Source: Oscillospiraceae bacterium (GTDB taxonomy: Bacteria > Bacillota > Clostridia > Oscillospirales > Oscillospiraceae). From it: a stretch of DNA of 50,768 nucleotides. Every line of letters starts with the position of its first letter. The first letter of the stretch is position 1. Positions 1 to 50,768 of the stretch are shown here, in pieces. The notes under the pieces are model-generated. The model was not told where the DNA came from. It worked only from the letters and a program-made list of their open reading frames with translations, and did no database searches. Made by a program: the position numbers and the translations under genes. Where the stretch lies: assembly GCA_022799035.1 (NCBI GenBank), contig JAAWNQ010000014.1:1-50768 (forward strand), given 5' to 3'.

Positions 1-1
1 A

Positions 2-22
2 GGGGGAGATCTCCCCCTCTTT
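2..22 (+). terminator. Candidate terminator of an upstream gene at the window edge
   Basis: A perfect 16-base palindrome (GGGGGAGATCTCCCCC, 2-17) is followed by a short T-rich stretch. It lies just before the promoter of the first gene, so it could end a transcript entering from the left. The T tract is weak and the upstream gene is not visible. Confidence 0.45.
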
Positions 23-26
23 ATCG

Positions 27-54
27 TTGCAAAAATCTCCCGGTGTGATATACT
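27..54 (+). promoter_or_regulatory. Sigma-A-like promoter of the glmU-like operon
   Basis: TTGCAA (27-32) and TATACT (49-54) are separated by 16 bases, about 60 bases before the likely start codon at 114. It would drive the three-gene operon that ends at the hairpin near 2459. Confidence 0.6.
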
Positions 55-113
55 GTTGATAGTTTCCTATGTCTCAGGACCCATTCAAAAAAGTTGGAAA
101 AGGGGACTTACCC

Positions 114-866
114 ATGAATGAACCTGTAAAAGCCATCGTACTTGCCGCCGGAAAGGGGACCCGCCTGCGTACCGAGGGGGTGGACCTGCCCAAGGTGCTC
201 CGGGTGGCCGCCGGGCGGCCCCTGCTGGGCTATGTGCTGGAGGAGCTGGGATTTTTGAAGGAGCAGGATATCCTGCTGGTGGTGGGCTACGAGGGGGAGA
301 AGGTCACCGCCGCCTTCCCGGGCTACCCCAAGGTCTTCCAGTGCCCCCAGCTGGGTACCGGCCACGCCGTCCAGTGCGCCGAGGGGGCCATGAAGGGCTT
401 TGAGGGGGATATCCTCATCGCCGCTGGGGATATGCCCCTGCTGCCCCGCCGGGCCTATGAGGCCCTGGTGGCCCAGCACCGGGCCGAGGGCAACGTGTGC
501 ACCATCCTGGCCGCCGTGGCCGAGAAGCCCATGCCCATGGGACGGATCGTCCGCAACCCCCAGGGGGGCTTTGCCCGCATCGTGGAGGATCAGGACTGCA
601 CGGCGGAGGAGAAAAAGATCTGTGAGATCAATACCTCAGTCTATGTATTTGACGCGAGATCCCTGTGGCGGTCCCTCACCACCCTGCGGCCCAATAACGC
701 CCAGGGGGAGTATTACCTCACCGACGCCCCGGCGTGGCTGGTGGGCCAGGGGGAGAAGGTTGGGGTCTGCGCCGCCTGCACGGCCCAGGAGATGCTGGGG
801 GTCAACACAGTGGAGCAGCTTCAGGAAGTGGAAGACTACATTGAGAAGAGAGGACAAAAGGGATGA
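114..866 (+). CDS. GlmU-type nucleotidyltransferase, stand-alone N-terminal domain
   Basis: About 250 residues matching the uridyltransferase half of GlmU: LAAGKGTRL loop and a following lysine (PKVL) near the N terminus, QLGTGHAVQ, AAGDMPLL around the metal-binding Asp, NNAQGEYYLTD, and the closing GVN motif. The family transfers a nucleotide from an NTP to a sugar phosphate, typically UTP to GlcNAc-1-P. The left-handed beta-helix acetyltransferase half of normal GlmU (about 450 residues) is absent. ATG 114 is preferred over the in-frame start at 69 because an AAAGGGGA ribosome-binding site precedes it. Its stop overlaps the next start (ATGA), so the genes are co-translated. The substrate could be a different sugar phosphate; the fold call is firm, the precise activity is not. 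Confidence 0.8.
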   Translation: MNEPVKAIVLAAGKGTRLRTEGVDLPKVLRVAAGRPLLGYVLEELGFLKEQDILLVVGYEGEKVTAAFPGYPKVFQCPQLGTGHAVQCAEGAMKGFEGDILIAAGDMPLLPRRAYEALVAQHRAEGNVCTILAAVAEKPMPMGRIVRNPQGGFARIVEDQDCTAEEKKICEINTSVYVFDARSLWRSLTTLRPNNAQGEYYLTDAPAWLVGQGEKVGVCAACTAQEMLGVNTVEQLQEVEDYIEKRGQKG

Positions 867-1672
867 ATGTATTTATCAGCGCGGATATTGAGGGGACCTG
901 CGGCATCAACGCCTGGCCGGAGACCGAGCGCTCCACCCCCCAGGATTACGTCCCCTATCAGAAGCAGATGACCCGGGAGGTGGCCGCCTGCTGCGAGGGG
1001 ATCCTGGCCGGGGACAAGACCGCCCAGATCCTGGTGAAGGACGCCCACGACTCCGCCCGGAACCTGGACCCCGCCGCCCTGCCTGAGAGCGCCCGGGTCC
1101 TCCGGGGCTGGGCGGGGGACCCGTTGAGCATGATGAGCGGCCTGGACGCCGGGGACTTCGGGGCGGCCCTCTTCACCGGCTACCACGCCTGGGCCTCCAG
1201 CGGGGGGAACCCCCTGAGCCACACCATGAACCTGCGAAACGAATATATCCTCCTCAACGGGGTAAAAATGAGCGAGTTCATGATGAACGCCCTCACCGCC
1301 GGCTACTACGGGGTCCCCGTGGTCTTCCTCTCGGGGGACAAGGCCCTGTGCGACTTCGCCGCCGAGTGGATCCCCGGCATCACCACCGTCCCCGTCAACG
1401 AGGGGCGGGGAGGCTCCACCCTTTCCATGCACCCCGACGCGGCGGTGCGGGCCATCCGGGAGGGGGCCAAAAAGGCCCTGAAGAACGCCAAGAAGTGTCA
1501 GGTCCCCATGCCCGATTTCTTTGAGATGACCGTCCGGTTCCGGGACCACAAGATGGCCTATTCCAAGAGCTTCTATCCCGGAGCGTCCCTGGAGGATGAA
1601 AAGAACGTGGTGTTCTCCTCCGACGACTGGTTCGAGATGCTCCGGTTCAGCCACTTCGTCATCAGCGATTAA
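863..1672 (+). CDS. M55 family D-aminopeptidase (DppA-like)
   Basis: 269 residues, full length for the zinc-dependent M55 family typified by DppA of Bacillus, which cleaves D-Ala-containing peptides. Visible zinc-site features are the N-terminal ISADIEG (Asp8, Glu10), KDAHDS near residue 62, FTGYHAW near 107, and a later NEGRGG segment. No signal peptide is seen, so it should act in the cytoplasm on imported or recycled wall peptides. It overlaps the nucleotidyltransferase gene by four bases and lies 12 bases before the NYN gene, forming one operon. The neighbours suggest recycling of cell-wall material, which is inference. No dipeptide transporter lies alongside, unlike the Bacillus dpp operon. 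Confidence 0.88.
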   Translation: MNVFISADIEGTCGINAWPETERSTPQDYVPYQKQMTREVAACCEGILAGDKTAQILVKDAHDSARNLDPAALPESARVLRGWAGDPLSMMSGLDAGDFGAALFTGYHAWASSGGNPLSHTMNLRNEYILLNGVKMSEFMMNALTAGYYGVPVVFLSGDKALCDFAAEWIPGITTVPVNEGRGGSTLSMHPDAAVRAIREGAKKALKNAKKCQVPMPDFFEMTVRFRDHKMAYSKSFYPGASLEDEKNVVFSSDDWFEMLRFSHFVISD

Positions 1673-1684
1673 AGGGGGAAACAT

Positions 1685-2434
1685 ATGGAAAGCTTCCGTA
1701 TCGCCGTTCTTATCGACGGGGACAACGCGCCCCGCACCGCCATCAAGGAGATCATGGAGGAGTGCGTCAAGTACGGCACCCCCACCATCAAGCGGATCTA
1801 TGGGGACTGGGCCATGAACAACATGGAGTCCTGGAAGCCCCTGATGCTGGAGAACGCCCTGATCCCGGTGCAGCAGTACAGCTACACCACGGGGAAGAAC
1901 TCCACCGACTCGGCCATGATCATCGACGCCATGGATATCCTCTACTCCCAGCCGGTGGACGGCTTCGTGCTGGTGAGCAGTGATTCCGACTTCACCCGTC
2001 TGGCCCTCCGCCTGCGGGAGGCGGGAAAGAAGGTCTACGGTATCGGAGAGAGAAAGACCCCCCTGCCCTTTATCGCCGCCTGTGACAAGTTCATCTATGT
2101 GGAGGTGATCCGGAACAAGGAGGAGAAATCCGGGGTGAAGGAGAAGGAGAGCCCCGCTCCCGCCTCCCGGAAGGCCATTCCCCAGAAGGTGGTGCGGCTT
2201 ATCGCCTCCGCCGTCCAGGACGTGTCCGACGAGGACGGCTGGGCCTTCATGGGGGAGCTGGGGAACATCCTGCCCCGAAAGCAGCCGGACTTTGACCCCC
2301 GGAACTACGGCTTTGAGAAGCTGACCACCATGGTGAAGTCCATCGACCGGTTCGAGATCGACGCCCGTCCCACCAGCGCCCCCAATGTGAAGCACATCTA
2401 TGTGCGGGATAAAAAGGCGCGGAACATGATGTAA
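1685..2434 (+). CDS. NYN domain protein with C-terminal OST-HTH (LOTUS) domain
   Basis: 249 residues. Residues 1-145 are a NYN (PIN-like) nuclease domain: AVLIDGDNA at the N terminus, STDSAMIIDAMDIL, and SSDSDF with the conserved acidic residues that bind metal in this family. Residues about 165-249 form a winged-helix OST-HTH/LOTUS module (VVRLIASAVQD...GFEKLTTMVKSI...IYVRDK), which in related proteins binds RNA. Between them lies a charged linker rich in Lys and Glu. The protein is probably a cytoplasmic RNA-processing enzyme; its target is unknown. It is the last gene of the operon, before a strong hairpin terminator. The GGGGGAAAC ribosome-binding region supports the start at 1685. Confidence 0.82.
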   Translation: MESFRIAVLIDGDNAPRTAIKEIMEECVKYGTPTIKRIYGDWAMNNMESWKPLMLENALIPVQQYSYTTGKNSTDSAMIIDAMDILYSQPVDGFVLVSSDSDFTRLALRLREAGKKVYGIGERKTPLPFIAACDKFIYVEVIRNKEEKSGVKEKESPAPASRKAIPQKVVRLIASAVQDVSDEDGWAFMGELGNILPRKQPDFDPRNYGFEKLTTMVKSIDRFEIDARPTSAPNVKHIYVRDKKARNMM

Positions 2435-2458
2435 GGAAAAAGGAAAAAGGAAAAGGCT

Positions 2459-2494
2459 GGGCCGCGTGGTACGTCGTACCACGCGGCCCTTTTT
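2459..2494 (+). terminator. Rho-independent terminator after the NYN gene
   Basis: A near-perfect palindrome with 15-bp arms centred at 2474 (2459-2489) is followed by TTTTT. It lies 25 bases after the stop codon. The stem is unusually long with a very small loop. Confidence 0.9.
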
Positions 2495-2615
2495 GCGGGG
2501 ACTTTTCAACTTTGATCTTTGGCTTTTGAGCTTTTCCATCCACTTCCATTGACAAGGGGGGAGGGGAACGGCTAAAATGGGAGAAGATTGTCGAATCCTC
2601 CAAGGAGTTTTTCCT

Positions 2616-4151
2616 ATGAAAAAGTGGACGAGCTTTTTTTGCGTTTTGTTTTTGTTCCTGACATTGGCCGGTGTGGCCCAGGCCATCACCCCGGACCGGG
2701 TGACAGTGGCCTTTCATAATGAGGAGACCATGACCTACGGCCCGGAGGAGGCGGTGGAGGTAGTGAACGTCCTGCTGGACGGGGCGGAGATGGTCTCGGA
2801 CATGCCCGCCATCTCCCAGACCGTGGACGGGCAGGACCACCGGACCCTGGTTCCCGTGCGGCCCATCGCCGAGGCATTGGGGGCTCAGGTGAGGTGGCTG
2901 GCCGGAGAGCGGCAGGTGGAGATCGTGGCCGGGGAGGACCGGGTGGTGCTGACCCTGGGCTCCAATCTGGCCCTGGTGAACGGGCAGAAGCTGACCCTCC
3001 CCGGCGGGGTCCCGGCCATGGCGGTCCGGTGCGGGGGGGCGGAGCGGACCCTGGTGCCTCTCCGGTTTGTCTCAGAACAGCTCCACGCCAAGGTGGAGTG
3101 GGATAATGACGCATACGCCGCCCTGGTCACCGCCCCCACCGGGGAACTGCGGCCCCCCCGGGGCCGGCTGACCCAGATCGCCGCGGATGACAATGCCCAG
3201 ACCATCACCCTCTACCTCTCCTCCGCCCCGGAATACCGGGTCACCGATCTGGGGGACCGGGTGGTCATCGACCTTCCGGGGGTGGTCATCGGCAGCGGTC
3301 AGGACGGCTCTCTGCGGCCGGAGAACCCGGTGATCAGCCGGGTGCGGTACGCCCAGCACGGGGATGACATCGACCCCCGGGAGGAGAAGCTGACCCGGGT
3401 GGTGCTGGATCTGGTCCGGGGCTGCCGGTATGAGGAGAATGTCACCGTGCTGGGGGACGCCAACCTCCAGGGGGTGGTGGTCACCGTGACCCCGCCCGAG
3501 ACGGGGGCGGAGCTGCCCGAGAACCCGGAGATGGACCCCACCGCCTTCACTGTGGTGCTGGACGCGGGCCATGGCGGCAGCGCCTGGGGCGCGCGGTATG
3601 AGGAGGTGGATGAGAAGGACCTGACCCTCCCGGTGACCCTGCGGGCAGCCCAGCTCTTGCGGGAGAAGGGCTTTAATGTGGTGCTTACCCGGGACAGGGA
3701 TATCTATGTGGACCTCTATGACCGGTGCGACATCGCCAACAACGCCCGGGGAGATATCTTCGTCTCCATCCACGCCAACGCCAGCGAGACCAACCTGGAC
3801 TTTCAGGGGACCTTCACCTACTCCTATCCCAACAGTACGGAGGGGGCGCGGCTAGCCGGATACATCCAGCGGGCGGTGGTGGAGGAGGCGGGCTCCCTGG
3901 ACCGGGGACTGCTGACAAACGATTACGTGGTCCTGCGGGAGACCTATATGCCGGCGGCCCTGCTGGAGATGGGCTTCATGTCCTGCCATGAGGAGCTGGA
4001 GCTGCTGGTGAAGCCGGAGTACCAGGAGAAGATGGCCCAGGGGGTAGCCAAGGGGGTGGAGCGGTACCTGTCCACCCTGCCCAAAAAGGAGGAGAAAGCC
4101 CCCGGGGTGGAGGAGGTATTCCGCCCTCTGGGGAGACTGGAGGAGAAATAG
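2616..4151 (+). CDS. Secreted N-acetylmuramoyl-L-alanine amidase with copper-amine-oxidase-like N domain
   Basis: 511 residues. ATG 2616 is chosen over the in-frame ATG at 2577 because it follows AAGGAG and opens a clear signal peptide (MKKW...VAQA, residues 1-23). Residues about 50-160 look like the copper-amine-oxidase N-terminal repeat used by Firmicutes as a wall-associated module (RTLVPVRPIAEALGAQVRW and RTLVPLRFVSEQLHAKVEW). A beta-rich AMIN-like segment follows to about 290. From about 309 on is an Amidase_3 domain: VVLDAGHGG, the Glu in YEEVDEKDL, SIHANAS, and LLEMGFMS with the catalytic Glu. The family cleaves the lactyl amide bond between MurNAc and the stem peptide outside the membrane. 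It is a single-gene transcript ending in a strong terminator. Confidence 0.9.
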   Translation: MKKWTSFFCVLFLFLTLAGVAQAITPDRVTVAFHNEETMTYGPEEAVEVVNVLLDGAEMVSDMPAISQTVDGQDHRTLVPVRPIAEALGAQVRWLAGERQVEIVAGEDRVVLTLGSNLALVNGQKLTLPGGVPAMAVRCGGAERTLVPLRFVSEQLHAKVEWDNDAYAALVTAPTGELRPPRGRLTQIAADDNAQTITLYLSSAPEYRVTDLGDRVVIDLPGVVIGSGQDGSLRPENPVISRVRYAQHGDDIDPREEKLTRVVLDLVRGCRYEENVTVLGDANLQGVVVTVTPPETGAELPENPEMDPTAFTVVLDAGHGGSAWGARYEEVDEKDLTLPVTLRAAQLLREKGFNVVLTRDRDIYVDLYDRCDIANNARGDIFVSIHANASETNLDFQGTFTYSYPNSTEGARLAGYIQRAVVEEAGSLDRGLLTNDYVVLRETYMPAALLEMGFMSCHEELELLVKPEYQEKMAQGVAKGVERYLSTLPKKEEKAPGVEEVFRPLGRLEEK

Positions 4152-4159
4152 AAAAGCAA

Positions 4160-4197
4160 AAGCTGCCCGGGAGGGATCCCGGGCAGCTTCGTTTTTT
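4160..4197 (+). terminator. Terminator after the amidase gene
   Basis: 13-bp perfect arms (4160-4172 and 4177-4189) with a four-base loop, followed by CGTTTTTT. It starts eight bases after the amidase stop and can also act on the converging zinc operon. Confidence 0.9.
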
Positions 4198-4262
4198 ACC
4201 GGCGGAAAAACCTGGGGAGGGGCCGCCCCGGGGAAGGGGGTCATCCCCAAAAAAAGGAAAGC

Positions 4263-5111
4263 TCAAAGCCGCCGCCGTTGAAACAGCAGGGCCAGGCCAA
4301 AGCCCGCCGCCAGATAGAGGGTGATGGAGGCCCCCGCCGAGGAGCCGATGTAGTAGGAGGTCATCAGCCCCGCCACCCCGCAGACCACCGCCCCCAAAAC
4401 GGAGAGGAGATGGTACTGCCGGCAGTTTCGGGCCAGGTTTCTGGCCCCCGCGGCGGGGAGGACCAGCAAAGAGTTGATGACCAGCAGTCCCACCCAGGTC
4501 ATGGACAGGGTGACCACCACGGCGATGGCGGCATGGAGCACCGCCTCCTGCCAGAAGACCCGGATCCCCCGGCTGTCTGCCAGAGCGGGGTGGAGGGAGG
4601 AGAGAAGAAGGGTGTTGTAAGCGCAGACCCACAGCACCAGAATGACCCCCAGGATGGCGGCCAGAAGGGCGGTCTTCCGGGGCTCCACGCTTAAAATGTC
4701 CCCGATAAGCAGGGAGTTGAACTTGGTGAAGGACCCTCCGTCCAGGGTGGCGATAAAGATGCCCAGGGCCACCGCTGTGGAGGAGAAGACCCCGATGACC
4801 GTGTCGCTTGCCAGGGAGGAGCGGCGGCGGACCCAGGTAAAGAGGAGGGAGAAGATCAGGGCGAAGGCCACCGCGGCCCACAGGGGCTGTGAAAGGCTGC
4901 ACAGCGCCCCGATGGCCACACCGGTGAAGGCCGAGTGGCCCAGAGCGTCGGAAAAGAAGGACATCCGGCTCTGCACCACCATGGTGGACAAAAGCCCGAA
5001 GAGGGGGGAGATGACCAGGATAGCCAGCAGGGCGTTCTTCATAAAGAACATCTCCCCCGGCTGGGCCCACTCAAAGGGGAGCAGGTCTACCAGGGAATAC
5101 CACAGGGACAT
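4263..5111 (-). CDS. znuB: Zinc ABC transporter permease, ZnuB-like
   Basis: 282 residues with eight or so hydrophobic segments, of the ABC-3 family of Zn/Mn permeases. The conserved block around residues 45-70 (MSFFSDALGHSAFTGVAIG) and the later SLLIGDIL and WVGLLVINSLLVLPAA segments are typical. It forms the membrane channel for the metal delivered by the lipoprotein at 5879-6823 and is powered by the ATPase at 5112-5882. Its start directly abuts the stop of the ATPase gene, so translation is coupled. Metal specificity (zinc rather than manganese) comes from the His-rich loop of the binding protein, not from this permease. Confidence 0.9.
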   Translation of the reverse strand: MSLWYSLVDLLPFEWAQPGEMFFMKNALLAILVISPLFGLLSTMVVQSRMSFFSDALGHSAFTGVAIGALCSLSQPLWAAVAFALIFSLLFTWVRRRSSLASDTVIGVFSSTAVALGIFIATLDGGSFTKFNSLLIGDILSVEPRKTALLAAILGVILVLWVCAYNTLLLSSLHPALADSRGIRVFWQEAVLHAAIAVVVTLSMTWVGLLVINSLLVLPAAGARNLARNCRQYHLLSVLGAVVCGVAGLMTSYYIGSSAGASITLYLAAGFGLALLFQRRRL

Positions 5112-5882
5112 TCACTCCACCCCCTTTCCCACCCGCAGGTGGAATACGTCCTGGAATTCCCGGCTTCCCAGCACCTGGGCGGGGGAGCCCAGCTTGAGAA
5201 GGGTGTTTTTCAGCAGGATCACCTTGTCCGCGTACTGCTCCAGGGTGGCAAAGTCGTGGGTGGACAGGAGGATGGAGAGGTCGTAGGTCCGCCGCAGCTC
5301 GTCCAGCATGTCCAAAAGCTGCTTCTCCCCCTCCACGTCCACCCCGGACAGGGGCTCGTCCAGGATGAGGATGTGGGGCAGGGGCTCCAGGGCCAGGGCC
5401 ATGAGGACCCGCTGGAGCTCTCCCCCCGAGAGGGAGCCGATCCGCTTGTCCAAAAGCCCCTGGGCGTGGGTCCGGGCAAGGCAGTCCCCCACCCGCTCCC
5501 GGAGCTTTTGGGGGATGGGGAGGAACACAGGCCAGTCGGAGATGGCGGCGGCGAAGAAGTCCAGAACGCTCACCGGGTCCCCCCGGTCAAAGGCGGGAGA
5601 CTGGGGCACATAGCCGATGACGGGCCGCCGCTTCTCCCCGTCGGACCGGCGGAACTGGATGGATCCCGAGTGGGGGAGCTGGCCCAGGATGGTCTTGAAA
5701 AGGGTGGATTTTCCCGCCCCGTTGGGGCCGATGAGGGCGGCGATCTCCCCGCAGTGAAGGTGGAGGGAGACCCCGTGGAGCAGCTCGTCAGAGCCCACGG
5801 TGACCCCCACGTCCCGAAGCTCCAGACAGCAAAGCCCCTCGCAGCCGTGACCGGCGCAGTTGTCGTGTTTGTGTACGCTCAT
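5112..5882 (-). CDS. znuC: Zinc ABC transporter ATP-binding protein, ZnuC-like
   Basis: 256 residues. Walker A GPNGAGKST at about 52-60, the signature LSGGELQR near 150, Walker B ILILDEP and the H-loop STHD are all present, so it should be an active ATPase. The first 20 residues are rich in His and Cys (HKHDNCAGHGCEGLCC), which is seen in some Firmicute zinc ATPases and may sense or bind metal; that role is inference. It overlaps the end of the binding-protein gene by four bases and abuts the permease gene, consistent with a compact znuACB operon. Confidence 0.92.
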   Translation of the reverse strand: MSVHKHDNCAGHGCEGLCCLELRDVGVTVGSDELLHGVSLHLHCGEIAALIGPNGAGKSTLFKTILGQLPHSGSIQFRRSDGEKRRPVIGYVPQSPAFDRGDPVSVLDFFAAAISDWPVFLPIPQKLRERVGDCLARTHAQGLLDKRIGSLSGGELQRVLMALALEPLPHILILDEPLSGVDVEGEKQLLDMLDELRRTYDLSILLSTHDFATLEQYADKVILLKNTLLKLGSPAQVLGSREFQDVFHLRVGKGVE

Positions 5883-6823
5883 AGGAGAGCCTCCAAAATG
5901 GTATTCAGGTTTGCGGTCATGGCGTCCAGATAGGGGTCAATGCCTGTCCCCTCACCGGACATGAGCATATCCAGCTCGTAGATCTCACACCCCGTCTCCC
6001 GGGCGATGACCTCCGCCGTGGCCCGGGAGCCATTTTTCTCTACGAAAATAGCGGGGATGTCATACTCATGGATAAGGGCCACGATCTCCTTGATCTCAGC
6101 GGCCGAGGCGGTGGAGCCTTCCTCCTCCTCAATGGCCTTGAGAAGCTCCAGGCCAAAGGCGTGGGCAAAATACTGGAACCCGTCGTGGAAGGTGATGAAC
6201 CGGGTGGTGGAGCAGAGGGCCTCCAGGGGAAGGGCACTTCCCGTGGCGTTAACGAGCATGAGCTGGGCCATGTCCAGGTCCTGGACGGTCCCCCCCATGC
6301 GGTCATAGAGGGAGATATACCTCTGCCCATAGGTATCCCCATGGGCAGGGTCCAGGGCGGAGAGCCCGTCGGCGATGGCCCTGACCATCCCCGCCGCCCG
6401 CCGGGGATCCATCCAATAGTGGGGATCCTGCTCCACTGCGTGGTCGTGGCCCTCATGTCCGTGGTGTTCCAGGGCAGGGAGCAGGTCCATCCCCTCCGAG
6501 CAGTCGATGACCGCCGCGTCGGAGGCGGCCAGGGCGTCGGCCATAAACTCCTCCAGCCCCGCCCCGTTCAGGATGATCACGTCGGCCCCCTCGATGGCCT
6601 TCATGTTCTTCACCGTCAAGGTGTAGTCGTGAAGGCAGGAGGTCTGGGCGTTCACCAGCAGCTCCACCTCCACGCCCTCTATCCCCTGGGTGAGGGCTGT
6701 GGTGAACAGGTACACCGGGTAGGTGGCAGCTAAAATATGTAATTTTTCCTCCTCTGCCGGGGCCTGGGCGCAGCCGGTCAGCAAAACCGCCGCCAGCAGC
6801 AGGGGGAGAAGCCGTTTTCTCAT
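5879..6823 (-). CDS. znuA: Zinc-binding lipoprotein, ZnuA-like
   Basis: 314 residues counted from ATG 6823, which follows AAAGGAGG; the in-frame start at 6862 has no such site. The N terminus is a lipoprotein signal with lipobox LLTGC. The mature part is a cluster 9 (TroA/ZnuA) metal receptor. It carries the His-rich acidic loop (HHGHEGHDH) between the two lobes that marks zinc rather than manganese receptors. Metal ligands expected in the family are visible as LHDYTLTV, DPHYWMDP, TFHDGFQYFA and the late ELDML segment. It captures zinc at the outer face of the membrane for the downstream ATPase and permease. Confidence 0.92.
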   Translation of the reverse strand: MRKRLLPLLLAAVLLTGCAQAPAEEEKLHILAATYPVYLFTTALTQGIEGVEVELLVNAQTSCLHDYTLTVKNMKAIEGADVIILNGAGLEEFMADALAASDAAVIDCSEGMDLLPALEHHGHEGHDHAVEQDPHYWMDPRRAAGMVRAIADGLSALDPAHGDTYGQRYISLYDRMGGTVQDLDMAQLMLVNATGSALPLEALCSTTRFITFHDGFQYFAHAFGLELLKAIEEEEGSTASAAEIKEIVALIHEYDIPAIFVEKNGSRATAEVIARETGCEIYELDMLMSGEGTGIDPYLDAMTANLNTILEALL

Positions 6824-6850
6824 AGGGACCCTCCTTTGAATGGGGAGGCT

Positions 6851-6885
6851 ATTATACCCCATTTCTTATGATTTGTAAAATGGTC
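6851..6885 (-). promoter_or_regulatory. Promoter of the zinc uptake operon with possible operator
   Basis: On the minus strand TTTACA (6874-6879) and TATAAT (6851-6856) are 17 bases apart, 28 bases before the lipoprotein start. Inverted hexamers CCATTT/AAATGG flank the spacer, and the half-site-like AAATCATAA resembles the start of Gram-positive Zur boxes. The promoter is well supported; the operator is only suggestive. Confidence 0.7.
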
Positions 6886-6906
6886 TTCCCTCCCGGGGAT
6901 CAAAGA

Positions 6907-6936
6907 TTACAAGTAGTTACAAATAGTTACAAAATG
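6907..6936. repeat. Three 10-bp phased TTACAA repeats
   Basis: TTAC occurs at 6907, 6917 and 6927, within TTACAAGTAG, TTACAAATAG and TTACAAAATG. The spacing is exactly one helical turn. The repeats lie upstream of the zinc operon promoter, between it and the terminator of the neighbouring gene. They could be an upstream regulatory element or a curved, A-rich UP-like element. Confidence 0.5.
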
Positions 6937-6941
6937 GAAAC

Positions 6942-6982
6942 AAAACGGGGAGCGCCGACCTTCCAGCGGCGCTCCCCGTTTT
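6942..6982 (-). terminator. Terminator of the pyrophosphatase-like gene
   Basis: A 16-bp perfect stem (6942-6957 and 6967-6982) lies just beyond the stop of the minus-strand gene at 6990. It ends in TTTT on the minus strand and also has a T-rich tract on the plus strand. Confidence 0.85.
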
Positions 6983-6989
6983 CTCTTTT

Positions 6990-9071
6990 TTATCCCAGCA
7001 GTCCGGGGAGGTTAAAAACCTGAATGGCGGCCCAGCAGGCCAGAGCCAGAGAGAGGGCCGCCTTGCAAAAGGCGGTGAGGGCGGGGCCCGCCACCGTCCG
7101 GAGGGGGGACAGGGCCCGTTCCGCCTGAAGGGTGGCCCGGTGGCAGTCGGAGCCCCGGCCGCCCCGCTTGCCGCTCTCCACATAGCGGCGGGCGCCGCTG
7201 AGGACTCCGGCGCTGAGGGAGAAGGCGGGGTCCAGCAGGACCGCCAGGAGAAGGAGACTGCCCAGAAAGCCCAGAAGCCCCTGGGGCCCAAGGAGGAGAC
7301 CCGCCCCCAGGGGGGACAGGACCGCCAGCAGGAAGGGGGGCAGGGAGCACAGGAGAGAGCGGGTGCCGCAGCGCTTGACACAGGCGGCATAGTCGGGGTC
7401 CTCAATGCCCTCCAGAAGACCTTCGGAGGCCCGGAACTGCTGCCGAGCCTGCTCCGCTGTGGAGTGGGCGGTCCGGCGAAGCCCCCGGAGAAGAAGCCCC
7501 AGAAACAGAAGGACGGTCAGTCCCCCCAGAAGAAGCCCGCAGAGGAGGGGGAGATCAGGCTGGGGGAGACCCTGTCCCTCCCGCCGGAGAAGGAGGACAA
7601 GGCCGGCTGGCAGAGAAAGGCCGGTGAGGGCGGTGAGGGAGGAATCCAGGCATTTTCCGCCGTTGGAGGCGGCGGCGCCCAGGGCGGCCAGACTGTCCGC
7701 CCTGCGGCGGGGGACCTCCCCGTCGTCGATGAGGGAGAGGGTGTGGGCCGCGTTATCCCCCACAGGGCCGCAGAGGGCGGCGGCCAGGGAGAGCCCCATA
7801 GTGGAGGCCATTCCAAGCCCGGCCAGGGCGGCGCCATAGAGGCCCCTGGAGGGATCGGCGATCCCTCCCAGAGTGAAAAAGGCGGCGGCCAGGGCTCCGG
7901 CGGCCAGGAGACCGGGAAGGAGGGAGGCGGTAAAGCCGGTCCCCAGGCCCCCCGCCACGGTGGGGGCGGCGCCGGCGTCGGCGGTTTGGGCCAGGGAGCG
8001 GGCGGGCTTATAGGTGTCGGCGGTAAAATACTCCCCCAGCAGGCCGGACAGGAGTCCGGCGGCCAGTCCCGCCGTCACCGCCCAGCAGAGGTCCCAGCTT
8101 CCGGTGAGAAAGTAGGACAGGGGGAAGGAGACCACGGCGATGAGCAGGGAGGACAGAAGCTGGGAAAGCCGCAGGGACCAGGGCAGAGAGTAACGGTCCC
8201 CCCGCTCCCGGGCGGGGACGGCGAAGGAGGCTAAGATGGCGCAGAGGACTCCGGCGGAGGCGGTGACCAGGGGGAAGAGTATGGCGTTCCAGCCCAGGTC
8301 GTGGGGGGAAAAGGCGGCGGCGCCCAGGGCTAAGGAGGCCAGGAGGGCGCTTTCAAAGCCCCAGTGGAGCCCGGCGGCGGTGTTGGCGGCGGCCCCCACC
8401 CCGTGACCGATCCGGAGGGCGATGGCGGCGGGGTTCTGGGGGGAGTCGGGGGGGAGGCCCATCTCCCGGTCTATCATCTCCCCGGCCAGACCGGCGGAGC
8501 CGGCGAAAAGGTTTCCCATGTGGAACAGCAGGGTCATCAGGCCGCTGCCCACCCCCAGGGGGAGCAGGGTGAGGGCCATCTCCTCCGGACCCTGTTGGAG
8601 GGAGTATTTCAGAAAGAAGGACCAGCCGGTGACGTGGAGCAGGGCCAGCCCCACAGCCAGAAAGCTCACCGCCGAGCCGGCGCAGAGGGCAGCATTGAAG
8701 CCCTTGTCCAGCCGGTCTCCAGCCGCGTCGGCAGCCCGGGGGCCGGCCACGGCGGTGAGCTTGGCCCCCGCGACGCCCACAAAGAGACTGCACAGGCTCC
8801 CCGACAGGAAGGCGGCTATGGTGAGAGGCTCCAGGACCCTTCCATAGTACAGCCCTGTGAAAAGACCCAGGACCAGAAGGAGAAAGCCCCCGGACAGGAG
8901 AAGTTGCCACTTGAGATAGGCGTTGGTCCCCTTGCGCAGGGCGGCGGCCAGACCCTGAGCGGGGCTGCCGCCTTCGGGCAGGGGAAGGACCCGGCCCAGT
9001 TGGACCAAGGCGAAGAGGAAAGCCAGAGCGCCCCCCGCGAAGCCGATCCAAAATAGATGTTCAATCAACAA
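6990..9071 (-). CDS. Membrane pyrophosphatase family protein lacking catalytic aspartates
   Basis: About 693 residues with some 15 hydrophobic segments, the length and plan of H+/Na+-translocating pyrophosphatases. Family landmarks remain: NPAAIA followed by a GFES-ending segment, CGPVGDNAA, ADSLAALG, SAGVLSGARRYVE and GRGSDCHRAT. Most acidic residues that bind Mg-pyrophosphate are gone. The usual NPAxIADNVGDNVGD reads NPAAIALRIGHGVGA. The usual TDALDxxGNTT reads ADSLAALGAAA. The usual GDTVGDPFKDTSGP reads QAERALSPLRTVAGP. It is therefore unlikely to hydrolyse pyrophosphate. No ATG start exists; AAAGGAG fits TTG 9071 better than TTG 9080. It has its own terminator and is not clearly co-transcribed with a neighbour. 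The reading frame is intact, which argues for a retained non-catalytic role rather than decay. Confidence 0.82.
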   Translation of the reverse strand: MLIEHLFWIGFAGGALAFLFALVQLGRVLPLPEGGSPAQGLAAALRKGTNAYLKWQLLLSGGFLLLVLGLFTGLYYGRVLEPLTIAAFLSGSLCSLFVGVAGAKLTAVAGPRAADAAGDRLDKGFNAALCAGSAVSFLAVGLALLHVTGWSFFLKYSLQQGPEEMALTLLPLGVGSGLMTLLFHMGNLFAGSAGLAGEMIDREMGLPPDSPQNPAAIALRIGHGVGAAANTAAGLHWGFESALLASLALGAAAFSPHDLGWNAILFPLVTASAGVLCAILASFAVPARERGDRYSLPWSLRLSQLLSSLLIAVVSFPLSYFLTGSWDLCWAVTAGLAAGLLSGLLGEYFTADTYKPARSLAQTADAGAAPTVAGGLGTGFTASLLPGLLAAGALAAAFFTLGGIADPSRGLYGAALAGLGMASTMGLSLAAALCGPVGDNAAHTLSLIDDGEVPRRRADSLAALGAAASNGGKCLDSSLTALTGLSLPAGLVLLLRREGQGLPQPDLPLLCGLLLGGLTVLLFLGLLLRGLRRTAHSTAEQARQQFRASEGLLEGIEDPDYAACVKRCGTRSLLCSLPPFLLAVLSPLGAGLLLGPQGLLGFLGSLLLLAVLLDPAFSLSAGVLSGARRYVESGKRGGRGSDCHRATLQAERALSPLRTVAGPALTAFCKAALSLALACWAAIQVFNLPGLLG

Positions 9072-9182
9072 TCCACCCAACTCCTTTGCCTCCCCAAAAT
9101 GGAGACCGGGATACAGATATACCCAATTCTACCAATATTCGCCCCTTTTTTCAAGCACCACTTTTTTCGGAGGCTTCCCCAC

Positions 9183-9211
9183 TTGCGGAACGGGGAAGGG
9201 TAGGGTATAAT
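9183..9211 (+). promoter_or_regulatory. Promoter of the uridine phosphorylase operon
   Basis: TTGCGG (9183-9188) and a perfect TATAAT (9206-9211) with a 17-base spacer lie 42 bases before the phosphorylase start. Confidence 0.7.
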
Positions 9212-9252
9212 CAGGGGAGAAGCCCTGAAAAAAATAAGGAGAGGTGACCAGT

Positions 9253-10023
9253 ATGCAGGAGCATGAACTTCAGTTTCACATCAAATGTAAAAAGGGGGAT
9301 GTGGGCCGGTATTGTATTCTCCCCGGGGATCCCGGCCGGGTGGAGAAGATCGCCGCCTATCTGGACGACGCCCACAAGGTCCAGCAGAACCGGGAGTATG
9401 TGGTATGGACCGGTTCCCTGCTGGGGGAGAAGGTGAGCGTCTGCTCCACGGGGATCGGCGGCCCCTCCGCCTCCATCGCCATGGAGGAGCTGGCGGCCAT
9501 CGGGGCGGACACCTTCGTCCGGGTGGGGACCTGCGGGGGCATCAACCTGAAGGTCCAGTCCGACGACGTGGTCATCGCCACCGGCGCGGTCCGCCACGAG
9601 GGGACCAGCCGGGAGTACGCCCCCATCGAGTTCCCCGCCGTCAGCGACTATGAGGTCCAGCAGGCCCTGGTCCAGGCGGCCAAGAACCTGGGCAAGAGCT
9701 GGCATGCCGGGGTGGTCCAGTGTAAGGACTCCTTCTACGGCCAGCACTCTCCCGCCCGGATGCCGGTGGCCCAGGAGCTGCTCTACAAGTGGGAGGCATG
9801 GAAGCGGCTGGGGGTGCTGGCCTCCGAGATGGAGAGCGCCGCCCTGTTCTGCTGCGCCGCCTCCCTGGGGGTTCGGGCCGGGTCCTGCTTCCATGTGATC
9901 TGGAACCAGGAGCGGGAGGCCGCGGGACTGGACCAGAAGGAGAGCCACGACCTGCAGGCCGCCATCCAGGTGGGCGTGGAGGCGGTGAAGGTGCTCATTC
10001 AGGAGGACCGAAGGAAGGGCTGA
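9253..10023 (+). CDS. udp: Uridine phosphorylase
   Basis: About 256 residues of the NP-I nucleoside phosphorylase family. Motifs seen: LPGDPGRV (phosphate-binding Arg), [23 protein letters not shown], and SEMESAALF, which binds the ribose. The enzyme splits uridine with phosphate to uracil and ribose-1-phosphate in pyrimidine salvage. ATG 9253 is preferred to GTG 9244 since GAGGTG then serves as ribosome-binding site. Two small genes follow on the same strand with short gaps (32 and 14 bases), so they are probably co-transcribed. The cytidine deaminase at 46002-46397 would supply uridine to this step. Specificity for uridine over purine nucleosides is inferred from overall motif pattern. Confidence 0.88.
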
Positions 10024-10055
10024 GCCGCATAAACAAAGTGAAAGGGGAGTAATGT

Positions 10056-10430
10056 ATGCTGCCGAAGAAGTTTTTGGAGTGTCTGGACCGTGAGGGTATT
10101 GTGGCCATTGGCTCCAGTTCCGCCAAGGGTGAGGTCCATCTGGTGAACACCTGGCACCGGTTCGTGCTGGTGACGGAGGATGAAAGGCTGCTGATCCCCG
10201 CCGGGGGAATGACCAGGACCGAGGAGAACGTGGGGGAAAACCCCCGGGTGGAGCTGACCCTGGGAAGCGGTGAAGTCATGGGGGAGAAGGCCCCTGGCGT
10301 GGGCTTTCTGGTGGTTGGAAAGGCGGAGTTTCTGGATCATGGGGAGGAGCTGGAGGCCATCCGGGCCAAATGCGGCTTTGGAAGCCGGGTCCTGGTGGTC
10401 ACTCCGGAGAGCTGTACCCAGACCATGTGA
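10056..10430 (+). CDS. Small PNPOx-like split-barrel flavin-binding family protein
   Basis: 124 residues. The pattern (FLECLDREGIVAIGSSSAKGEVHLVNTW ending, then beta strands with LLIPAGGM and NPRVELTLG) resembles the short pyridoxamine-5'-phosphate-oxidase-like FMN-binding split barrels common in anaerobes. Members bind FMN, F420 or haem and mostly have unknown substrates. AGGGGAG precedes ATG 10056. It lies 32 bases after uridine phosphorylase. No specific function can be assigned. Confidence 0.65.
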   Translation: MLPKKFLECLDREGIVAIGSSSAKGEVHLVNTWHRFVLVTEDERLLIPAGGMTRTEENVGENPRVELTLGSGEVMGEKAPGVGFLVVGKAEFLDHGEELEAIRAKCGFGSRVLVVTPESCTQTM

Positions 10431-10444
10431 GGGGGTGGCCCGGG

Positions 10445-10705
10445 ATGAAGCGGTTGTTTGACAGCGGGGATGAGTTTCTGCGCAGGAGCACGTGGAAGGA
10501 TCTGGCTTTGGTAAAGCTCTGCCTGTTCTCCCTGGGGTTTTTGTTTGGCACCAGGGTCCCGAGAGGGAGGAAGCTGGGGGCGCGGTTTTTGGCAAGGCTG
10601 GTGTTTATCCTCACCTACATTCCCTTGATGGGCAAGTACATCAGCGTGGTGATGGGGATGAGGAGGGAGGAGCGGCTGGCCCGAAAGGCCGCGGCTTCGG
10701 AATAA
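10445..10705 (+). CDS. Small membrane protein of unknown function
   Basis: 86 residues from ATG 10445. It has two hydrophobic stretches (LALVKLCLFSLGFLFG and FLARLVFILTYIPLMGKYISVVMG) separated by a basic segment, followed by a positively charged tail. Similar short clostridial proteins with the DWKDLALLK...YIPLM pattern are sometimes labelled 'permease' without evidence. It follows the split-barrel gene by 14 bases and ends just before a strong terminator. An internal start is chosen because the upstream extension overlaps the preceding gene in another frame. Confidence 0.6.
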   Translation: MKRLFDSGDEFLRRSTWKDLALVKLCLFSLGFLFGTRVPRGRKLGARFLARLVFILTYIPLMGKYISVVMGMRREERLARKAAASE

Positions 10706-10713
10706 AAGAGAGC

Positions 10714-10746
10714 TCCGCCCCGGGAAGGCTCCCGGGGCGGATTTTT
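10714..10746 (+). terminator. Bidirectional terminator between converging genes
   Basis: 12-bp perfect arms (10714-10725 and 10730-10741) with a four-base loop and a following TTTTT. It ends the uridine phosphorylase operon and faces the converging Crp/Fnr gene. Confidence 0.9.
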
Positions 10747-10755
10747 GGCTCCGGC

Positions 10756-11409
10756 CTACATGCGGGCGGCCAGGGCCTCCTTTTTGAGGATGTGGTAGCC
10801 GTCCGGCTCCTTTTTCAGAAGGCCGTCCTCCTGAAGGCCGCTGAGGATCCGGAGCAGGTGACGGTAGCTGAGGCCCAGGACGGCGGCGGTGTGGGTGAGG
10901 GGCTGGCGGAAGACGCCGCCGGGGGACTCCTCCAGCAGGTAGGCGGCAAGGCGCCGCTCCCCGGTGCCCAGGGCGGCGGCCCGGCCCTGGAGGGATTCCA
11001 CGTCCCGCTTGGCGAGGATCTGGGCGATCTTGTTGGAGAAGCGGACGTCAGTGAGGAAAAGGACCTCCAGAGTCCGGTAGGGGATGGCCAGACAGAGCAT
11101 ATCCGTCTCGGCGGTCACGGAGTTCTGGAACTCCCGGATCCCGAGGGCCAGCTCCAGATCCCCGATGAAGCCGGAGAAGGCGGCGGAGGAATGGCGCATG
11201 GCGAGGAATTTGCCGTCCTCGGTGTAGTAGCGGACATGGGCGCTGCCCTTTACGATAAGGTAGAGGTGCTCCCCAAGAAAGCCCTGGCGCACCACCACGT
11301 CTCCGGCCAGAAACCGGAGGGGCCGGCAGGCCTCCATGGGGATGCCGTAGGGACGGATGGCCTCCTCACAGAGGGCTTGCTCCTGTGGCGTGATCACGAC
11401 GGCGGACAC
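10756..11409 (-). CDS. Crp/Fnr family transcriptional regulator
   Basis: 217 residues. The N-terminal half is a cyclic-nucleotide-binding-type beta barrel (FLAGDVVVRQGFLGEHLYLIVKGSAHVRYYTEDG). A dimerisation helix follows. The C-terminal Crp-type winged helix includes LTHTAAVLGLSYRHLLRILSGLQEDGLL as the DNA-reading region. The N-terminal Cys cluster of oxygen-sensing Fnr proteins is absent, as are clear cAMP-contact residues, so the signal is unknown. The gene is divergent from a 66-residue protein and the shared region holds two TGAC-N4-GTCA palindromes, the form expected for this family. Autoregulation and control of the small gene are inferred from this arrangement. Confidence 0.88.
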   Translation of the reverse strand: MSAVVITPQEQALCEEAIRPYGIPMEACRPLRFLAGDVVVRQGFLGEHLYLIVKGSAHVRYYTEDGKFLAMRHSSAAFSGFIGDLELALGIREFQNSVTAETDMLCLAIPYRTLEVLFLTDVRFSNKIAQILAKRDVESLQGRAAALGTGERRLAAYLLEESPGGVFRQPLTHTAAVLGLSYRHLLRILSGLQEDGLLKKEPDGYHILKKEALAARM

Positions 11410-11428
11410 TCCGTTTCTAAAAAAGATA

Positions 11429-11467
11429 TATGACTTATGTCACATGAGTAGTATGACATAAGTCATA
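11429..11467. promoter_or_regulatory. Paired palindromic operator for the Crp/Fnr regulator
   Basis: Two sites, TGACTTATGTCA (11431-11442) and TGACATAAGTCA (11454-11465), each have TGAC-N4-GTCA form. They are also mirror images of one another, with 14-bp perfect outer arms. The centres are 23 bp apart, about two helical turns. The right site is centred about 41.5 bases before the inferred start of the rightward transcript, the class II activator position. Confidence 0.75.
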
Positions 11468-11488
11468 CCCCTTTGTCAAGAGGGGTGG

Positions 11489-11494
11489 TATGAT
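11489..11494 (+). promoter_or_regulatory. -10 element of the small-protein promoter
   Basis: TATGAT (11489-11494) lacks any acceptable -35 at 16-18 bases. The nearby TTGTCA at 11473 is only ten bases away. This fits an activator-dependent promoter using the palindromes just upstream. Confidence 0.5.
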
Positions 11495-11524
11495 AAGGCC
11501 ATCTTGATTGGGAGGTGTAAACCT

Positions 11525-11725
11525 ATGTATTATTCCGTACGTTCCCTGTTCTTTGACCCGGCAGGCTGGTTAGGGGCCTGGCGCCGCGAGCGCAGCCTCT
11601 CGGTCCGGGCGGGGAAGAAAGCCCTGCGCCAGGAGGAGGAGCGGCTCTATCAGGAGCGGCTGCTGCGGATGGAGCGGGAGTATGTCGGGCAGGCCATGGC
11701 GGCCTATGCCAGACGGAGGGCCTGA
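11525..11725 (+). CDS. 66-residue charged protein of unknown function
   Basis: ATG 11525 follows GGGAGGTG with a seven-base gap, a strong initiation site. The product begins with a short aromatic segment (MYYSVRSLFFDPAGW) and continues as a highly charged Arg/Glu-rich, probably helical region (ERLYQERLLRMEREYV). No cysteines, signal peptide or membrane span are visible. It is the only gene between the divergent Crp/Fnr operator and a long terminator hairpin, so it is a single-gene regulon candidate. No family is recognised. Confidence 0.65.
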   Translation: MYYSVRSLFFDPAGWLGAWRRERSLSVRAGKKALRQEEERLYQERLLRMEREYVGQAMAAYARRRA

Positions 11726-11779
11726 TAGGCCCCATTCCGAGGATAAGGGGAAGAAATTCCCGTAAGTCCGATATAAGAA

Positions 11780-11852
11780 GACGCGGGGACTCTCCTGCAC
11801 AGGCGGCCACTCCTGCCTGTGAGAGGGAAGGGTCCCCGCGTCCTGTTTTTTT
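11780..11852 (+). terminator. Long composite terminator hairpin
   Basis: Outer arms 11780-11790 and 11832-11842 (11 bp) enclose an inner CACAGGC/GCCTGTG stem. TTTTTTT follows. It ends the transcript of the 66-residue protein. Confidence 0.8.
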
Positions 11853-11919
11853 GTGGGGAAAGGAGAACGCCGGTCCGCCGGCGGTCCTGGGGCATATCCT
11901 GGGGAAAGGGGAGATGGAA

Positions 11920-13011
11920 ATGAGGAACATGATCACATATGCGGAGGAGACCCTGGCCTGCTTTGACCGTTTGCCCTTCAACCGGGTGGACAGCCTGATC
12001 CTCTCTTGGGCGGCCTATCTGCGTCTGCCGGAGGAGTGTCTGGAGGCCCACGACTGGCGGGGGGTCCGGCTGGGGGAGCTGCTGCGGGCGGAGGACTTTG
12101 GGTGTTTATTTCAGCGGCATTGGGATGTGGGAAGCAGCAGACGGCTTTTTACCGCCCTGGCCGCCAGCCCCCGGTTCCGGGATATTCGGGTGATGGGCTA
12201 TACCCAGCAGGCGGACCGGGAGCTGGAAAAGCAGTTTTCGGCCATGACCTTTCAGTTAAACGGGGATATGGGCTATGTGGCCTTCCGGGGCACCGACTCC
12301 ACCCTGGTGGGGTGGAAGGAGGACTTTAACATGGCCTTCCAATATCCCGTCCCCTCCCAGGAGGAGGCGGGGCGGTACCTGGCCCAGGCCGCGAAGCACT
12401 GCAGGGGGGAGCTCCGGGTGGGGGGACACTCCAAGGGGGGCAATCTGGCGGTGTACGCCGCGGCCCACAGCGCCGGGGAGGTCCAGGAGCGGATCGCCCG
12501 GGTCTACTCTCACGACGGCCCCGGCTTTCTGGGGGCGGTGCTTCGGAGCGGGGAGTTCCAGGCCGTGACAGCCAAGATCGACAAGACCCTGCCCCAGTCC
12601 TCCCTGGTGGGGATGCTGTTGGAGCAGCAGGAGAAATTCCGGATCGTGAAAAGCGGCCGGGGGGGCCTTTGGCAGCACGACCCCTTCTCCTGGGTGGTGG
12701 AGGGGAATGATTTCTGTTTCCTGGAGGAGCTGACCCCCGACGCCCAGTACCTGGATAAGACCCTGAACCGGTGGCTGGGCTCCCTCACCACAGCGGAGCG
12801 GGAGCGGTTCGTGGATTCCCTTTACGGGCTGGTGGACGCCGCCCACATCGAGACCCTGGCCCAGCTGCGCTCCCGGTGGCAGGAGAGCGTTCCCGCCATC
12901 CTCCGGGCCGCCTCCCAGCTGGACCCGGACACCAAGGAATTTTTGTTCCAGACGGGGATGGCGCTGGTGTCCCTGGGGGTGAAAAATTTCCCTGAGATGC
13001 TGGAGGGGTAA
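11920..13011 (+). CDS. DUF2974 (Mbeg1-like) alpha/beta-hydrolase fold protein
   Basis: About 363 residues. The opening (MRNMITYAEETLACF...PFNRVDSLILSWAAYL) is typical of the DUF2974/Mbeg1-like family. A lipase-type nucleophile elbow, GGHSKGGNLA, sits near residue 170, followed by YSHDGPGF. Family members are cytoplasmic putative hydrolases with unknown substrates. ATG 11920 is favoured because AAAGGGGAG lies eight bases upstream; the earlier in-frame ATG 11914 is too close to that site. The gene is isolated between two terminators. Confidence 0.82.
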   Translation: MRNMITYAEETLACFDRLPFNRVDSLILSWAAYLRLPEECLEAHDWRGVRLGELLRAEDFGCLFQRHWDVGSSRRLFTALAASPRFRDIRVMGYTQQADRELEKQFSAMTFQLNGDMGYVAFRGTDSTLVGWKEDFNMAFQYPVPSQEEAGRYLAQAAKHCRGELRVGGHSKGGNLAVYAAAHSAGEVQERIARVYSHDGPGFLGAVLRSGEFQAVTAKIDKTLPQSSLVGMLLEQQEKFRIVKSGRGGLWQHDPFSWVVEGNDFCFLEELTPDAQYLDKTLNRWLGSLTTAERERFVDSLYGLVDAAHIETLAQLRSRWQESVPAILRAASQLDPDTKEFLFQTGMALVSLGVKNFPEMLEG

Positions 13012-13020
13012 GGCGGCGGG

Positions 13021-13067
13021 ACAAAAGGAGGTCTTCCGAAAGATCCTTTCGGAAGACCTCCTTTTGT
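13021..13067. terminator. Bidirectional terminator, 22-bp perfect stem
   Basis: Arms 13021-13042 and 13046-13067 pair perfectly around a three-base loop, starting and ending in ACAAAA/TTTTGT. It separates the converging DUF2974 and lactate dehydrogenase genes. Confidence 0.85.
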
Positions 13068-13094
13068 CTATAAGGGGATATGGGAGATCCCGTT

Positions 13095-14039
13095 TTATAT
13101 CTCCAGGCTCTCCGCCACTTCCTTCAGAGTCTGGGCTGATTTTTGGAAGGCGGAGCGTTCCTCCCGGCTCAATTCGATCTCCAGCACCTTCTCCGCCCCG
13201 TCCCGGCCTACCACCGCGGGGACGCTCATGCACAGGTCCTCTACCCCGTAGAGCCCTTCCAGGTTTACCGACACGGGCATTACCGAGCGCTCGTCCCGGA
13301 CGATGCATTGGGCGATCCGGGCCACGGAGGCGGCGATGCCGTAATAGGTGGCTCCCTTTCGCTGGATGATCTCGTAGGCCGAGTCCCGCACATCCCTGTA
13401 GATGAGGTCCATCATGTTCCTGTGATCTTTCTCTCCCCGGAGCTGGCAGAAGTGGTCCAGGTCCACCCCGGAGATATTGGCGCCGCTCCAGACGGGCAGT
13501 TCGCTGTCCCCGTGCTCCCCGATAATAAAGGCGTGGACGCTGCGGCTGTCCACCCGCAGGCGCTCCCCCAGAAGGTATTTCAGGCGGGCGGTATCCAGCA
13601 CGGTGCCCGAGCCTATGACCTGCCGGGAGGGAAGGCCGGAAAGCTTTTGGGCCGCCCAGGTGAGGATGTCCACCGGGTTGGAGACGATGAGGAGGATGGC
13701 CTGCCGGTTGACCGCTGTGATCTGGGGAATAATGGTGCGGAGGATGGACACGTTCTTCTTCACCAGGTCCAGCCGGGTCTCCCCCGGCTTTTGGTTCGCC
13801 CCGGCGGAGATGACGATGAGGGCGCAGTCGGCCAGGTCGCTGTAGTTCCCCGCGTAGATCTTCATGGGGCGGGAGAAGGGGAGGCCGTGGGCGATGTCCA
13901 TGGCCTCCCCCTCCGCCCGGCCCTGGTCCACGTCCAGCAGGACCAGCTCGGAGAAAACGCCGGTACGCATCATGGCGAAGGCGGAGGAGGACCCGACGAA
14001 CCCGCAGCCGATCATGGCGGCTTTTTGAATATTGACCAT
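13095..14039 (-). CDS. ldh: L-lactate dehydrogenase
   Basis: 314 residues, full length. The Rossmann motif GCGFVG is at 11-16 and Asp36 follows the second strand (NAD specificity). Gln83 in GANQKPGETR is the lactate-specific residue, where malate dehydrogenases have Arg. Arg89, Asn121 in SNPVD, and His176 in GEHGDSE complete the active site. It interconverts pyruvate and lactate with NADH in fermentation. AAAGGGG lies seven or so bases before ATG 14039. The gene appears to be transcribed alone. The Gln83 reading favours lactate over malate as substrate. Confidence 0.93.
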   Translation of the reverse strand: MVNIQKAAMIGCGFVGSSSAFAMMRTGVFSELVLLDVDQGRAEGEAMDIAHGLPFSRPMKIYAGNYSDLADCALIVISAGANQKPGETRLDLVKKNVSILRTIIPQITAVNRQAILLIVSNPVDILTWAAQKLSGLPSRQVIGSGTVLDTARLKYLLGERLRVDSRSVHAFIIGEHGDSELPVWSGANISGVDLDHFCQLRGEKDHRNMMDLIYRDVRDSAYEIIQRKGATYYGIAASVARIAQCIVRDERSVMPVSVNLEGLYGVEDLCMSVPAVVGRDGAEKVLEIELSREERSAFQKSAQTLKEVAESLEI

Positions 14040-14112
14040 AGAAAAATACCCCTTTCTAAAGTGAGAGTAGTTTCAGTGTATCCGTCCAAGAAAAAAATAT
14101 GAAAGCTGCCCC

Positions 14113-14140
14113 TTGACAACAGGGAAAAAAGAGGTATAAT
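14113..14140 (+). promoter_or_regulatory. Promoter of the metal-resistance operon
   Basis: Perfect TTGACA (14113-14118) and perfect TATAAT (14135-14140) are 16 bases apart. The inferred start point is near 14147, just before the palindromic operator. Confidence 0.88.
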
Positions 14141-14153
14141 AGCAACAGTAAAA

Positions 14154-14175
14154 CATATGAGCAATTGTTCATATG
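14154..14175. promoter_or_regulatory. ArsR/SmtB-type operator
   Basis: The 22-base near-perfect palindrome CATATGA-N-CAATTG-N-TCATATG has only the two N positions unmatched. It matches the 12-2-12 form of ArsR/SmtB metal-sensor operators (ATATGAnCAnnTGnTCATAT). It covers the start of the transcript, so bound repressor would block the promoter. Confidence 0.85.
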
Positions 14176-14196
14176 ATAAGGAAGGGAGGGACTGCG

Positions 14197-14565
14197 ATGG
14201 CGTTGAAAGACCTGCCGGAGGTGGAGAGCTGTGAGTTTATCCACATCCATGAGGACATTGTGAAGAAGGTCAAGGGGGCGATGCCGGGGGATGAGACCCT
14301 GTATGATCTGGCGGAGCTGTTCCGAATCTTTGCCGACTCCACCCGGATCAAGATACTGTATGTGCTGTTTGAGGCGGAGATGTGCGTGTGCGACATCGCC
14401 CAGCTTTTGGGGATGACGCAGTCGGCCATCTCCCATCAGCTTCGGGCGTTGAAGCAGGCCAAGCTGGTGAAGTTCCGGAGGGAGGGGAAGACGGTGTTCT
14501 ACTCCCTGGCCGACGACCATGTGGTGACCATCCTGGCCCAGGGGATGGAGCACGTGACGGAATAA
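14197..14565 (+). CDS. ArsR/SmtB family metal-sensing repressor
   Basis: 122 residues from ATG 14197, which follows GGAAGGGAGGG; the in-frame ATG 14173 lies inside the operator. The winged helix (CVCDIAQLLGMTQSAISHQLRALKQAKLV) carries the alpha-3 metal motif CVC (Cys63, Cys65). The alpha-5 motif DDHVVTILAQGMEHVTE (Asp107, His108, His119) is also present, and a Cys/His-bearing N-terminal arm (Cys12, His16, His18) precedes them. CadC-type and ZiaR-type sensors respond to Cd, Pb or Zn with these sites. It should repress its own operon, including the exporter at 15486-17333, until metal binds. Confidence 0.9.
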   Translation: MALKDLPEVESCEFIHIHEDIVKKVKGAMPGDETLYDLAELFRIFADSTRIKILYVLFEAEMCVCDIAQLLGMTQSAISHQLRALKQAKLVKFRREGKTVFYSLADDHVVTILAQGMEHVTE

Positions 14566-14598
14566 TGCTTGCCCTATATAAAAAAGGAGGAATAAATT

Positions 14599-14817
14599 AT
14601 GAAGAAGAAATTTGCCATTGAGGTCGACTGCGCCAATTGCGCCCAGAAGATGGAGGATGCTGTGTGTAAGATAGAGGGCGTCACCGCCGCTACCGTCAGC
14701 TTCATCCAACAGAAGATGATCGTAGAGGCTCCTGACGGCACGGATTTTGACGCGTTGATGAAGGAGGTCGTCAGGACCTGTAAGCGGGTGGAACCCGACT
14801 GCGTCATCAACCTGTGA
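14599..14817 (+). CDS. Free-standing heavy-metal-associated (HMA) domain protein
   Basis: 72 residues forming one ferredoxin-like HMA domain. The metal site is DCANC near residues 10-13, with the Asp before CxxC that is common in Zn/Cd rather than Cu domains. AAAAAGGAGG precedes ATG 14599. The ATPase three genes on lacks the N-terminal HMA domain that its family usually carries, so this protein probably supplies that function in trans as a metallochaperone or regulatory domain. It also has a C-terminal CVIN segment that could add a ligand. Specificity for zinc or cadmium is inferred. Confidence 0.85.
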   Translation: MKKKFAIEVDCANCAQKMEDAVCKIEGVTAATVSFIQQKMIVEAPDGTDFDALMKEVVRTCKRVEPDCVINL

Positions 14818-14820
14818 GTC

Positions 14821-15429
14821 ATGACATTCTGGGATGAGATCGCCGGGGTCTACGATTTGGCAGAGTGGACCAACAAAAAAGCCAATGCTGAGACAATTCG
14901 CCAAGTGAGGGAGCTGGTGCCCCAGTGGTCCTCGGTGCTGGACTGCGCCGCGGGGACAGGGGAATTCTCCCTGGCCGCGGCGGAGCGGGCGGGGGCGGTG
15001 ATGTGCACCGACCTGTCCCAGGCCATGCTGGACAAGGCGGAGGCCAAGGCCGGGCGGCGGGGGATCACCAATATCTCCTTTCTGGTGCGGGATATGAATG
15101 CCCTGCCCGACGGGGATGGGACCTACGACGTGGTCATCGCCGCCAACGTGCTCCACCTGCTGCCCCATCCCGAGGCGGCCCTGGGGGAGCTGTGGCGGGT
15201 CACCGTCCCCGGCGGCAGGCTCATCCTGCCCACCTACCTGCAGGGGGAGGCCACCCCCTTTGCCCGGCTGCTCATCGGACTCTATCAAAAAATGGGGTTT
15301 CGGTATCAGAAAAGATTTACCCTGACCACCTACCGAAAGTTCCTGCGGGAACAGGGTCTGCCCGCCCGGGTGACCCGCGTTCCCGGTCAGGTCCCGGTGG
15401 GGCTGGCGGTGTGTGAGAAGCCTTTGTGA
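14821..15429 (+). CDS. Class I SAM-dependent methyltransferase
   Basis: 202 residues of the UbiE/Methyltransf_11 type. SAM-binding motif I is VLDCAAGTGEFSLAAA, the acidic end of strand 2 is MCTDLS, and motif II-like DVVIAANVLHLLPHPEAAL follows. The start abuts the HMA gene stop (three bases apart) and the stop overlaps the upstream reading of the ATPase gene, so it belongs to the metal operon. The substrate is not evident. A role in modifying a metal-binding small molecule or lipid is possible, but nothing in the sequence shows it. It lacks the cysteine triad of arsenite methyltransferases. Confidence 0.8.
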   Translation: MTFWDEIAGVYDLAEWTNKKANAETIRQVRELVPQWSSVLDCAAGTGEFSLAAAERAGAVMCTDLSQAMLDKAEAKAGRRGITNISFLVRDMNALPDGDGTYDVVIAANVLHLLPHPEAALGELWRVTVPGGRLILPTYLQGEATPFARLLIGLYQKMGFRYQKRFTLTTYRKFLREQGLPARVTRVPGQVPVGLAVCEKPL

Positions 15430-15485
15430 ATGTACCGCACGCCGGGGGGCTGTGCCCGCCCACTTTACCTAAGGAGGAATGCTCT

Positions 15486-17333
15486 GTGACAAAAAAGCAA
15501 AAAAAGACCCTTGGCCGCATCGGCGCCGCCGGCGGACTGCTGGTACTGGCGGTGGTAGCGGCGCCCCGCCTGTCCGTCCCGGCTATCCTGCTGTTCCTTG
15601 TCCCCTATTTTATCATCGGGTGGGATATCCTCTGGAAGGCCCTGCGGAACATAAAGAACGGGCAGGTCTTTGACGAGAACTTTCTTATGGCCATCGCCAC
15701 GGTGGGGGCCCTGGCCATCGGGGAGTATCCCGAGGCGGTGTTTGTCATGCTCTTTTACCAGGTGGGGGAGCTGTTCCAGGCGGTGGCGGTGGGCAAGTCC
15801 CGGAAGTCTATCGCCGCCCTGATGGATATCCGTCCCGACAGCGCCAATGTGGAGCGGGAGGGACAGGTGGAGACGGTGGACCCCGAGGAGGTGGCGGTGG
15901 GGGAGATCATCCTCATCCGTCCCGGGGAGCGGGTGCCCATCGACGCTGTGGTGGTGGAGGGGAGCTCCACGCTGAACACCGCCGCCCTCACCGGGGAGTC
16001 CTTGCCCCGGGATGTGGGGGTGGGGGATGAGGTGATCTCGGGCTGCGTCAACCTGTCGGGGCTTATCCGGGCCAGGACCACCAAGGAGTTTGGAGATTCC
16101 ACCGTGGCTAAGATCCTGGATCTGGTGGAGAACTCCTCCACCAAGAAGGCGAAAACCGAGCAGTTCATCACCCGGTTTGCCCGGTGGTACACCCCGGCGG
16201 TGGTGGTGTCGGCCGTGCTGCTGGCGGTGCTGCCCCCCCTGCTGATAGACGGGAACTGGATGGGGTGGTTCCGGCAGGCCCTTATCTTCCTGGTGATCTC
16301 TTGTCCCTGCGCGCTGGTGATCTCGGTGCCCCTCACCTTCTTCGGGGGCATCGGGGGCTGCTCCAGGGCGGGTATTCTGGTAAAGGGCAGCAACTATCTG
16401 GAGGCCCTGGCCCGGGCGGAGATCGTGGTCTTTGACAAGACCGGGACCCTGACAAAGGGAGTGTTCCAGGTGGCCTCGGTCCACCCGGAGGGGGAGAGTG
16501 AGAGGGGATTTTTGGAGCTGGCGGCCCTGGCGGAAAGCTATTCCAGCCACCCCATCGCCCGGTCCCTTCGGGAGGCATATAACGCCGAGATCGACGAAAG
16601 CCGGGTGACGGGGGTGGAGGAGCTGGCCGGCCGGGGGGTGAAGGCCCATGTGGACGGGCAAAGGGTCTATGTGGGAAACGATACCCTGATGGAGGAGGTG
16701 GGGGTGGCCTGGAAGCCCTGCCATAAGGCGGGGACCACCGTCCATGTGGCGACGGAGGGGGAGTATCTGGGGTATATCCTCATCTCCGACCAGGCCAAGC
16801 CGGACGCCAAGGCCGCTGTGGCCGGACTGAAGGCGGCGGGGGTAAAAAAGACGGTGATGCTCACCGGGGATGCCCGGGAGGTGGGCCGGGCCGTGGGGGA
16901 GGAGCTGGGGCTGGATGAGGTCCACGCCCAGCTTTTGCCGGCGGACAAGGTGGACCGGGTGGAGAAGCTGCTGGGGGAGAAAGGGGGAAGGGGGACCCTG
17001 TGCTTTGTGGGGGACGGGATCAACGACGCCCCCGTCCTCTCCCGGGCCGACGTGGGGGTGGCAATGGGGGCCCTGGGCTCTGACGCCGCCATCGAGGCCG
17101 CCGATGTGGTGCTGATGGACGACAAGCCCTCCAAGCTGACCCAGGCCATCGCCATGGCCCGGAGAACGGTGAGGATCGCCAACCAGAACATTGTCTTTGC
17201 CCTGGGGGTGAAGGGCCTGTTCCTGCTCCTGGGGATCCTGGGAAGGGCCAATATGTGGCAGGCCACCTTTGCCGATGTGGGGGTGAGCGTCATCGCCATC
17301 CTGAACGCCACAAGGGCGCTGAAGGAGAGATAA
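15486..17333 (+). CDS. P1B-type heavy-metal-translocating ATPase (Zn/Cd/Pb exporter)
   Basis: 615 residues from GTG 15486, which lies eight bases after AAGGAGG. The in-frame ATG 15426 overlaps the methyltransferase stop and lacks such a site. Motifs: CPC in transmembrane helix 6 (ISCPCALVIS, about 275), phosphorylated Asp in DKTGTLT (about 316), SSHPIA (about 354), and GDGINDAP (about 511), with TGES in the actuator domain. The late segment FADVGVSVIAILNATR fits the P1B-2 Zn/Cd/Pb group. No N-terminal HMA domain is encoded; a separate HMA protein sits two genes upstream. It exports metal ions at the cost of ATP and is controlled by the ArsR protein. Confidence 0.92.
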   Translation: MTKKQKKTLGRIGAAGGLLVLAVVAAPRLSVPAILLFLVPYFIIGWDILWKALRNIKNGQVFDENFLMAIATVGALAIGEYPEAVFVMLFYQVGELFQAVAVGKSRKSIAALMDIRPDSANVEREGQVETVDPEEVAVGEIILIRPGERVPIDAVVVEGSSTLNTAALTGESLPRDVGVGDEVISGCVNLSGLIRARTTKEFGDSTVAKILDLVENSSTKKAKTEQFITRFARWYTPAVVVSAVLLAVLPPLLIDGNWMGWFRQALIFLVISCPCALVISVPLTFFGGIGGCSRAGILVKGSNYLEALARAEIVVFDKTGTLTKGVFQVASVHPEGESERGFLELAALAESYSSHPIARSLREAYNAEIDESRVTGVEELAGRGVKAHVDGQRVYVGNDTLMEEVGVAWKPCHKAGTTVHVATEGEYLGYILISDQAKPDAKAAVAGLKAAGVKKTVMLTGDAREVGRAVGEELGLDEVHAQLLPADKVDRVEKLLGEKGGRGTLCFVGDGINDAPVLSRADVGVAMGALGSDAAIEAADVVLMDDKPSKLTQAIAMARRTVRIANQNIVFALGVKGLFLLLGILGRANMWQATFADVGVSVIAILNATRALKER

Positions 17334-17342
17334 GGACAAAAG

Positions 17343-17385
17343 AAAACCCGGCCCCCTGTCCGTGGACAGGGGGCCGGGTTTTGTT
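17343..17385. terminator. Bidirectional terminator between exporter and antiporter genes
   Basis: 19-bp perfect arms (17343-17361 and 17364-17382) beginning AAAA and ending TTTT flank a tiny loop. Converging genes end on both sides. Confidence 0.9.
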
Positions 17386-17395
17386 ATGGGGAGGG

Positions 17396-18694
17396 TCATT
17401 TCCCGCTCCCGAGAACCACCGGCTTCTTGGGGGAGTTGGCGGTCCGGGCGGAGGTCTTGCCCTCGGGGGAGATCTCTCCGGCGGCCATCAGGGACCGCTT
17501 GGTGAGGGTGGGACCCACCAGCTCGTAGATCAGGACCGAGAACAGGATCACGTTCCGGACCATGGCCCCGTCCGCCAGGTTTTGGGCGGTGAGGGCCATG
17601 CCCAGGGCCACCCCGGCCTGGGGCAGGAGGGTGATGCCCAGGTGCCGCTTGATCTTGGCCTCGCAGCCGGTGGCGGCACAGCTCAGGTAGGCGCCGGCGA
17701 ATTTGCCCAGGGAGCGGAACAGGATGTAGACCAGGCCCACCAGCAGGACCAGGGGCTGGGAGAGAACGCCCAGGTCCAGCTCGGCGCCGGAGAGGACGAA
17801 AAATAGGATGCTCAGAGGGGCGGTCCAGTGGTCGATCCGCTCCATGATCTCCTGGGAGGTGCGGCAGATGTTGCAGAAGACGGTGCCGGCCATCATGCAG
17901 GTCAGAAGAAGGCTGAAGCCCACATGGATCTCTCCCACCTGGAACTCCGCCATGGAAAGGCCCACGGTGAGCAGGACGAAGCCGATGGAGAGGCTCCGGC
18001 GTTTGCTCCGGGAGTGGAAGAACTGCTCCATACAGTGGAGAAGGAAGCCGGCCAGTCCGCCCAGGAGGAGGGACAGGACGATCTCGATGACAGGCTCCAC
18101 CAGCACGCTGATCACGCTGATGGCGCCGCTCTCCATGGCGGCGGCCACCCCGTAGGAGGCGGAGAACAGCACCAGGCCCACCGCGTCGTCAATGGCCACC
18201 ACCATCAGAAGAAGGTGGGTCAGGGGACCGTCGGCCTTATACTGGCGGACCACCATGAGAGTGGCGGCGGGGGCGGTGGCGGCGGCGATGGCCCCCAGAG
18301 TGATGGCGGAGGGAAGGCTGATGAGGGCGGGGTTGAGATAGTGGAGGGCGATAAGGGCCCCGTCCACCACGGCGGTGGTGACCACCGCCTGGGCGATACC
18401 TACCACAATGACCCGGGAGCCCATGCTCCGGAGCTGTTCCAGCCGGAACTCATCCCCGATGGCAAAGGCGATGAAGCCCAGGGCGGTCTGGGAGATGATA
18501 TTGAAGCCGGCCACCTGCTGGGCGGAGTTGAAGCCCAGACCGGAAACCCCTAGGGCACCCAGGCAGAAGGGACCCAGGAGGAGGCCCGCGATCAGGTAGG
18601 CGGTGACGGCGGGGAGGCCCAGGCGTTTCGCGGGCCGGGAAAGGAGAAGGCCCCCCACCAGGGCTGTGGACAGACAGATCAGGATTTGTTCCAT
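17396..18694 (-). CDS. CPA2 family cation/proton antiporter
   Basis: 432 residues from ATG 18694 (GAGGTG upstream). There are about 12 hydrophobic segments in Na_H_Exchanger (Kef/NapA-like) order. The core includes AIAAATAPAATLMVVRQY and VVAIDDAVGLVLFS, where the Asp pair marks the ion-binding site of CPA2 exchangers. The C terminus is a short Ser/Thr/Lys-rich tail without the RCK/TrkA domain of KefB/C, so potassium-channel gating is unlikely. It exchanges Na+ or K+ for H+ across the membrane. It is transcribed from its own promoter at 18729-18757. Confidence 0.86.
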   Translation of the reverse strand: MEQILICLSTALVGGLLLSRPAKRLGLPAVTAYLIAGLLLGPFCLGALGVSGLGFNSAQQVAGFNIISQTALGFIAFAIGDEFRLEQLRSMGSRVIVVGIAQAVVTTAVVDGALIALHYLNPALISLPSAITLGAIAAATAPAATLMVVRQYKADGPLTHLLLMVVAIDDAVGLVLFSASYGVAAAMESGAISVISVLVEPVIEIVLSLLLGGLAGFLLHCMEQFFHSRSKRRSLSIGFVLLTVGLSMAEFQVGEIHVGFSLLLTCMMAGTVFCNICRTSQEIMERIDHWTAPLSILFFVLSGAELDLGVLSQPLVLLVGLVYILFRSLGKFAGAYLSCAATGCEAKIKRHLGITLLPQAGVALGMALTAQNLADGAMVRNVILFSVLIYELVGPTLTKRSLMAAGEISPEGKTSARTANSPKKPVVLGSGK

Positions 18695-18728
18695 GAAAAT
18701 ACACCTCGGTTTGAATTTGCCGCAGTGT

Positions 18729-18757
18729 AGGATAGCACTTTTTACTAAAAATCGCAA
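18729..18757 (-). promoter_or_regulatory. Promoter of the antiporter gene
   Basis: Minus-strand TTGCGA (18752-18757) and TATCCT (18729-18734) with a 17-base spacer, 35 bases before the antiporter start. Confidence 0.5.
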
Positions 18758-18781
18758 AGGGTTTTTGGCAAAAAGGTCAAC

Positions 18782-18812
18782 AAAATGGGCCGGGAGACCC
18801 GGCCCATTTTTT
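18782..18812 (-). terminator. Terminator after the acetyltransferase gene
   Basis: 13-bp perfect arms (18782-18794 and 18798-18810) beginning AAAA and ending TTTT lie five bases beyond the stop of the minus-strand acetyltransferase. Confidence 0.85.
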
Positions 18813-18816
18813 GTGA

Positions 18817-19431
18817 TTATTCCATTGTATCCCGCTCAGACCAGTATTCCGCCGCCTGGGCCTCCCAGTACAGCCGGTCCTCCCGGGTGATCTTCCGCAG
18901 GACCCGGCAGGGGTTGCCGGCGGCGATGACGCCGCTGGGGAGGTCCTTTGTCACCACCGAGCCGGAGCCCACCACCACATTGTCCCCGATGGTGACCCCG
19001 GGATTGATAACCGAGTTGCCTCCGATCCACACGGAGGAGCCGATCCGGACGGGCTTGGCGTACTCCAGTTCCGAATTCCGGACCCCGGCGTCGATGGGGT
19101 GGGTGGCGGTGTAGATGGACACCCGGGGGGCCAGGAAAACGTGGTCCCCGATGGTCACCTCCCCGGGATCCAGGATGACGCAGCCGTAGTTGGCAAAAAA
19201 GTGGTCCCCGATGTGGATATTGCTGCCGTAGTCGCAATAAAAAGGGGGCTGGATCCAAAAATTCCGGCCGATGGAGCCCAGAAGCTCCCGGAGGATGGCC
19301 CGGACTTCCTCCGGGGCGGTGGTTTGGTCCAGACGGCGGGTCAGCTCCCATTTTCGCCGGTCCCCCGCCAGCAGCTCCGGGTCGTTGGCCCGGTACAGCT
19401 TTCCTGCCAGCATCCGCTCTTTCTCTGTCAT
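18817..19431 (-). CDS. maa: Maltose/galactoside O-acetyltransferase family enzyme
   Basis: 204 residues. N-terminal MTEKERMLAGKLYRANDPEL is typical of the maltose/nodulation acetyltransferase group, with a short helical region to about 60. Left-handed parallel beta-helix hexapeptide repeats follow (IHIGDHFFANYGCVILD, VTIGDHVFLAP, VRIGSSVWIGG, VTIGDNVVVGSGSVVTKDLP). The catalytic His is in ATHPIDA. The enzyme transfers acetyl from acetyl-CoA to a sugar hydroxyl in the cytoplasm. Its ATG overlaps the upstream kinase stop by four bases (ATGA), so the two are co-translated. The acceptor sugar is not known. Confidence 0.88.
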   Translation of the reverse strand: MTEKERMLAGKLYRANDPELLAGDRRKWELTRRLDQTTAPEEVRAILRELLGSIGRNFWIQPPFYCDYGSNIHIGDHFFANYGCVILDPGEVTIGDHVFLAPRVSIYTATHPIDAGVRNSELEYAKPVRIGSSVWIGGNSVINPGVTIGDNVVVGSGSVVTKDLPSGVIAAGNPCRVLRKITREDRLYWEAQAAEYWSERDTME

Positions 19432-20525
19432 GTGAAATCCTCCTGAAGAGGAAGCCGGGAGGTGTCTATGATCACGTCGGCCTGCTTTTCCACGGCGAGG
19501 CCGTCAAAATAGGCCTCCTCCATGGGGATCCAGCGGTCTTTGAACCTTTCCAGGCTCTCGGGGCTTTCCCGCTGCTCCAGCCGGGAGAGCTGGATCTGGG
19601 GGGAGCAGGTGAAGAAGATGTGGAGCTGGGTATAGCCCGCCAGAGCGGGGTGGAGGGCGTAGCTGCCCTCTATCAGATTGAGTCGCCGGAAGGGGATGCC
19701 CTGGGGCCGGCCCATGGTCATGGTGTGGCAGTCAAACCGGCGGTGGGCCACCGCCTCCCCGCGGAGGAGAGGCTCAAAAAGCTCCGAGGCGGCCCGCTCA
19801 TAGTCCACGTTGCCGCCGGGGGCGGCCAAACGCTGGGGGGTCCGCTTCTCCGGAGGGAGGAAGAAGTCGTCCATGTGGAAGACATTGCACGCCTCGAAAA
19901 GCTGGGCCGCCTTTTGGGCGAAGGTGGTCTTGCCGCTGGCGCAGCGGCCGTCGACGGCGATCAGGACGGGGCCCTCCCCCTGGCGAAGGAGGCGGTCAAC
20001 AGCCAGGAGGGCGGGGGCGTAGAGGGACAGGTCCCGGTCTATCACCCGGTAGTGGGGGCGGTAGGTCTCCTCATAGGCGTCGCTGTGGTGGAGGGGAGGA
20101 CAGCCCTGGCTGTCGTAGAGGGCCAGAAACAGGTCTACCTCCCTGGGATCCAGGGGCAGCTCCCCCGCCCAGGCCATGGCGGAGAGGGTCCCCAATTTCC
20201 GCCACAGTCCCGCCAGGGTCCCCCGGGGCTGGGAGGAATGGACAAGGCACCGGGAGAGGAGGGGCAGGTCCTCCCGGCTGAGGAGCCGGGGGTCCAGGTG
20301 ACTGCGGCAGAGACCGCCGCCAATGGCCTCCGCGGCGTACTCGGGGGCATAGGATTCCCGCTGGGCCAGAGCGAGCTCCTCCTCCAGGGATTCCAGGGCC
20401 TCCTGCAGGGATACCGGGTGGCCGGGGCCGAACTCGCTTTGGTAGAGGAGTCTGATATAGTCCCGGAGCTCCATGGCGGGGTACCGCTGGGCGTGAAGGG
20501 ATAATATACGTCGTAAAACAGGCAT
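19428..20525 (-). CDS. Uridine-kinase-like P-loop protein with an N-terminal helical domain
   Basis: 365 residues. Residues about 185-365 form a P-loop kinase of the uridine kinase/phosphoribulokinase type: VDGRCASGKTT (Walker A), FHMDDFFLPPEKR, GNVDYER, LIEGSYALHP, and RLEQRESPESLERFKDRWIPMEE as lid. The substrate may be a nucleoside or another small alcohol. Residues 1-180 (LRDYIRLLYQSEFGPGHPV...) make a separate helical domain that I do not recognise; it is not part of normal uridine kinase (about 210 residues). AAGGAGG precedes ATG 20525. The overlap with the sugar acetyltransferase suggests linked functions, but no pathway is evident. Confidence 0.75.
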   Translation of the reverse strand: MPVLRRILSLHAQRYPAMELRDYIRLLYQSEFGPGHPVSLQEALESLEEELALAQRESYAPEYAAEAIGGGLCRSHLDPRLLSREDLPLLSRCLVHSSQPRGTLAGLWRKLGTLSAMAWAGELPLDPREVDLFLALYDSQGCPPLHHSDAYEETYRPHYRVIDRDLSLYAPALLAVDRLLRQGEGPVLIAVDGRCASGKTTFAQKAAQLFEACNVFHMDDFFLPPEKRTPQRLAAPGGNVDYERAASELFEPLLRGEAVAHRRFDCHTMTMGRPQGIPFRRLNLIEGSYALHPALAGYTQLHIFFTCSPQIQLSRLEQRESPESLERFKDRWIPMEEAYFDGLAVEKQADVIIDTSRLPLQEDFT

Positions 20526-20668
20526 GGTCCTGCCTCCTTGAGGGAAAAAATCAGATTCATTTTAACACAAAGGGCGGGGTTTGGGTAGGGGGCCTCCGTG
20601 GGAACAATAAAAAAATTTTTTTCAACGCGGCAAAGTTTAGATTGTATGTGGAACCTGGAATATGATAC

Positions 20669-20692
20669 TATAATATTGGTCTTTATGACCAA
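20669..20692 (+). promoter_or_regulatory. -10 element and adjacent palindrome before the flavin reductase
   Basis: A perfect TATAAT (20669-20674) is followed at once by TTGGTC-N5-GACCAA (20676-20692). The palindrome sits at the transcription start, a repressor position, and has the TGGTn-nACCA form of some GntR/HutC operators. No good -35 element was found at 16-18 bases, so the promoter may need an activator. Confidence 0.5.
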
Positions 20693-20732
20693 ATGAAAAG
20701 GGAAAAACAGGAAAAGAAAGGAGTAATCGTAA

Positions 20733-23021
20733 ATGAAAAAAAGGATCACCGCCCTCGCGCTGGCCTTTGTTATGGTCCTGGGGACCGTGGCAGGAGCCGC
20801 CGGCGTGGAGAAGACCATTTCCGTCACCCCCATGGAGATGACGGTCAATGGACAGAAGGTCGCTCCCACCAAGCCTGACGGCACCCCCATTGAAGCCTTT
20901 GCCCATGAGGGGGTCACTTACGCCCCCGTGCGTTACCTGTGCGACCTGCTGGGGATCGATGTGGAGTGGGACAAGAACGAGCCCAACACCGCCAAGCTGG
21001 TGGGGGTGCCCAATATGCCCTCGGCGGAGCTGAAGGCCGGTACATACTATGGGCAGGCCCAGGGCTTCGGCGGCCCTGTGAACGCTGAGGTCACTGTGGA
21101 CGCCAGCGGCATCGTGGACGTGAAGCTCACCGGAAAGGATGAGACCCCCGCCATCGGCGGCGCGGCCCTGGAGGCCCTGGCCGCCTCCGCTAAGGAGAAG
21201 GGGGCTGAGCTGGATATCGTCTCCGGCGCCACCTATACCTCCAACGCCGCCCGGGAGGCTGTGAAGGCCGCCCTGATGGGGGTGGCCAGCCCCAGCGGGA
21301 CCGTGGCCGACGGGAAGTATACCGTCAACGCCGTGGGACATGAGGGGACCATCGTGGTCACCACCATGTTCCAGGGAGGCAAGATCAAGTCTGTGACCAT
21401 CAACTCCCAGAGCGAGACCGAGGGCGTGGGCACCTACGCCATTGACTGGATCCCCGGGCGGATCGTGGAGGCCCAGAGCGTCAATGTGGACGCCGTGGGC
21501 GGCGCCACCATCACCTCCACCGCCATCAAGCAGGGCGTGGCCCAGGCCATCACTATGGCCGGGGGCCAGGTGTCTGATTTCTCCGCCGCCCCCGCCAAGG
21601 CCGAGGTGGTCCCCACTGAGGTCGAGGAGGATGTGGACGTGGTCATCGCCGGCGCCGGTACCGCCGGACTGCTGGCCGCCGCCCGGCTGCTGGAGGCTGG
21701 GGTGAAGAACGTCATCCTCTTTGAGAAGCAGGAGATCCCCGGCGGCTCCATGCCCATGGCCTTCGGCGGGTTCAACGGCGTGGGCTCCCAGACCTTCCAG
21801 AATTGGCTGGCGGGCCGGGAGGTTCCCCGGGCCAGCCTTACCATGAGCTCCTGGGAGAATATCGGCGATCTTCTGGGGGCCAAGTACGGCAAGAACAAGG
21901 ACACCCTGCCCTGGCTCCAGCAGATGTATGAGGGGGGCGGCAAGCTCTACGACTGGATGAACAGCATCGGCGTGGGCTTCATGTCCCTGGGCACCGAGCC
22001 CGCCCTGGCGGGCAGCCCCTATTTTGCCCCCGGCTGTTACTCCGGTGGCTGCGGCTACGCCATGGAGTTCTTTGTGGACCGGATCACCGCCCAGGGCGGC
22101 CGGATCATCTACAACACCGAGGTCACCGAGCTCATTCAGGATAAGAGCGGCGCCGTCACCGGTGTGAAGGCCGTGGGTAAGGACGGGAAGAACTGGACCG
22201 TCAGCGCCGACGCCGTCATGCTGGCCACCGGCTCCTTCGCCAAGAGCCCGGAGCTGCTGAAGGAGTATCACGCCGAGTGGGCCGACGAGTTCTTCATCTG
22301 CCCCGAGACTCTCACCGGCGACGGCCTGAAGATGGGCCTGAAGGCCGGCGGCGTGGTGGACTATGCCGACTCCTACATGCCCGGCTTCCTGGCCACCTAC
22401 GCCAGCCACTTTGAGTTGGCCTTTATCCACTACATGAACGTGGGCCTGATGGTCAACGTGAAGGGCGACCAGTTCGCCAACATCATGGTGAACAACCACG
22501 CCACCATGGCCGCGGCCAAGGCCGACCCCGCCAACGGCAACACCTTCTACTATGTCTTTGACGACGCCGGGGCTGCCACCATCAAGGATTATGAGGACCG
22601 GAAGTTCACCTACAAGGCCATTTTTGAGAAGAACGAGGCCCTTCACTTCGACACCGTGGAGGAGGCCGCCAGGGTCCTCAACCTGCCTGATCTGGCCCAG
22701 ACCATCGCCACCAACAACGAGCTGGCTATGAACGGCGGCACCAGCGAGTGGGGGCAGGGGAACCTGCCCTACCTGGACACCAAGGACGGCATCTGGCTGG
22801 TCCGGGTGGAGCCTGTGGTCTACCTGACCACCGCCGGTCTGCGGGTGGATCTGGACGGCCATGTCCTCACCGAGAAGGACGCCGTGATCCCCAACCTGTG
22901 GGCCGCCGGCGATGTGATCGGCTCCTACGAGCAGCGGGAGACCCGCTACGGCAACGGCTTTGACGCCGCCGTGGTCTTCGGCGCCATCGTGGGCGACGGG
23001 ATCGCCGAGGAACTGAAATAA
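20733..23021 (+). CDS. Secreted FAD/FMN fumarate-reductase-family protein
   Basis: 762 residues. Residues 1-23 are a signal peptide. Residues 28-90 resemble the copper-amine-oxidase N module (VTYAPVRYLCDLLGIDVEW). Two FMN_bind domains follow: the first (about 95-180) has DIVSGAT with Thr166 as the expected ApbE flavinylation site, the second (about 185-285) has DAVGGAT. Residues 300-762 are a flavocytochrome c/fumarate-reductase FAD domain with AGAGTAGLLAA and the closing NLWAAGDVIG. The fumarate-binding HHTMGG is replaced by VYLTTAG, so the electron acceptor is probably not fumarate. It likely works outside the membrane in flavin-based anaerobic respiration. No electron-donor protein or ApbE gene lies in this window. 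Confidence 0.88.
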   Translation: MKKRITALALAFVMVLGTVAGAAGVEKTISVTPMEMTVNGQKVAPTKPDGTPIEAFAHEGVTYAPVRYLCDLLGIDVEWDKNEPNTAKLVGVPNMPSAELKAGTYYGQAQGFGGPVNAEVTVDASGIVDVKLTGKDETPAIGGAALEALAASAKEKGAELDIVSGATYTSNAAREAVKAALMGVASPSGTVADGKYTVNAVGHEGTIVVTTMFQGGKIKSVTINSQSETEGVGTYAIDWIPGRIVEAQSVNVDAVGGATITSTAIKQGVAQAITMAGGQVSDFSAAPAKAEVVPTEVEEDVDVVIAGAGTAGLLAAARLLEAGVKNVILFEKQEIPGGSMPMAFGGFNGVGSQTFQNWLAGREVPRASLTMSSWENIGDLLGAKYGKNKDTLPWLQQMYEGGGKLYDWMNSIGVGFMSLGTEPALAGSPYFAPGCYSGGCGYAMEFFVDRITAQGGRIIYNTEVTELIQDKSGAVTGVKAVGKDGKNWTVSADAVMLATGSFAKSPELLKEYHAEWADEFFICPETLTGDGLKMGLKAGGVVDYADSYMPGFLATYASHFELAFIHYMNVGLMVNVKGDQFANIMVNNHATMAAAKADPANGNTFYYVFDDAGAATIKDYEDRKFTYKAIFEKNEALHFDTVEEAARVLNLPDLAQTIATNNELAMNGGTSEWGQGNLPYLDTKDGIWLVRVEPVVYLTTAGLRVDLDGHVLTEKDAVIPNLWAAGDVIGSYEQRETRYGNGFDAAVVFGAIVGDGIAEELK

Positions 23022-23044
23022 AGAAAAGTCTCCTCAGGAGATGG

Positions 23045-23080
23045 AAGGGGACCCGGCTGAAATCAGCCGGGTCCCCTTTT
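23045..23080 (+). terminator. Terminator of the flavin reductase gene
   Basis: 16-bp perfect arms (23045-23060 and 23063-23078) end in CCCCTTTT and are followed by GTTGT, 24 bases after the stop codon. Confidence 0.85.
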
Positions 23081-23162
23081 GTTGTCCTGGGCGGGTCTGG
23101 GGTGGACCTGGAGTTCCGCCGGGGGCTTTTGGAGCCTGCCGCGGGACCGGAGGGGGAAAAGA

Positions 23163-23189
23163 AAGCCGCCGGCCTTTGGCCGGCGGCTT
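23163..23189 (-). terminator. Terminator of the PTS operon
   Basis: 12-bp perfect arms (23163-23174 and 23178-23189) are followed on the minus strand by TTTCTTTT. They lie about 50 bases beyond the stop of the IIC gene. Confidence 0.8.
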
Positions 23190-23238
23190 ATTAGGTGGGT
23201 CGGTTTTGAAATGAGGAGGGGACTCCAAAAAGACTTTC

Positions 23239-24522
23239 TTAGAACACCATGGCCAGCAGACGGGCCACAGAGCCGGAGATGATGCCCCACAGGGAGAAGT
23301 CCTGACCGCCGTAGACCAGCATCCAGTCGTTGATGGTGTTGATGAAGAAGTAGGAGCCAAAGCCCACCAGCAGGACCATGATGACACCGTTGACCAGAGA
23401 GGCGATGATACAGCCCCGCAGGCCGCCGTAAGCGTTGGCGATGATGGCGGCGGCGCCGGCCTCGAAGAAGCAGGTGAAGGCCAGAGGAATGACCACGGTG
23501 GGGAAGATGCCCATGGGCAGGGTGATCAGGATGGTCAGGGTGGAGGTCACCAGAGCGCACAGGAAGCCGATGATCAGGGCGTTGGGCGCCATGTTGAAGA
23601 TCACGGGGCAGTCCAGAGCGGGGATGGCGCCGGGGACCACCTTGGTGGCGATGCCCTGGAAGGCGGGGACGATCTCCGCGATGAGCATACGCACGCCCAT
23701 GAGCAGGATGGTGGTGCCCACGCCGAACATCATGCACTTGGTAAAGTAGTAGGTGAAGGCGCCGCCGGCCTCATAGCCAAAGACATCGCCGGGGACCAGG
23801 CCGTTGACCTTGAGAATGACGGCCATGACCAGGTAGGTGATAAGAATGACGATGGAGCCGGTGATGGAGATCTCCCGCAGGAAGTTCAGGCCCTGGGGGA
23901 ACTTAATGTCCTCGGTGGACTTGCTCTTGTCGCCGGTAGCCTTGGCCACGCCGGCCGCCACCAGGGAAAGGGTGGTGGTGGGGTGGGCCAGGGAGAAGGA
24001 ATCGGTGCCGGTGACCTGCTTCACCAGAGGCCGCATCAGGTTGGGGGCGGCCACCATGTAGATGGCGGTGAAGGCGCCGGCGAAGAAGACCAGGGGAGCC
24101 CCGGTGAGACCTGCGCCCACGCCAGCGGCGATGAACACGTAGGGGAACCAGTAGAGCATGTGTCCGGTGAGGAACACGCACTTAAATTTGGTAAACCGGG
24201 CTACCAGCAGGTTGACGCCAAAGCCGATGATCATCACAAGGCCGATCTGGGTGCCGTACTGACCGCCGATATCCACGGTGGTGGAGGGCACGGCCTTGGG
24301 CATAAAGGAGCTGAAGGCGGCGCCGATGTCACTGACGGTGCCGGAGACGATGCTGACGCCCTGGTTCAGCACAAAGTAGCCGATGGCAGTCATAAAGGTG
24401 CCGCGGATGACCTCTCCGAAGGACTTCTTCTGGAGAAGCAGGCCGATCAGGGCGATTAGAGAAATAAAGATGGCGCCCTGGCCGAAGATCTGGGTAATGA
24501 TAAAATCAAGAACAGCGTTCAC
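23239..24522 (-). CDS. PTS ascorbate-type (UlaA/SgaT) EIIC component
   Basis: 427 residues with about 11 hydrophobic segments. The pattern matches the UlaA/SgaT family: KSFGEVIRGTFMTAIGYFVLNQG at the N terminus, LTGHMLYWFPYVF, SFSLAHPTTTLS, STEDIKFPQGLNFLRE, and GVRMLIAEIVPAFQGIATKVVPGAIPALDCP. It is the membrane sugar carrier and works with the IIB (24566) and IIA (24930) proteins. GTG 24522 follows GGGAGG. Ascorbate is the known substrate of the best-studied member, but other sugar acids or polyols are possible; the neighbouring isomerase and phosphatase are not those of the E. coli ula operon. Confidence 0.88.
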   Translation of the reverse strand: MNAVLDFIITQIFGQGAIFISLIALIGLLLQKKSFGEVIRGTFMTAIGYFVLNQGVSIVSGTVSDIGAAFSSFMPKAVPSTTVDIGGQYGTQIGLVMIIGFGVNLLVARFTKFKCVFLTGHMLYWFPYVFIAAGVGAGLTGAPLVFFAGAFTAIYMVAAPNLMRPLVKQVTGTDSFSLAHPTTTLSLVAAGVAKATGDKSKSTEDIKFPQGLNFLREISITGSIVILITYLVMAVILKVNGLVPGDVFGYEAGGAFTYYFTKCMMFGVGTTILLMGVRMLIAEIVPAFQGIATKVVPGAIPALDCPVIFNMAPNALIIGFLCALVTSTLTILITLPMGIFPTVVIPLAFTCFFEAGAAAIIANAYGGLRGCIIASLVNGVIMVLLVGFGSYFFINTINDWMLVYGGQDFSLWGIISGSVARLLAMVF

Positions 24523-24565
24523 AATAAAACCTCCCTCATACTATGTTGCGGTTTTTCTCTCTTTT

Positions 24566-24856
24566 TCAGGCTTCTCTGCTCTGGAAAAAGGCCAGCACCT
24601 TCTCGGTGACCTCATTCTCGTCCATGAAGCTGTTGATGACCACGATAGGCACGTTGGCCCGCTCCTTCATCCGGTCGGCCAGCTCAGGGGAGGTGAAGAT
24701 CACGTCGCAATCTGCGGAGCAGGCGGTGCCCACGTCGCCGCAGAAGGTACGGGCTTTCAGGCCATGCTTTTTCAGCACCTCGTCGATCTTGATGCGCAGG
24801 AAAAGCGAAGACCCGCATCCAAAGCCACACACTGCCTGAATTTTCAGTTCTTCCAT
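24566..24856 (-). CDS. PTS EIIB component, ascorbate/lactose type
   Basis: 96 residues from ATG 24856 (AGGAG upstream; GTG 24862 is too close to it). The phosphocysteine loop is CGFGCGSSLFLR near the N terminus; the first Cys aligns with the active Cys of SgaB (CGNGQGSS). It takes phosphate from IIA and passes it to the sugar during transport by IIC. The remaining part has the alternating strand-helix pattern of the fold, including CDVIFTSPELAD. It lies 43 bases upstream of the IIC gene in the same operon. Confidence 0.87.
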   Translation of the reverse strand: MEELKIQAVCGFGCGSSLFLRIKIDEVLKKHGLKARTFCGDVGTACSADCDVIFTSPELADRMKERANVPIVVINSFMDENEVTEKVLAFFQSREA

Positions 24857-24929
24857 AGCCACTCCTCATTTCATAACTGGATTTTATATCAGGCCAAAGC
24901 CTTGATACCAAAAAGATTTTCTTTGCCCC

Positions 24930-25382
24930 TTAAAGGCTTCTGTGGTGGAGGATGTCGAACAGCTCATCCACGGTGCCGGCCGCCGCCATCTGGGGGAAGA
25001 TCTCCTCCGAGTCCAGGGCCACCGCCACCTTCTGCAGGGCGTTGAGGTGGGATTCGTGGTCGATGCAGGACACGCACAGCACCACCAGCACAGGGTCGTT
25101 GGGGCTGCCGAAGTTCAGGGGCTTTTCCAGGGTCACCAGGGCGATGTCCTCTTTCTTCACCGCCGGACAGGGGGCGGCGTGGGCGATGGCAAAGCCGGGC
25201 ATGATGACGATGTAGGGGCCGAACTCCTCCACAGCGGCGATCATGGCGTCAATATAGTCGTGAGTGACGCTGCCGGCCTCCTCCAATACGGCGCCGGCCT
25301 GGGCGATGGCCTCCTGCCAGGTCTGGGCGGGAACATGGACCCGGAGCTTATCCTTTTCTACCAGAATGTGTTCAGCGGACAT
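24930..25382 (-). CDS. PTS EIIA component, fructose/mannitol/ascorbate type
   Basis: 150 residues of the PTS_EIIA_2 family. The phosphoryl-accepting His lies in MPGFAIAHAAP near residue 68, with the second conserved block FGSPNDPVLVVLCVSCIDHESHLNAL. It receives phosphate from HPr and hands it to the IIB protein encoded 73 bases downstream. GAGGTG precedes ATG 25382. It is the first gene of the minus-strand PTS operon and its promoter overlaps an operator-like repeat shared with the divergent regulator gene. Confidence 0.9.
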   Translation of the reverse strand: MSAEHILVEKDKLRVHVPAQTWQEAIAQAGAVLEEAGSVTHDYIDAMIAAVEEFGPYIVIMPGFAIAHAAPCPAVKKEDIALVTLEKPLNFGSPNDPVLVVLCVSCIDHESHLNALQKVAVALDSEEIFPQMAAAGTVDELFDILHHRSL

Positions 25383-25423
25383 AGGATCACCTCATTTGTG
25401 TGGTAACGGAAACTTCCAATATG

Positions 25424-25452
25424 ATAATACCACTTGTCTTGTCTAAATGCAA
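25424..25452 (-). promoter_or_regulatory. Promoter of the PTS operon with overlapping operator
   Basis: Minus-strand TTGCAT (25447-25452) and TATTAT (25424-25429) are 17 bases apart. An operator-like AAGACAAGTGGTATT (minus strand, 25426-25440) overlaps the -10 element. The same motif recurs in front of the divergent HutC gene, so the two sites probably bind that regulator. Confidence 0.72.
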
Positions 25453-25502
25453 CTAAAATCCGGAAAAAATATAAAAAATTTTTGCAAAAAACAAAAAAGA
25501 GA

Positions 25503-25531
25503 TTGAAAGTTAAGAGAGCAGTTGGTATAAT
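25503..25531 (+). promoter_or_regulatory. Promoter of the HutC regulator operon
   Basis: TTGAAA (25503-25508) and TATAAT (25526-25531) are separated by 17 bases. The untranslated leader of about 125 bases contains both downstream operator-like repeats. Confidence 0.72.
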
Positions 25532-25605
25532 GAATACAGACCAAAGGCTTGTTGTGTATGATGAAGGGCCGAAAACTGCTGAAAAAGAAAGAATGGGAGA
25601 GAAGT

Positions 25606-25638
25606 AATACAAGTGGTATTAAAAGGACAAGTTGTATT
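25606..25638. promoter_or_regulatory. Tandem HutC operator-like sites
   Basis: AATACAAGTGGTATT (25606-25620), an AATAC/GTATT inverted repeat, is followed 18 bases on by GGACAAGTTGTATT (25625-25638). Both match the site over the PTS promoter (core ACAAGTnGTATT). Confidence 0.65.
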
Positions 25639-25661
25639 GCTTTCTCTGGAGGGAGCGGGAG

Positions 25662-26390
25662 ATGGAGAAAAAGCGGGTGAGCGGGCCCAAATATACCTAT
25701 CTGATCGGGGAACTCCATGGACTGATCCGGGAGCTTCAGTACGGGGCGGAAAGCTGTCTGCCCACTGAGCGGGAGCTGTGCGAGCGGTATGGGGTGAGCC
25801 GGGTCACGGTCCGTCGGGCTCTGGAGGAGCTGGAAAAGGCGGGGGAGATCTATCGGATCCAGGGAAAGGGCGGGTTTATCCGCCGGGATCAGATCCAGCA
25901 GTCTCTGAACTATCTCACCAGCTTCTCCCAGGACATGGAGGCCCGGCACATGAAGGGGAGCTCCCAGGTGCTGGCGGTGGAGACGGTGCTGGCCTCGGCC
26001 CGGGTGGCCGAGCGGCTCCAGGTGGCCGAGGGAAGTCCCGTTCTCCTGCTGAAACGGCTGCGGCTGGCCGACAAGGTGCCGGTGGCCATCGAGACCTGCT
26101 ATCTGGAGTATTCCATCGGCTGCGTGGCCAAGGAGTACATCAGCGACGACGCCTCCCTCTATGAGATCATGTATCAAAAGTGCGGGACCAAACCCATGTC
26201 CGCCGAGCAGAATATCAAGGTGGGCCTTCTTCAGTCCTGGGAGAAATCCCTGCTGGGGGAGGGGGTCCCCACCCACGCCCTGTGCATCACCCGGCAGAGC
26301 CGGGACCAGAACGGGCGGATCGTGGAGTATACCGAGTCCAAATACCGGGGGGACAATTATTCCTACCGGATCAATATCAGCGTAGAGTAA
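25662..26390 (+). CDS. GntR family regulator, HutC subfamily
   Basis: 242 residues from ATG 25662, which follows GGAGGGAG; an earlier in-frame start lies inside the operator region. The N-terminal winged helix is LPTERELCERYGVSRVTVRRALEELEKAGEIYRIQGKGGFI. The C-terminal UTRA effector domain (VAERLQVAEGSPVLLLKRLRLADKVPVAIETCYLE...) places it in the HutC subfamily, which usually binds phosphorylated sugars. It is divergent from the PTS genes and co-directional with the isomerase and phosphatase genes. Shared repeats on both sides suggest it controls both transcripts in response to the imported sugar phosphate. Confidence 0.9.
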   Translation: MEKKRVSGPKYTYLIGELHGLIRELQYGAESCLPTERELCERYGVSRVTVRRALEELEKAGEIYRIQGKGGFIRRDQIQQSLNYLTSFSQDMEARHMKGSSQVLAVETVLASARVAERLQVAEGSPVLLLKRLRLADKVPVAIETCYLEYSIGCVAKEYISDDASLYEIMYQKCGTKPMSAEQNIKVGLLQSWEKSLLGEGVPTHALCITRQSRDQNGRIVEYTESKYRGDNYSYRINISVE

Positions 26391-26414
26391 AGGAAATCAA
26401 GGAAGGAGAGGGGA

Positions 26415-27152
26415 ATGGATATGTATTATCAGGAGTATTTCAAGAATGTGGGGGACACCCTGGAGACAGTTTTGAAGGAGGAGGCGGACAAGATCCAACA
26501 GGCCGGCGCCGTCCTGGCGGAGGTGCTGAAGGGGGACGGCTTGCTCTATGTCTTCGGCTGCGGTCACTCCCATATGCTGGCGGAGGAGCTGTTCTACCGG
26601 GCGGGAGGACTGGCGGCGGTGTACCCTATCTTTGAGACATCCGCCATGCTCCATGAGGGGGCGGCCAAAAGCAGCCAGATCGAGCGGATGAGCGGCTATG
26701 GACCCCTGGTGATGGAGCGGTATCCCATCTCGGAGAAGGACTGCCTGCTGGTGGCCTCCACCTCGGGGATCAATCCCTTTGGCATGGAGGTGGCCGAGTG
26801 CGCTGCCGCCAAGGGGGCCAAGGTCATTGGCATCTCCTCCTTCGCATACAGGGAGAAGCCCTCCCGCCGTGCCGACGGCAAGCATCTGCCTGACGTGTGC
26901 GGCCTTTGCATCGACAACCATGTGCCTGTGGGGGACGCCACCATCCAGGTCCGGGAGGACGGGACCAAGGCGGGGCCGGTGTCCACCATCGCCACCCTTG
27001 CCATTGCCAACTCCATCGTGCTCACCGCCTGCGAGCTGCTGAGGGAGCAGGGGATCGAACCCCAGGTCTTCCGCAGCGGAAACTGCCCCGGCACCGATGA
27101 GTATAACGCCCACATGCTGGAGCTGTATATGCCCCGGGTGCGGCATCTGTAA
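26415..27152 (+). CDS. SIS domain sugar isomerase/binding protein (UPF0309-like)
   Basis: 245 residues with one SIS fold. Phosphosugar-binding features are FGCGHSHMLAEELFYRAGGL, the Ser/Thr-rich STSGINPFGMEV and GAKVIGISSFAY. Members of this UPF0309 group bind or isomerise amino-sugar phosphates, but substrates are mostly unproven. GGAAGGAG six bases upstream supports ATG 26415. It follows the HutC gene by 24 bases and precedes the HAD gene by four, so all three share a transcript. In context it probably processes the sugar phosphate delivered by the divergent PTS; the reaction is inferred only from the fold. Confidence 0.82.
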   Translation: MDMYYQEYFKNVGDTLETVLKEEADKIQQAGAVLAEVLKGDGLLYVFGCGHSHMLAEELFYRAGGLAAVYPIFETSAMLHEGAAKSSQIERMSGYGPLVMERYPISEKDCLLVASTSGINPFGMEVAECAAAKGAKVIGISSFAYREKPSRRADGKHLPDVCGLCIDNHVPVGDATIQVREDGTKAGPVSTIATLAIANSIVLTACELLREQGIEPQVFRSGNCPGTDEYNAHMLELYMPRVRHL

Positions 27153-27156
27153 GCGG

Positions 27157-27942
27157 ATGATCCGGGCGGTATTTCTGGACGTGGATGGGACCCTGGTGAG
27201 CACCAGGACCCATCTGCCCTCCCCCCGAACGGTCCAGGCCCTTCTGGAGGCCAGGGAGCGGGGGATCCTCCTCTTTGTGGCCACCGGGCGGCATACCCGG
27301 ATCCCGGAGGAGGGGTACATTATGGACCTGCTTCCCGACTGCTTTGACGGCTATGTGTGTCTCACGGGCCACTACTGCTTTACCCGGGAGGGGGAGGTGG
27401 TGCTGAAGCACCCCCTGGACCCGGGGGATGTGGCCCGGACCAAGGAGCTGAGCGAGGAGCTGGAGGTCCCCTACACATATGCCTATGAGGACCGGGTCCT
27501 CATCAGCCGGGTGAACGAGCGGGTCCGGGAGCACAACGCCAGCATTGAGCTTCCCATTCCGGAGGTGGGGGAGATGGATCCGGAGCGGGATGTGTATGCC
27601 ATCACCCTCTACATGGACCGGGAGGCGGAGATGGGACGGCTTCGCCCTCTTCTCCGCCACAGCACCACCGTGAGCTGGACCCGGGGGATCACCGATGTAT
27701 GCAGTCTGGAGGGGGGCAAGAAGGCGGGCATCCAGGCCATGATGGCCCGGTTCGGTCTGAGCCCTCAGGAGGTCATGGGGGTGGGGGACAGCGAAAACGA
27801 CCTGTCCATGTTCGAGTGCGTGGGGACAGCTGTGGCGATGGGGAACGCCACGCCGGAGGTGAAGGCCGCCGCGGGATATGTGACAGGGGACTGCGAGGAG
27901 GGCGGGATCTACCAGGCATTCTCCCATTTCGGACTGATTTGA
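27157..27942 (+). CDS. HAD superfamily phosphatase, Cof type
   Basis: About 261 residues from ATG 27157, four bases after the preceding stop; no strong ribosome site is seen, so translational coupling is likely. HAD motif I is FLDVDGTL with the nucleophile Asp and acid Asp, and motif II is the Thr in VATGRHT. The lysine of motif III lies in EGGKKAGIQAM, and GVGDSENDLSM is motif IV. A large C2B-type cap lies between. Cof-type enzymes dephosphorylate sugar phosphates and flavin-related compounds in the cytoplasm. The operon suggests a sugar-phosphate substrate from the PTS route, or protection from sugar-phosphate stress. Confidence 0.87.
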   Translation: MIRAVFLDVDGTLVSTRTHLPSPRTVQALLEARERGILLFVATGRHTRIPEEGYIMDLLPDCFDGYVCLTGHYCFTREGEVVLKHPLDPGDVARTKELSEELEVPYTYAYEDRVLISRVNERVREHNASIELPIPEVGEMDPERDVYAITLYMDREAEMGRLRPLLRHSTTVSWTRGITDVCSLEGGKKAGIQAMMARFGLSPQEVMGVGDSENDLSMFECVGTAVAMGNATPEVKAAAGYVTGDCEEGGIYQAFSHFGLI

Positions 27943-27984
27943 AAAAACGGAAAACCGTCTTTGGACGGTTTTCCGTTTTTTTCT
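27942..27984 (+). terminator. Terminator of the HutC-SIS-HAD operon
   Basis: 18-bp perfect arms (27942-27959 and 27964-27981) with a TTTG loop overlap the stop codon and end in TTTTTTT. Confidence 0.92.
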
Positions 27985-28076
27985 CCAAAAAAGTTTTAGG
28001 AAGGCATACCATTTTTCTGACGGATGTGGTAAAATGAAAATAACTAAGCATTTTGACAGGGGAAGGAGGGGACGGA

Positions 28077-29468
28077 ATGAAAAGAGAGAAGGGCAGAGTC
28101 TTGGGGCTGGCCTTTTTCCTGTGCCTGCTGCTCAGTGGCTGTTTCTTCCGGCCGGTGGAGGATCTTTACGCCGTTCCCCAGCCCCCAAAGGATTATGAGG
28201 CTCTCCAGGCCCGCCTCAGTGAGGTGGTGGATATGGGCGGCGAGTATGCCGCCCCCCTTACTGGAGAGATGATCCAGTCGGTCCAGCTCCAGGACCTGGA
28301 CGGGGACGGAAGGCAGGAGGCCATCGCCTTCTTCCGCCTGCCCGGTGAGGAAAAGCCCCTGAAGATCTATATCTTCCGTCAGGTGGGGGAGGAGTACGAG
28401 ACCCAGGCCGTCATTGAGGGGGCGGGGACGGCCATCAACTGTGTGGACTATGTGCAGATGGATGACGAGCCCTTCAAAGAGGTGGTGGTCTCCTGGCAGA
28501 TGACCGCCCAGGTCCACGCTCTGGCCGCCTACTCCGTCGGCCCTGAGCAGGTGGAGGAGCTGGTGCGTACCGACTATGACGGCTACCGGCTCTATGACCT
28601 GGACCAGGACAATCAACAGGAGCTGGTGGTCTTCCGCACCGCGGGGGGGGATGTGCCCCAGGCGGAACTCTACGACTTTGACGGGGTGCTGACAAAGGTG
28701 GGGGAGGCCCCCCTGTCGGTTGGAGCCTATGTGGGGGAGGACGGGACGGTCAAAAGCGATTATCTCACCTCCATCCAGAACGGTTATCTGGCAGACCGGG
28801 TCCCCGCCATCTTCGCCACCTCCTCCTACGGGGGGAACGGGGCTATCACGGATGTGTTTGCTATCCGGGACGGAAAGCTGGAGAATGTGACCCTGGACGC
28901 AGAGACGGGGGAGAGCCTGGAGACCATCCGGTTCTATACCCAGATCGGAGCCAGGGACATCAACGGGGACGGGGTCATGGAGCTTCCCCAGCCGGTCCCC
29001 CTGGTGGATTACCGCATCACCTCCGACACGGTGAACTTCTGGTTGATCCACTGGCGGCAGTTCGACCTCCAGGGAAAGCCCACCCAGGTGTTTACCACCT
29101 ATCACAACGACAGGGACGGCTGGTATTTCATCCTGCCCGATGAGTGGGAGAACAACCTGACCCTTTCCCGCAGCGACCTGCCCGGCGGGGGGGAGAGGAG
29201 CGTCACCTTCTCCTACTGGAAGGGGGATACCTTCTCCGATCCCCAGCCCTTCCTTACCATCTACAAGCTCACCGGCTCCAGCCGGGAGGCCCGGGCCAGG
29301 GCGGGGAACCGGTTCCTGCTCTACCCCATGAACGCGCTGGAACAGCCGGAGGAGGCGGCCACCATCTATGTGGCCGAGTTCCGGGACGGCTGGGACAGCG
29401 GACTTACCGAGGAGACGGTCCGGGAGCGGTTTTCCATTATCCGTACCGACTGGTACGGCAGATATTGA
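28077..29468 (+). CDS. Lipoprotein of unknown function preceding a two-component system
   Basis: 463 residues from ATG 28077 (GGAAGGAGGGG upstream). The N terminus is a lipoprotein signal with lipobox LLLSGC. The mature protein contains several DxDxDG-like, FG-GAP/EF-hand-type motifs (LDGDGRQE, LDQDNQQE, INGDGVME), spaced as in beta-propeller calcium-binding proteins. It would be anchored outside the membrane. The response-regulator gene follows by 40 bases and the kinase comes next, so the lipoprotein may modulate the sensor or be part of its stimulus. No known family name is recognised. Confidence 0.75.
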   Translation: MKREKGRVLGLAFFLCLLLSGCFFRPVEDLYAVPQPPKDYEALQARLSEVVDMGGEYAAPLTGEMIQSVQLQDLDGDGRQEAIAFFRLPGEEKPLKIYIFRQVGEEYETQAVIEGAGTAINCVDYVQMDDEPFKEVVVSWQMTAQVHALAAYSVGPEQVEELVRTDYDGYRLYDLDQDNQQELVVFRTAGGDVPQAELYDFDGVLTKVGEAPLSVGAYVGEDGTVKSDYLTSIQNGYLADRVPAIFATSSYGGNGAITDVFAIRDGKLENVTLDAETGESLETIRFYTQIGARDINGDGVMELPQPVPLVDYRITSDTVNFWLIHWRQFDLQGKPTQVFTTYHNDRDGWYFILPDEWENNLTLSRSDLPGGGERSVTFSYWKGDTFSDPQPFLTIYKLTGSSREARARAGNRFLLYPMNALEQPEEAATIYVAEFRDGWDSGLTEETVRERFSIIRTDWYGRY

Positions 29469-29508
29469 CAGAATACATCAGATTTTAATTGACAGGGAGT
29501 GAAACGAT

Positions 29509-30198
29509 ATGGCAAAGAAAGTACTGGTATTGGAGGATGAGGCCAACATCCGGTCCTTCATCGTCATCAATCTGAAGCGGGCGGGATACGAGACCGTGGA
29601 GGCAGGAACGGGGCAGGAGGCCTTGGAACAGCTAAAGCGGAACCCGGATGTAAATGTGGCCCTCCTGGACGTAATGCTGCCCGACACCGACGGCTTTGAG
29701 GTCTGCCGTCGGATCCGGGCGGGGGACAACCGGATCGGGATCATCATGCTTACCGCCCGAACCCAGGAGATGGACAAGGTGACGGGGCTGATGACCGGGG
29801 CGGACGATTATGTGACCAAGCCCTTCTCCCCCGCGGAACTCACTGCCCGTATCGACGCGCTCTGCCGCCGGGCCACCGGGGAGCCCACAGTGGATACCGG
29901 GGAGATAAGCTGCCCCCCCTTCCTTCTCAACACCCGGAACCGGACCCTGGAGAAGAACGGTCAGCGGGTCAAGCTGACCCAGGTGGAGTATTCCATTGTG
30001 AAGCTGTTCATGGACAACATCGGCAAAGCCCTGAGTCGGGAGGAGATCCTGGACGCGGTGTGGGGGAAGGATTATTTTGGCGAGGTAAAGATCGTGGACG
30101 TGAACATTCGCCGTCTGCGGATCAAGATTGAGGACGACGCCACCAACCCCAGCTACATCACCACCGTGTGGGGATTTGGGTATAAGTGGGGCTTCTGA
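29509..30198 (+). CDS. OmpR/PhoB family response regulator
   Basis: 229 residues. The receiver domain has the acidic pair Glu9-Asp10, phosphoacceptor Asp54 (ALLDVMLPD), Thr82 and Lys104 (VTKPFS). The C-terminal winged helix ends with VDVNIRRLRIKIEDDATNPSYITTVWGFGYKW, diagnostic for the OmpR class. It is paired with the histidine kinase gene 72 bases downstream. The targets are unknown; the upstream lipoprotein in the same operon is a candidate. AGGGAGTG precedes ATG 29509. Confidence 0.93.
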   Translation: MAKKVLVLEDEANIRSFIVINLKRAGYETVEAGTGQEALEQLKRNPDVNVALLDVMLPDTDGFEVCRRIRAGDNRIGIIMLTARTQEMDKVTGLMTGADDYVTKPFSPAELTARIDALCRRATGEPTVDTGEISCPPFLLNTRNRTLEKNGQRVKLTQVEYSIVKLFMDNIGKALSREEILDAVWGKDYFGEVKIVDVNIRRLRIKIEDDATNPSYITTVWGFGYKWGF

Positions 30199-30270
30199 TG
30201 GTGTGAAGGAGCAGAGCGGCCGCTAAAGTGGAGCCCACAGTGGGGCCCGTAAGGGAAGGAGGGGAACAAA

Positions 30271-31698
30271 ATGCCAAAGGTGAAGGGGATCCGGCGTCGG
30301 TGGATGACCAACTCCATCGGCGTGGTGCTGTTTGTCATTTTGTTCGCCATCGCCGCCTTCTCCGTATCTCTGGGAAGCTACTACTACGCTACCCTCTCCA
30401 ATGGGCTTCAGACCCGGGCGGAGTATGTGGTGGAATTTTTTGGGGACTACTCTACCCAGAGCGAGTATTACCAGCATGTGGTTACATATGTAAATAACAA
30501 TTATGAGGGCAAGGACAAGGTGGAGATGCAATTCCTGGGGGCCAACGGGACCATCCGGTTTTCCACCTTTGGTCTGGCGGCCTACAGTCTGCCCGGGACC
30601 CCGGATATCGCCGGGGCTCTGGATGAGGAGAATCCCCAGACCACCCCCTGGACGGGAAAGGATCCCTCCACCGGGGAGCATATCATGGCGGTGACCGCTC
30701 CTGTGCTGGTCAACGGCCGCGCGGTGGCCGCTGTGCGGTATGTTACGTCCCTGCGCTTGGTGGACCGGCAGATGATCTTCATCGTCTCCATCACCGCCGC
30801 GGTGGGGCTGGTGATCCTGCTGCTGGTCTATTTTTCCAACCTCTATTTCGTCAAATCTATTGTGGAGCCGGTGGCGGGGATCACCGAGATCACCAAGCGG
30901 ATCGCCGGGGGCAGTTATGGGGTTCAGATCGAGAAGCAGCACGATGACGAGATCGGCGACCTGACCGATGCCATCAACGATATGTCCGCCCAGATCGACC
31001 AGGCGGAGAAGCTGAAAAGCGAGTTTATCTCCTCGGTCTCCCACGAGCTTCGGACCCCCCTTACCGCCATCAACGGCTGGGCCGAGACCATCCAACGGGG
31101 GGAGGTCCGGGACGCGGAGGACGTGCGCAAGGGCATGGGTATTATCGTCTCTGAGGCCAAGCGGCTGACCAACATGGTGGAGGAGCTGCTGGAGTTTTCC
31201 CGAATCGAGGACGGCCGGTTCACCCTGTCGGTGGAGCCGGTGGACCTGAAGGCGGAGTTCGAGGATGCGGTATACACTTACCGGGAGTTCTTCCGCAAGG
31301 ATGGCATTGAGCTGACCTATGAGGATGACGAGGAGGAGTTTCCCCCCGTGGACGCGGACCCGGAGCGGCTGCGGCAGGTGTTCTGCAACCTGATGGACAA
31401 CGCCGCCAAGCACGGCGGCAGCGGCGGGCGTATCGACTGCGCCATCCGCCGGGAGGAGGAGTGGGCGCTCATCACCATCCGGGACTACGGCCCCGGAGTC
31501 CCGGTGGACGAGCTGCCCCACCTGAAGACCAAGTTCTATAAGGGTTCCTCCAAGGCCCGGGGCTCCGGCATCGGACTGGCGGTCTGTGATGAGATCGTGG
31601 GCCGCCACGGGGGGGAGCTGACCATCGGCAATGCGGAGGGCGGCGGATGTCTGGTCACCATCCGCCTTCCTGTGGGTATGCCTATGGCTGGAACATAA
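30271..31698 (+). CDS. Membrane sensor histidine kinase
   Basis: 475 residues. Two transmembrane helices (about 14-37 and 167-190) flank an extracellular sensor domain of about 130 residues. A HAMP domain follows (VEPVAGITEITKRIAGGSYG). The H box is SVSHELRTPL near His257, then N box (CNLMDNAAKHG), G1 (DYGPGVP) and G2 (GSGIGLAV). All catalytic parts are present, so it should autophosphorylate and pass phosphate to the upstream regulator. GGAAGGAGGGG precedes ATG 30271. The signal is unknown; the sensor domain shows no recognisable ligand motif. Confidence 0.92.
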   Translation: MPKVKGIRRRWMTNSIGVVLFVILFAIAAFSVSLGSYYYATLSNGLQTRAEYVVEFFGDYSTQSEYYQHVVTYVNNNYEGKDKVEMQFLGANGTIRFSTFGLAAYSLPGTPDIAGALDEENPQTTPWTGKDPSTGEHIMAVTAPVLVNGRAVAAVRYVTSLRLVDRQMIFIVSITAAVGLVILLLVYFSNLYFVKSIVEPVAGITEITKRIAGGSYGVQIEKQHDDEIGDLTDAINDMSAQIDQAEKLKSEFISSVSHELRTPLTAINGWAETIQRGEVRDAEDVRKGMGIIVSEAKRLTNMVEELLEFSRIEDGRFTLSVEPVDLKAEFEDAVYTYREFFRKDGIELTYEDDEEEFPPVDADPERLRQVFCNLMDNAAKHGGSGGRIDCAIRREEEWALITIRDYGPGVPVDELPHLKTKFYKGSSKARGSGIGLAVCDEIVGRHGGELTIGNAEGGGCLVTIRLPVGMPMAGT

Positions 31699-31721
31699 GT
31701 TCTACTTTTTGCCCGCACCCC

Positions 31722-31750
31722 TTGCAAAAGGGGCGCGGGTTTGCTACAAT
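31722..31750 (+). promoter_or_regulatory. Promoter of the DUF1385-prmC genes
   Basis: TTGCAA (31722-31727) and TACAAT (31745-31750) with a 17-base spacer lie between the kinase stop and the DUF1385 start. The region also forms a CCCGC-CCCCTT/AAGGGG-GCGGG hairpin (about 31712-31739) that may end the kinase transcript. Confidence 0.65.
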
Positions 31751-31781
31751 ACAGGGTAGAGATTTTGTGAGGAGATATATC

Positions 31782-32765
31782 ATGCTGAGACAATTGCTGC
31801 TCCTGGCTGCCGGGAGCTTTAAGACCATGATCGGCGGACAGGCTCTGATCGAGGGGATCCTGATGATGGGTCCTGACAAGAAGTCTGTCGTAGTTCGAAA
31901 GCCTGACGGGGAACTGGAGATCAAGACAGAGCCGCGGAAGGCGCTGAAGGATAGATATCCCTTTGTGGGGCTGCCCCTGATCCGGGGAGTGGTGAATTTC
32001 GGTTCCTCCATGTATAACGGGGTCACGGCCCTCATGTACTCGGCGGAATTCTACCCCGAGGAGGAACAGGGTGAGGAGGAGCCCTCCAAGCTGGAGCAGT
32101 GGCTGGACAAAAAGCTGGGCAGCGACAAGCTGACCAGTCTGGTCATCACGCTGGCGGTGATGGTGGGCATGGCCTTCTCGGTGGGACTTTTTATCCTTCT
32201 GCCCACCGCCTTGGGGGGCTTGGTGGTCCACTTTTTCCCAGGCTGTCCAGTATGGGGCCGGAATCTGGTGGAGGGATTTTTGAAGGTAGTGATATTCCTT
32301 CTCTATCTGATCCTCTGTTCCAAAATGAAGGACATCCGCCGGACCTTCCAATACCATGGGGCGGAGCACAAGACCATCTTCTGCTATGAGGCGGGGCTTC
32401 CCCTGACGGTGGAGAATGTGCGGAAGCAGCCCAAGCACCACCCTCGCTGCGGTACCAGCTTCCTCTTTGTGGTCATTGTGGTCTCCATTCTGCTGTCCAG
32501 CGTGGTCTTTTCCATTGTGAGGGTGGAGAACACCTTTCTCCGTATGGGGGCCCACCTTCTCATGCTGCCTTTGATCGTCAGCATCACATACGAGTTCAAC
32601 CGCTTTGTGGGAGGTCACGACAACAGCTTCTGCCGCCTGGTCCGCACCCCCGGCATGGCCATCCAGCGCTGGACCACCTTCGAGCCCGACGACAGCATGA
32701 TCGAGGTGGGGATCAAAGCTCTGACCGAGGTCCTCCCCGAGCAAGAGGGAGCGGACAAATGGTAA
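31782..32765 (+). CDS. DUF1385 integral membrane protein
   Basis: 327 residues from ATG 31782 (GAGGAG upstream). The family opening GGQALIEGILMMGP, the YHGAEHK motif and HPRCGTSFLFVVIVVS are diagnostic of DUF1385. Several hydrophobic helices follow. In Firmicutes this gene is commonly found directly before prmC and prfA, as here before prmC; prfA is not in this window. Its function is unknown; the conserved His/Glu/Cys residues suggest metal or ligand binding. Confidence 0.9.
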   Translation: MLRQLLLLAAGSFKTMIGGQALIEGILMMGPDKKSVVVRKPDGELEIKTEPRKALKDRYPFVGLPLIRGVVNFGSSMYNGVTALMYSAEFYPEEEQGEEEPSKLEQWLDKKLGSDKLTSLVITLAVMVGMAFSVGLFILLPTALGGLVVHFFPGCPVWGRNLVEGFLKVVIFLLYLILCSKMKDIRRTFQYHGAEHKTIFCYEAGLPLTVENVRKQPKHHPRCGTSFLFVVIVVSILLSSVVFSIVRVENTFLRMGAHLLMLPLIVSITYEFNRFVGGHDNSFCRLVRTPGMAIQRWTTFEPDDSMIEVGIKALTEVLPEQEGADKW

Positions 32766-32770
32766 GAAAA

Positions 32771-32924
32771 TAAGGGAAAAATGAAAAGTTAAAAGTGAAA
32801 AAGCTATGGGAAAAACCGGATAGAAAAACGGTGAGATCGCCCCCTGCTCTTTGGAGAACATCCCAGGAAAAGAGCCCATGGCCCTTGCCTTTTTCACTTT
32901 TCATTTTTAACTTTTAACTTATTA
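32771..32924. repeat. MITE-like inverted A-rich element
   Basis: The intergenic gap starts with a purine-rich arm (about 32776-32803, AAAAATGAAAAGTTAAAAG...) and ends with its near reverse complement (32888-32920). Inside the arms are imperfect CTATGGG and CCCATGG boxes. A third copy of the arm, in the same orientation as the left one, lies at 43661-43692. No gene lies between the arms. Confidence 0.5.
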
Positions 32925-32937
32925 GCGGGGTGATTCC

Positions 32938-33801
32938 ATGGCGACCACCTACAATAACCTCTATCTGGACGCCCGGCGGAAGCTGAAAGCGGCGGGGATC
33001 TCCTCCGCCCAGCTGGAAGCGCGGGAGATGGTCTGCTATGCCTCCGGGAAGAGCAAGGAGGAGCTGTACCGGGATCTGAGCTTATATGCCTCCGACCAGG
33101 TGGAGAAAACCGTGCTGGACCTGACCTGCCGCCGGCTGGCAGGGGAACCGGTGGCCTATATCATCGGGGAGTGGGAGTTCTATGGTCTCACCTTAGATGT
33201 GACCAGGGAGGTGCTGATCCCCCGGATGGATACCGAGGTCCTGGCCGAGCAGGCCATCCTGGCCGTCCGGGGAGCGGGAGAGGGCTGCCGGGTGCTGGAC
33301 TTGTGTGCCGGAAGCGGCTGCGTGGGTCTGGCGGTGGCCGCCAACGTGCCCGAGTGCCGGGCGGTCCTGGCCGATGTGTCCGAGGGAGCCCTCCGGGTCT
33401 GCCGGCAAAATATTCGCCGCTGCGGCCTCAATGACCGGGTGATCTGCGCCTTCGCCGACGCCAAGCTGCCCCCTCTGCCCGCCCTGTGGGACTTTGATGT
33501 GATCGCCTGCAATCCCCCCTATATTCCCTCCCTGGATATCCTGGAGCTGGATTCCTCGGTGAAGGATTACGAGCCTCATCTGGCCCTGGACGGGGGGGAG
33601 GACGGCCTGGACTTCTACCGGGTGGTCTGCTCCAAGTGGAAGGGGGCCCTCCGGTTGGGCGGCCGTCTCCTTTTTGAGGTGGGGATCGGTCAGGCTCCCG
33701 ATGTGGAGATCCTGCTGGGGCAGAACGGCTTTGAGGATATTCAGACCTTCCCGGACACCCAGGGCATCCTCCGGGTGGTCTCCGGGGCCATCAACGAGTG
33801 A
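32938..33801 (+). CDS. prmC: Peptide-release-factor glutamine methyltransferase PrmC
   Basis: 287 residues, full length. N-terminal helical domain (EAREMVCYASG), then YIIGEWEFYGL, IPRMDTEVL, SAM motif VLDLCAGSGCVGLAVA, and the catalytic NPPYIPS. PrmC methylates the Gln of the GGQ motif in release factors RF1 and RF2 and so supports translation termination. The DUF1385 gene upstream is its usual partner. The MITE-like element separates the two, but no terminator is evident, so they may still share the promoter at 31722. Confidence 0.93.
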   Translation: MATTYNNLYLDARRKLKAAGISSAQLEAREMVCYASGKSKEELYRDLSLYASDQVEKTVLDLTCRRLAGEPVAYIIGEWEFYGLTLDVTREVLIPRMDTEVLAEQAILAVRGAGEGCRVLDLCAGSGCVGLAVAANVPECRAVLADVSEGALRVCRQNIRRCGLNDRVICAFADAKLPPLPALWDFDVIACNPPYIPSLDILELDSSVKDYEPHLALDGGEDGLDFYRVVCSKWKGALRLGGRLLFEVGIGQAPDVEILLGQNGFEDIQTFPDTQGILRVVSGAINE

Positions 33802-33885
33802 CAAAGTCCTATTTATGGGACTGCGGATGAGATAGAATAGACATGTAAAGAGGGTTCCAAGTATTGTGGCGGAGATGGAGGAGCC

Positions 33886-34230
33886 ATGAGGGAAGAAAAG
33901 GTATATCAGATGGAATTTTCCCGGGTCTACCCTCTGCTTTTGAACAAGGTGGAGCGGAAGGGCCGGACCAGGGAGGAGTTGGACGCCGTCATCGGCTGGC
34001 TCACCGGTTATGGTCCGGAGGAGCTGGAGGATCTTTGCCGGAAGGGGATAAGCTACGGCTCCTTTTTTACGGAAGCTCCCCGGCTGAACGGGAACTGGGA
34101 AAAGGTGACCGGCGTAGTCTGCGGGGTCCGTGTGGAGGCCGTTGAGGAGCCTTTGATGCGAAAGATCCGCTGCCTGGATAAGCTGGTGGACGAACTGGCC
34201 CGGGGAAAGCCTCTGGAGAAGATCCTGTGA
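33886..34230 (+). CDS. DUF2200 family protein
   Basis: 114 residues. The pattern VYPLLLNKVERKGRTREELDAVIGWLTGY, the FFTEAPRLN segment and CGVRVEAVEEPLMRKIRCLDKLVDELARGK match the DUF2200 family end to end. Members are small cytoplasmic proteins of unknown function. GGAGGAGCC precedes ATG 33886. It lies 84 bases after prmC and 54 before recA and is probably transcribed separately or read through into recA. Confidence 0.85.
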   Translation: MREEKVYQMEFSRVYPLLLNKVERKGRTREELDAVIGWLTGYGPEELEDLCRKGISYGSFFTEAPRLNGNWEKVTGVVCGVRVEAVEEPLMRKIRCLDKLVDELARGKPLEKIL

Positions 34231-34248
34231 AATTGAGAGACAATATAT

Positions 34249-34267
34249 TATGCGGCGGCGCCGCATA
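34249..34267 (+). promoter_or_regulatory. Hairpin in the recA leader
   Basis: TATGCGGC and GCCGCATA flank a three-base GGC, four bases upstream of the AGGAGG of recA. A possible -10 (TATTAT) overlaps it. No GAAC-N4-GTTC-type LexA box was seen nearby. Confidence 0.45.
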
Positions 34268-34284
34268 CATAGGAGGAAAATGAA

Positions 34285-35436
34285 ATGGCAGAGAAGAAGA
34301 AACCTATGGTCACCCAGCCCGGACAGGCCAGTGATAAGAAGAAGGCTCTGGACACCGCCCTGGCCCAGATCGAGAAGGATTTCGGCAAGGGGGCGGTGAT
34401 GCGCCTGGGGGAGAACTCCCATGTGGTGGTGGAGGCCATCCCCACCGGCTCCCTGGCCCTGGACATGGCCCTGGGGATCGGCGGCGTCCCCAAGGGGCGG
34501 ATCGTGGAGATCTACGGCCCCGAGTCCTCCGGTAAGACCACCCTGGCCCTCCATATCGTGGCCCAGGCCCAGAAGCGGGGGGGCGAGGTGGCCTACATCG
34601 ACGCGGAACACGCTCTGGATCCCGTCTACGCCAGCGCCCTGGGGGTGGATATCGACTCCATGCTCATCTCCCAGCCCGACACCGGCGAGCAGGGCCTGGA
34701 GATCTGTGAGGCCCTGGTCCGCTCCGGCGCCATCGACGTGGTGGTGGTGGACTCGGTGGCCGCCCTGACTCCCCGGGCCGAGATCGAGGGAGACATGGGC
34801 GATACCCATGTGGGCCTGCTGGCCCGGCTCATGTCCCAGGCCCTTCGGAAGCTGGCGGGCGTGATCTCCAAGACCAACTGTATCGTCATCTTCATCAACC
34901 AGCTTCGGGAGAAGGTGGGGGTGGTCTACGGCAACCCGGAGGTCACCACCGGCGGCCGGGCATTGAAGTTCTATTCCTCGGTCCGTATCGATATCCGCCG
35001 GGTGGAGAGCCTGAAAAACGGCTCCGACGTCATCGGCAACCACGTCCGGGCCAAGATCGTGAAGAACAAGGTGGCCCCCCCCTTCCGCCAGGCGGAGTTC
35101 GATATCCTCTTTGGAGAGGGTATTGCCAAGGAGGGGGAGCTGGTGGATATGGCTGTCCAGCTGGGCCTGGTGCAGAAGTCGGGCTCCTGGTTCTCCATGG
35201 GGGAGGTACGCATCGGCCAGGGCCGGGACGCCGCCCGTCAGTATTTGAAGGACAATCCCGATATCGCCGAAAAGCTGGAGGCTGATATCCGGGAGAATGC
35301 CGCTAAGCTGATGCCTGGAAAGCCGGCTCCCCGTACCGCGGCCCCCGCCCCTGTGGCCCCTCCGGCCGCTCCTGCCGCCCGGCCTGTGAGCAGGGCTGTG
35401 GATGTGTCCGCCGAGGACTTTGAGGACGCGGACTAA
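34285..35436 (+). CDS. recA: Recombinase RecA
   Basis: 383 residues. Walker [10 protein letters not shown] (78-86), Walker [10 protein letters not shown], loop L1 region [43 protein letters not shown] and loop L2 are intact. RecA forms filaments on single-stranded DNA for strand exchange and co-activates LexA cleavage. The C-terminal tail after residue 345 is Pro/Ala-rich, longer than usual, with an acidic end (EDFEDAD). AGGAGG precedes ATG 34285. The recX gene starts three bases after its stop, giving the common recA-recX pair. Confidence 0.97.
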
Positions 35437-35439
35437 GCC

Positions 35440-36096
35440 GTGCAGATCGTAAAATTAGAGCCTTCCAAGCATGTGGCGGAGCGGTGGCTGTGCTGGCTGG
35501 AGGACGGTTCCTGCATCCGGGTCACCGAGAGCGAGGTGGTCTCCTTCGCTCTCTATACCGGTATGGTCATCTCTGACGACCTTTACGACCAGCTCACCGC
35601 CGCCGCCGCCCGAAGCGGCGTGCGCAGTAAAGCGCTGGATTATATCTCAGCCCGTCCCATGTCCCGGAAGGAACTGGTGGATAAGCTCACGGCCCCACGA
35701 CCCAAGGGGAAGGACGGCAGGGAGCGTCCTCCCCTTGCCACACCAGAGCAGGCGGCGGAGGCGGCCGACTGGCTGGAGGACCTGGGTTATTTGAACGACG
35801 CTGAATACGCCAAGACCGTGGCCCGGCACTATTCCGCCAAGGGCTACGGGGACAGAAAGCTGAAGGATGAGTTTTTCCGCCGGGGGATCCCCCGCCAGTA
35901 TTGGGAGGCCGCCCTTCGGGAGGCCCAGGAGCCGGAGGAAGGCATTGATGCCTTCCTCCAAAAGCGGTTCCGGGGCCAGATCCCCGACCAGAGGGAGCTG
36001 AAACGGGCCTCCGACGCTCTGGCCCGCCGGGGCTACAACTGGAGCGAGATCCGGGAGGGCCTGAACCGCTACGGAGCTAATATTGAGGAGGAATAG
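35440..36096 (+). CDS. recX: Regulatory protein RecX
   Basis: 218 residues from GTG 35440, three bases after the recA stop. The three-helix repeats typical of RecX are seen: ALDYISARPMSRKELVDKL, DLGYLNDAEYAKTVARHY...GDRKLKDEFFRRGIPRQYWEAAL, and the C-terminal ALARRGYNWSEIREGL. RecX binds within the RecA filament groove and limits its activity. The placement directly behind recA supports the call. A charged insertion (PRPKGKDGRERPP) lengthens the first linker. Confidence 0.9.
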   Translation: MQIVKLEPSKHVAERWLCWLEDGSCIRVTESEVVSFALYTGMVISDDLYDQLTAAAARSGVRSKALDYISARPMSRKELVDKLTAPRPKGKDGRERPPLATPEQAAEAADWLEDLGYLNDAEYAKTVARHYSAKGYGDRKLKDEFFRRGIPRQYWEAALREAQEPEEGIDAFLQKRFRGQIPDQRELKRASDALARRGYNWSEIREGLNRYGANIEEE

Positions 36097-36099
36097 GCC

Positions 36100-36912
36100 A
36101 TGGAGGAACGGGAATACCGGACCCGCCTTGGGACCATCCGTTACTGGGTAAGCCCCGGGGAGGGGATCCCTCTGGTGTTTCTCCCCGGTCTTACCGCGGA
36201 TCACCGGCTTTTTGAAAAGCAGATCGCGGCCTTTGAGGGGAAATATCCCCTTCTGGTCTGGGACGCCCCCGGCCACGGAGCTTCCCGGCCCTTCCGGCTG
36301 GAGTTCTCTCTGGACAGTAAGGCGGTATGGCTCCGGGCCATTCTCCGGCAGGAGGGGCTGGAAAGGCCCATCCTCGTCGGCCAGTCCATGGGGGGCTATG
36401 TGGCCCAGTGCTTTATGGAGCGTTTTCCCGGAACGGTCTCCGGGTTTATCTCCATTGACTCCGCCCCCCTGAAGCGGAAATACATTACGGCGGCGGAGCT
36501 CGGTATGCTCAAGCACACGGGCCTCATCTACCGCCCCTACCCCTGGAAGGCCCTCCGGAAGGCGGGACTGGCCGTGACCACCACCGACTACGGCCGGGAC
36601 CTCATGGTCCGGATGATGGCCGGCTACACCAAAGAGGAGTACGTGGACCTGGCGGTCCACGGCTTCCGTATCCTGGCCCAGGCCATGGAAAAGGACCGGC
36701 CCTACGAGGTGGACTGCCCCTGTCTCCTCCTCTGCGGGGAGGAGGACCGGGCGGGCTCCGCCAAACGCTACAACCGCCGCTGGGCGGAGGGGGAGGGGCT
36801 GCCCCTGGTGTGGATCCCCCAAGCGGGCCACAATTCCAACTGCGACGCTCCCCAGCGGGTGAACGCCCTGATGGAGGATTTTATCCGCCGGAGGCTTACC
36901 GCTTCTATCTGA
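36100..36912 (+). CDS. Alpha/beta hydrolase
   Basis: 270 residues. Catalytic triad candidates are Ser in GQSMGGY (about 95), an Asp in GEEDRAG, and His in PQAGHNSNCD near the C terminus. The oxyanion segment is LPGLTADHR and the classic DAPGHGAS follows. The fold is that of esterases, C-C hydrolases and lactonases; no substrate can be given. GAGGAGG in the end of recX gives its ribosome site and the gap is three bases, so it is in the recA operon. Confidence 0.85.
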   Translation: MEEREYRTRLGTIRYWVSPGEGIPLVFLPGLTADHRLFEKQIAAFEGKYPLLVWDAPGHGASRPFRLEFSLDSKAVWLRAILRQEGLERPILVGQSMGGYVAQCFMERFPGTVSGFISIDSAPLKRKYITAAELGMLKHTGLIYRPYPWKALRKAGLAVTTTDYGRDLMVRMMAGYTKEEYVDLAVHGFRILAQAMEKDRPYEVDCPCLLLCGEEDRAGSAKRYNRRWAEGEGLPLVWIPQAGHNSNCDAPQRVNALMEDFIRRRLTASI

Positions 36913-36931
36913 ACAAAAGGAGACATTCATT

Positions 36932-38251
36932 TTGAAAATCGCCTTTATCTCCCTTGGCTGCTCTAAGAATCTCATCAACACCGAACAGATGATGGCGCTC
37001 TGCCGCGCCGCGGGCCATGAGGTGAGCGGGGAGCCTGAGGGGGCTGATGTAGCCGTCCTCAACACCTGCGGCTTCATAGACGCGGCAAAGAGCGAGGCCA
37101 TTGAGCATATCATCTCCCTGGGGGAACTGAAGCAGGCGGGGAAGCTGAAAAAACTTCTGGTCTGCGGCTGCCTCTCCCAGCGTTACCGGGAGGATATTTT
37201 GGCCGACCTTCCCGAGGTGGACGGCCTTATGGGTACCGGCAGCTACGATGATATCGTCTCCGCTTTGGAGGAGGTGGCAAAGGGAGAGTTCCCCCAACGG
37301 TTTGGGGATATCTCCGCCACCAGCGAGGAGGGGGAGCGGCTTATCACCGGTCCCCAGTACACCGCCTTTCTGAAGATCGCCGAGGGCTGTGACAATTTCT
37401 GCGCCTTCTGTATCATTCCCTACCTCCGGGGCCGCTACCGCAGCCGCCCCATGGACTCGGTGCTCTCCGAGGCTAAGGCTCTGGCCGATTCCGGGGTGAG
37501 GGAGCTGATCCTCATCGCCCAGGATATTGGCCCCTACGGCAAGGATCTGTACGGGGAACGGCGTCTGCCCCAGCTCTTGAAAGAATTATGTAAACTTCCC
37601 TTTCACTGGATCCGGCTCCACTACCTGTATCCCGACCACTTTGACGAGGAGCTGATAGAGGTGATCGCCTCCCAGCCCAAGATCGTCAAATACCTGGATA
37701 TCCCCCTCCAGCACTGCGCCGACCATCTTCTCAAGTCCATGAACCGCTGGGGGACGGAGAAAGAGCTTGCCGCCCTGCTGAAAAACCTGCGGGAGAAGAT
37801 CCCCGGCCTGGTTCTCCGCACCTCCCTGATCTGTGGCCTGCCTGGGGAGACGGAGGAGGATTTTGAGGCCCTGTGCCGCTTCGTCACCGAGACAGGCATT
37901 GAGCGGGCGGGGGTGTTCCAATACTCCCGGGAGGAGGGGACCCGGGCGGCCCAGATGCCGGATCAGGTCCCGGAGGAGATCGCGGCCCAGCGGGTGGAGC
38001 GGCTGGTGGAGCTCCAGTCCGCCGTTCTGGACCGGTACAATGAAAGCCGGCTGGGTACGGTGATGGAGGTCCTCTGCGAGGGCTTTGATCCCCTGATGGG
38101 CAGCTACGCCGGACGGACCTACGCCGACTCGGTGGAGGTGGACGGCCGGGTGTTCTTCACCGCCGCGGGCCTTGTCCCGGCGGGAGAGTTCGTCAACGTC
38201 CGCATCACAGGGGCCGAGGACGGCGACCTGACGGGCGAGATCGAGGAGTGA
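36932..38251 (+). CDS. rimO: Ribosomal protein S12 methylthiotransferase RimO
   Basis: 439 residues from TTG 36932, which follows AAAGGAG. The N-terminal MTTase domain has Cys10, Cys46 and Cys80 for one iron-sulfur cluster. The radical SAM motif is CDNFCAFC (Cys153, 157, 160). SRPMDSVL and the C-terminal TRAM-like segment (GRTYADSVEVDGRVFF) follow. RimO adds methylthio to the conserved Asp of ribosomal protein S12. It is followed four bases later by pgsA, a common Firmicute order. Annotation as RimO rather than MiaB rests on the SLGCSKNLINTE opening. Confidence 0.94.
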   Translation: MKIAFISLGCSKNLINTEQMMALCRAAGHEVSGEPEGADVAVLNTCGFIDAAKSEAIEHIISLGELKQAGKLKKLLVCGCLSQRYREDILADLPEVDGLMGTGSYDDIVSALEEVAKGEFPQRFGDISATSEEGERLITGPQYTAFLKIAEGCDNFCAFCIIPYLRGRYRSRPMDSVLSEAKALADSGVRELILIAQDIGPYGKDLYGERRLPQLLKELCKLPFHWIRLHYLYPDHFDEELIEVIASQPKIVKYLDIPLQHCADHLLKSMNRWGTEKELAALLKNLREKIPGLVLRTSLICGLPGETEEDFEALCRFVTETGIERAGVFQYSREEGTRAAQMPDQVPEEIAAQRVERLVELQSAVLDRYNESRLGTVMEVLCEGFDPLMGSYAGRTYADSVEVDGRVFFTAAGLVPAGEFVNVRITGAEDGDLTGEIEE

Positions 38252-38255
38252 GGAT

Positions 38256-38786
38256 ATGAATACACCCAATAAACTGACCCTTCTCCGGGTACTGATGATC
38301 CCTCTGTTTCTGGGGGTGCTGTACGCGGGCTTTCCGGGGAGCAACTATGTAGCTTTGGTCATCTTTGTGCTGGCAAGTCTTACCGACCTGCTGGATGGCC
38401 ACATCGCCCGGAGCCGGAACCTGGTCACCGACTTTGGAAAATTTATGGACCCCCTGGCGGATAAGGTGCTGGTGGTGACTGCCATGCTCTGGTTTGTGGA
38501 GTGTGGAAAAATGCCCGCCTGGGCGGTGGCTATCGTTATTTTCCGGGAGTTTGCCGTGTCCGGGATGCGGCTCATCGCCGTGGAGGGGGGACGGGTCATC
38601 GCCGCGGGCTGGTCGGGGAAGGTAAAGACCGCCTCTACCATGATTTGCCTGATCCTCATGTTCCTTCCCTTCCTGCCTGGGTGGGTGAACACCGCCTGCG
38701 TCTGGGTTATCGTGGTCACCACCCTCTACTCCGGGGCGGAGTATTTTGTAAAGAACCGGGATGTGTTCGATTGGAGCGAACTGTAA
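38256..38786 (+). CDS. pgsA: CDP-diacylglycerol-glycerol-3-phosphate 3-phosphatidyltransferase
   Basis: 176 residues with four to six hydrophobic segments. The CDP-alcohol phosphotransferase motif DG-x2-AR-x8-G-x3-D-x3-D is exact (LDGHIARS...DFGKFMDPLAD). The opening NTPNKLTLLRVLMIPLFL is typical of PgsA. It makes phosphatidylglycerophosphate in the membrane, the first step to phosphatidylglycerol. It starts four bases after rimO in the recA-recX-hydrolase-rimO-pgsA gene string. Confidence 0.93.
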   Translation: MNTPNKLTLLRVLMIPLFLGVLYAGFPGSNYVALVIFVLASLTDLLDGHIARSRNLVTDFGKFMDPLADKVLVVTAMLWFVECGKMPAWAVAIVIFREFAVSGMRLIAVEGGRVIAAGWSGKVKTASTMICLILMFLPFLPGWVNTACVWVIVVTTLYSGAEYFVKNRDVFDWSEL

Positions 38787-38828
38787 TACAAAAGGAAAAT
38801 GGAGAGGTAGCGGATTTTATAAAGGGAG

Positions 38829-39149
38829 ATGTTGGAAGTGGCTGGGTATAAGGTAAATATCACCGTGTTTAAGGATGCCAAAGGAAAAACCATGAAAGGG
38901 CTCAGCTTTCTCCACTTTTTGGGAGATATCTGTCAAGCCCTTGGTCTGATAACCATTTTGGGTGGTATTGCGTTCATGATGGATGGGAAGCTAAGTCCTC
39001 TGCAGATCGGTATTTTTGTGGTCTTTACCGTTGCCGGCTTTGTGGGCGGGGCTATGATCCATAAGATAGCCAGAAAAAAGGGCCAGGTCCGTTATCTGGA
39101 GTCCTTGGTTGAGATGGAGAACTCACAGGAGGGAACAAAGACTTCCTGA
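38829..39149 (+). CDS. Small membrane protein of unknown function
   Basis: Up to 106 residues with two hydrophobic helices (FLGDICQALGLITILGGIAFMM and IGIFVVFTVAGFVGGAMIHKI). ATG 38829 touches the AAAGGGAG site, so GTG 38838 (nine bases from the site) may be the true start. The codon use is less GC-rich than in neighbouring genes. It lies 42 bases after pgsA. No family is recognised. Confidence 0.65.
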   Translation: MLEVAGYKVNITVFKDAKGKTMKGLSFLHFLGDICQALGLITILGGIAFMMDGKLSPLQIGIFVVFTVAGFVGGAMIHKIARKKGQVRYLESLVEMENSQEGTKTS

Positions 39150-39157
39150 AAGCGAAA

Positions 39158-39195
39158 AGAAGGGGATGGCCATCCAGCCATCCCCTTCTCTTATA
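39158..39195. terminator. Bidirectional terminator between the unknown gene and cysS
   Basis: 13-bp perfect arms (39158-39170 and 39177-39189) lie between the two converging stop codons. On the minus strand a TTCTTTT tract follows. Confidence 0.8.
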
Positions 39196-40600
39196 CCCGT
39201 TTCCAAGTGGTTCCTTCCTTGGTGTCGATCAGCTCGATCCCTTGGGCCTTCAATTCATCCCGGATCCGGTCCGCCTCGGCCCAGTTCTTGGCGGCCTTGG
39301 CCGCTGTCCGCTGGGCGATGAGGGCCTCAATCTCCTCAGCCCTCTCGGCGGGGGCGGCCTCCCTCTCCTTCATGGCGGCGGCGTGTTCCAGCAGCCCCAG
39401 ACCCAGCACCTCATCAAAGCTGGCGATAAGGGCCCGCTTGGTGGCCCCGTTGGTCTCCGCCTTCAGCACATCATAGAGGGCGGTCACCGCCAGGGAGGTG
39501 TTCAGGTCATTGTCCAGAGCCTCCCGGAACTGGGCCTTGTACTGGGTCAGGACAGGTTCCTCCACCTGACCCTCCTCCTCCAGGGCGGCCACCCGGGCGA
39601 TGAGCTTCTCGTAGGTGGCCTTGGCGTTGTCCAGGTTCTCCCAGGAGAAGGTCAACGCCTTCCGGTAGTGGCTCTGGAGGCAGAACAGCCGGTAGCACAG
39701 GGGGTCGTACCCCTTCTCCTCCAGGAGGGAGACAGTCAAAAACTCCCCCTTGGACTTGGACATTTTGCCCCCGGCGGTGTTCAGGTGGTGGACATGGAAC
39801 CAGTGGGAGCACCAGGGATGGCCCAGGCAGCTCTCCGACTGGGCGATCTCGTTGGTGTGGTGGGGGAAGGCGTTGTCGATACCTCCGCAGTGGAGATCCA
39901 GATACTCCCCCAAAAACTTCATAGAGATGCAGGAGCACTCGATATGCCACCCCGGGTAGCCCACCCCCCAGGGGGAATCCCACTTCAGGGCCTGATCCTC
40001 AAATTTGGATTTGGTGAACCAGAGGACGAAATCGTTTTTGTTCCGCTTGTTCACATCCTCCTCCACGCCCTCTCGGACCCCGGTAGCCAGATCCTCGGCG
40101 TCATGGTCGTTGAACACATAATATTTTTCCAGTTTGGAGGTATCAAAATATACATTTCCCCCCGCCAGATAGGCGTAGCCTGTGTCCAGCAGCCGTGTGA
40201 TGACCTGAATGTACTCCGGGATCATCCCCGTGGCGGGCTGGACCACGTCGGGGTAGCGGCAGTTCAGCTTGCCGTAATCGGCGAAGAAGGCGTCGGTGTA
40301 GAACTGGGCGATCTCCATCACCGTCTTGTGCTCCCGCTGGGCCCCCTTCACCATCTTGTCCTCCCCGGTGTCCGCGTCGGAGGAGAGGTGTCCCACGTCG
40401 GTGATGTTCATCACCCGTTTTACCTCATACCCCTCCCACCGCAGGGCCTTCTCCAGCACGTCCTCCATAATGTAGGAGCGCAGGTTTCCGATGTGGGCGA
40501 AGTGGTAGACGGTGGGGCCGCAGGTATACATGGACACCTTTCCCGGCTCGTGGGTCTTAAACTCCTCCTTCTTGTGGGACAGGGAATTGTAAAGCTGCAT
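39191..40600 (-). CDS. cysS: Cysteinyl-tRNA synthetase
   Basis: 469 residues from ATG 40600, eight bases after GGAGG; the upstream in-frame TTG lies within that site. HIGH-type motif is HIGN in TVYHFAHIGNLR and KMSKS is exact. Zinc ligands are the Cys in YTCGPT, Cys in WHIECS, and His in FPHHTNE. It charges tRNA-Cys with cysteine. It lies 24 bases downstream of an unknown membrane-anchored protein, and both are behind a T-box leader with a cysteine specifier, so expression should rise when tRNA-Cys is uncharged. Confidence 0.96.
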   Translation of the reverse strand: MQLYNSLSHKKEEFKTHEPGKVSMYTCGPTVYHFAHIGNLRSYIMEDVLEKALRWEGYEVKRVMNITDVGHLSSDADTGEDKMVKGAQREHKTVMEIAQFYTDAFFADYGKLNCRYPDVVQPATGMIPEYIQVITRLLDTGYAYLAGGNVYFDTSKLEKYYVFNDHDAEDLATGVREGVEEDVNKRNKNDFVLWFTKSKFEDQALKWDSPWGVGYPGWHIECSCISMKFLGEYLDLHCGGIDNAFPHHTNEIAQSESCLGHPWCSHWFHVHHLNTAGGKMSKSKGEFLTVSLLEEKGYDPLCYRLFCLQSHYRKALTFSWENLDNAKATYEKLIARVAALEEEGQVEEPVLTQYKAQFREALDNDLNTSLAVTALYDVLKAETNGATKRALIASFDEVLGLGLLEHAAAMKEREAAPAERAEEIEALIAQRTAAKAAKNWAEADRIRDELKAQGIELIDTKEGTTWKRV

Positions 40601-40624
40601 GGTATTTTCCTCCAATCTCTTGAT

Positions 40625-41695
40625 TCAGTCGTATCCAAAATAGGCGAAAAGCTGGTCGATCTCTTCCTCTGTAAGCGTGTCGCTGCGGCCCACAATCTTA
40701 CCTTCTACAGTCCACTGCCAGACCACATCCCCATCATTCTCTTTGGTGGGCTGCCAGTCGGGGGCGGGTTCCTCGGTCAGAAAGTGGGTGGGGACAAACT
40801 CTCCGTCCCGGAATTCGTATATTCCCCAGGTGTGGGAGGCCGCCGAGTTCCGATGAAAGCTCAAAATACGCTTATTATCCGAATCAATGGTGGGGAACCA
40901 GATATCCGCGTAGCTGGGGCACTCCTCAAAGCTGCTATCCCTTTGCAGATAGCAATCATAGGTCAGGAAGCCTTGATTCCCGTGGTGTCCCGTACAGGCC
41001 AGCAGATCGGGCAGACCGTCGAAGTCCACGTCCTCATCATAGAGGAGTTTCTCCTCTGGATCCACATCCGGCCAGCTATAATCCCACATCTCAAAGACTT
41101 GGCAGTCCTGTCCGCCCTCCCGGGAGATGAGGACCTTCTCCTCCTGATAACTCATCTCCGGGGTATTATTATAATAGTCGGATTCCAGCCACTCGAACAC
41201 CCAGCCGTCGGCACGGATACGGGCATAGCCCACAAGGTTGCCCAACACAGCCTCCTCCAAGGGGATAGGGGCCAGCAGAAGGTCGGGGGAAAGGATCTCC
41301 CCCTCCTCTGCCCGGAGGGCCAGCCGCCCCTCAGCCTCGGCCCGCCAGACTTCCCCGGTGTGGAAGTAGGTCACAGTGCCCACATCCCCGGAGACCACCT
41401 GGATGTCATACCCCTCCCCGGACCAGCCGATGTCCTTCAGGTCCATGGTCCGCCAGGAGTCCGGGCAGGTGTAGACCACCGTTCCGTCCTCCGCCAGCAC
41501 CCGGAAGGAGGCCATGGCCGTCTCCGCCGTATCCCGCCGAAAGCTCTCCAGAATGTGATCCCCTCTGGGGGTCCGCTCTCCCTCCCAATCGTGGGCCGAC
41601 TCCCGGATGCTGCCCTGAAGGAACAGGAGGAGAGCAAGGCCCACTAACAGCAGAAGGGAGAATCCTGATAGAAGGAATACCGCCCTCTTTTTCAC
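40625..41695 (-). CDS. Membrane-anchored protein of unknown function in the cysS operon
   Basis: 356 residues from GTG 41695, the first start after the T-box terminator. One N-terminal hydrophobic helix (about 4-30, LLLLVGLALLLFLQ) suggests an uncleaved anchor, with the rest outside. The outer part contains DVDFDGLPDLLACTG, an EF-hand/FG-GAP-like calcium motif, and a SFHRNSAASHTWGIYEF segment like that in the XAC2610-type proteins. Five cysteines are visible. It stands between the cysteine T-box and cysS and shares their transcript. No enzymatic role is recognised; a link to cysteine availability is inferred only from position. Confidence 0.72.
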   Translation of the reverse strand: MKKRAVFLLSGFSLLLLVGLALLLFLQGSIRESAHDWEGERTPRGDHILESFRRDTAETAMASFRVLAEDGTVVYTCPDSWRTMDLKDIGWSGEGYDIQVVSGDVGTVTYFHTGEVWRAEAEGRLALRAEEGEILSPDLLLAPIPLEEAVLGNLVGYARIRADGWVFEWLESDYYNNTPEMSYQEEKVLISREGGQDCQVFEMWDYSWPDVDPEEKLLYDEDVDFDGLPDLLACTGHHGNQGFLTYDCYLQRDSSFEECPSYADIWFPTIDSDNKRILSFHRNSAASHTWGIYEFRDGEFVPTHFLTEEPAPDWQPTKENDGDVVWQWTVEGKIVGRSDTLTEEEIDQLFAYFGYD

Positions 41696-41712
41696 CGTCT
41701 CACCCCCACAAG

Positions 41713-41943
41713 ATAAAAAACGCCTCCCATGCCCGTAGGCATGAGAGGCGTAGTTACGCGGTTCCACTCTCGTTTTCACTCAAAGGCCGCTAACGGGGCC
41801 GAACCGGAAGGCATTACCCTCCGCGCTCCCGGACGCAATTCACGCCCGGCCCTTCCCTGAGTCCGCTCTCAGCCGTTGGCGGACTCTTTCTGTCGGGGAC
41901 TGCGGGGCGTTACTTTTCCGTTCATGGCGCATGGTGGCTTTGT
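41713..41943 (-). promoter_or_regulatory. T-box riboswitch, cysteine specifier
   Basis: The leader contains the T-box sequence GAGTGGAACCGCG (41757-41769, minus strand) and a terminator hairpin with arms 41720-41733 and 41738-41751 plus TTTTTT. Upstream, stem I includes GTGAAT-TGC-G, placing a TGC cysteine codon (41835-41837) at the specifier. The tRNA-end-pairing TGGA fits a U discriminator, which is what tRNA-Cys carries. Uncharged tRNA-Cys should favour antitermination. It lies directly before the unknown membrane protein and cysS. Confidence 0.92.
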
Positions 41944-41949
41944 GCTAGT

Positions 41950-41978
41950 ATATTATCACGTTGGAAAAAGAGTGTCAA
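41950..41978 (-). promoter_or_regulatory. Promoter of the T-box-cysS operon
   Basis: Minus-strand perfect TTGACA (41973-41978) and TAATAT (41950-41955) with a 17-base spacer place the transcript start near 41943, the beginning of the T-box leader. Confidence 0.75.
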
Positions 41979-41997
41979 GAGGGGGGCATAGAGAAGA

Positions 41998-42025
41998 CCG
42001 CCGTCCATCAAGAGATGGACGGCGG
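41998..42025 (-). terminator. Hairpin after the DUF378 gene
   Basis: 12-bp perfect arms (41998-42009 and 42014-42025) lie just beyond the DUF378 stop. The T tract on the minus strand is weak (TCTTCTCT). Confidence 0.6.
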
Positions 42026-42031
42026 CCTCTT

Positions 42032-42238
42032 TCAGGTGCGATCCTCCACCGGGTCGCTCTCCCGGAACAGCAGGGAGATACACCAGATGGCGCCAAGGCC
42101 CACCAGGGTGTATACGACCCGGCTCAGGGCGCTGTCGGCTCCGCCGAAAAGAAAGGCCACCACATCGAAGCCGAAGATCCCGATGCTGCCCCAGTTGAGT
42201 CCGCCTACAATGGCCAGAGTCAGGGCGATCTTATCCAT
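42032..42238 (-). CDS. DUF378 family membrane protein
   Basis: 68 residues from ATG 42238. The MDKIALTLAIVGGLNWGSIGIFGFDVV opening and the YTLVGLGAIWCISLLF helix match the DUF378 (YuzA-like) family of two-helix membrane proteins of unknown function. ATG 42244 is also possible. It has its own promoter at 42304-42332, and a perfect 20-bp palindrome sits just upstream of that. Confidence 0.82.
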   Translation of the reverse strand: MDKIALTLAIVGGLNWGSIGIFGFDVVAFLFGGADSALSRVVYTLVGLGAIWCISLLFRESDPVEDRT

Positions 42239-42303
42239 GATCATAGTCCTCAGAAACCTCCTCAAAATGGACTTCTGGAACAGTGTAACCTTTGTTTCCG
42301 GTT

Positions 42304-42332
42304 TTTATACGAAAAGAGGATAAAATTTTCAA
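42304..42332 (-). promoter_or_regulatory. Promoter of the DUF378 gene
   Basis: Minus-strand TTGAAA (42327-42332) and TATAAA (42304-42309) with a 17-base spacer, about 66 bases before the start codon. Confidence 0.65.
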
Positions 42333-42346
42333 AAATGGCCTCTTAC

Positions 42347-42366
42347 ATTGTATCACGTGATACAAT
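42347..42366. promoter_or_regulatory. Perfect 20-bp palindrome near the MFS stop codon
   Basis: ATTGTATCAC and its exact mirror GTGATACAAT meet with no spacer. It overlaps the last codons of the MFS gene and lies 15 bases upstream of the DUF378 -35 element. No T tract follows on the minus strand, so it looks like an operator rather than a terminator. Confidence 0.55.
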
Positions 42367-43573
42367 TTTTCTTCTCCAGGATCCGGCGGGCCTGCCAGGT
42401 GAGGCCCAGGCAGGCGACCAGAGTCAGGAGAGGGGGCAGGTAGGGAGGAAACCGGTCCAGAAGAAGACCCTGGAGCCCCTGACCCAAGGGCATGGCGCAG
42501 GTGGCCGCCGCCGTGACGAAGGAGCCCACCTTTCCCAGCAGAGGGGCGGGGGTGACGGTCTGGAAATAGGTCTGGGCCAGAATGGAGAAGATCCCGGCGC
42601 AGGTCATGCCCAGCAGGGCGGAGAGGAGCAGGACCAGCCAGGAGCCCAGGGGGACGGAGAGGACAGCCACCGCCGGGACCATGGCCGCCGGGGAGAGAGA
42701 GGCCAGGAGAAGATACCGCCAGGACCGGGGGAAGGTGAGGCGGCTTCCCAATATCCCCACCAGGACGGCCCCCAGGATGGTCCCCAGGCCCATGGCGGCC
42801 TCCACCAGGGAGTAGAGCTGGCTGGACAGGCCCAGGGTGACCTTGACGAAGTAGGGAAGCCCCACAATATAGAGGGAGGAGAGGAACAGGTTCATCCCCG
42901 CCACCACCCCCAGAAGGGGGAGGAGACCCGAGCGGGAGAGGAAGGAGCCGGCCTCCTTCAGGTCGTTCCAGGGGGCGGACGCTCCGCCCTTGGCGGAGGC
43001 GGGGGTGAAGGGGATCCGGAGGAAGCATTCCATCACCGCCGAACACAGAAAGCAGAAGGAGCTGACCAGACAGAGGGGACCTATTCCCCAGAAGCCGTAA
43101 ACCGCGCCCCCCAGGACGGGGCCAAGGAGGGAGGACAGGGCGGCCACCTGGGTGGCCAGGGCGTTGGCCCGGGTCAATTCCTCCTGGGGGACCAGCAGGG
43201 GCAGGGAGGAGAGGACGGAGGGCTGGTAGCAGGCCTGGATGGCGGACAGGGTCAATAGAAGAAGGGCGGGAGGAAGGGTGGAGCCGTTCTGCCCAAAGAG
43301 GGCGAAGTTCCAGACCGCCAGGGCGGTGAGAAAGTCCAGAGCGTACATGATCCTCTGCCGGGGAAGTCGGTCGGCCAACACGCCTCCCATGGGGGAGAGG
43401 AGAACGGTGGGGACCATGGAGGCCGCCAGCACCCCGCCGAAGACGGCGGCGGAGCCTGTCAGGTCCAAAACATAGAGGGAGAGGGCGAAGCGGACCATGG
43501 CGTTGCCCAGGAGGGAGACGATCTGGCCCAGGAGCATGAGGGAGAAATCCCGGGAGAAGAGCTTTGCTTTCAT
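42353..43573 (-). CDS. MFS transporter, EntS/MFS_3-like exporter
   Basis: 406 residues with about 12 hydrophobic helices. The opening FSRDFSLMLLGQIVSLLGNAMVRFALSLYVLDLTGSAA and motif A-like GGVLADRLPRQRIM place it in the EntS/MFS_3-type efflux group. It probably expels a small toxic compound using the proton gradient. GAGG precedes ATG 43573. A TetR regulator gene lies upstream on the same strand, and a copy of the TetR-palindrome half-site occurs in front of this gene, so it is likely the regulated pump. The substrate is unknown. Confidence 0.87.
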   Translation of the reverse strand: MKAKLFSRDFSLMLLGQIVSLLGNAMVRFALSLYVLDLTGSAAVFGGVLAASMVPTVLLSPMGGVLADRLPRQRIMYALDFLTALAVWNFALFGQNGSTLPPALLLLTLSAIQACYQPSVLSSLPLLVPQEELTRANALATQVAALSSLLGPVLGGAVYGFWGIGPLCLVSSFCFLCSAVMECFLRIPFTPASAKGGASAPWNDLKEAGSFLSRSGLLPLLGVVAGMNLFLSSLYIVGLPYFVKVTLGLSSQLYSLVEAAMGLGTILGAVLVGILGSRLTFPRSWRYLLLASLSPAAMVPAVAVLSVPLGSWLVLLLSALLGMTCAGIFSILAQTYFQTVTPAPLLGKVGSFVTAAATCAMPLGQGLQGLLLDRFPPYLPPLLTLVACLGLTWQARRILEKKNCIT

Positions 43574-43660
43574 AGGTTGACCTCGATTCTTGGTTTTTAT
43601 AGATACCGGCAGTTGGTATGTATATAGGGAAAAGGATCCGCCCCAGGGGTGGGGCGGGAA

Positions 43661-43692
43661 AGTTAAAAATGAAAAGTTAAAAGTGAAAAATT
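43661..43692. repeat. A-rich dispersed repeat copy
   Basis: AGTTAAAAATGAAAAGTTAA and the following AAGTGAAAAA repeat the arm of the MITE-like element at 32771-32924. It lies between the TetR stop and the MFS promoter region. Confidence 0.55.
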
Positions 43693-43698
43693 ACAATT

Positions 43699-44343
43699 TT
43701 ATTGGCTGGAGAGCTTGGGGGCGAGGCGGGTGTAGTAGGCGTCCAGGGTGTCCATGAGGGCCTGGTCGAAGACGGGGACGCCCAGGGTGTCGGTCATGGC
43801 CTTGAGAAAACGGAATTTGGACAGGAACTCCTCCCGGGTATGGGAGAAGACGCCGGCCCACAGGTTCAGCAGGAGGAGACAGCTCTCGGCCAGCTCCCTG
43901 GGGTAGGCGGTGGTGATGGAGCCGTCGGCGATCCCCTCCTCCAGAAGCCGCTGGATGATGGGGGCGGCGTCCCGGATGGAGGTGGTGAGCATGAGGTGGA
44001 TGAGCTGGGGGTTATTCTGGAAGGAGACGGAGATGTTGTCAATATCCAGCTTTCCCGGGTCGGCCAGCTGGCGGCGGAGGAGCTCCCGGAGCTTTTCCAG
44101 GCCGGAGAGGGAGGAATCCTCCATGACGTCGAACATGTGGGAGTCCACATAGTACTGGTCGTAAAGGTGGTCCAGGATATCCTCCTTGCTCTTGAAATGG
44201 TGGTACACCGCCCCCTTGCTCATGCCCAGGGCGGTCACGATATCCTGGAGGGTGGTGTGGTCATAGCCCTTTTCGGAGAAGAGGCGGAAGGAGACCTCCA
44301 GGATCTTTTTCCGGGTCTGCTCGGGATATTTGTTGCGGGACAT
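43699..44343 (-). CDS. TetR family transcriptional regulator
   Basis: 214 residues from ATG 44343, after GGAGAGGAGG. The N-terminal helix-turn-helix is KKILEVSFRLFSEKGYDHTTLQDIVTALGMSKGAVYHHFKSKEDIL, typical of TetR. The ligand-binding C-terminal part is all-helical and diverse. It lies 125 bases upstream of the MFS gene on the same strand. A perfect palindrome at 44368-44388 lies just after its own promoter, and its half occurs before the MFS gene, so it probably represses both. Confidence 0.9.
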   Translation of the reverse strand: MSRNKYPEQTRKKILEVSFRLFSEKGYDHTTLQDIVTALGMSKGAVYHHFKSKEDILDHLYDQYYVDSHMFDVMEDSSLSGLEKLRELLRRQLADPGKLDIDNISVSFQNNPQLIHLMLTTSIRDAAPIIQRLLEEGIADGSITTAYPRELAESCLLLLNLWAGVFSHTREEFLSKFRFLKAMTDTLGVPVFDQALMDTLDAYYTRLAPKLSSQ

Positions 44344-44367
44344 GGGGTCGCCTCCTCTCCTGCTCAC

Positions 44368-44388
44368 ATACATACCGTTGGTATGTAT
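44368..44388. promoter_or_regulatory. TetR-type operator, ATACATACC-GTT-GGTATGTAT
   Basis: Nine-base perfect arms around a three-base centre. The site directly follows the -10 element of the TetR promoter. The 13-base half GTTGGTATGTATA recurs at 43612-43624 before the MFS gene. Confidence 0.78.
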
Positions 44389-44391
44389 AAT

Positions 44392-44420
44392 AAAATAGCA
44401 GAAGGGGGGAGGAATGTCAA
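44392..44420 (-). promoter_or_regulatory. Promoter of the TetR gene
   Basis: Minus-strand TTGACA (44415-44420) and TATTTT (44392-44397) are 17 bases apart. The -35 overlaps the stop of the upstream 115-residue gene. Confidence 0.65.
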
Positions 44421-44764
44421 GAGGGGGAGCGGCGGAATTTTTTCCGGCGGTGGTCGTCCCAGCGTTTTTGCTCCAGGGCCTTCCGGCGCCAAAAGCGCTT
44501 GAGGGGGAGAGAGGCGGCCCTGGGATCCCGCCGATCCATGGCATTCAGGTATATCCCAAATTTCTGGGCCCACTCCAGATTGGAAAGGCGATGATCGTTA
44601 AGGACCCGTTTCAGCTTTTGCTGATAGACCTTGAGCCGGGCCTCGTACCAAATCTGGACCTGCTCCTCCAGCCACCGGTCCTCCTTCGGGGTCAGTGTGG
44701 GGACGCGGCCTTGGGCCTGTAATTTGGATAGGGTGTCGCGGTATTCCTCGTGGAAGAATTGCAT
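44417..44764 (-). CDS. Basic protein of unknown function
   Basis: 115 residues, rich in Arg, Lys and Trp. GAGGTG lies before ATG 44764 and a good promoter precedes that. Helical charged text such as WLEEQVQIWYEARLKVYQQKLKRVLND and a basic tail ending KKFRRSPS suggest nucleic-acid or protein binding; no family is recognised. It is divergent from the XRE regulator and shares its control region. Confidence 0.6.
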   Translation of the reverse strand: MQFFHEEYRDTLSKLQAQGRVPTLTPKEDRWLEEQVQIWYEARLKVYQQKLKRVLNDHRLSNLEWAQKFGIYLNAMDRRDPRAASLPLKRFWRRKALEQKRWDDHRRKKFRRSPS

Positions 44765-44781
44765 GAAATCACCTCAACCCC

Positions 44782-44819
44782 ATTATAGGTCAATATCACC
44801 CTAATTTCAATAGGTCAAT
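44782..44819. promoter_or_regulatory. Divergent control region with direct repeats
   Basis: On the minus strand TTGAAA (44805-44810) and perfect TATAAT (44782-44787) are 17 apart, driving the 115-residue gene. ATAGGTCAAT occurs twice (44785 and 44810), 25 bp apart. The left copy overlaps the -10 element and the right copy starts at the edge of the -35, a likely site for the adjacent XRE regulator. Confidence 0.6.
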
Positions 44820-44845
44820 TTGCCATAATATGCGTGGGTGATGTT

Positions 44846-45064
44846 ATGTCCAGATTAAAAGACCTGAGGAAGAAACGGCAGTATACGCAGATGAAAATGC
44901 AGATGCTGACCGGGATCGACCAGAGCGATTATTCCAAAATCGAGAGCGGGAAGCGGTATTACAGCTTTGAGCAATGCCGGAAGATTGCTTTGGCTTTGGA
45001 TACCAGTATGGATTATCTGGCTGAGCTTACCGATGAGGAGAAGCCTTATCCGAGGAAGAAATAG
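44846..45064 (+). CDS. XRE family (Cro/C1-type) transcriptional regulator
   Basis: 72 residues from ATG 44846; a GTG at 44834 is possible. It is a single helix-turn-helix: LKDLRKKRQYTQMKMQMLTGIDQSDYSKIESGKRYYSFEQCRKIALALDTSMDYLAEL, the standard five-helix XRE fold with little else. The leader is very short, as a CATAAT -10 lies at 44824. Base composition is less GC-rich than most of the window. It probably controls itself and the divergent gene. Confidence 0.85.
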   Translation: MSRLKDLRKKRQYTQMKMQMLTGIDQSDYSKIESGKRYYSFEQCRKIALALDTSMDYLAELTDEEKPYPRKK

Positions 45065-45100
45065 GTGGTGCCGTTTGTTTGGTGGTTGTCATCAAACTTA

Positions 45101-45170
45101 TCACTGGGCAGTGTGGGGGACTATTCTTTGTTGGGCCAAAGAATAGCCCCCCACGCCCCCCAAGAAAGCC
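45101..45170 (+). repeat. 70-bp repeat, left copy
   Basis: Begins TCACTGGG and contains the hairpin GGGGGACTATTCTTTG...CAAAGAATAGCCCCCC, then CCCCCCAAGAAA. It is a near-identical inverted partner of 45672-45741. Confidence 0.75.
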
Positions 45171-45516
45171 CTAAGGTCAAGACCAAGCGTTCTAACGCTC
45201 GGCTCTAACGTCTTTACGCAACAAATCCCGCTTGCCCCGCACCCGTGCGTACGTCTGAGGGACACTGAAAGAGACATTGCTGAAAGTACGCCGCCTCTAT
45301 CCTACCCAGCTTAGGCCTGGTTCCTCTCAGGCGGGCGGGTTTGGAACCCGCCCCTACGAGACCGTGCCGTTTTATTATACCTGGGTGGGCGGCAACAAGG
45401 GGCACCCCTACGGAAGGAAGCGAAGCCATTCCTTGTGGGGGCGGTGCCAGCCCTTGACCTTTGTCTTTGGGACTTTGGGGGAGAGAAGGCGGGACATGAA
45501 ACGAATAATAAACTGA

Positions 45517-45560
45517 ACCCCCACGGCGTTACGAAGTAAGCCGTGGGGGTAAACTTTTTT
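45517..45560 (+). terminator. Strong orphan terminator-like hairpin
   Basis: ACCCCCACGGC (45517-45527) pairs with GCCGTGGGGGT (45540-45550), with an inner TTAC/GTAA stem and AAACTTTTTT after. No gene ends nearby, so any transcript it ends must be non-coding. Confidence 0.55.
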
Positions 45561-45671
45561 GTTAGGACAGCCATGGGAGGGATCCAATGGGAGGGGGCCC
45601 GCAGGCCCCCTCCCTTGGTCGTTGAGAGAGGGGGTCCAGGGGGAGAGAGAGTCGAAACTCTCTCTCCCTGG

Positions 45672-45741
45672 CGGTTTCTTGGGGGGTCTGGGGGGCTATT
45701 CTTTGCCGCTCAAAGAATAGTCCCCCAGCTTCACCCAGTGA
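45672..45741 (-). repeat. 70-bp repeat, right copy (inverted)
   Basis: Reverse complement of 45101-45170 with a few differences. The two copies enclose about 500 bases without a gene. Confidence 0.75.
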
Positions 45742-45971
45742 AAGGAGAAGAAAAACCACCCGAGGAGGATCCCTTACCAATAGAGCCGGCATCCGGGCGA
45801 TTCCTGAATTGTCCCTACGGATGTGCTGTTTTGTCAGAAAAGTACCATGCCCAGGTGGCGCGCCGGGTCGTCGCGCCCCACGAATGAGAAGTGAGAAGGT
45901 CAGGGTCAAAAACAAAGGGCCAGGGACAAGGGACAAGGGACAAGGTCAAGGGTGGGTGCTTTGGATAAAGA

Positions 45972-45998
45972 AAAGGCCCCCGGGAACCGGGGGCCTTT
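45972..45998 (-). terminator. Terminator of the cytidine deaminase gene
   Basis: 12-bp perfect arms (45972-45983 and 45987-45998) around GAA are followed by TTTTCTTT on the minus strand, just after the deaminase stop. Confidence 0.85.
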
Positions 45999-46001
45999 CG
46001 C

Positions 46002-46397
46002 TCAATTCAGGGATTTGGGGCCAAAGCCCATGGGGAACAGGTCGGACAGAGAGGTCTTTATGAACTCCCGGTCCTCCCGGCCCAGAAGGAGCTCCAGGTT
46101 GGGGGCGAATTCATAGAGCATCTGGCGGCAGGCCCCGCAGGGGGCGCAGAAATCGGAGCAGTTGCCCACGATAGCCAGCTTGACGAAGTCATCCCGGTGG
46201 CCCTCGCTCACCGCTTTCACCAGGGCGGTGCGCTCGGCGCAGATGGTGGAGCCGTAGGCGGCGTTCTCCACGTTGCAGCCGGTGAATACCGTGCCGTCGG
46301 CACAGAGAAGAGCGGCGCCCACGGGGAACTTGGAGTAGGGGACGTAGGAGCGGGAGAGCATGTCATAGGCCAGATCGGCCAGGGCCCGGTCGGTCAT
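46002..46397 (-). CDS. cdd: Cytidine deaminase
   Basis: 131 residues. Zinc ligands and catalytic Glu are Cys53-x-Glu55 (CAERTAL), Cys87 and Cys90 (CAPCGACRQ). The opening YVPYSKFPVGAALL and CNVENAAYG are exact family text for homotetrameric Cdd. It turns cytidine and deoxycytidine into uridine and deoxyuridine for salvage, feeding uridine phosphorylase at 9253. It lies 18 bases downstream of the broken deacetylase gene and may share its transcript. Confidence 0.95.
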   Translation of the reverse strand: MTDRALADLAYDMLSRSYVPYSKFPVGAALLCADGTVFTGCNVENAAYGSTICAERTALVKAVSEGHRDDFVKLAIVGNCSDFCAPCGACRQMLYEFAPNLELLLGREDREFIKTSLSDLFPMGFGPKSLN

Positions 46398-46415
46398 GGG
46401 GATCCCTCCTTAAAC

Positions 46416-47681
46416 TTATTTGCTGAAGTCGTAGCCCAGGTTGGGACGTACGTCCAGGTCGATGATATCCTTGGCGTCATAGAACTGGAGATAGCGGGAG
46501 CGGGACCAGCGCAGGGTCTTGCCGTCGGGATGGAGCCGGTCGCAGATGACGGCGGAGATGGTCTGCTTTACCTGAGAATAGGAGCTGATGCCCACGCTGG
46601 CGAAGATGCGGAAGCCCTGGCTCTGGAGCCATTTGAACTGCTCGCCGTAGTTCTCCCCCTGGTCGTGGTCCCCGTCGGGGCGGGCGCCGTGGGGATAGAA
46701 CAGGATGTTGGTGGGACCCACCAGACTGCCCACCTCCTCGGCCCAGCGGAGGGTGTCCCGCTGGATCTGGGCCATGGAGCGGGTGGAGAGGTTGATATGG
46801 CCCCAGGTGTGGGAGCCAAAGTACCAGCCGGTGTCCTTCAGCCGCTGGATGATGGGCTTGACCGCCTCCTACTCCGCCTTCCGGTTGGCGTCGAAGGCGG
46901 GGCGGCGGGGATCGTCGGGGCCGATGTCGATGTCATTCTGGGTGCGGTAGCCCAGGATGCCCTCGTAGCCGGTGAGGGAGAGGCAGCCCTTCACCCCGAA
47001 GGGGGAGAAGTCGGGGTGCTCCCGGATGAATTTGTCCAGGATGGTGATGGCGTCCAGGTCCTGGGTGAGGAAGGTCTCCTGGGTATAGGGGTCGGTGCAC
47101 TCGGCCCAGAGCTCCCCGTCCTCCCCGATGACCAGCTTGGAGGTGAAGCCCTCCTCCAGCATATAGGGGTAATAGTTGGTGTCATCATAAGAGATAATGA
47201 GAGGCTTTTTGCCCTCGGGGACCTTTATGGTGTTGCGCTGCATCCGGGGGCCGGAGGCGGTCTCCACCTCGCTCCACACGTCGGTCATGCTGACGATGAC
47301 ATAGCCCTTGTCGTAGACATTCTGGAGGATCTTGTTATACTCGTCCACGGTGACCATCCAGTCGTCCAGGCCCTCCTTCTGGGACTGGGAGGAGGGGCAG
47401 TCGTGGAAGCCCCACTGGGGATAGGCGATGACAGGGTGGAAGAAGATGTGCTCCACCACCTGGTCGGGGCCCCAGTCCACCAGAGGGACGGCGGGCATGG
47501 TGGGGGTCGGCTCGGGGGTGGGGGTGGGTTCCTGGGAGGGCTCCGCCGACTGGGTGGGAGCGGAGCTTCCCTGGGCGGCGGGGTTGTCCTTGGGGTCCTT
47601 TTTGCCGCCGCAGGCGGAGAGGGAGAGGAGAGAGGCAAGAACGAGGGAGAGGGCAAGTCCCCGTTTTACGGCATGTTTCAT
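46416..47681 (-). pseudogene. Polysaccharide deacetylase lipoprotein interrupted by in-frame TAG
   Basis: One continuous reading frame of 422 codons is cut by a single amber codon at 46869-46871 (codon 271). Before it: a lipoprotein signal with lipobox LSAC, a Pro/Thr/Glu-rich linker, and the NodB-domain SYDDTNYY with the catalytic Asp pair. After it: GSHTWGHINLS with the HxxxH zinc ligands, then a normal C-terminal half. The flanking text KAE-stop-EAVKPIIQRL suggests a TGG (Trp) to TAG change. The truncated product would lack the zinc site and be inactive. If intact it would remove acetyl groups from a cell-wall or extracellular sugar. A sequencing error or readthrough are alternatives. Confidence 0.85.
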
Positions 47682-47717
47682 GGCGGATTCGCTTCCTTTT
47701 CTTTAGTATGTGATTTC

Positions 47718-47745
47718 ATTATACTGGAGCGGGCTCAAAAAACAA
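47718..47745 (-). promoter_or_regulatory. Promoter of the deacetylase gene
   Basis: Minus-strand TTGTTT (47740-47745) and perfect TATAAT (47718-47723) with a 16-base spacer, 36 bases before the start codon. Confidence 0.6.
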
Positions 47746-47834
47746 CAACAAAAGTCTTACAAATTATTGACAACTTTCCGTTGGTATAAAAATCTCCCGG
47801 GGGGAGGAAAAATAGGATACTTTCTTTTTTTCTG

Positions 47835-47863
47835 TTGCAAATCCCGGGAGAATCTGGTAAGAT
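47835..47863 (+). promoter_or_regulatory. Promoter of the polytopic membrane protein gene
   Basis: TTGCAA (47835-47840) and TAAGAT (47858-47863) with a 17-base spacer. A GCCCGTC/GACGGGC hairpin (47880-47900) lies in the leader just before the ribosome site. Confidence 0.6.
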
Positions 47864-47919
47864 AAGCGGAGACTATATTGCCCGTCCCAAAGAGACGGGC
47901 TTTCGCAGGAGATGTGCAA

Positions 47920-48705
47920 ATGGACAACAACACAAAGAAAAAAAGGGCGGAGAAGGCCAAAGCAGAGGAGGCCGCCCTTAACCGTATCCTGTGCTGGGTG
48001 ACGGGAGGAGCGGTGCTGGAGTTTCTTCTGCTGTTGCTGAGCCGTTGGTGGACCTACTATACGGTGGATCAGATCGACTTCCGGGTGGCGCTTGGCACCG
48101 CGGTGAAGATCCTGGCGGTGGCGGCTCTGGCCTGTGCCGCCGGCGGGGCCTACTGGTGGAACAACGCCCGGCGGAGCGGGAAGGGGACCAACCTTCCCGG
48201 GACCCTGTGCCTGTTCATGGCGGGGGTATCCCTGAGCTGTTTTGCCGCCTGGTTTGTGTCCGGGACGGGACTGCAGCTTATGAGTTACGCTGTGCCCGCC
48301 GTGGTGGTGCTGGCCCTGATCTACTACCTCTATCAGCACGAGTTCTTCCTTATCGCCTGTCAGGCCACCCTGGCCTTGCTGGGGATTTGGTTCTGCTCCA
48401 GGACCGGGGGTGGAAGCTATCAGATCCTGGGCTATGTGTACGTGGTGGGGGCGGCGGTGCTGGTATTGGCCTCCGCCTGGCTGTGCCGGAAGGCCCAGGA
48501 GGAGCAGGGGAAGGTGGAGCTGGGAGGCAGGACATGGAACCTGTTTTCCAAGGACGCCAACTACGGGGTCCTGTACGCCGGCGCGGTGGCGGCCCTGGTG
48601 ACCCTGATCCTGGCGGCCATCGGGATCTCCCAGATGATCCTCTATGGGGTAGCGGTGGCCTGGCTGCTGATCATGGCGGTCTACTACACTGTGAAGCTGA
48701 TGTAA
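47920..48705 (+). CDS. Polytopic membrane protein of unknown function
   Basis: 261 residues from ATG 47920, after AGGAGATG. A charged N-terminal stretch of Lys/Glu/Ala (about 5-20) is followed by seven hydrophobic helices. The central part has tandem short helices (LQLMSYAVPAVVVLALIYYLY, LIACQATLALLGIWFC) and a soluble loop with ELGGRTWNLFSKDANYG before two final helices. No transporter or enzyme motif is visible. It is transcribed alone and ends at a terminator. Confidence 0.75.
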   Translation: MDNNTKKKRAEKAKAEEAALNRILCWVTGGAVLEFLLLLLSRWWTYYTVDQIDFRVALGTAVKILAVAALACAAGGAYWWNNARRSGKGTNLPGTLCLFMAGVSLSCFAAWFVSGTGLQLMSYAVPAVVVLALIYYLYQHEFFLIACQATLALLGIWFCSRTGGGSYQILGYVYVVGAAVLVLASAWLCRKAQEEQGKVELGGRTWNLFSKDANYGVLYAGAVAALVTLILAAIGISQMILYGVAVAWLLIMAVYYTVKLM

Positions 48706-48713
48706 AAAAGGAT

Positions 48714-48750
48714 AAAAGGCCGGGGCGTATCTGTAGGCCCCGGCCTTTTT
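48714..48750 (+). terminator. Terminator after the polytopic membrane protein gene
   Basis: 13-bp perfect arms (48714-48726 and 48737-48749) ending in TTTTT lie nine bases after the stop codon. Confidence 0.9.
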
Positions 48751-48805
48751 GTCTGTGCGGTTTCCGCTTACGGTAGGTCGTCCAAGAAGGCTGCCGGGAG
48801 GCGGG

Positions 48806-49363
48806 TCATAGACTCTCAGCCACCACGCGGCAGGGGAGGCCGGTCATGCCGGCGTAGTTCATGGGGAGGGTGTATAGGGTGAAGGAGCTGTGGGGGAGCA
48901 GCCGCTCCAGACCGCAGAGATTTTCGATGATAAAAACGCCCTGGTCGGCGCAGTGCTGATCCTTTGGAGTGTGCTCTTTTCCGCGGCGGACTCCGGCGAA
49001 ATCAATGCCGATGAGACTGATCTTTTTTTCCAGCAGCTTTTCGATCAGTTCATCGGACAGCTGAGGATGGTGGGAAAAGTATTCCTTGCTTCCGTAAGGG
49101 ACCTTTTCGATATAACCGGAGTAAAAGAGGACGAACATATCCTCTTTTACCTGTTCCAGGGGGATATCCGTCACACCGATGTCCCGGTCCTGGATCCCGG
49201 AGACATTGAACAGGATGCCCCGGCGCTTGAAGTAGTCCAGGGGGAACTCCCGGTCCATCACGTCAAAATGGGTCCCCAGATGGCCCACAAAGGCTTTTTG
49301 CTCATTGCCCTGGGCGTCCCGGGCCAGGGCGGGGGTGATCTTCAAAGTGATATCGATCAGCAT
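48806..49363 (-). CDS. Cyclase family metal-dependent hydrolase
   Basis: 185 residues from ATG 49363, after GGGAGGAAAG. The metal-binding motif HxGTHxD is HLGTHFD at His28-Asp34. The later GIDFAGVRRGKEHTPKDQHCADQGVFIIENLCGLERL is typical of the cyclase/kynurenine formamidase family. Related enzymes hydrolyse formylkynurenine, isatin or other amides and lactones. At 185 residues it is slightly short for the family but has both ends. The substrate is not known. Confidence 0.85.
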   Translation of the reverse strand: MLIDITLKITPALARDAQGNEQKAFVGHLGTHFDVMDREFPLDYFKRRGILFNVSGIQDRDIGVTDIPLEQVKEDMFVLFYSGYIEKVPYGSKEYFSHHPQLSDELIEKLLEKKISLIGIDFAGVRRGKEHTPKDQHCADQGVFIIENLCGLERLLPHSSFTLYTLPMNYAGMTGLPCRVVAESL

Positions 49364-49553
49364 GTTCTTTCCTCCCATATAGAAAGAGCCGCCCCTGGCC
49401 GGCAGAGGGAATTTTGCCGGTGGGGATCTGTGGAAACAAGTATAGCGGAATTCGGCCCCGGTATCAACAAGATTTTGGAAAGGAGGGGGAAGGATCTGAA
49501 CGCATACTTTTTGCCATCTATGGAAAGATAGAAGCAAAAGGGAGGCGTGAATC

Positions 49554-49997
49554 ATGGATATGACAAATACGGATTACGGCAAATATGTGAACAGCAAGTC
49601 CCAGCCCTCGCCCATCGGGAAGGACTGCCTGTGGGCCTTTTGCGTGGGAGGGCTGATCTGCACCATAGGGCAGGGGCTGCTGAACTTCTATATGAACTGG
49701 GGAATGGAGAAGGACGACGCGGCGGCGGCGGTGTCGGTCACGCTGATCCTGCTGTCGGCGGTGCTTACCGGCCTGGGGATCTTTGACAAGATCGCCAAAC
49801 GGGCGGGGGCGGGGACCCTGGTGCCCATCACCGGCTTTGCCAACGCGGTGGTATCTCCGGCCCTGGAGTTCAAGAGCGAGGGGCTTGTCATGGGCGTGGC
49901 GGCAAAAATGTTTGTGATCGCCGGTCCTGTGCTGGTCTTCGGTATCAGCGCCAGCGTGATCTACGGGTTGATCCTGCTGCTGTTGGGATTGGCCTGA
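49554..49997 (+). CDS. spoVAC: Stage V sporulation protein AC
   Basis: 147 residues, four hydrophobic segments. GGLICTIGQGLLNFYM, TGLGIFDKIAKRAGAGTLVPITGFANAVVSPALEFKSEGLVMGVAAKMF is signature text of SpoVAC. The protein forms part of the inner-membrane channel that moves dipicolinic acid into the forespore and out on germination. In most spore formers spoVAD and spoVAE follow at once; here a strong terminator follows after 20 bases and neither is present in the window. It supports an endospore-forming host. Confidence 0.92.
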   Translation: MDMTNTDYGKYVNSKSQPSPIGKDCLWAFCVGGLICTIGQGLLNFYMNWGMEKDDAAAAVSVTLILLSAVLTGLGIFDKIAKRAGAGTLVPITGFANAVVSPALEFKSEGLVMGVAAKMFVIAGPVLVFGISASVIYGLILLLLGLA

Positions 49998-50019
49998 AGG
50001 GTTGGAAATACAAGGGTTT

Positions 50020-50052
50020 CAGGGGGCCTGACAGGGTGTCGGGCCCCCTGTT
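50020..50052 (+). terminator. Terminator of spoVAC
   Basis: CAGGGGGCC (50020-50028) pairs with GGCCCCCTG (50042-50050), with an inner TGACA/TGTCG stem and TTCTTTCT following. Confidence 0.85.
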
Positions 50053-50094
50053 CTTTCTGTGGAAAATATTTTTAGAAAAATATAATAAAAACTC

Positions 50095-50123
50095 TTGACA
50101 AAACCGGGAGCCTGTTGTATAGT
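50095..50123 (+). promoter_or_regulatory. Strong promoter of the candidate non-coding RNA
   Basis: Perfect TTGACA (50095-50100) and TATAGT (50118-50123) are 17 bases apart. No gene with a ribosome site follows within 600 bases. Confidence 0.8.
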
Positions 50124-50129
50124 ATAGAC

Positions 50130-50440
50130 AGAAAGAGGTGAGTCCAATGGGCTAAGAAGTCCAGACAGAAAACCCTTTCTGGAAAGGGACCGAAGACCGA
50201 TCCCGGCTAAGCGAGAAGCAGGACCAGTCATTCCACGCAAGAGCAAGTTCCAAACAGTCTCACACGATGTGAGGAAAGAGCACGAAAGAGGCTCCACAAA
50301 GTTTTCGGCAACTGCGAAGCAAGGACAATGACCCGGACCACATCTCGGCGAAGCGAACACCCTGTAGGAAGTGAGGTAAACAACATTGGTAGAGCCCAAC
50401 CAGAAGTGACCCCCCGGTCTCGATGGAAGGCCGGGGGGTT
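50130..50440 (+). ncRNA. Candidate structured non-coding RNA, about 310 nt
   Basis: It runs from a consensus promoter to a CCCCCCGG/CCGGGGGG terminator hairpin (50409-50439) without a plausible gene. Possible helices: TGGGCT (50148-50153) with AGCCCA (50393-50398) closing the molecule, CCCTTT/AAAGGG at 50173-50188, and CTCACA/TGTGAG at 50259-50273. CCAAT (50144-50148) can also pair with ATTGG (50385-50389), crossing the closing helix as a pseudoknot would. It does not show the hallmark sequences of RNase P, tmRNA, SRP or 6S RNA. A large clostridial RNA such as raiA or another known class cannot be excluded by eye. Confidence 0.62.
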
Positions 50441-50602
50441 GAACTATATTCAGAGGGTTTTACAGATAGATAGTAAGGTGGGTGTGGATCAGGGGGATCG
50501 GATGCAATTGGGCTGGAGCGGGGAAAACCACTCTGCAAGAAGAGGTTTAAGATGCTTAGATGGCCCTGTTGGAAAAATTTTTGAAAAAAGTGAAAAAAGG
50601 GC

Positions 50603-50631
50603 TTGACAAAGCGGCGATGGGGTGGTATCCT
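50603..50631 (+). promoter_or_regulatory. Probable rRNA operon promoter
   Basis: Perfect TTGACA (50603-50608) and TATCCT (50626-50631) with a 17-base spacer, preceded by A-rich sequence. The transcript would start near 50638 and has no open reading frame. Confidence 0.7.
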
Positions 50632-50637
50632 ATCAAA

Positions 50638-50768
50638 GTTCGCTACGGACGGCGACGCACCGAGCGATACAGTGTGCACCTTGTAAATTAAACAACGTGA
50701 AGAAACGAAAAAGACCAGACGAGGACGGAAGTCCTTTTGGCAAGTGTAGCTTGTTAAAAGGTCTCCGG
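50638..50768 (+). other. Probable 16S rRNA operon leader, cut by the window edge
   Basis: GTGCACCTTGTAAATTAAAC (50674-50693) resembles the CACCTTGAAAACTGAA-type stretches that precede 16S or 23S rRNA in Firmicutes, where they form processing and antitermination sites. The rRNA itself lies beyond the window, so the identification is inference. Confidence 0.5.

Follow-up and report, generated by a model that had tools for sequence, protein, structure and literature searches.

The contig analyzed here, referred to throughout as the window (50,768 nucleotides), carries a full-length member of the membrane pyrophosphatase (mPPase) family whose hydrolytic center has largely been replaced. To judge from its residues, the protein is almost certainly unable to hydrolyze pyrophosphate (PPi) and very probably unable to pump. 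Our reading, which we consider probable on balance, is that the gene, an hppA orthologue, would have been inactivated in place and kept as a constrained membrane protein, perhaps one acting via its cytosolic face. The original prediction was of a full-length family protein of about 693 codons without a frameshift, retained as a pseudo-enzyme; the frame is as described, on the minus strand, and retention is strongly supported by the lost ligands, the intact ORF, purifying selection, a kept promoter and terminator, and a clade of relatives. This degenerate clade, sought in related genomes as the original prediction proposed, comprises four genomes (clade A). The gene and its surroundings are as follows.

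6990..9071, minus strand: pseudo-mPPase gene (hppA orthologue); TTG start at 9071, 693 codons, stop codon at 6992-6990
9126..9154, minus strand: promoter-like site of the pseudo-mPPase gene, TTGAAA-17-TAGAAT, with TTGG preceding the second hexamer
9081..9087, minus strand: ribosome-binding site (RBS) of the pseudo-mPPase gene, AAAGGAG (AAAGGRG in the four clade A genomes)
6942..6982, minus strand: intrinsic terminator hairpin and T-tract directly 3' of the stop codon, fold z -6.6
9244..10023, plus strand: udp (uridine phosphorylase), divergent neighbor and syntenic anchor of degenerate and residue-complete hppA
5879..6862, minus strand: znuA-type metal-binding protein of the ABC operon znuA-C-B (4263-6862), syntenic neighbor
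5112..5882, minus strand: ABC ATPase znuC
4263..5111, minus strand: ABC-3 permease znuB

The open reading frame extends over 6990..9080 from its first TTG, and the second in-frame TTG, at 9071, agrees with the RBS and with the relatives and gives a product of 693 aa; the plus-strand reading of 6990..9071 is interrupted by stops. A terminator hairpin closes each of the four clade A genes and znuA has its own promoter-like site in the window (6879-6851), which disfavors a transcript shared with the metal ABC operon; znuACB and the pseudo-mPPase gene are probably separate transcription units. The znuA ORF (5879-6862, minus) already contains, at its 5' end, the -10 site of its promoter-like element (6856-6851), and the true znuA start is therefore probably an internal Met about 13 codons in. 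Near the hppA locus, the window also encodes a P-type ATPase (E1-E2; 15426-17333, plus) and a member of the Na+/H+ exchanger family (17396-18757, minus); genes related to the ATPase occur close to hppA in many of the sister genomes, and genes related to the exchanger in two.

The window protein matches PF03030 (H_PPase) over profile positions 2-637 of 645 (E 3e-99; 333.8 bits, cut-off 29.7), and the solved mPPases match it as well (VrPPase, 4a01, 6e-59; TmPPase, 4av3, 8e-44; PaPPase, 8b37, 1e-41). All 12 matching NCBIfam pyrophosphatase models score under their cut-offs, as does every model for five other degenerate proteins (12-13 models each), while the residue-complete protein of genome G010 clears three of 13 (956 over 894, 910 over 546 and 808 over 652). 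Alignment confirmed the three altered blocks that had been read from the letters: GHGVGA for GDNVGD, RADSLAALG for the TDALDxxGN block (second Asp replaced by Ala) and AERALSPLRT for GDTVGDPFKDT. Mapping of the ligand residues against solved mPPases, a check that the original prediction had called for, revealed losses exceeding those first claimed. In VrPPase numbering (Vr residues 143-744 aligned), 144 columns are invariant among 34 residue-complete mPPase rows; the window protein retains three of the 17 hydrolytic-center invariants (E263, D507 and K541) versus 59 of the 124 others (Fisher p 0.02). The reference excludes partial or duplicate rows (L020, L023, L026, X_G013b and X_G011) and X_G034, which belongs to a different subfamily in which residue 263 is Arg and 609 is Asp. 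Which 17 residues count as catalytic, and how they are numbered in VrPPase, is our working assumption. It is consistent with the helix numbers in PMC5150537 and PMC10897367.

The 14 replacements are K250G, D253G, D257E, K261R, D279L, D283H, D287A, N534A, D691S, K694R, D723E, D727S, K730R and D731T, so that no acidic residue is found at most of the metal sites. The Asp, Asn and Lys residues of the mPPase Mg-PPi site are termed "completely conserved" in PMC10897367. In addition, in the helix numbering of PMC5150537 and PMC10897367, D6.43 is Ala and D16.39 is Thr; in mPPases these two residues hold the attacking water. The ion gate has fared similarly (R5.50 is His, D6.50 Gly, E6.53 Trp, S6.54 Gly, position 6.57 Ser and 16.46 Thr), with only K16.50 retained, and a pump using another driving force, one of the roles originally suggested, is unlikely given that most gate residues are lost too.

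A PF03030 search of the 16 genomes of the genus separated full-length residue-complete genes (789-901 bits) from a degenerate class at 326-401 bits (the window, designated G000, and G008, G001, G014, G011 and G006), with a second gene of G012 at 111 bits. Seven of the 16 genomes thus have a degenerate copy, which is the only one seen in six of them and coexists with a residue-complete gene in G012; the other nine show only residue-complete hppA genes or pieces thereof. Clade A consists of the window and G008 (72% identity), G001 (58%) and G014 (54-55%), with nearly identical losses. Residue-complete hppA genes of the genus are mutually 82-96% identical (70-74% for a partial copy in G013), and the degenerate genes, in a listing without G012b, share 35-44% identity with those. 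In the rest of clade A, each protein retains 3/17 catalytic and 61-67/124 other invariants, and the figures are 3 and 67 for G011, 4 and 54 for G006, and 1 and 38 for G012b; Fisher p for this difference is 0.008-0.04 across degenerates, with the exception of G006 (0.19). Which catalytic residues survive varies: D16.39 in G008, D279 instead of K541 in G001 and G014, D727 in G011 and D6.43 in G012b. G012 (L069, C319, and L070, C342) has both the most degraded copy, with 1/17 catalytic residues and part of TM16 missing in the alignment, and a residue-complete mPPase of another subfamily, common to G013 (86%).

Further afield, a peptide-pattern scan of contigs from 84,980 species found at least 32 loci, a lower bound since the scan missed the clade A member G001. 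Identity exceeded 50% only at the G008 and G014 contigs; the remaining 30 loci are 30-33% identical, and the seven of these that were aligned are all residue-complete. With a clade A profile (A1) run on 400 sampled family genomes, a sample without G008, the three clade A genes outrank everything else among the matches listed, and no further clade A gene appears there above the residue-complete ones. The profile does not raise other degenerates (G006 falls below many residue-complete genes), and other degenerate kinds could hide. Fifteen genomes with low PF03030 scores were opened: 11 hold fragments of 60-319 profile positions (that of G122 with three stops), three hold full-length genes placed by score alone (591-610 bits), and one has a match under the cut-off. 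One genome of another genus, G121, rated 100% complete, has only a 5' hppA fragment (L102, C32:20847-21344, profile 2-156), apparently a loss by truncation, unlike the retained degenerate genes. In G023 (C9:23293-25364), hppA lies in two adjacent pieces in different frames, possibly owing to a frameshift or an assembly error.

The 16-helix mPPase fold is probably kept in the window protein. An AF2 model built with 35 alignment rows has pLDDT 87.7 and pTM 0.88, and Foldseek aligns it at TM 0.90 to the VrPPase (4a01) and TmPPase (5lzq) structures; the prediction draws on homology through the rows of residue-complete homologues, since the four clade A rows alone give a poor model (pLDDT 41). What has changed is the distribution of constraint. 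The pore-ring helices (5, 6, 11, 12, 15 and 16) are more often invariant than the outer ones in seven residue-complete genes of the genus (223/252 versus 240/356 positions) and in ten of the family (185/252 versus 152/356), with an odds ratio of 3.7 in both sets; the clade A counts are 92/252 versus 144/356 (odds ratio 0.85, p 0.35). Site conservation correlates at 0.54 between the genus and family residue-complete sets and at 0.17 between clade A and the family set, and the top helix for conservation in clade A is TM1 (62% invariant). These data bear on the possibility that the protein is an altered transporter or channel, with a pore that would let a different ion or solute run down its gradient or would be a gated leak, and with no PPi cycle. 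The predicted 16-TM fold would suit such a role, position 16.50 is basic in three of the four clade A proteins, and an acidic residue, E240, three positions along TM6 and next to position 6.57 of plant H+ pumps, is invariant in the clade. The loss of the former extra conservation of the pore ring counts mildly against it, as do the changes at R5.50, D6.50, E6.53 and S6.54 in the window protein, and we regard a transporter or channel as unlikely.

Selection was measured as pairwise maximum-likelihood dN/dS (omega) with a GY94-type model in our own code; saturated pairs (dS above 20) were left out, as were udp and znuA for G009-G010, where the ends are misframed. The constraint that the original prediction proposed to look for is present, at 0.11-0.15: omega is 0.127 for G000-G008 (dS 1.5), 0.148 for G001-G014 (dS 1.7) and 0.107 for G000-G001 (dS 3.1), and omega = 1 is rejected for the clade A pairs (2dlnL 264-290). 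Residue-complete hppA gives 0.011-0.045 (four pairs), and the neighbors give 0.03-0.05 (udp), 0.04-0.10 (znuC), 0.06-0.11 (znuB) and 0.11-0.14 (znuA); the pseudo-mPPase gene is therefore constrained about as much as its neighbor znuA. No stops or frameshifts were seen in the four clade A genes, the window's or those of its three relatives, at pairwise dS of 1.5-3, whereas neutral drift simulated at 0.75 substitutions per site introduced a mean of 5-12 stops depending on base composition, the fewest in 40 runs being 1 to 7.

Expression signals are likewise kept. TTGAAA-17-TARAAT, with TTGG before the second hexamer, precedes all four clade A genes (window, G008, G001 and G014), and the identical pattern is found at the degenerate gene of G011 and the residue-complete one of G005; G003 and G007 have a close version, and G006, G009 and G010 differ. 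A hairpin lies directly 3' of the stop codon in all four clade A genes, with sequences that are all different and z scores of -6.6 to -6.9, and hairpins also follow the degenerate genes of G011 and G006. A decaying pseudogene, its ORF surviving by chance in GC-rich DNA, could account for an omega above that of residue-complete hppA and for a drifted composition: in all seven degenerates Leu rises to 14-23% from 10-12%, Ile plus Val is about halved, GC3 is mostly lower, and GC1 and GC2 are higher, a shift expected from weaker selection that counts against adaptation. Nevertheless, the omega values and the rejection of omega = 1, the absence of stops set against the simulation, and the kept promoter-like site, RBS and terminator make this very unlikely.

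A protein that is still a pyrophosphatase or pump, with catalytic residues that have migrated, we consider highly improbable. In its favor, every clade A protein retains E263 and D507 and has Glu in place of D723, D16.39 survives in G008, and D279 survives in G001 and G014; against this, D6.43, D253, D691 and D727 are lost in all four and D16.39 in three of the four, D257 has become Glu in three proteins and Arg in the fourth, and a soluble pyrophosphatase is present in G000, G001 and G014. Eleven of the 16 genomes, the window's among them, have a soluble enzyme of family I and three others one of family II; none was found in G005 and G008 (77% and 67% complete). It would be permissive rather than the difference, because residue-complete genomes have it too.

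The degenerate gene occupies the locus of its residue-complete counterpart. udp was detected in 14 genomes besides the window's, at 82-95% identity to its gene, and adjoins degenerate and residue-complete hppA alike, with a gap of some kb in G009 and G010; the znuA-C-B operon also lies near hppA in the four clade A genomes and in G011, G003, G004, G007, G009 and G010; G013, where hppA is at a contig end, is outside this comparison. Since both kinds share the same chromosomal setting, it is the orthologue itself that has changed, at its own locus. A recent paralogue or second copy is disfavored by this synteny and by the single copy, and an assembly artifact is unlikely, the same features being found in four genomes. 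A search of the window's genome (95% complete) for a second PF03030 gene found none besides the pseudo-mPPase gene, and no further PF03030 gene was found in G001, G014, G006, G008 or G011 (67-89% complete). mPPases are homodimers (PMC5150537), and G012 contains a residue-complete mPPase from a different subfamily; nevertheless, regulation of an active paralogue, as suggested earlier, or dimerization with one is unsupported and hardly credible, with six of the seven degenerate-bearing genomes showing no residue-complete copy.

How often the loss occurred depends on the tree. A marker tree of 4803 columns does not reject a single group of degenerate-bearing genomes (AU 0.11), nor clade A with G011 (0.14). 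From 11 checked alignments (5716 columns), clade A is united (100) with G011 beside it (85-89), while G006 groups with G012 at a distance; this tree rejects placing all degenerate-bearing genomes in a single group (AU 2e-5 with G015, 0.002 without) as well as clade A plus G006 and G012 (AU 4e-7 and 1e-4). The residue-complete genome G015 is unstable, falling with G005/G011 in one tree and with G006 (100) in the 5716-column tree. The hppA tree, computed without G012b, sets clade A, G006 and G011 apart from all residue-complete genes (100), and its conflict with the marker tree for G006 may reflect long-branch attraction or exchange of the degenerate allele. Clade A and the other degenerates share 23-32% of their new residues against a BLOSUM62 expectation of 8-9%, an excess that points to shared history or to biased membrane-protein composition in these sequences. 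Since a loss on this scale is scarcely reversible, the minimum is two losses, or a single loss combined with gene exchange, and it rises to three losses if G015 is truly sister to G006.

The cytosolic side of the protein has changed the sign of its charge. With membrane halves assigned from an outside N-terminus, which we take to be the orientation, 38 of the 42 conserved charges in clade A lie on the cytosolic half; this location is not new, since it holds for 50 of the 54 in the residue-complete family set, and only the sign has changed. The invariant cytosolic set has 22 basic, 14 acidic and two His residues in clade A (net charge +8), compared with 19 basic, 29 acidic and two His in the residue-complete family set (net charge -10). 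Fixed changes in clade A include K261R, N280R, D283H, K694R, K695R, K711R and D723E, and Lys makes up 0.10-0.24 of its basic residues versus 0.52-0.63 in residue-complete hppA of the genus. The neighbors and rpoB show no such shift (0.38-0.50), although as controls the neighbors are themselves under stronger selection, and drift toward GC-rich codons, instead of adaptation, may explain some of the Lys-to-Arg shift. The clade A pattern is not common to G011, G006 and G012, so the idea of an Arg site is one drawn from four genomes.

In the course of events proposed here, the gene is the hppA native to the genus, which its residues mark as having been a K+-dependent mPPase of the E6.53 type; it would have lost both PPi hydrolysis and ion pumping at its own locus and been kept as a constrained 16-helix membrane protein, the cell's PPi being left to the soluble family I pyrophosphatase. 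In the cytosolic vestibule, metal-binding acids would have given way to a net-basic, Arg/His-rich surface, with much of the charged rim and of the loop 5-6 lid sequence kept. Such a protein would bind an anionic ligand or a partner without metal. That it acts through this vestibule as a membrane sensor or scaffold is a tentative suggestion from the conserved residues. More speculatively worded for the genus as a whole, and put forward with similar reserve, its mPPases may have a second, catalysis-independent function that is masked while the pump works; where the pump became dispensable, with soluble pyrophosphatase present, the catalytic core could have been lost more than once in the orthologue at the same locus, the second function keeping the gene and its signals under selection, and in clade A the PPi vestibule could have become a metal-free, Arg-rich face for an anion or partner. 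A clade A omega several times that of residue-complete hppA counts against the proposed course of events.

In the literature searched, which excluded most subscription journals, we found no report of a naturally inactive mPPase, and we know of none. The window protein shares with mPPase/hppA (PF03030; TmPPase, VrPPase) an orthologous locus, homology along its whole length, a predicted fold of 16 helices and much of the cytosolic sequence of loops 5-6 and 15-16, together with a promoter-like site common to G005; it differs in the replacement of 14 of 17 hydrolytic-center and most gate residues, in scoring under the NCBIfam cut-offs and in having its constraint off the pore. By analogy, iRhoms and other membrane pseudoenzymes, as described in published abstracts, also show a membrane enzyme fold outliving its catalytic residues, but their fold is unrelated and iRhoms regulate other proteins, whereas here the loss is in the orthologue itself. 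A PF03030 match is consequently not the same as a pump: six of the 16 genomes of the genus with such a match show no residue-complete copy. With residue-complete sisters at the same locus, the genus offers a natural experiment, in which whatever activity the degenerate protein retains would be a candidate for a non-pumping function of an ancient ion pump.
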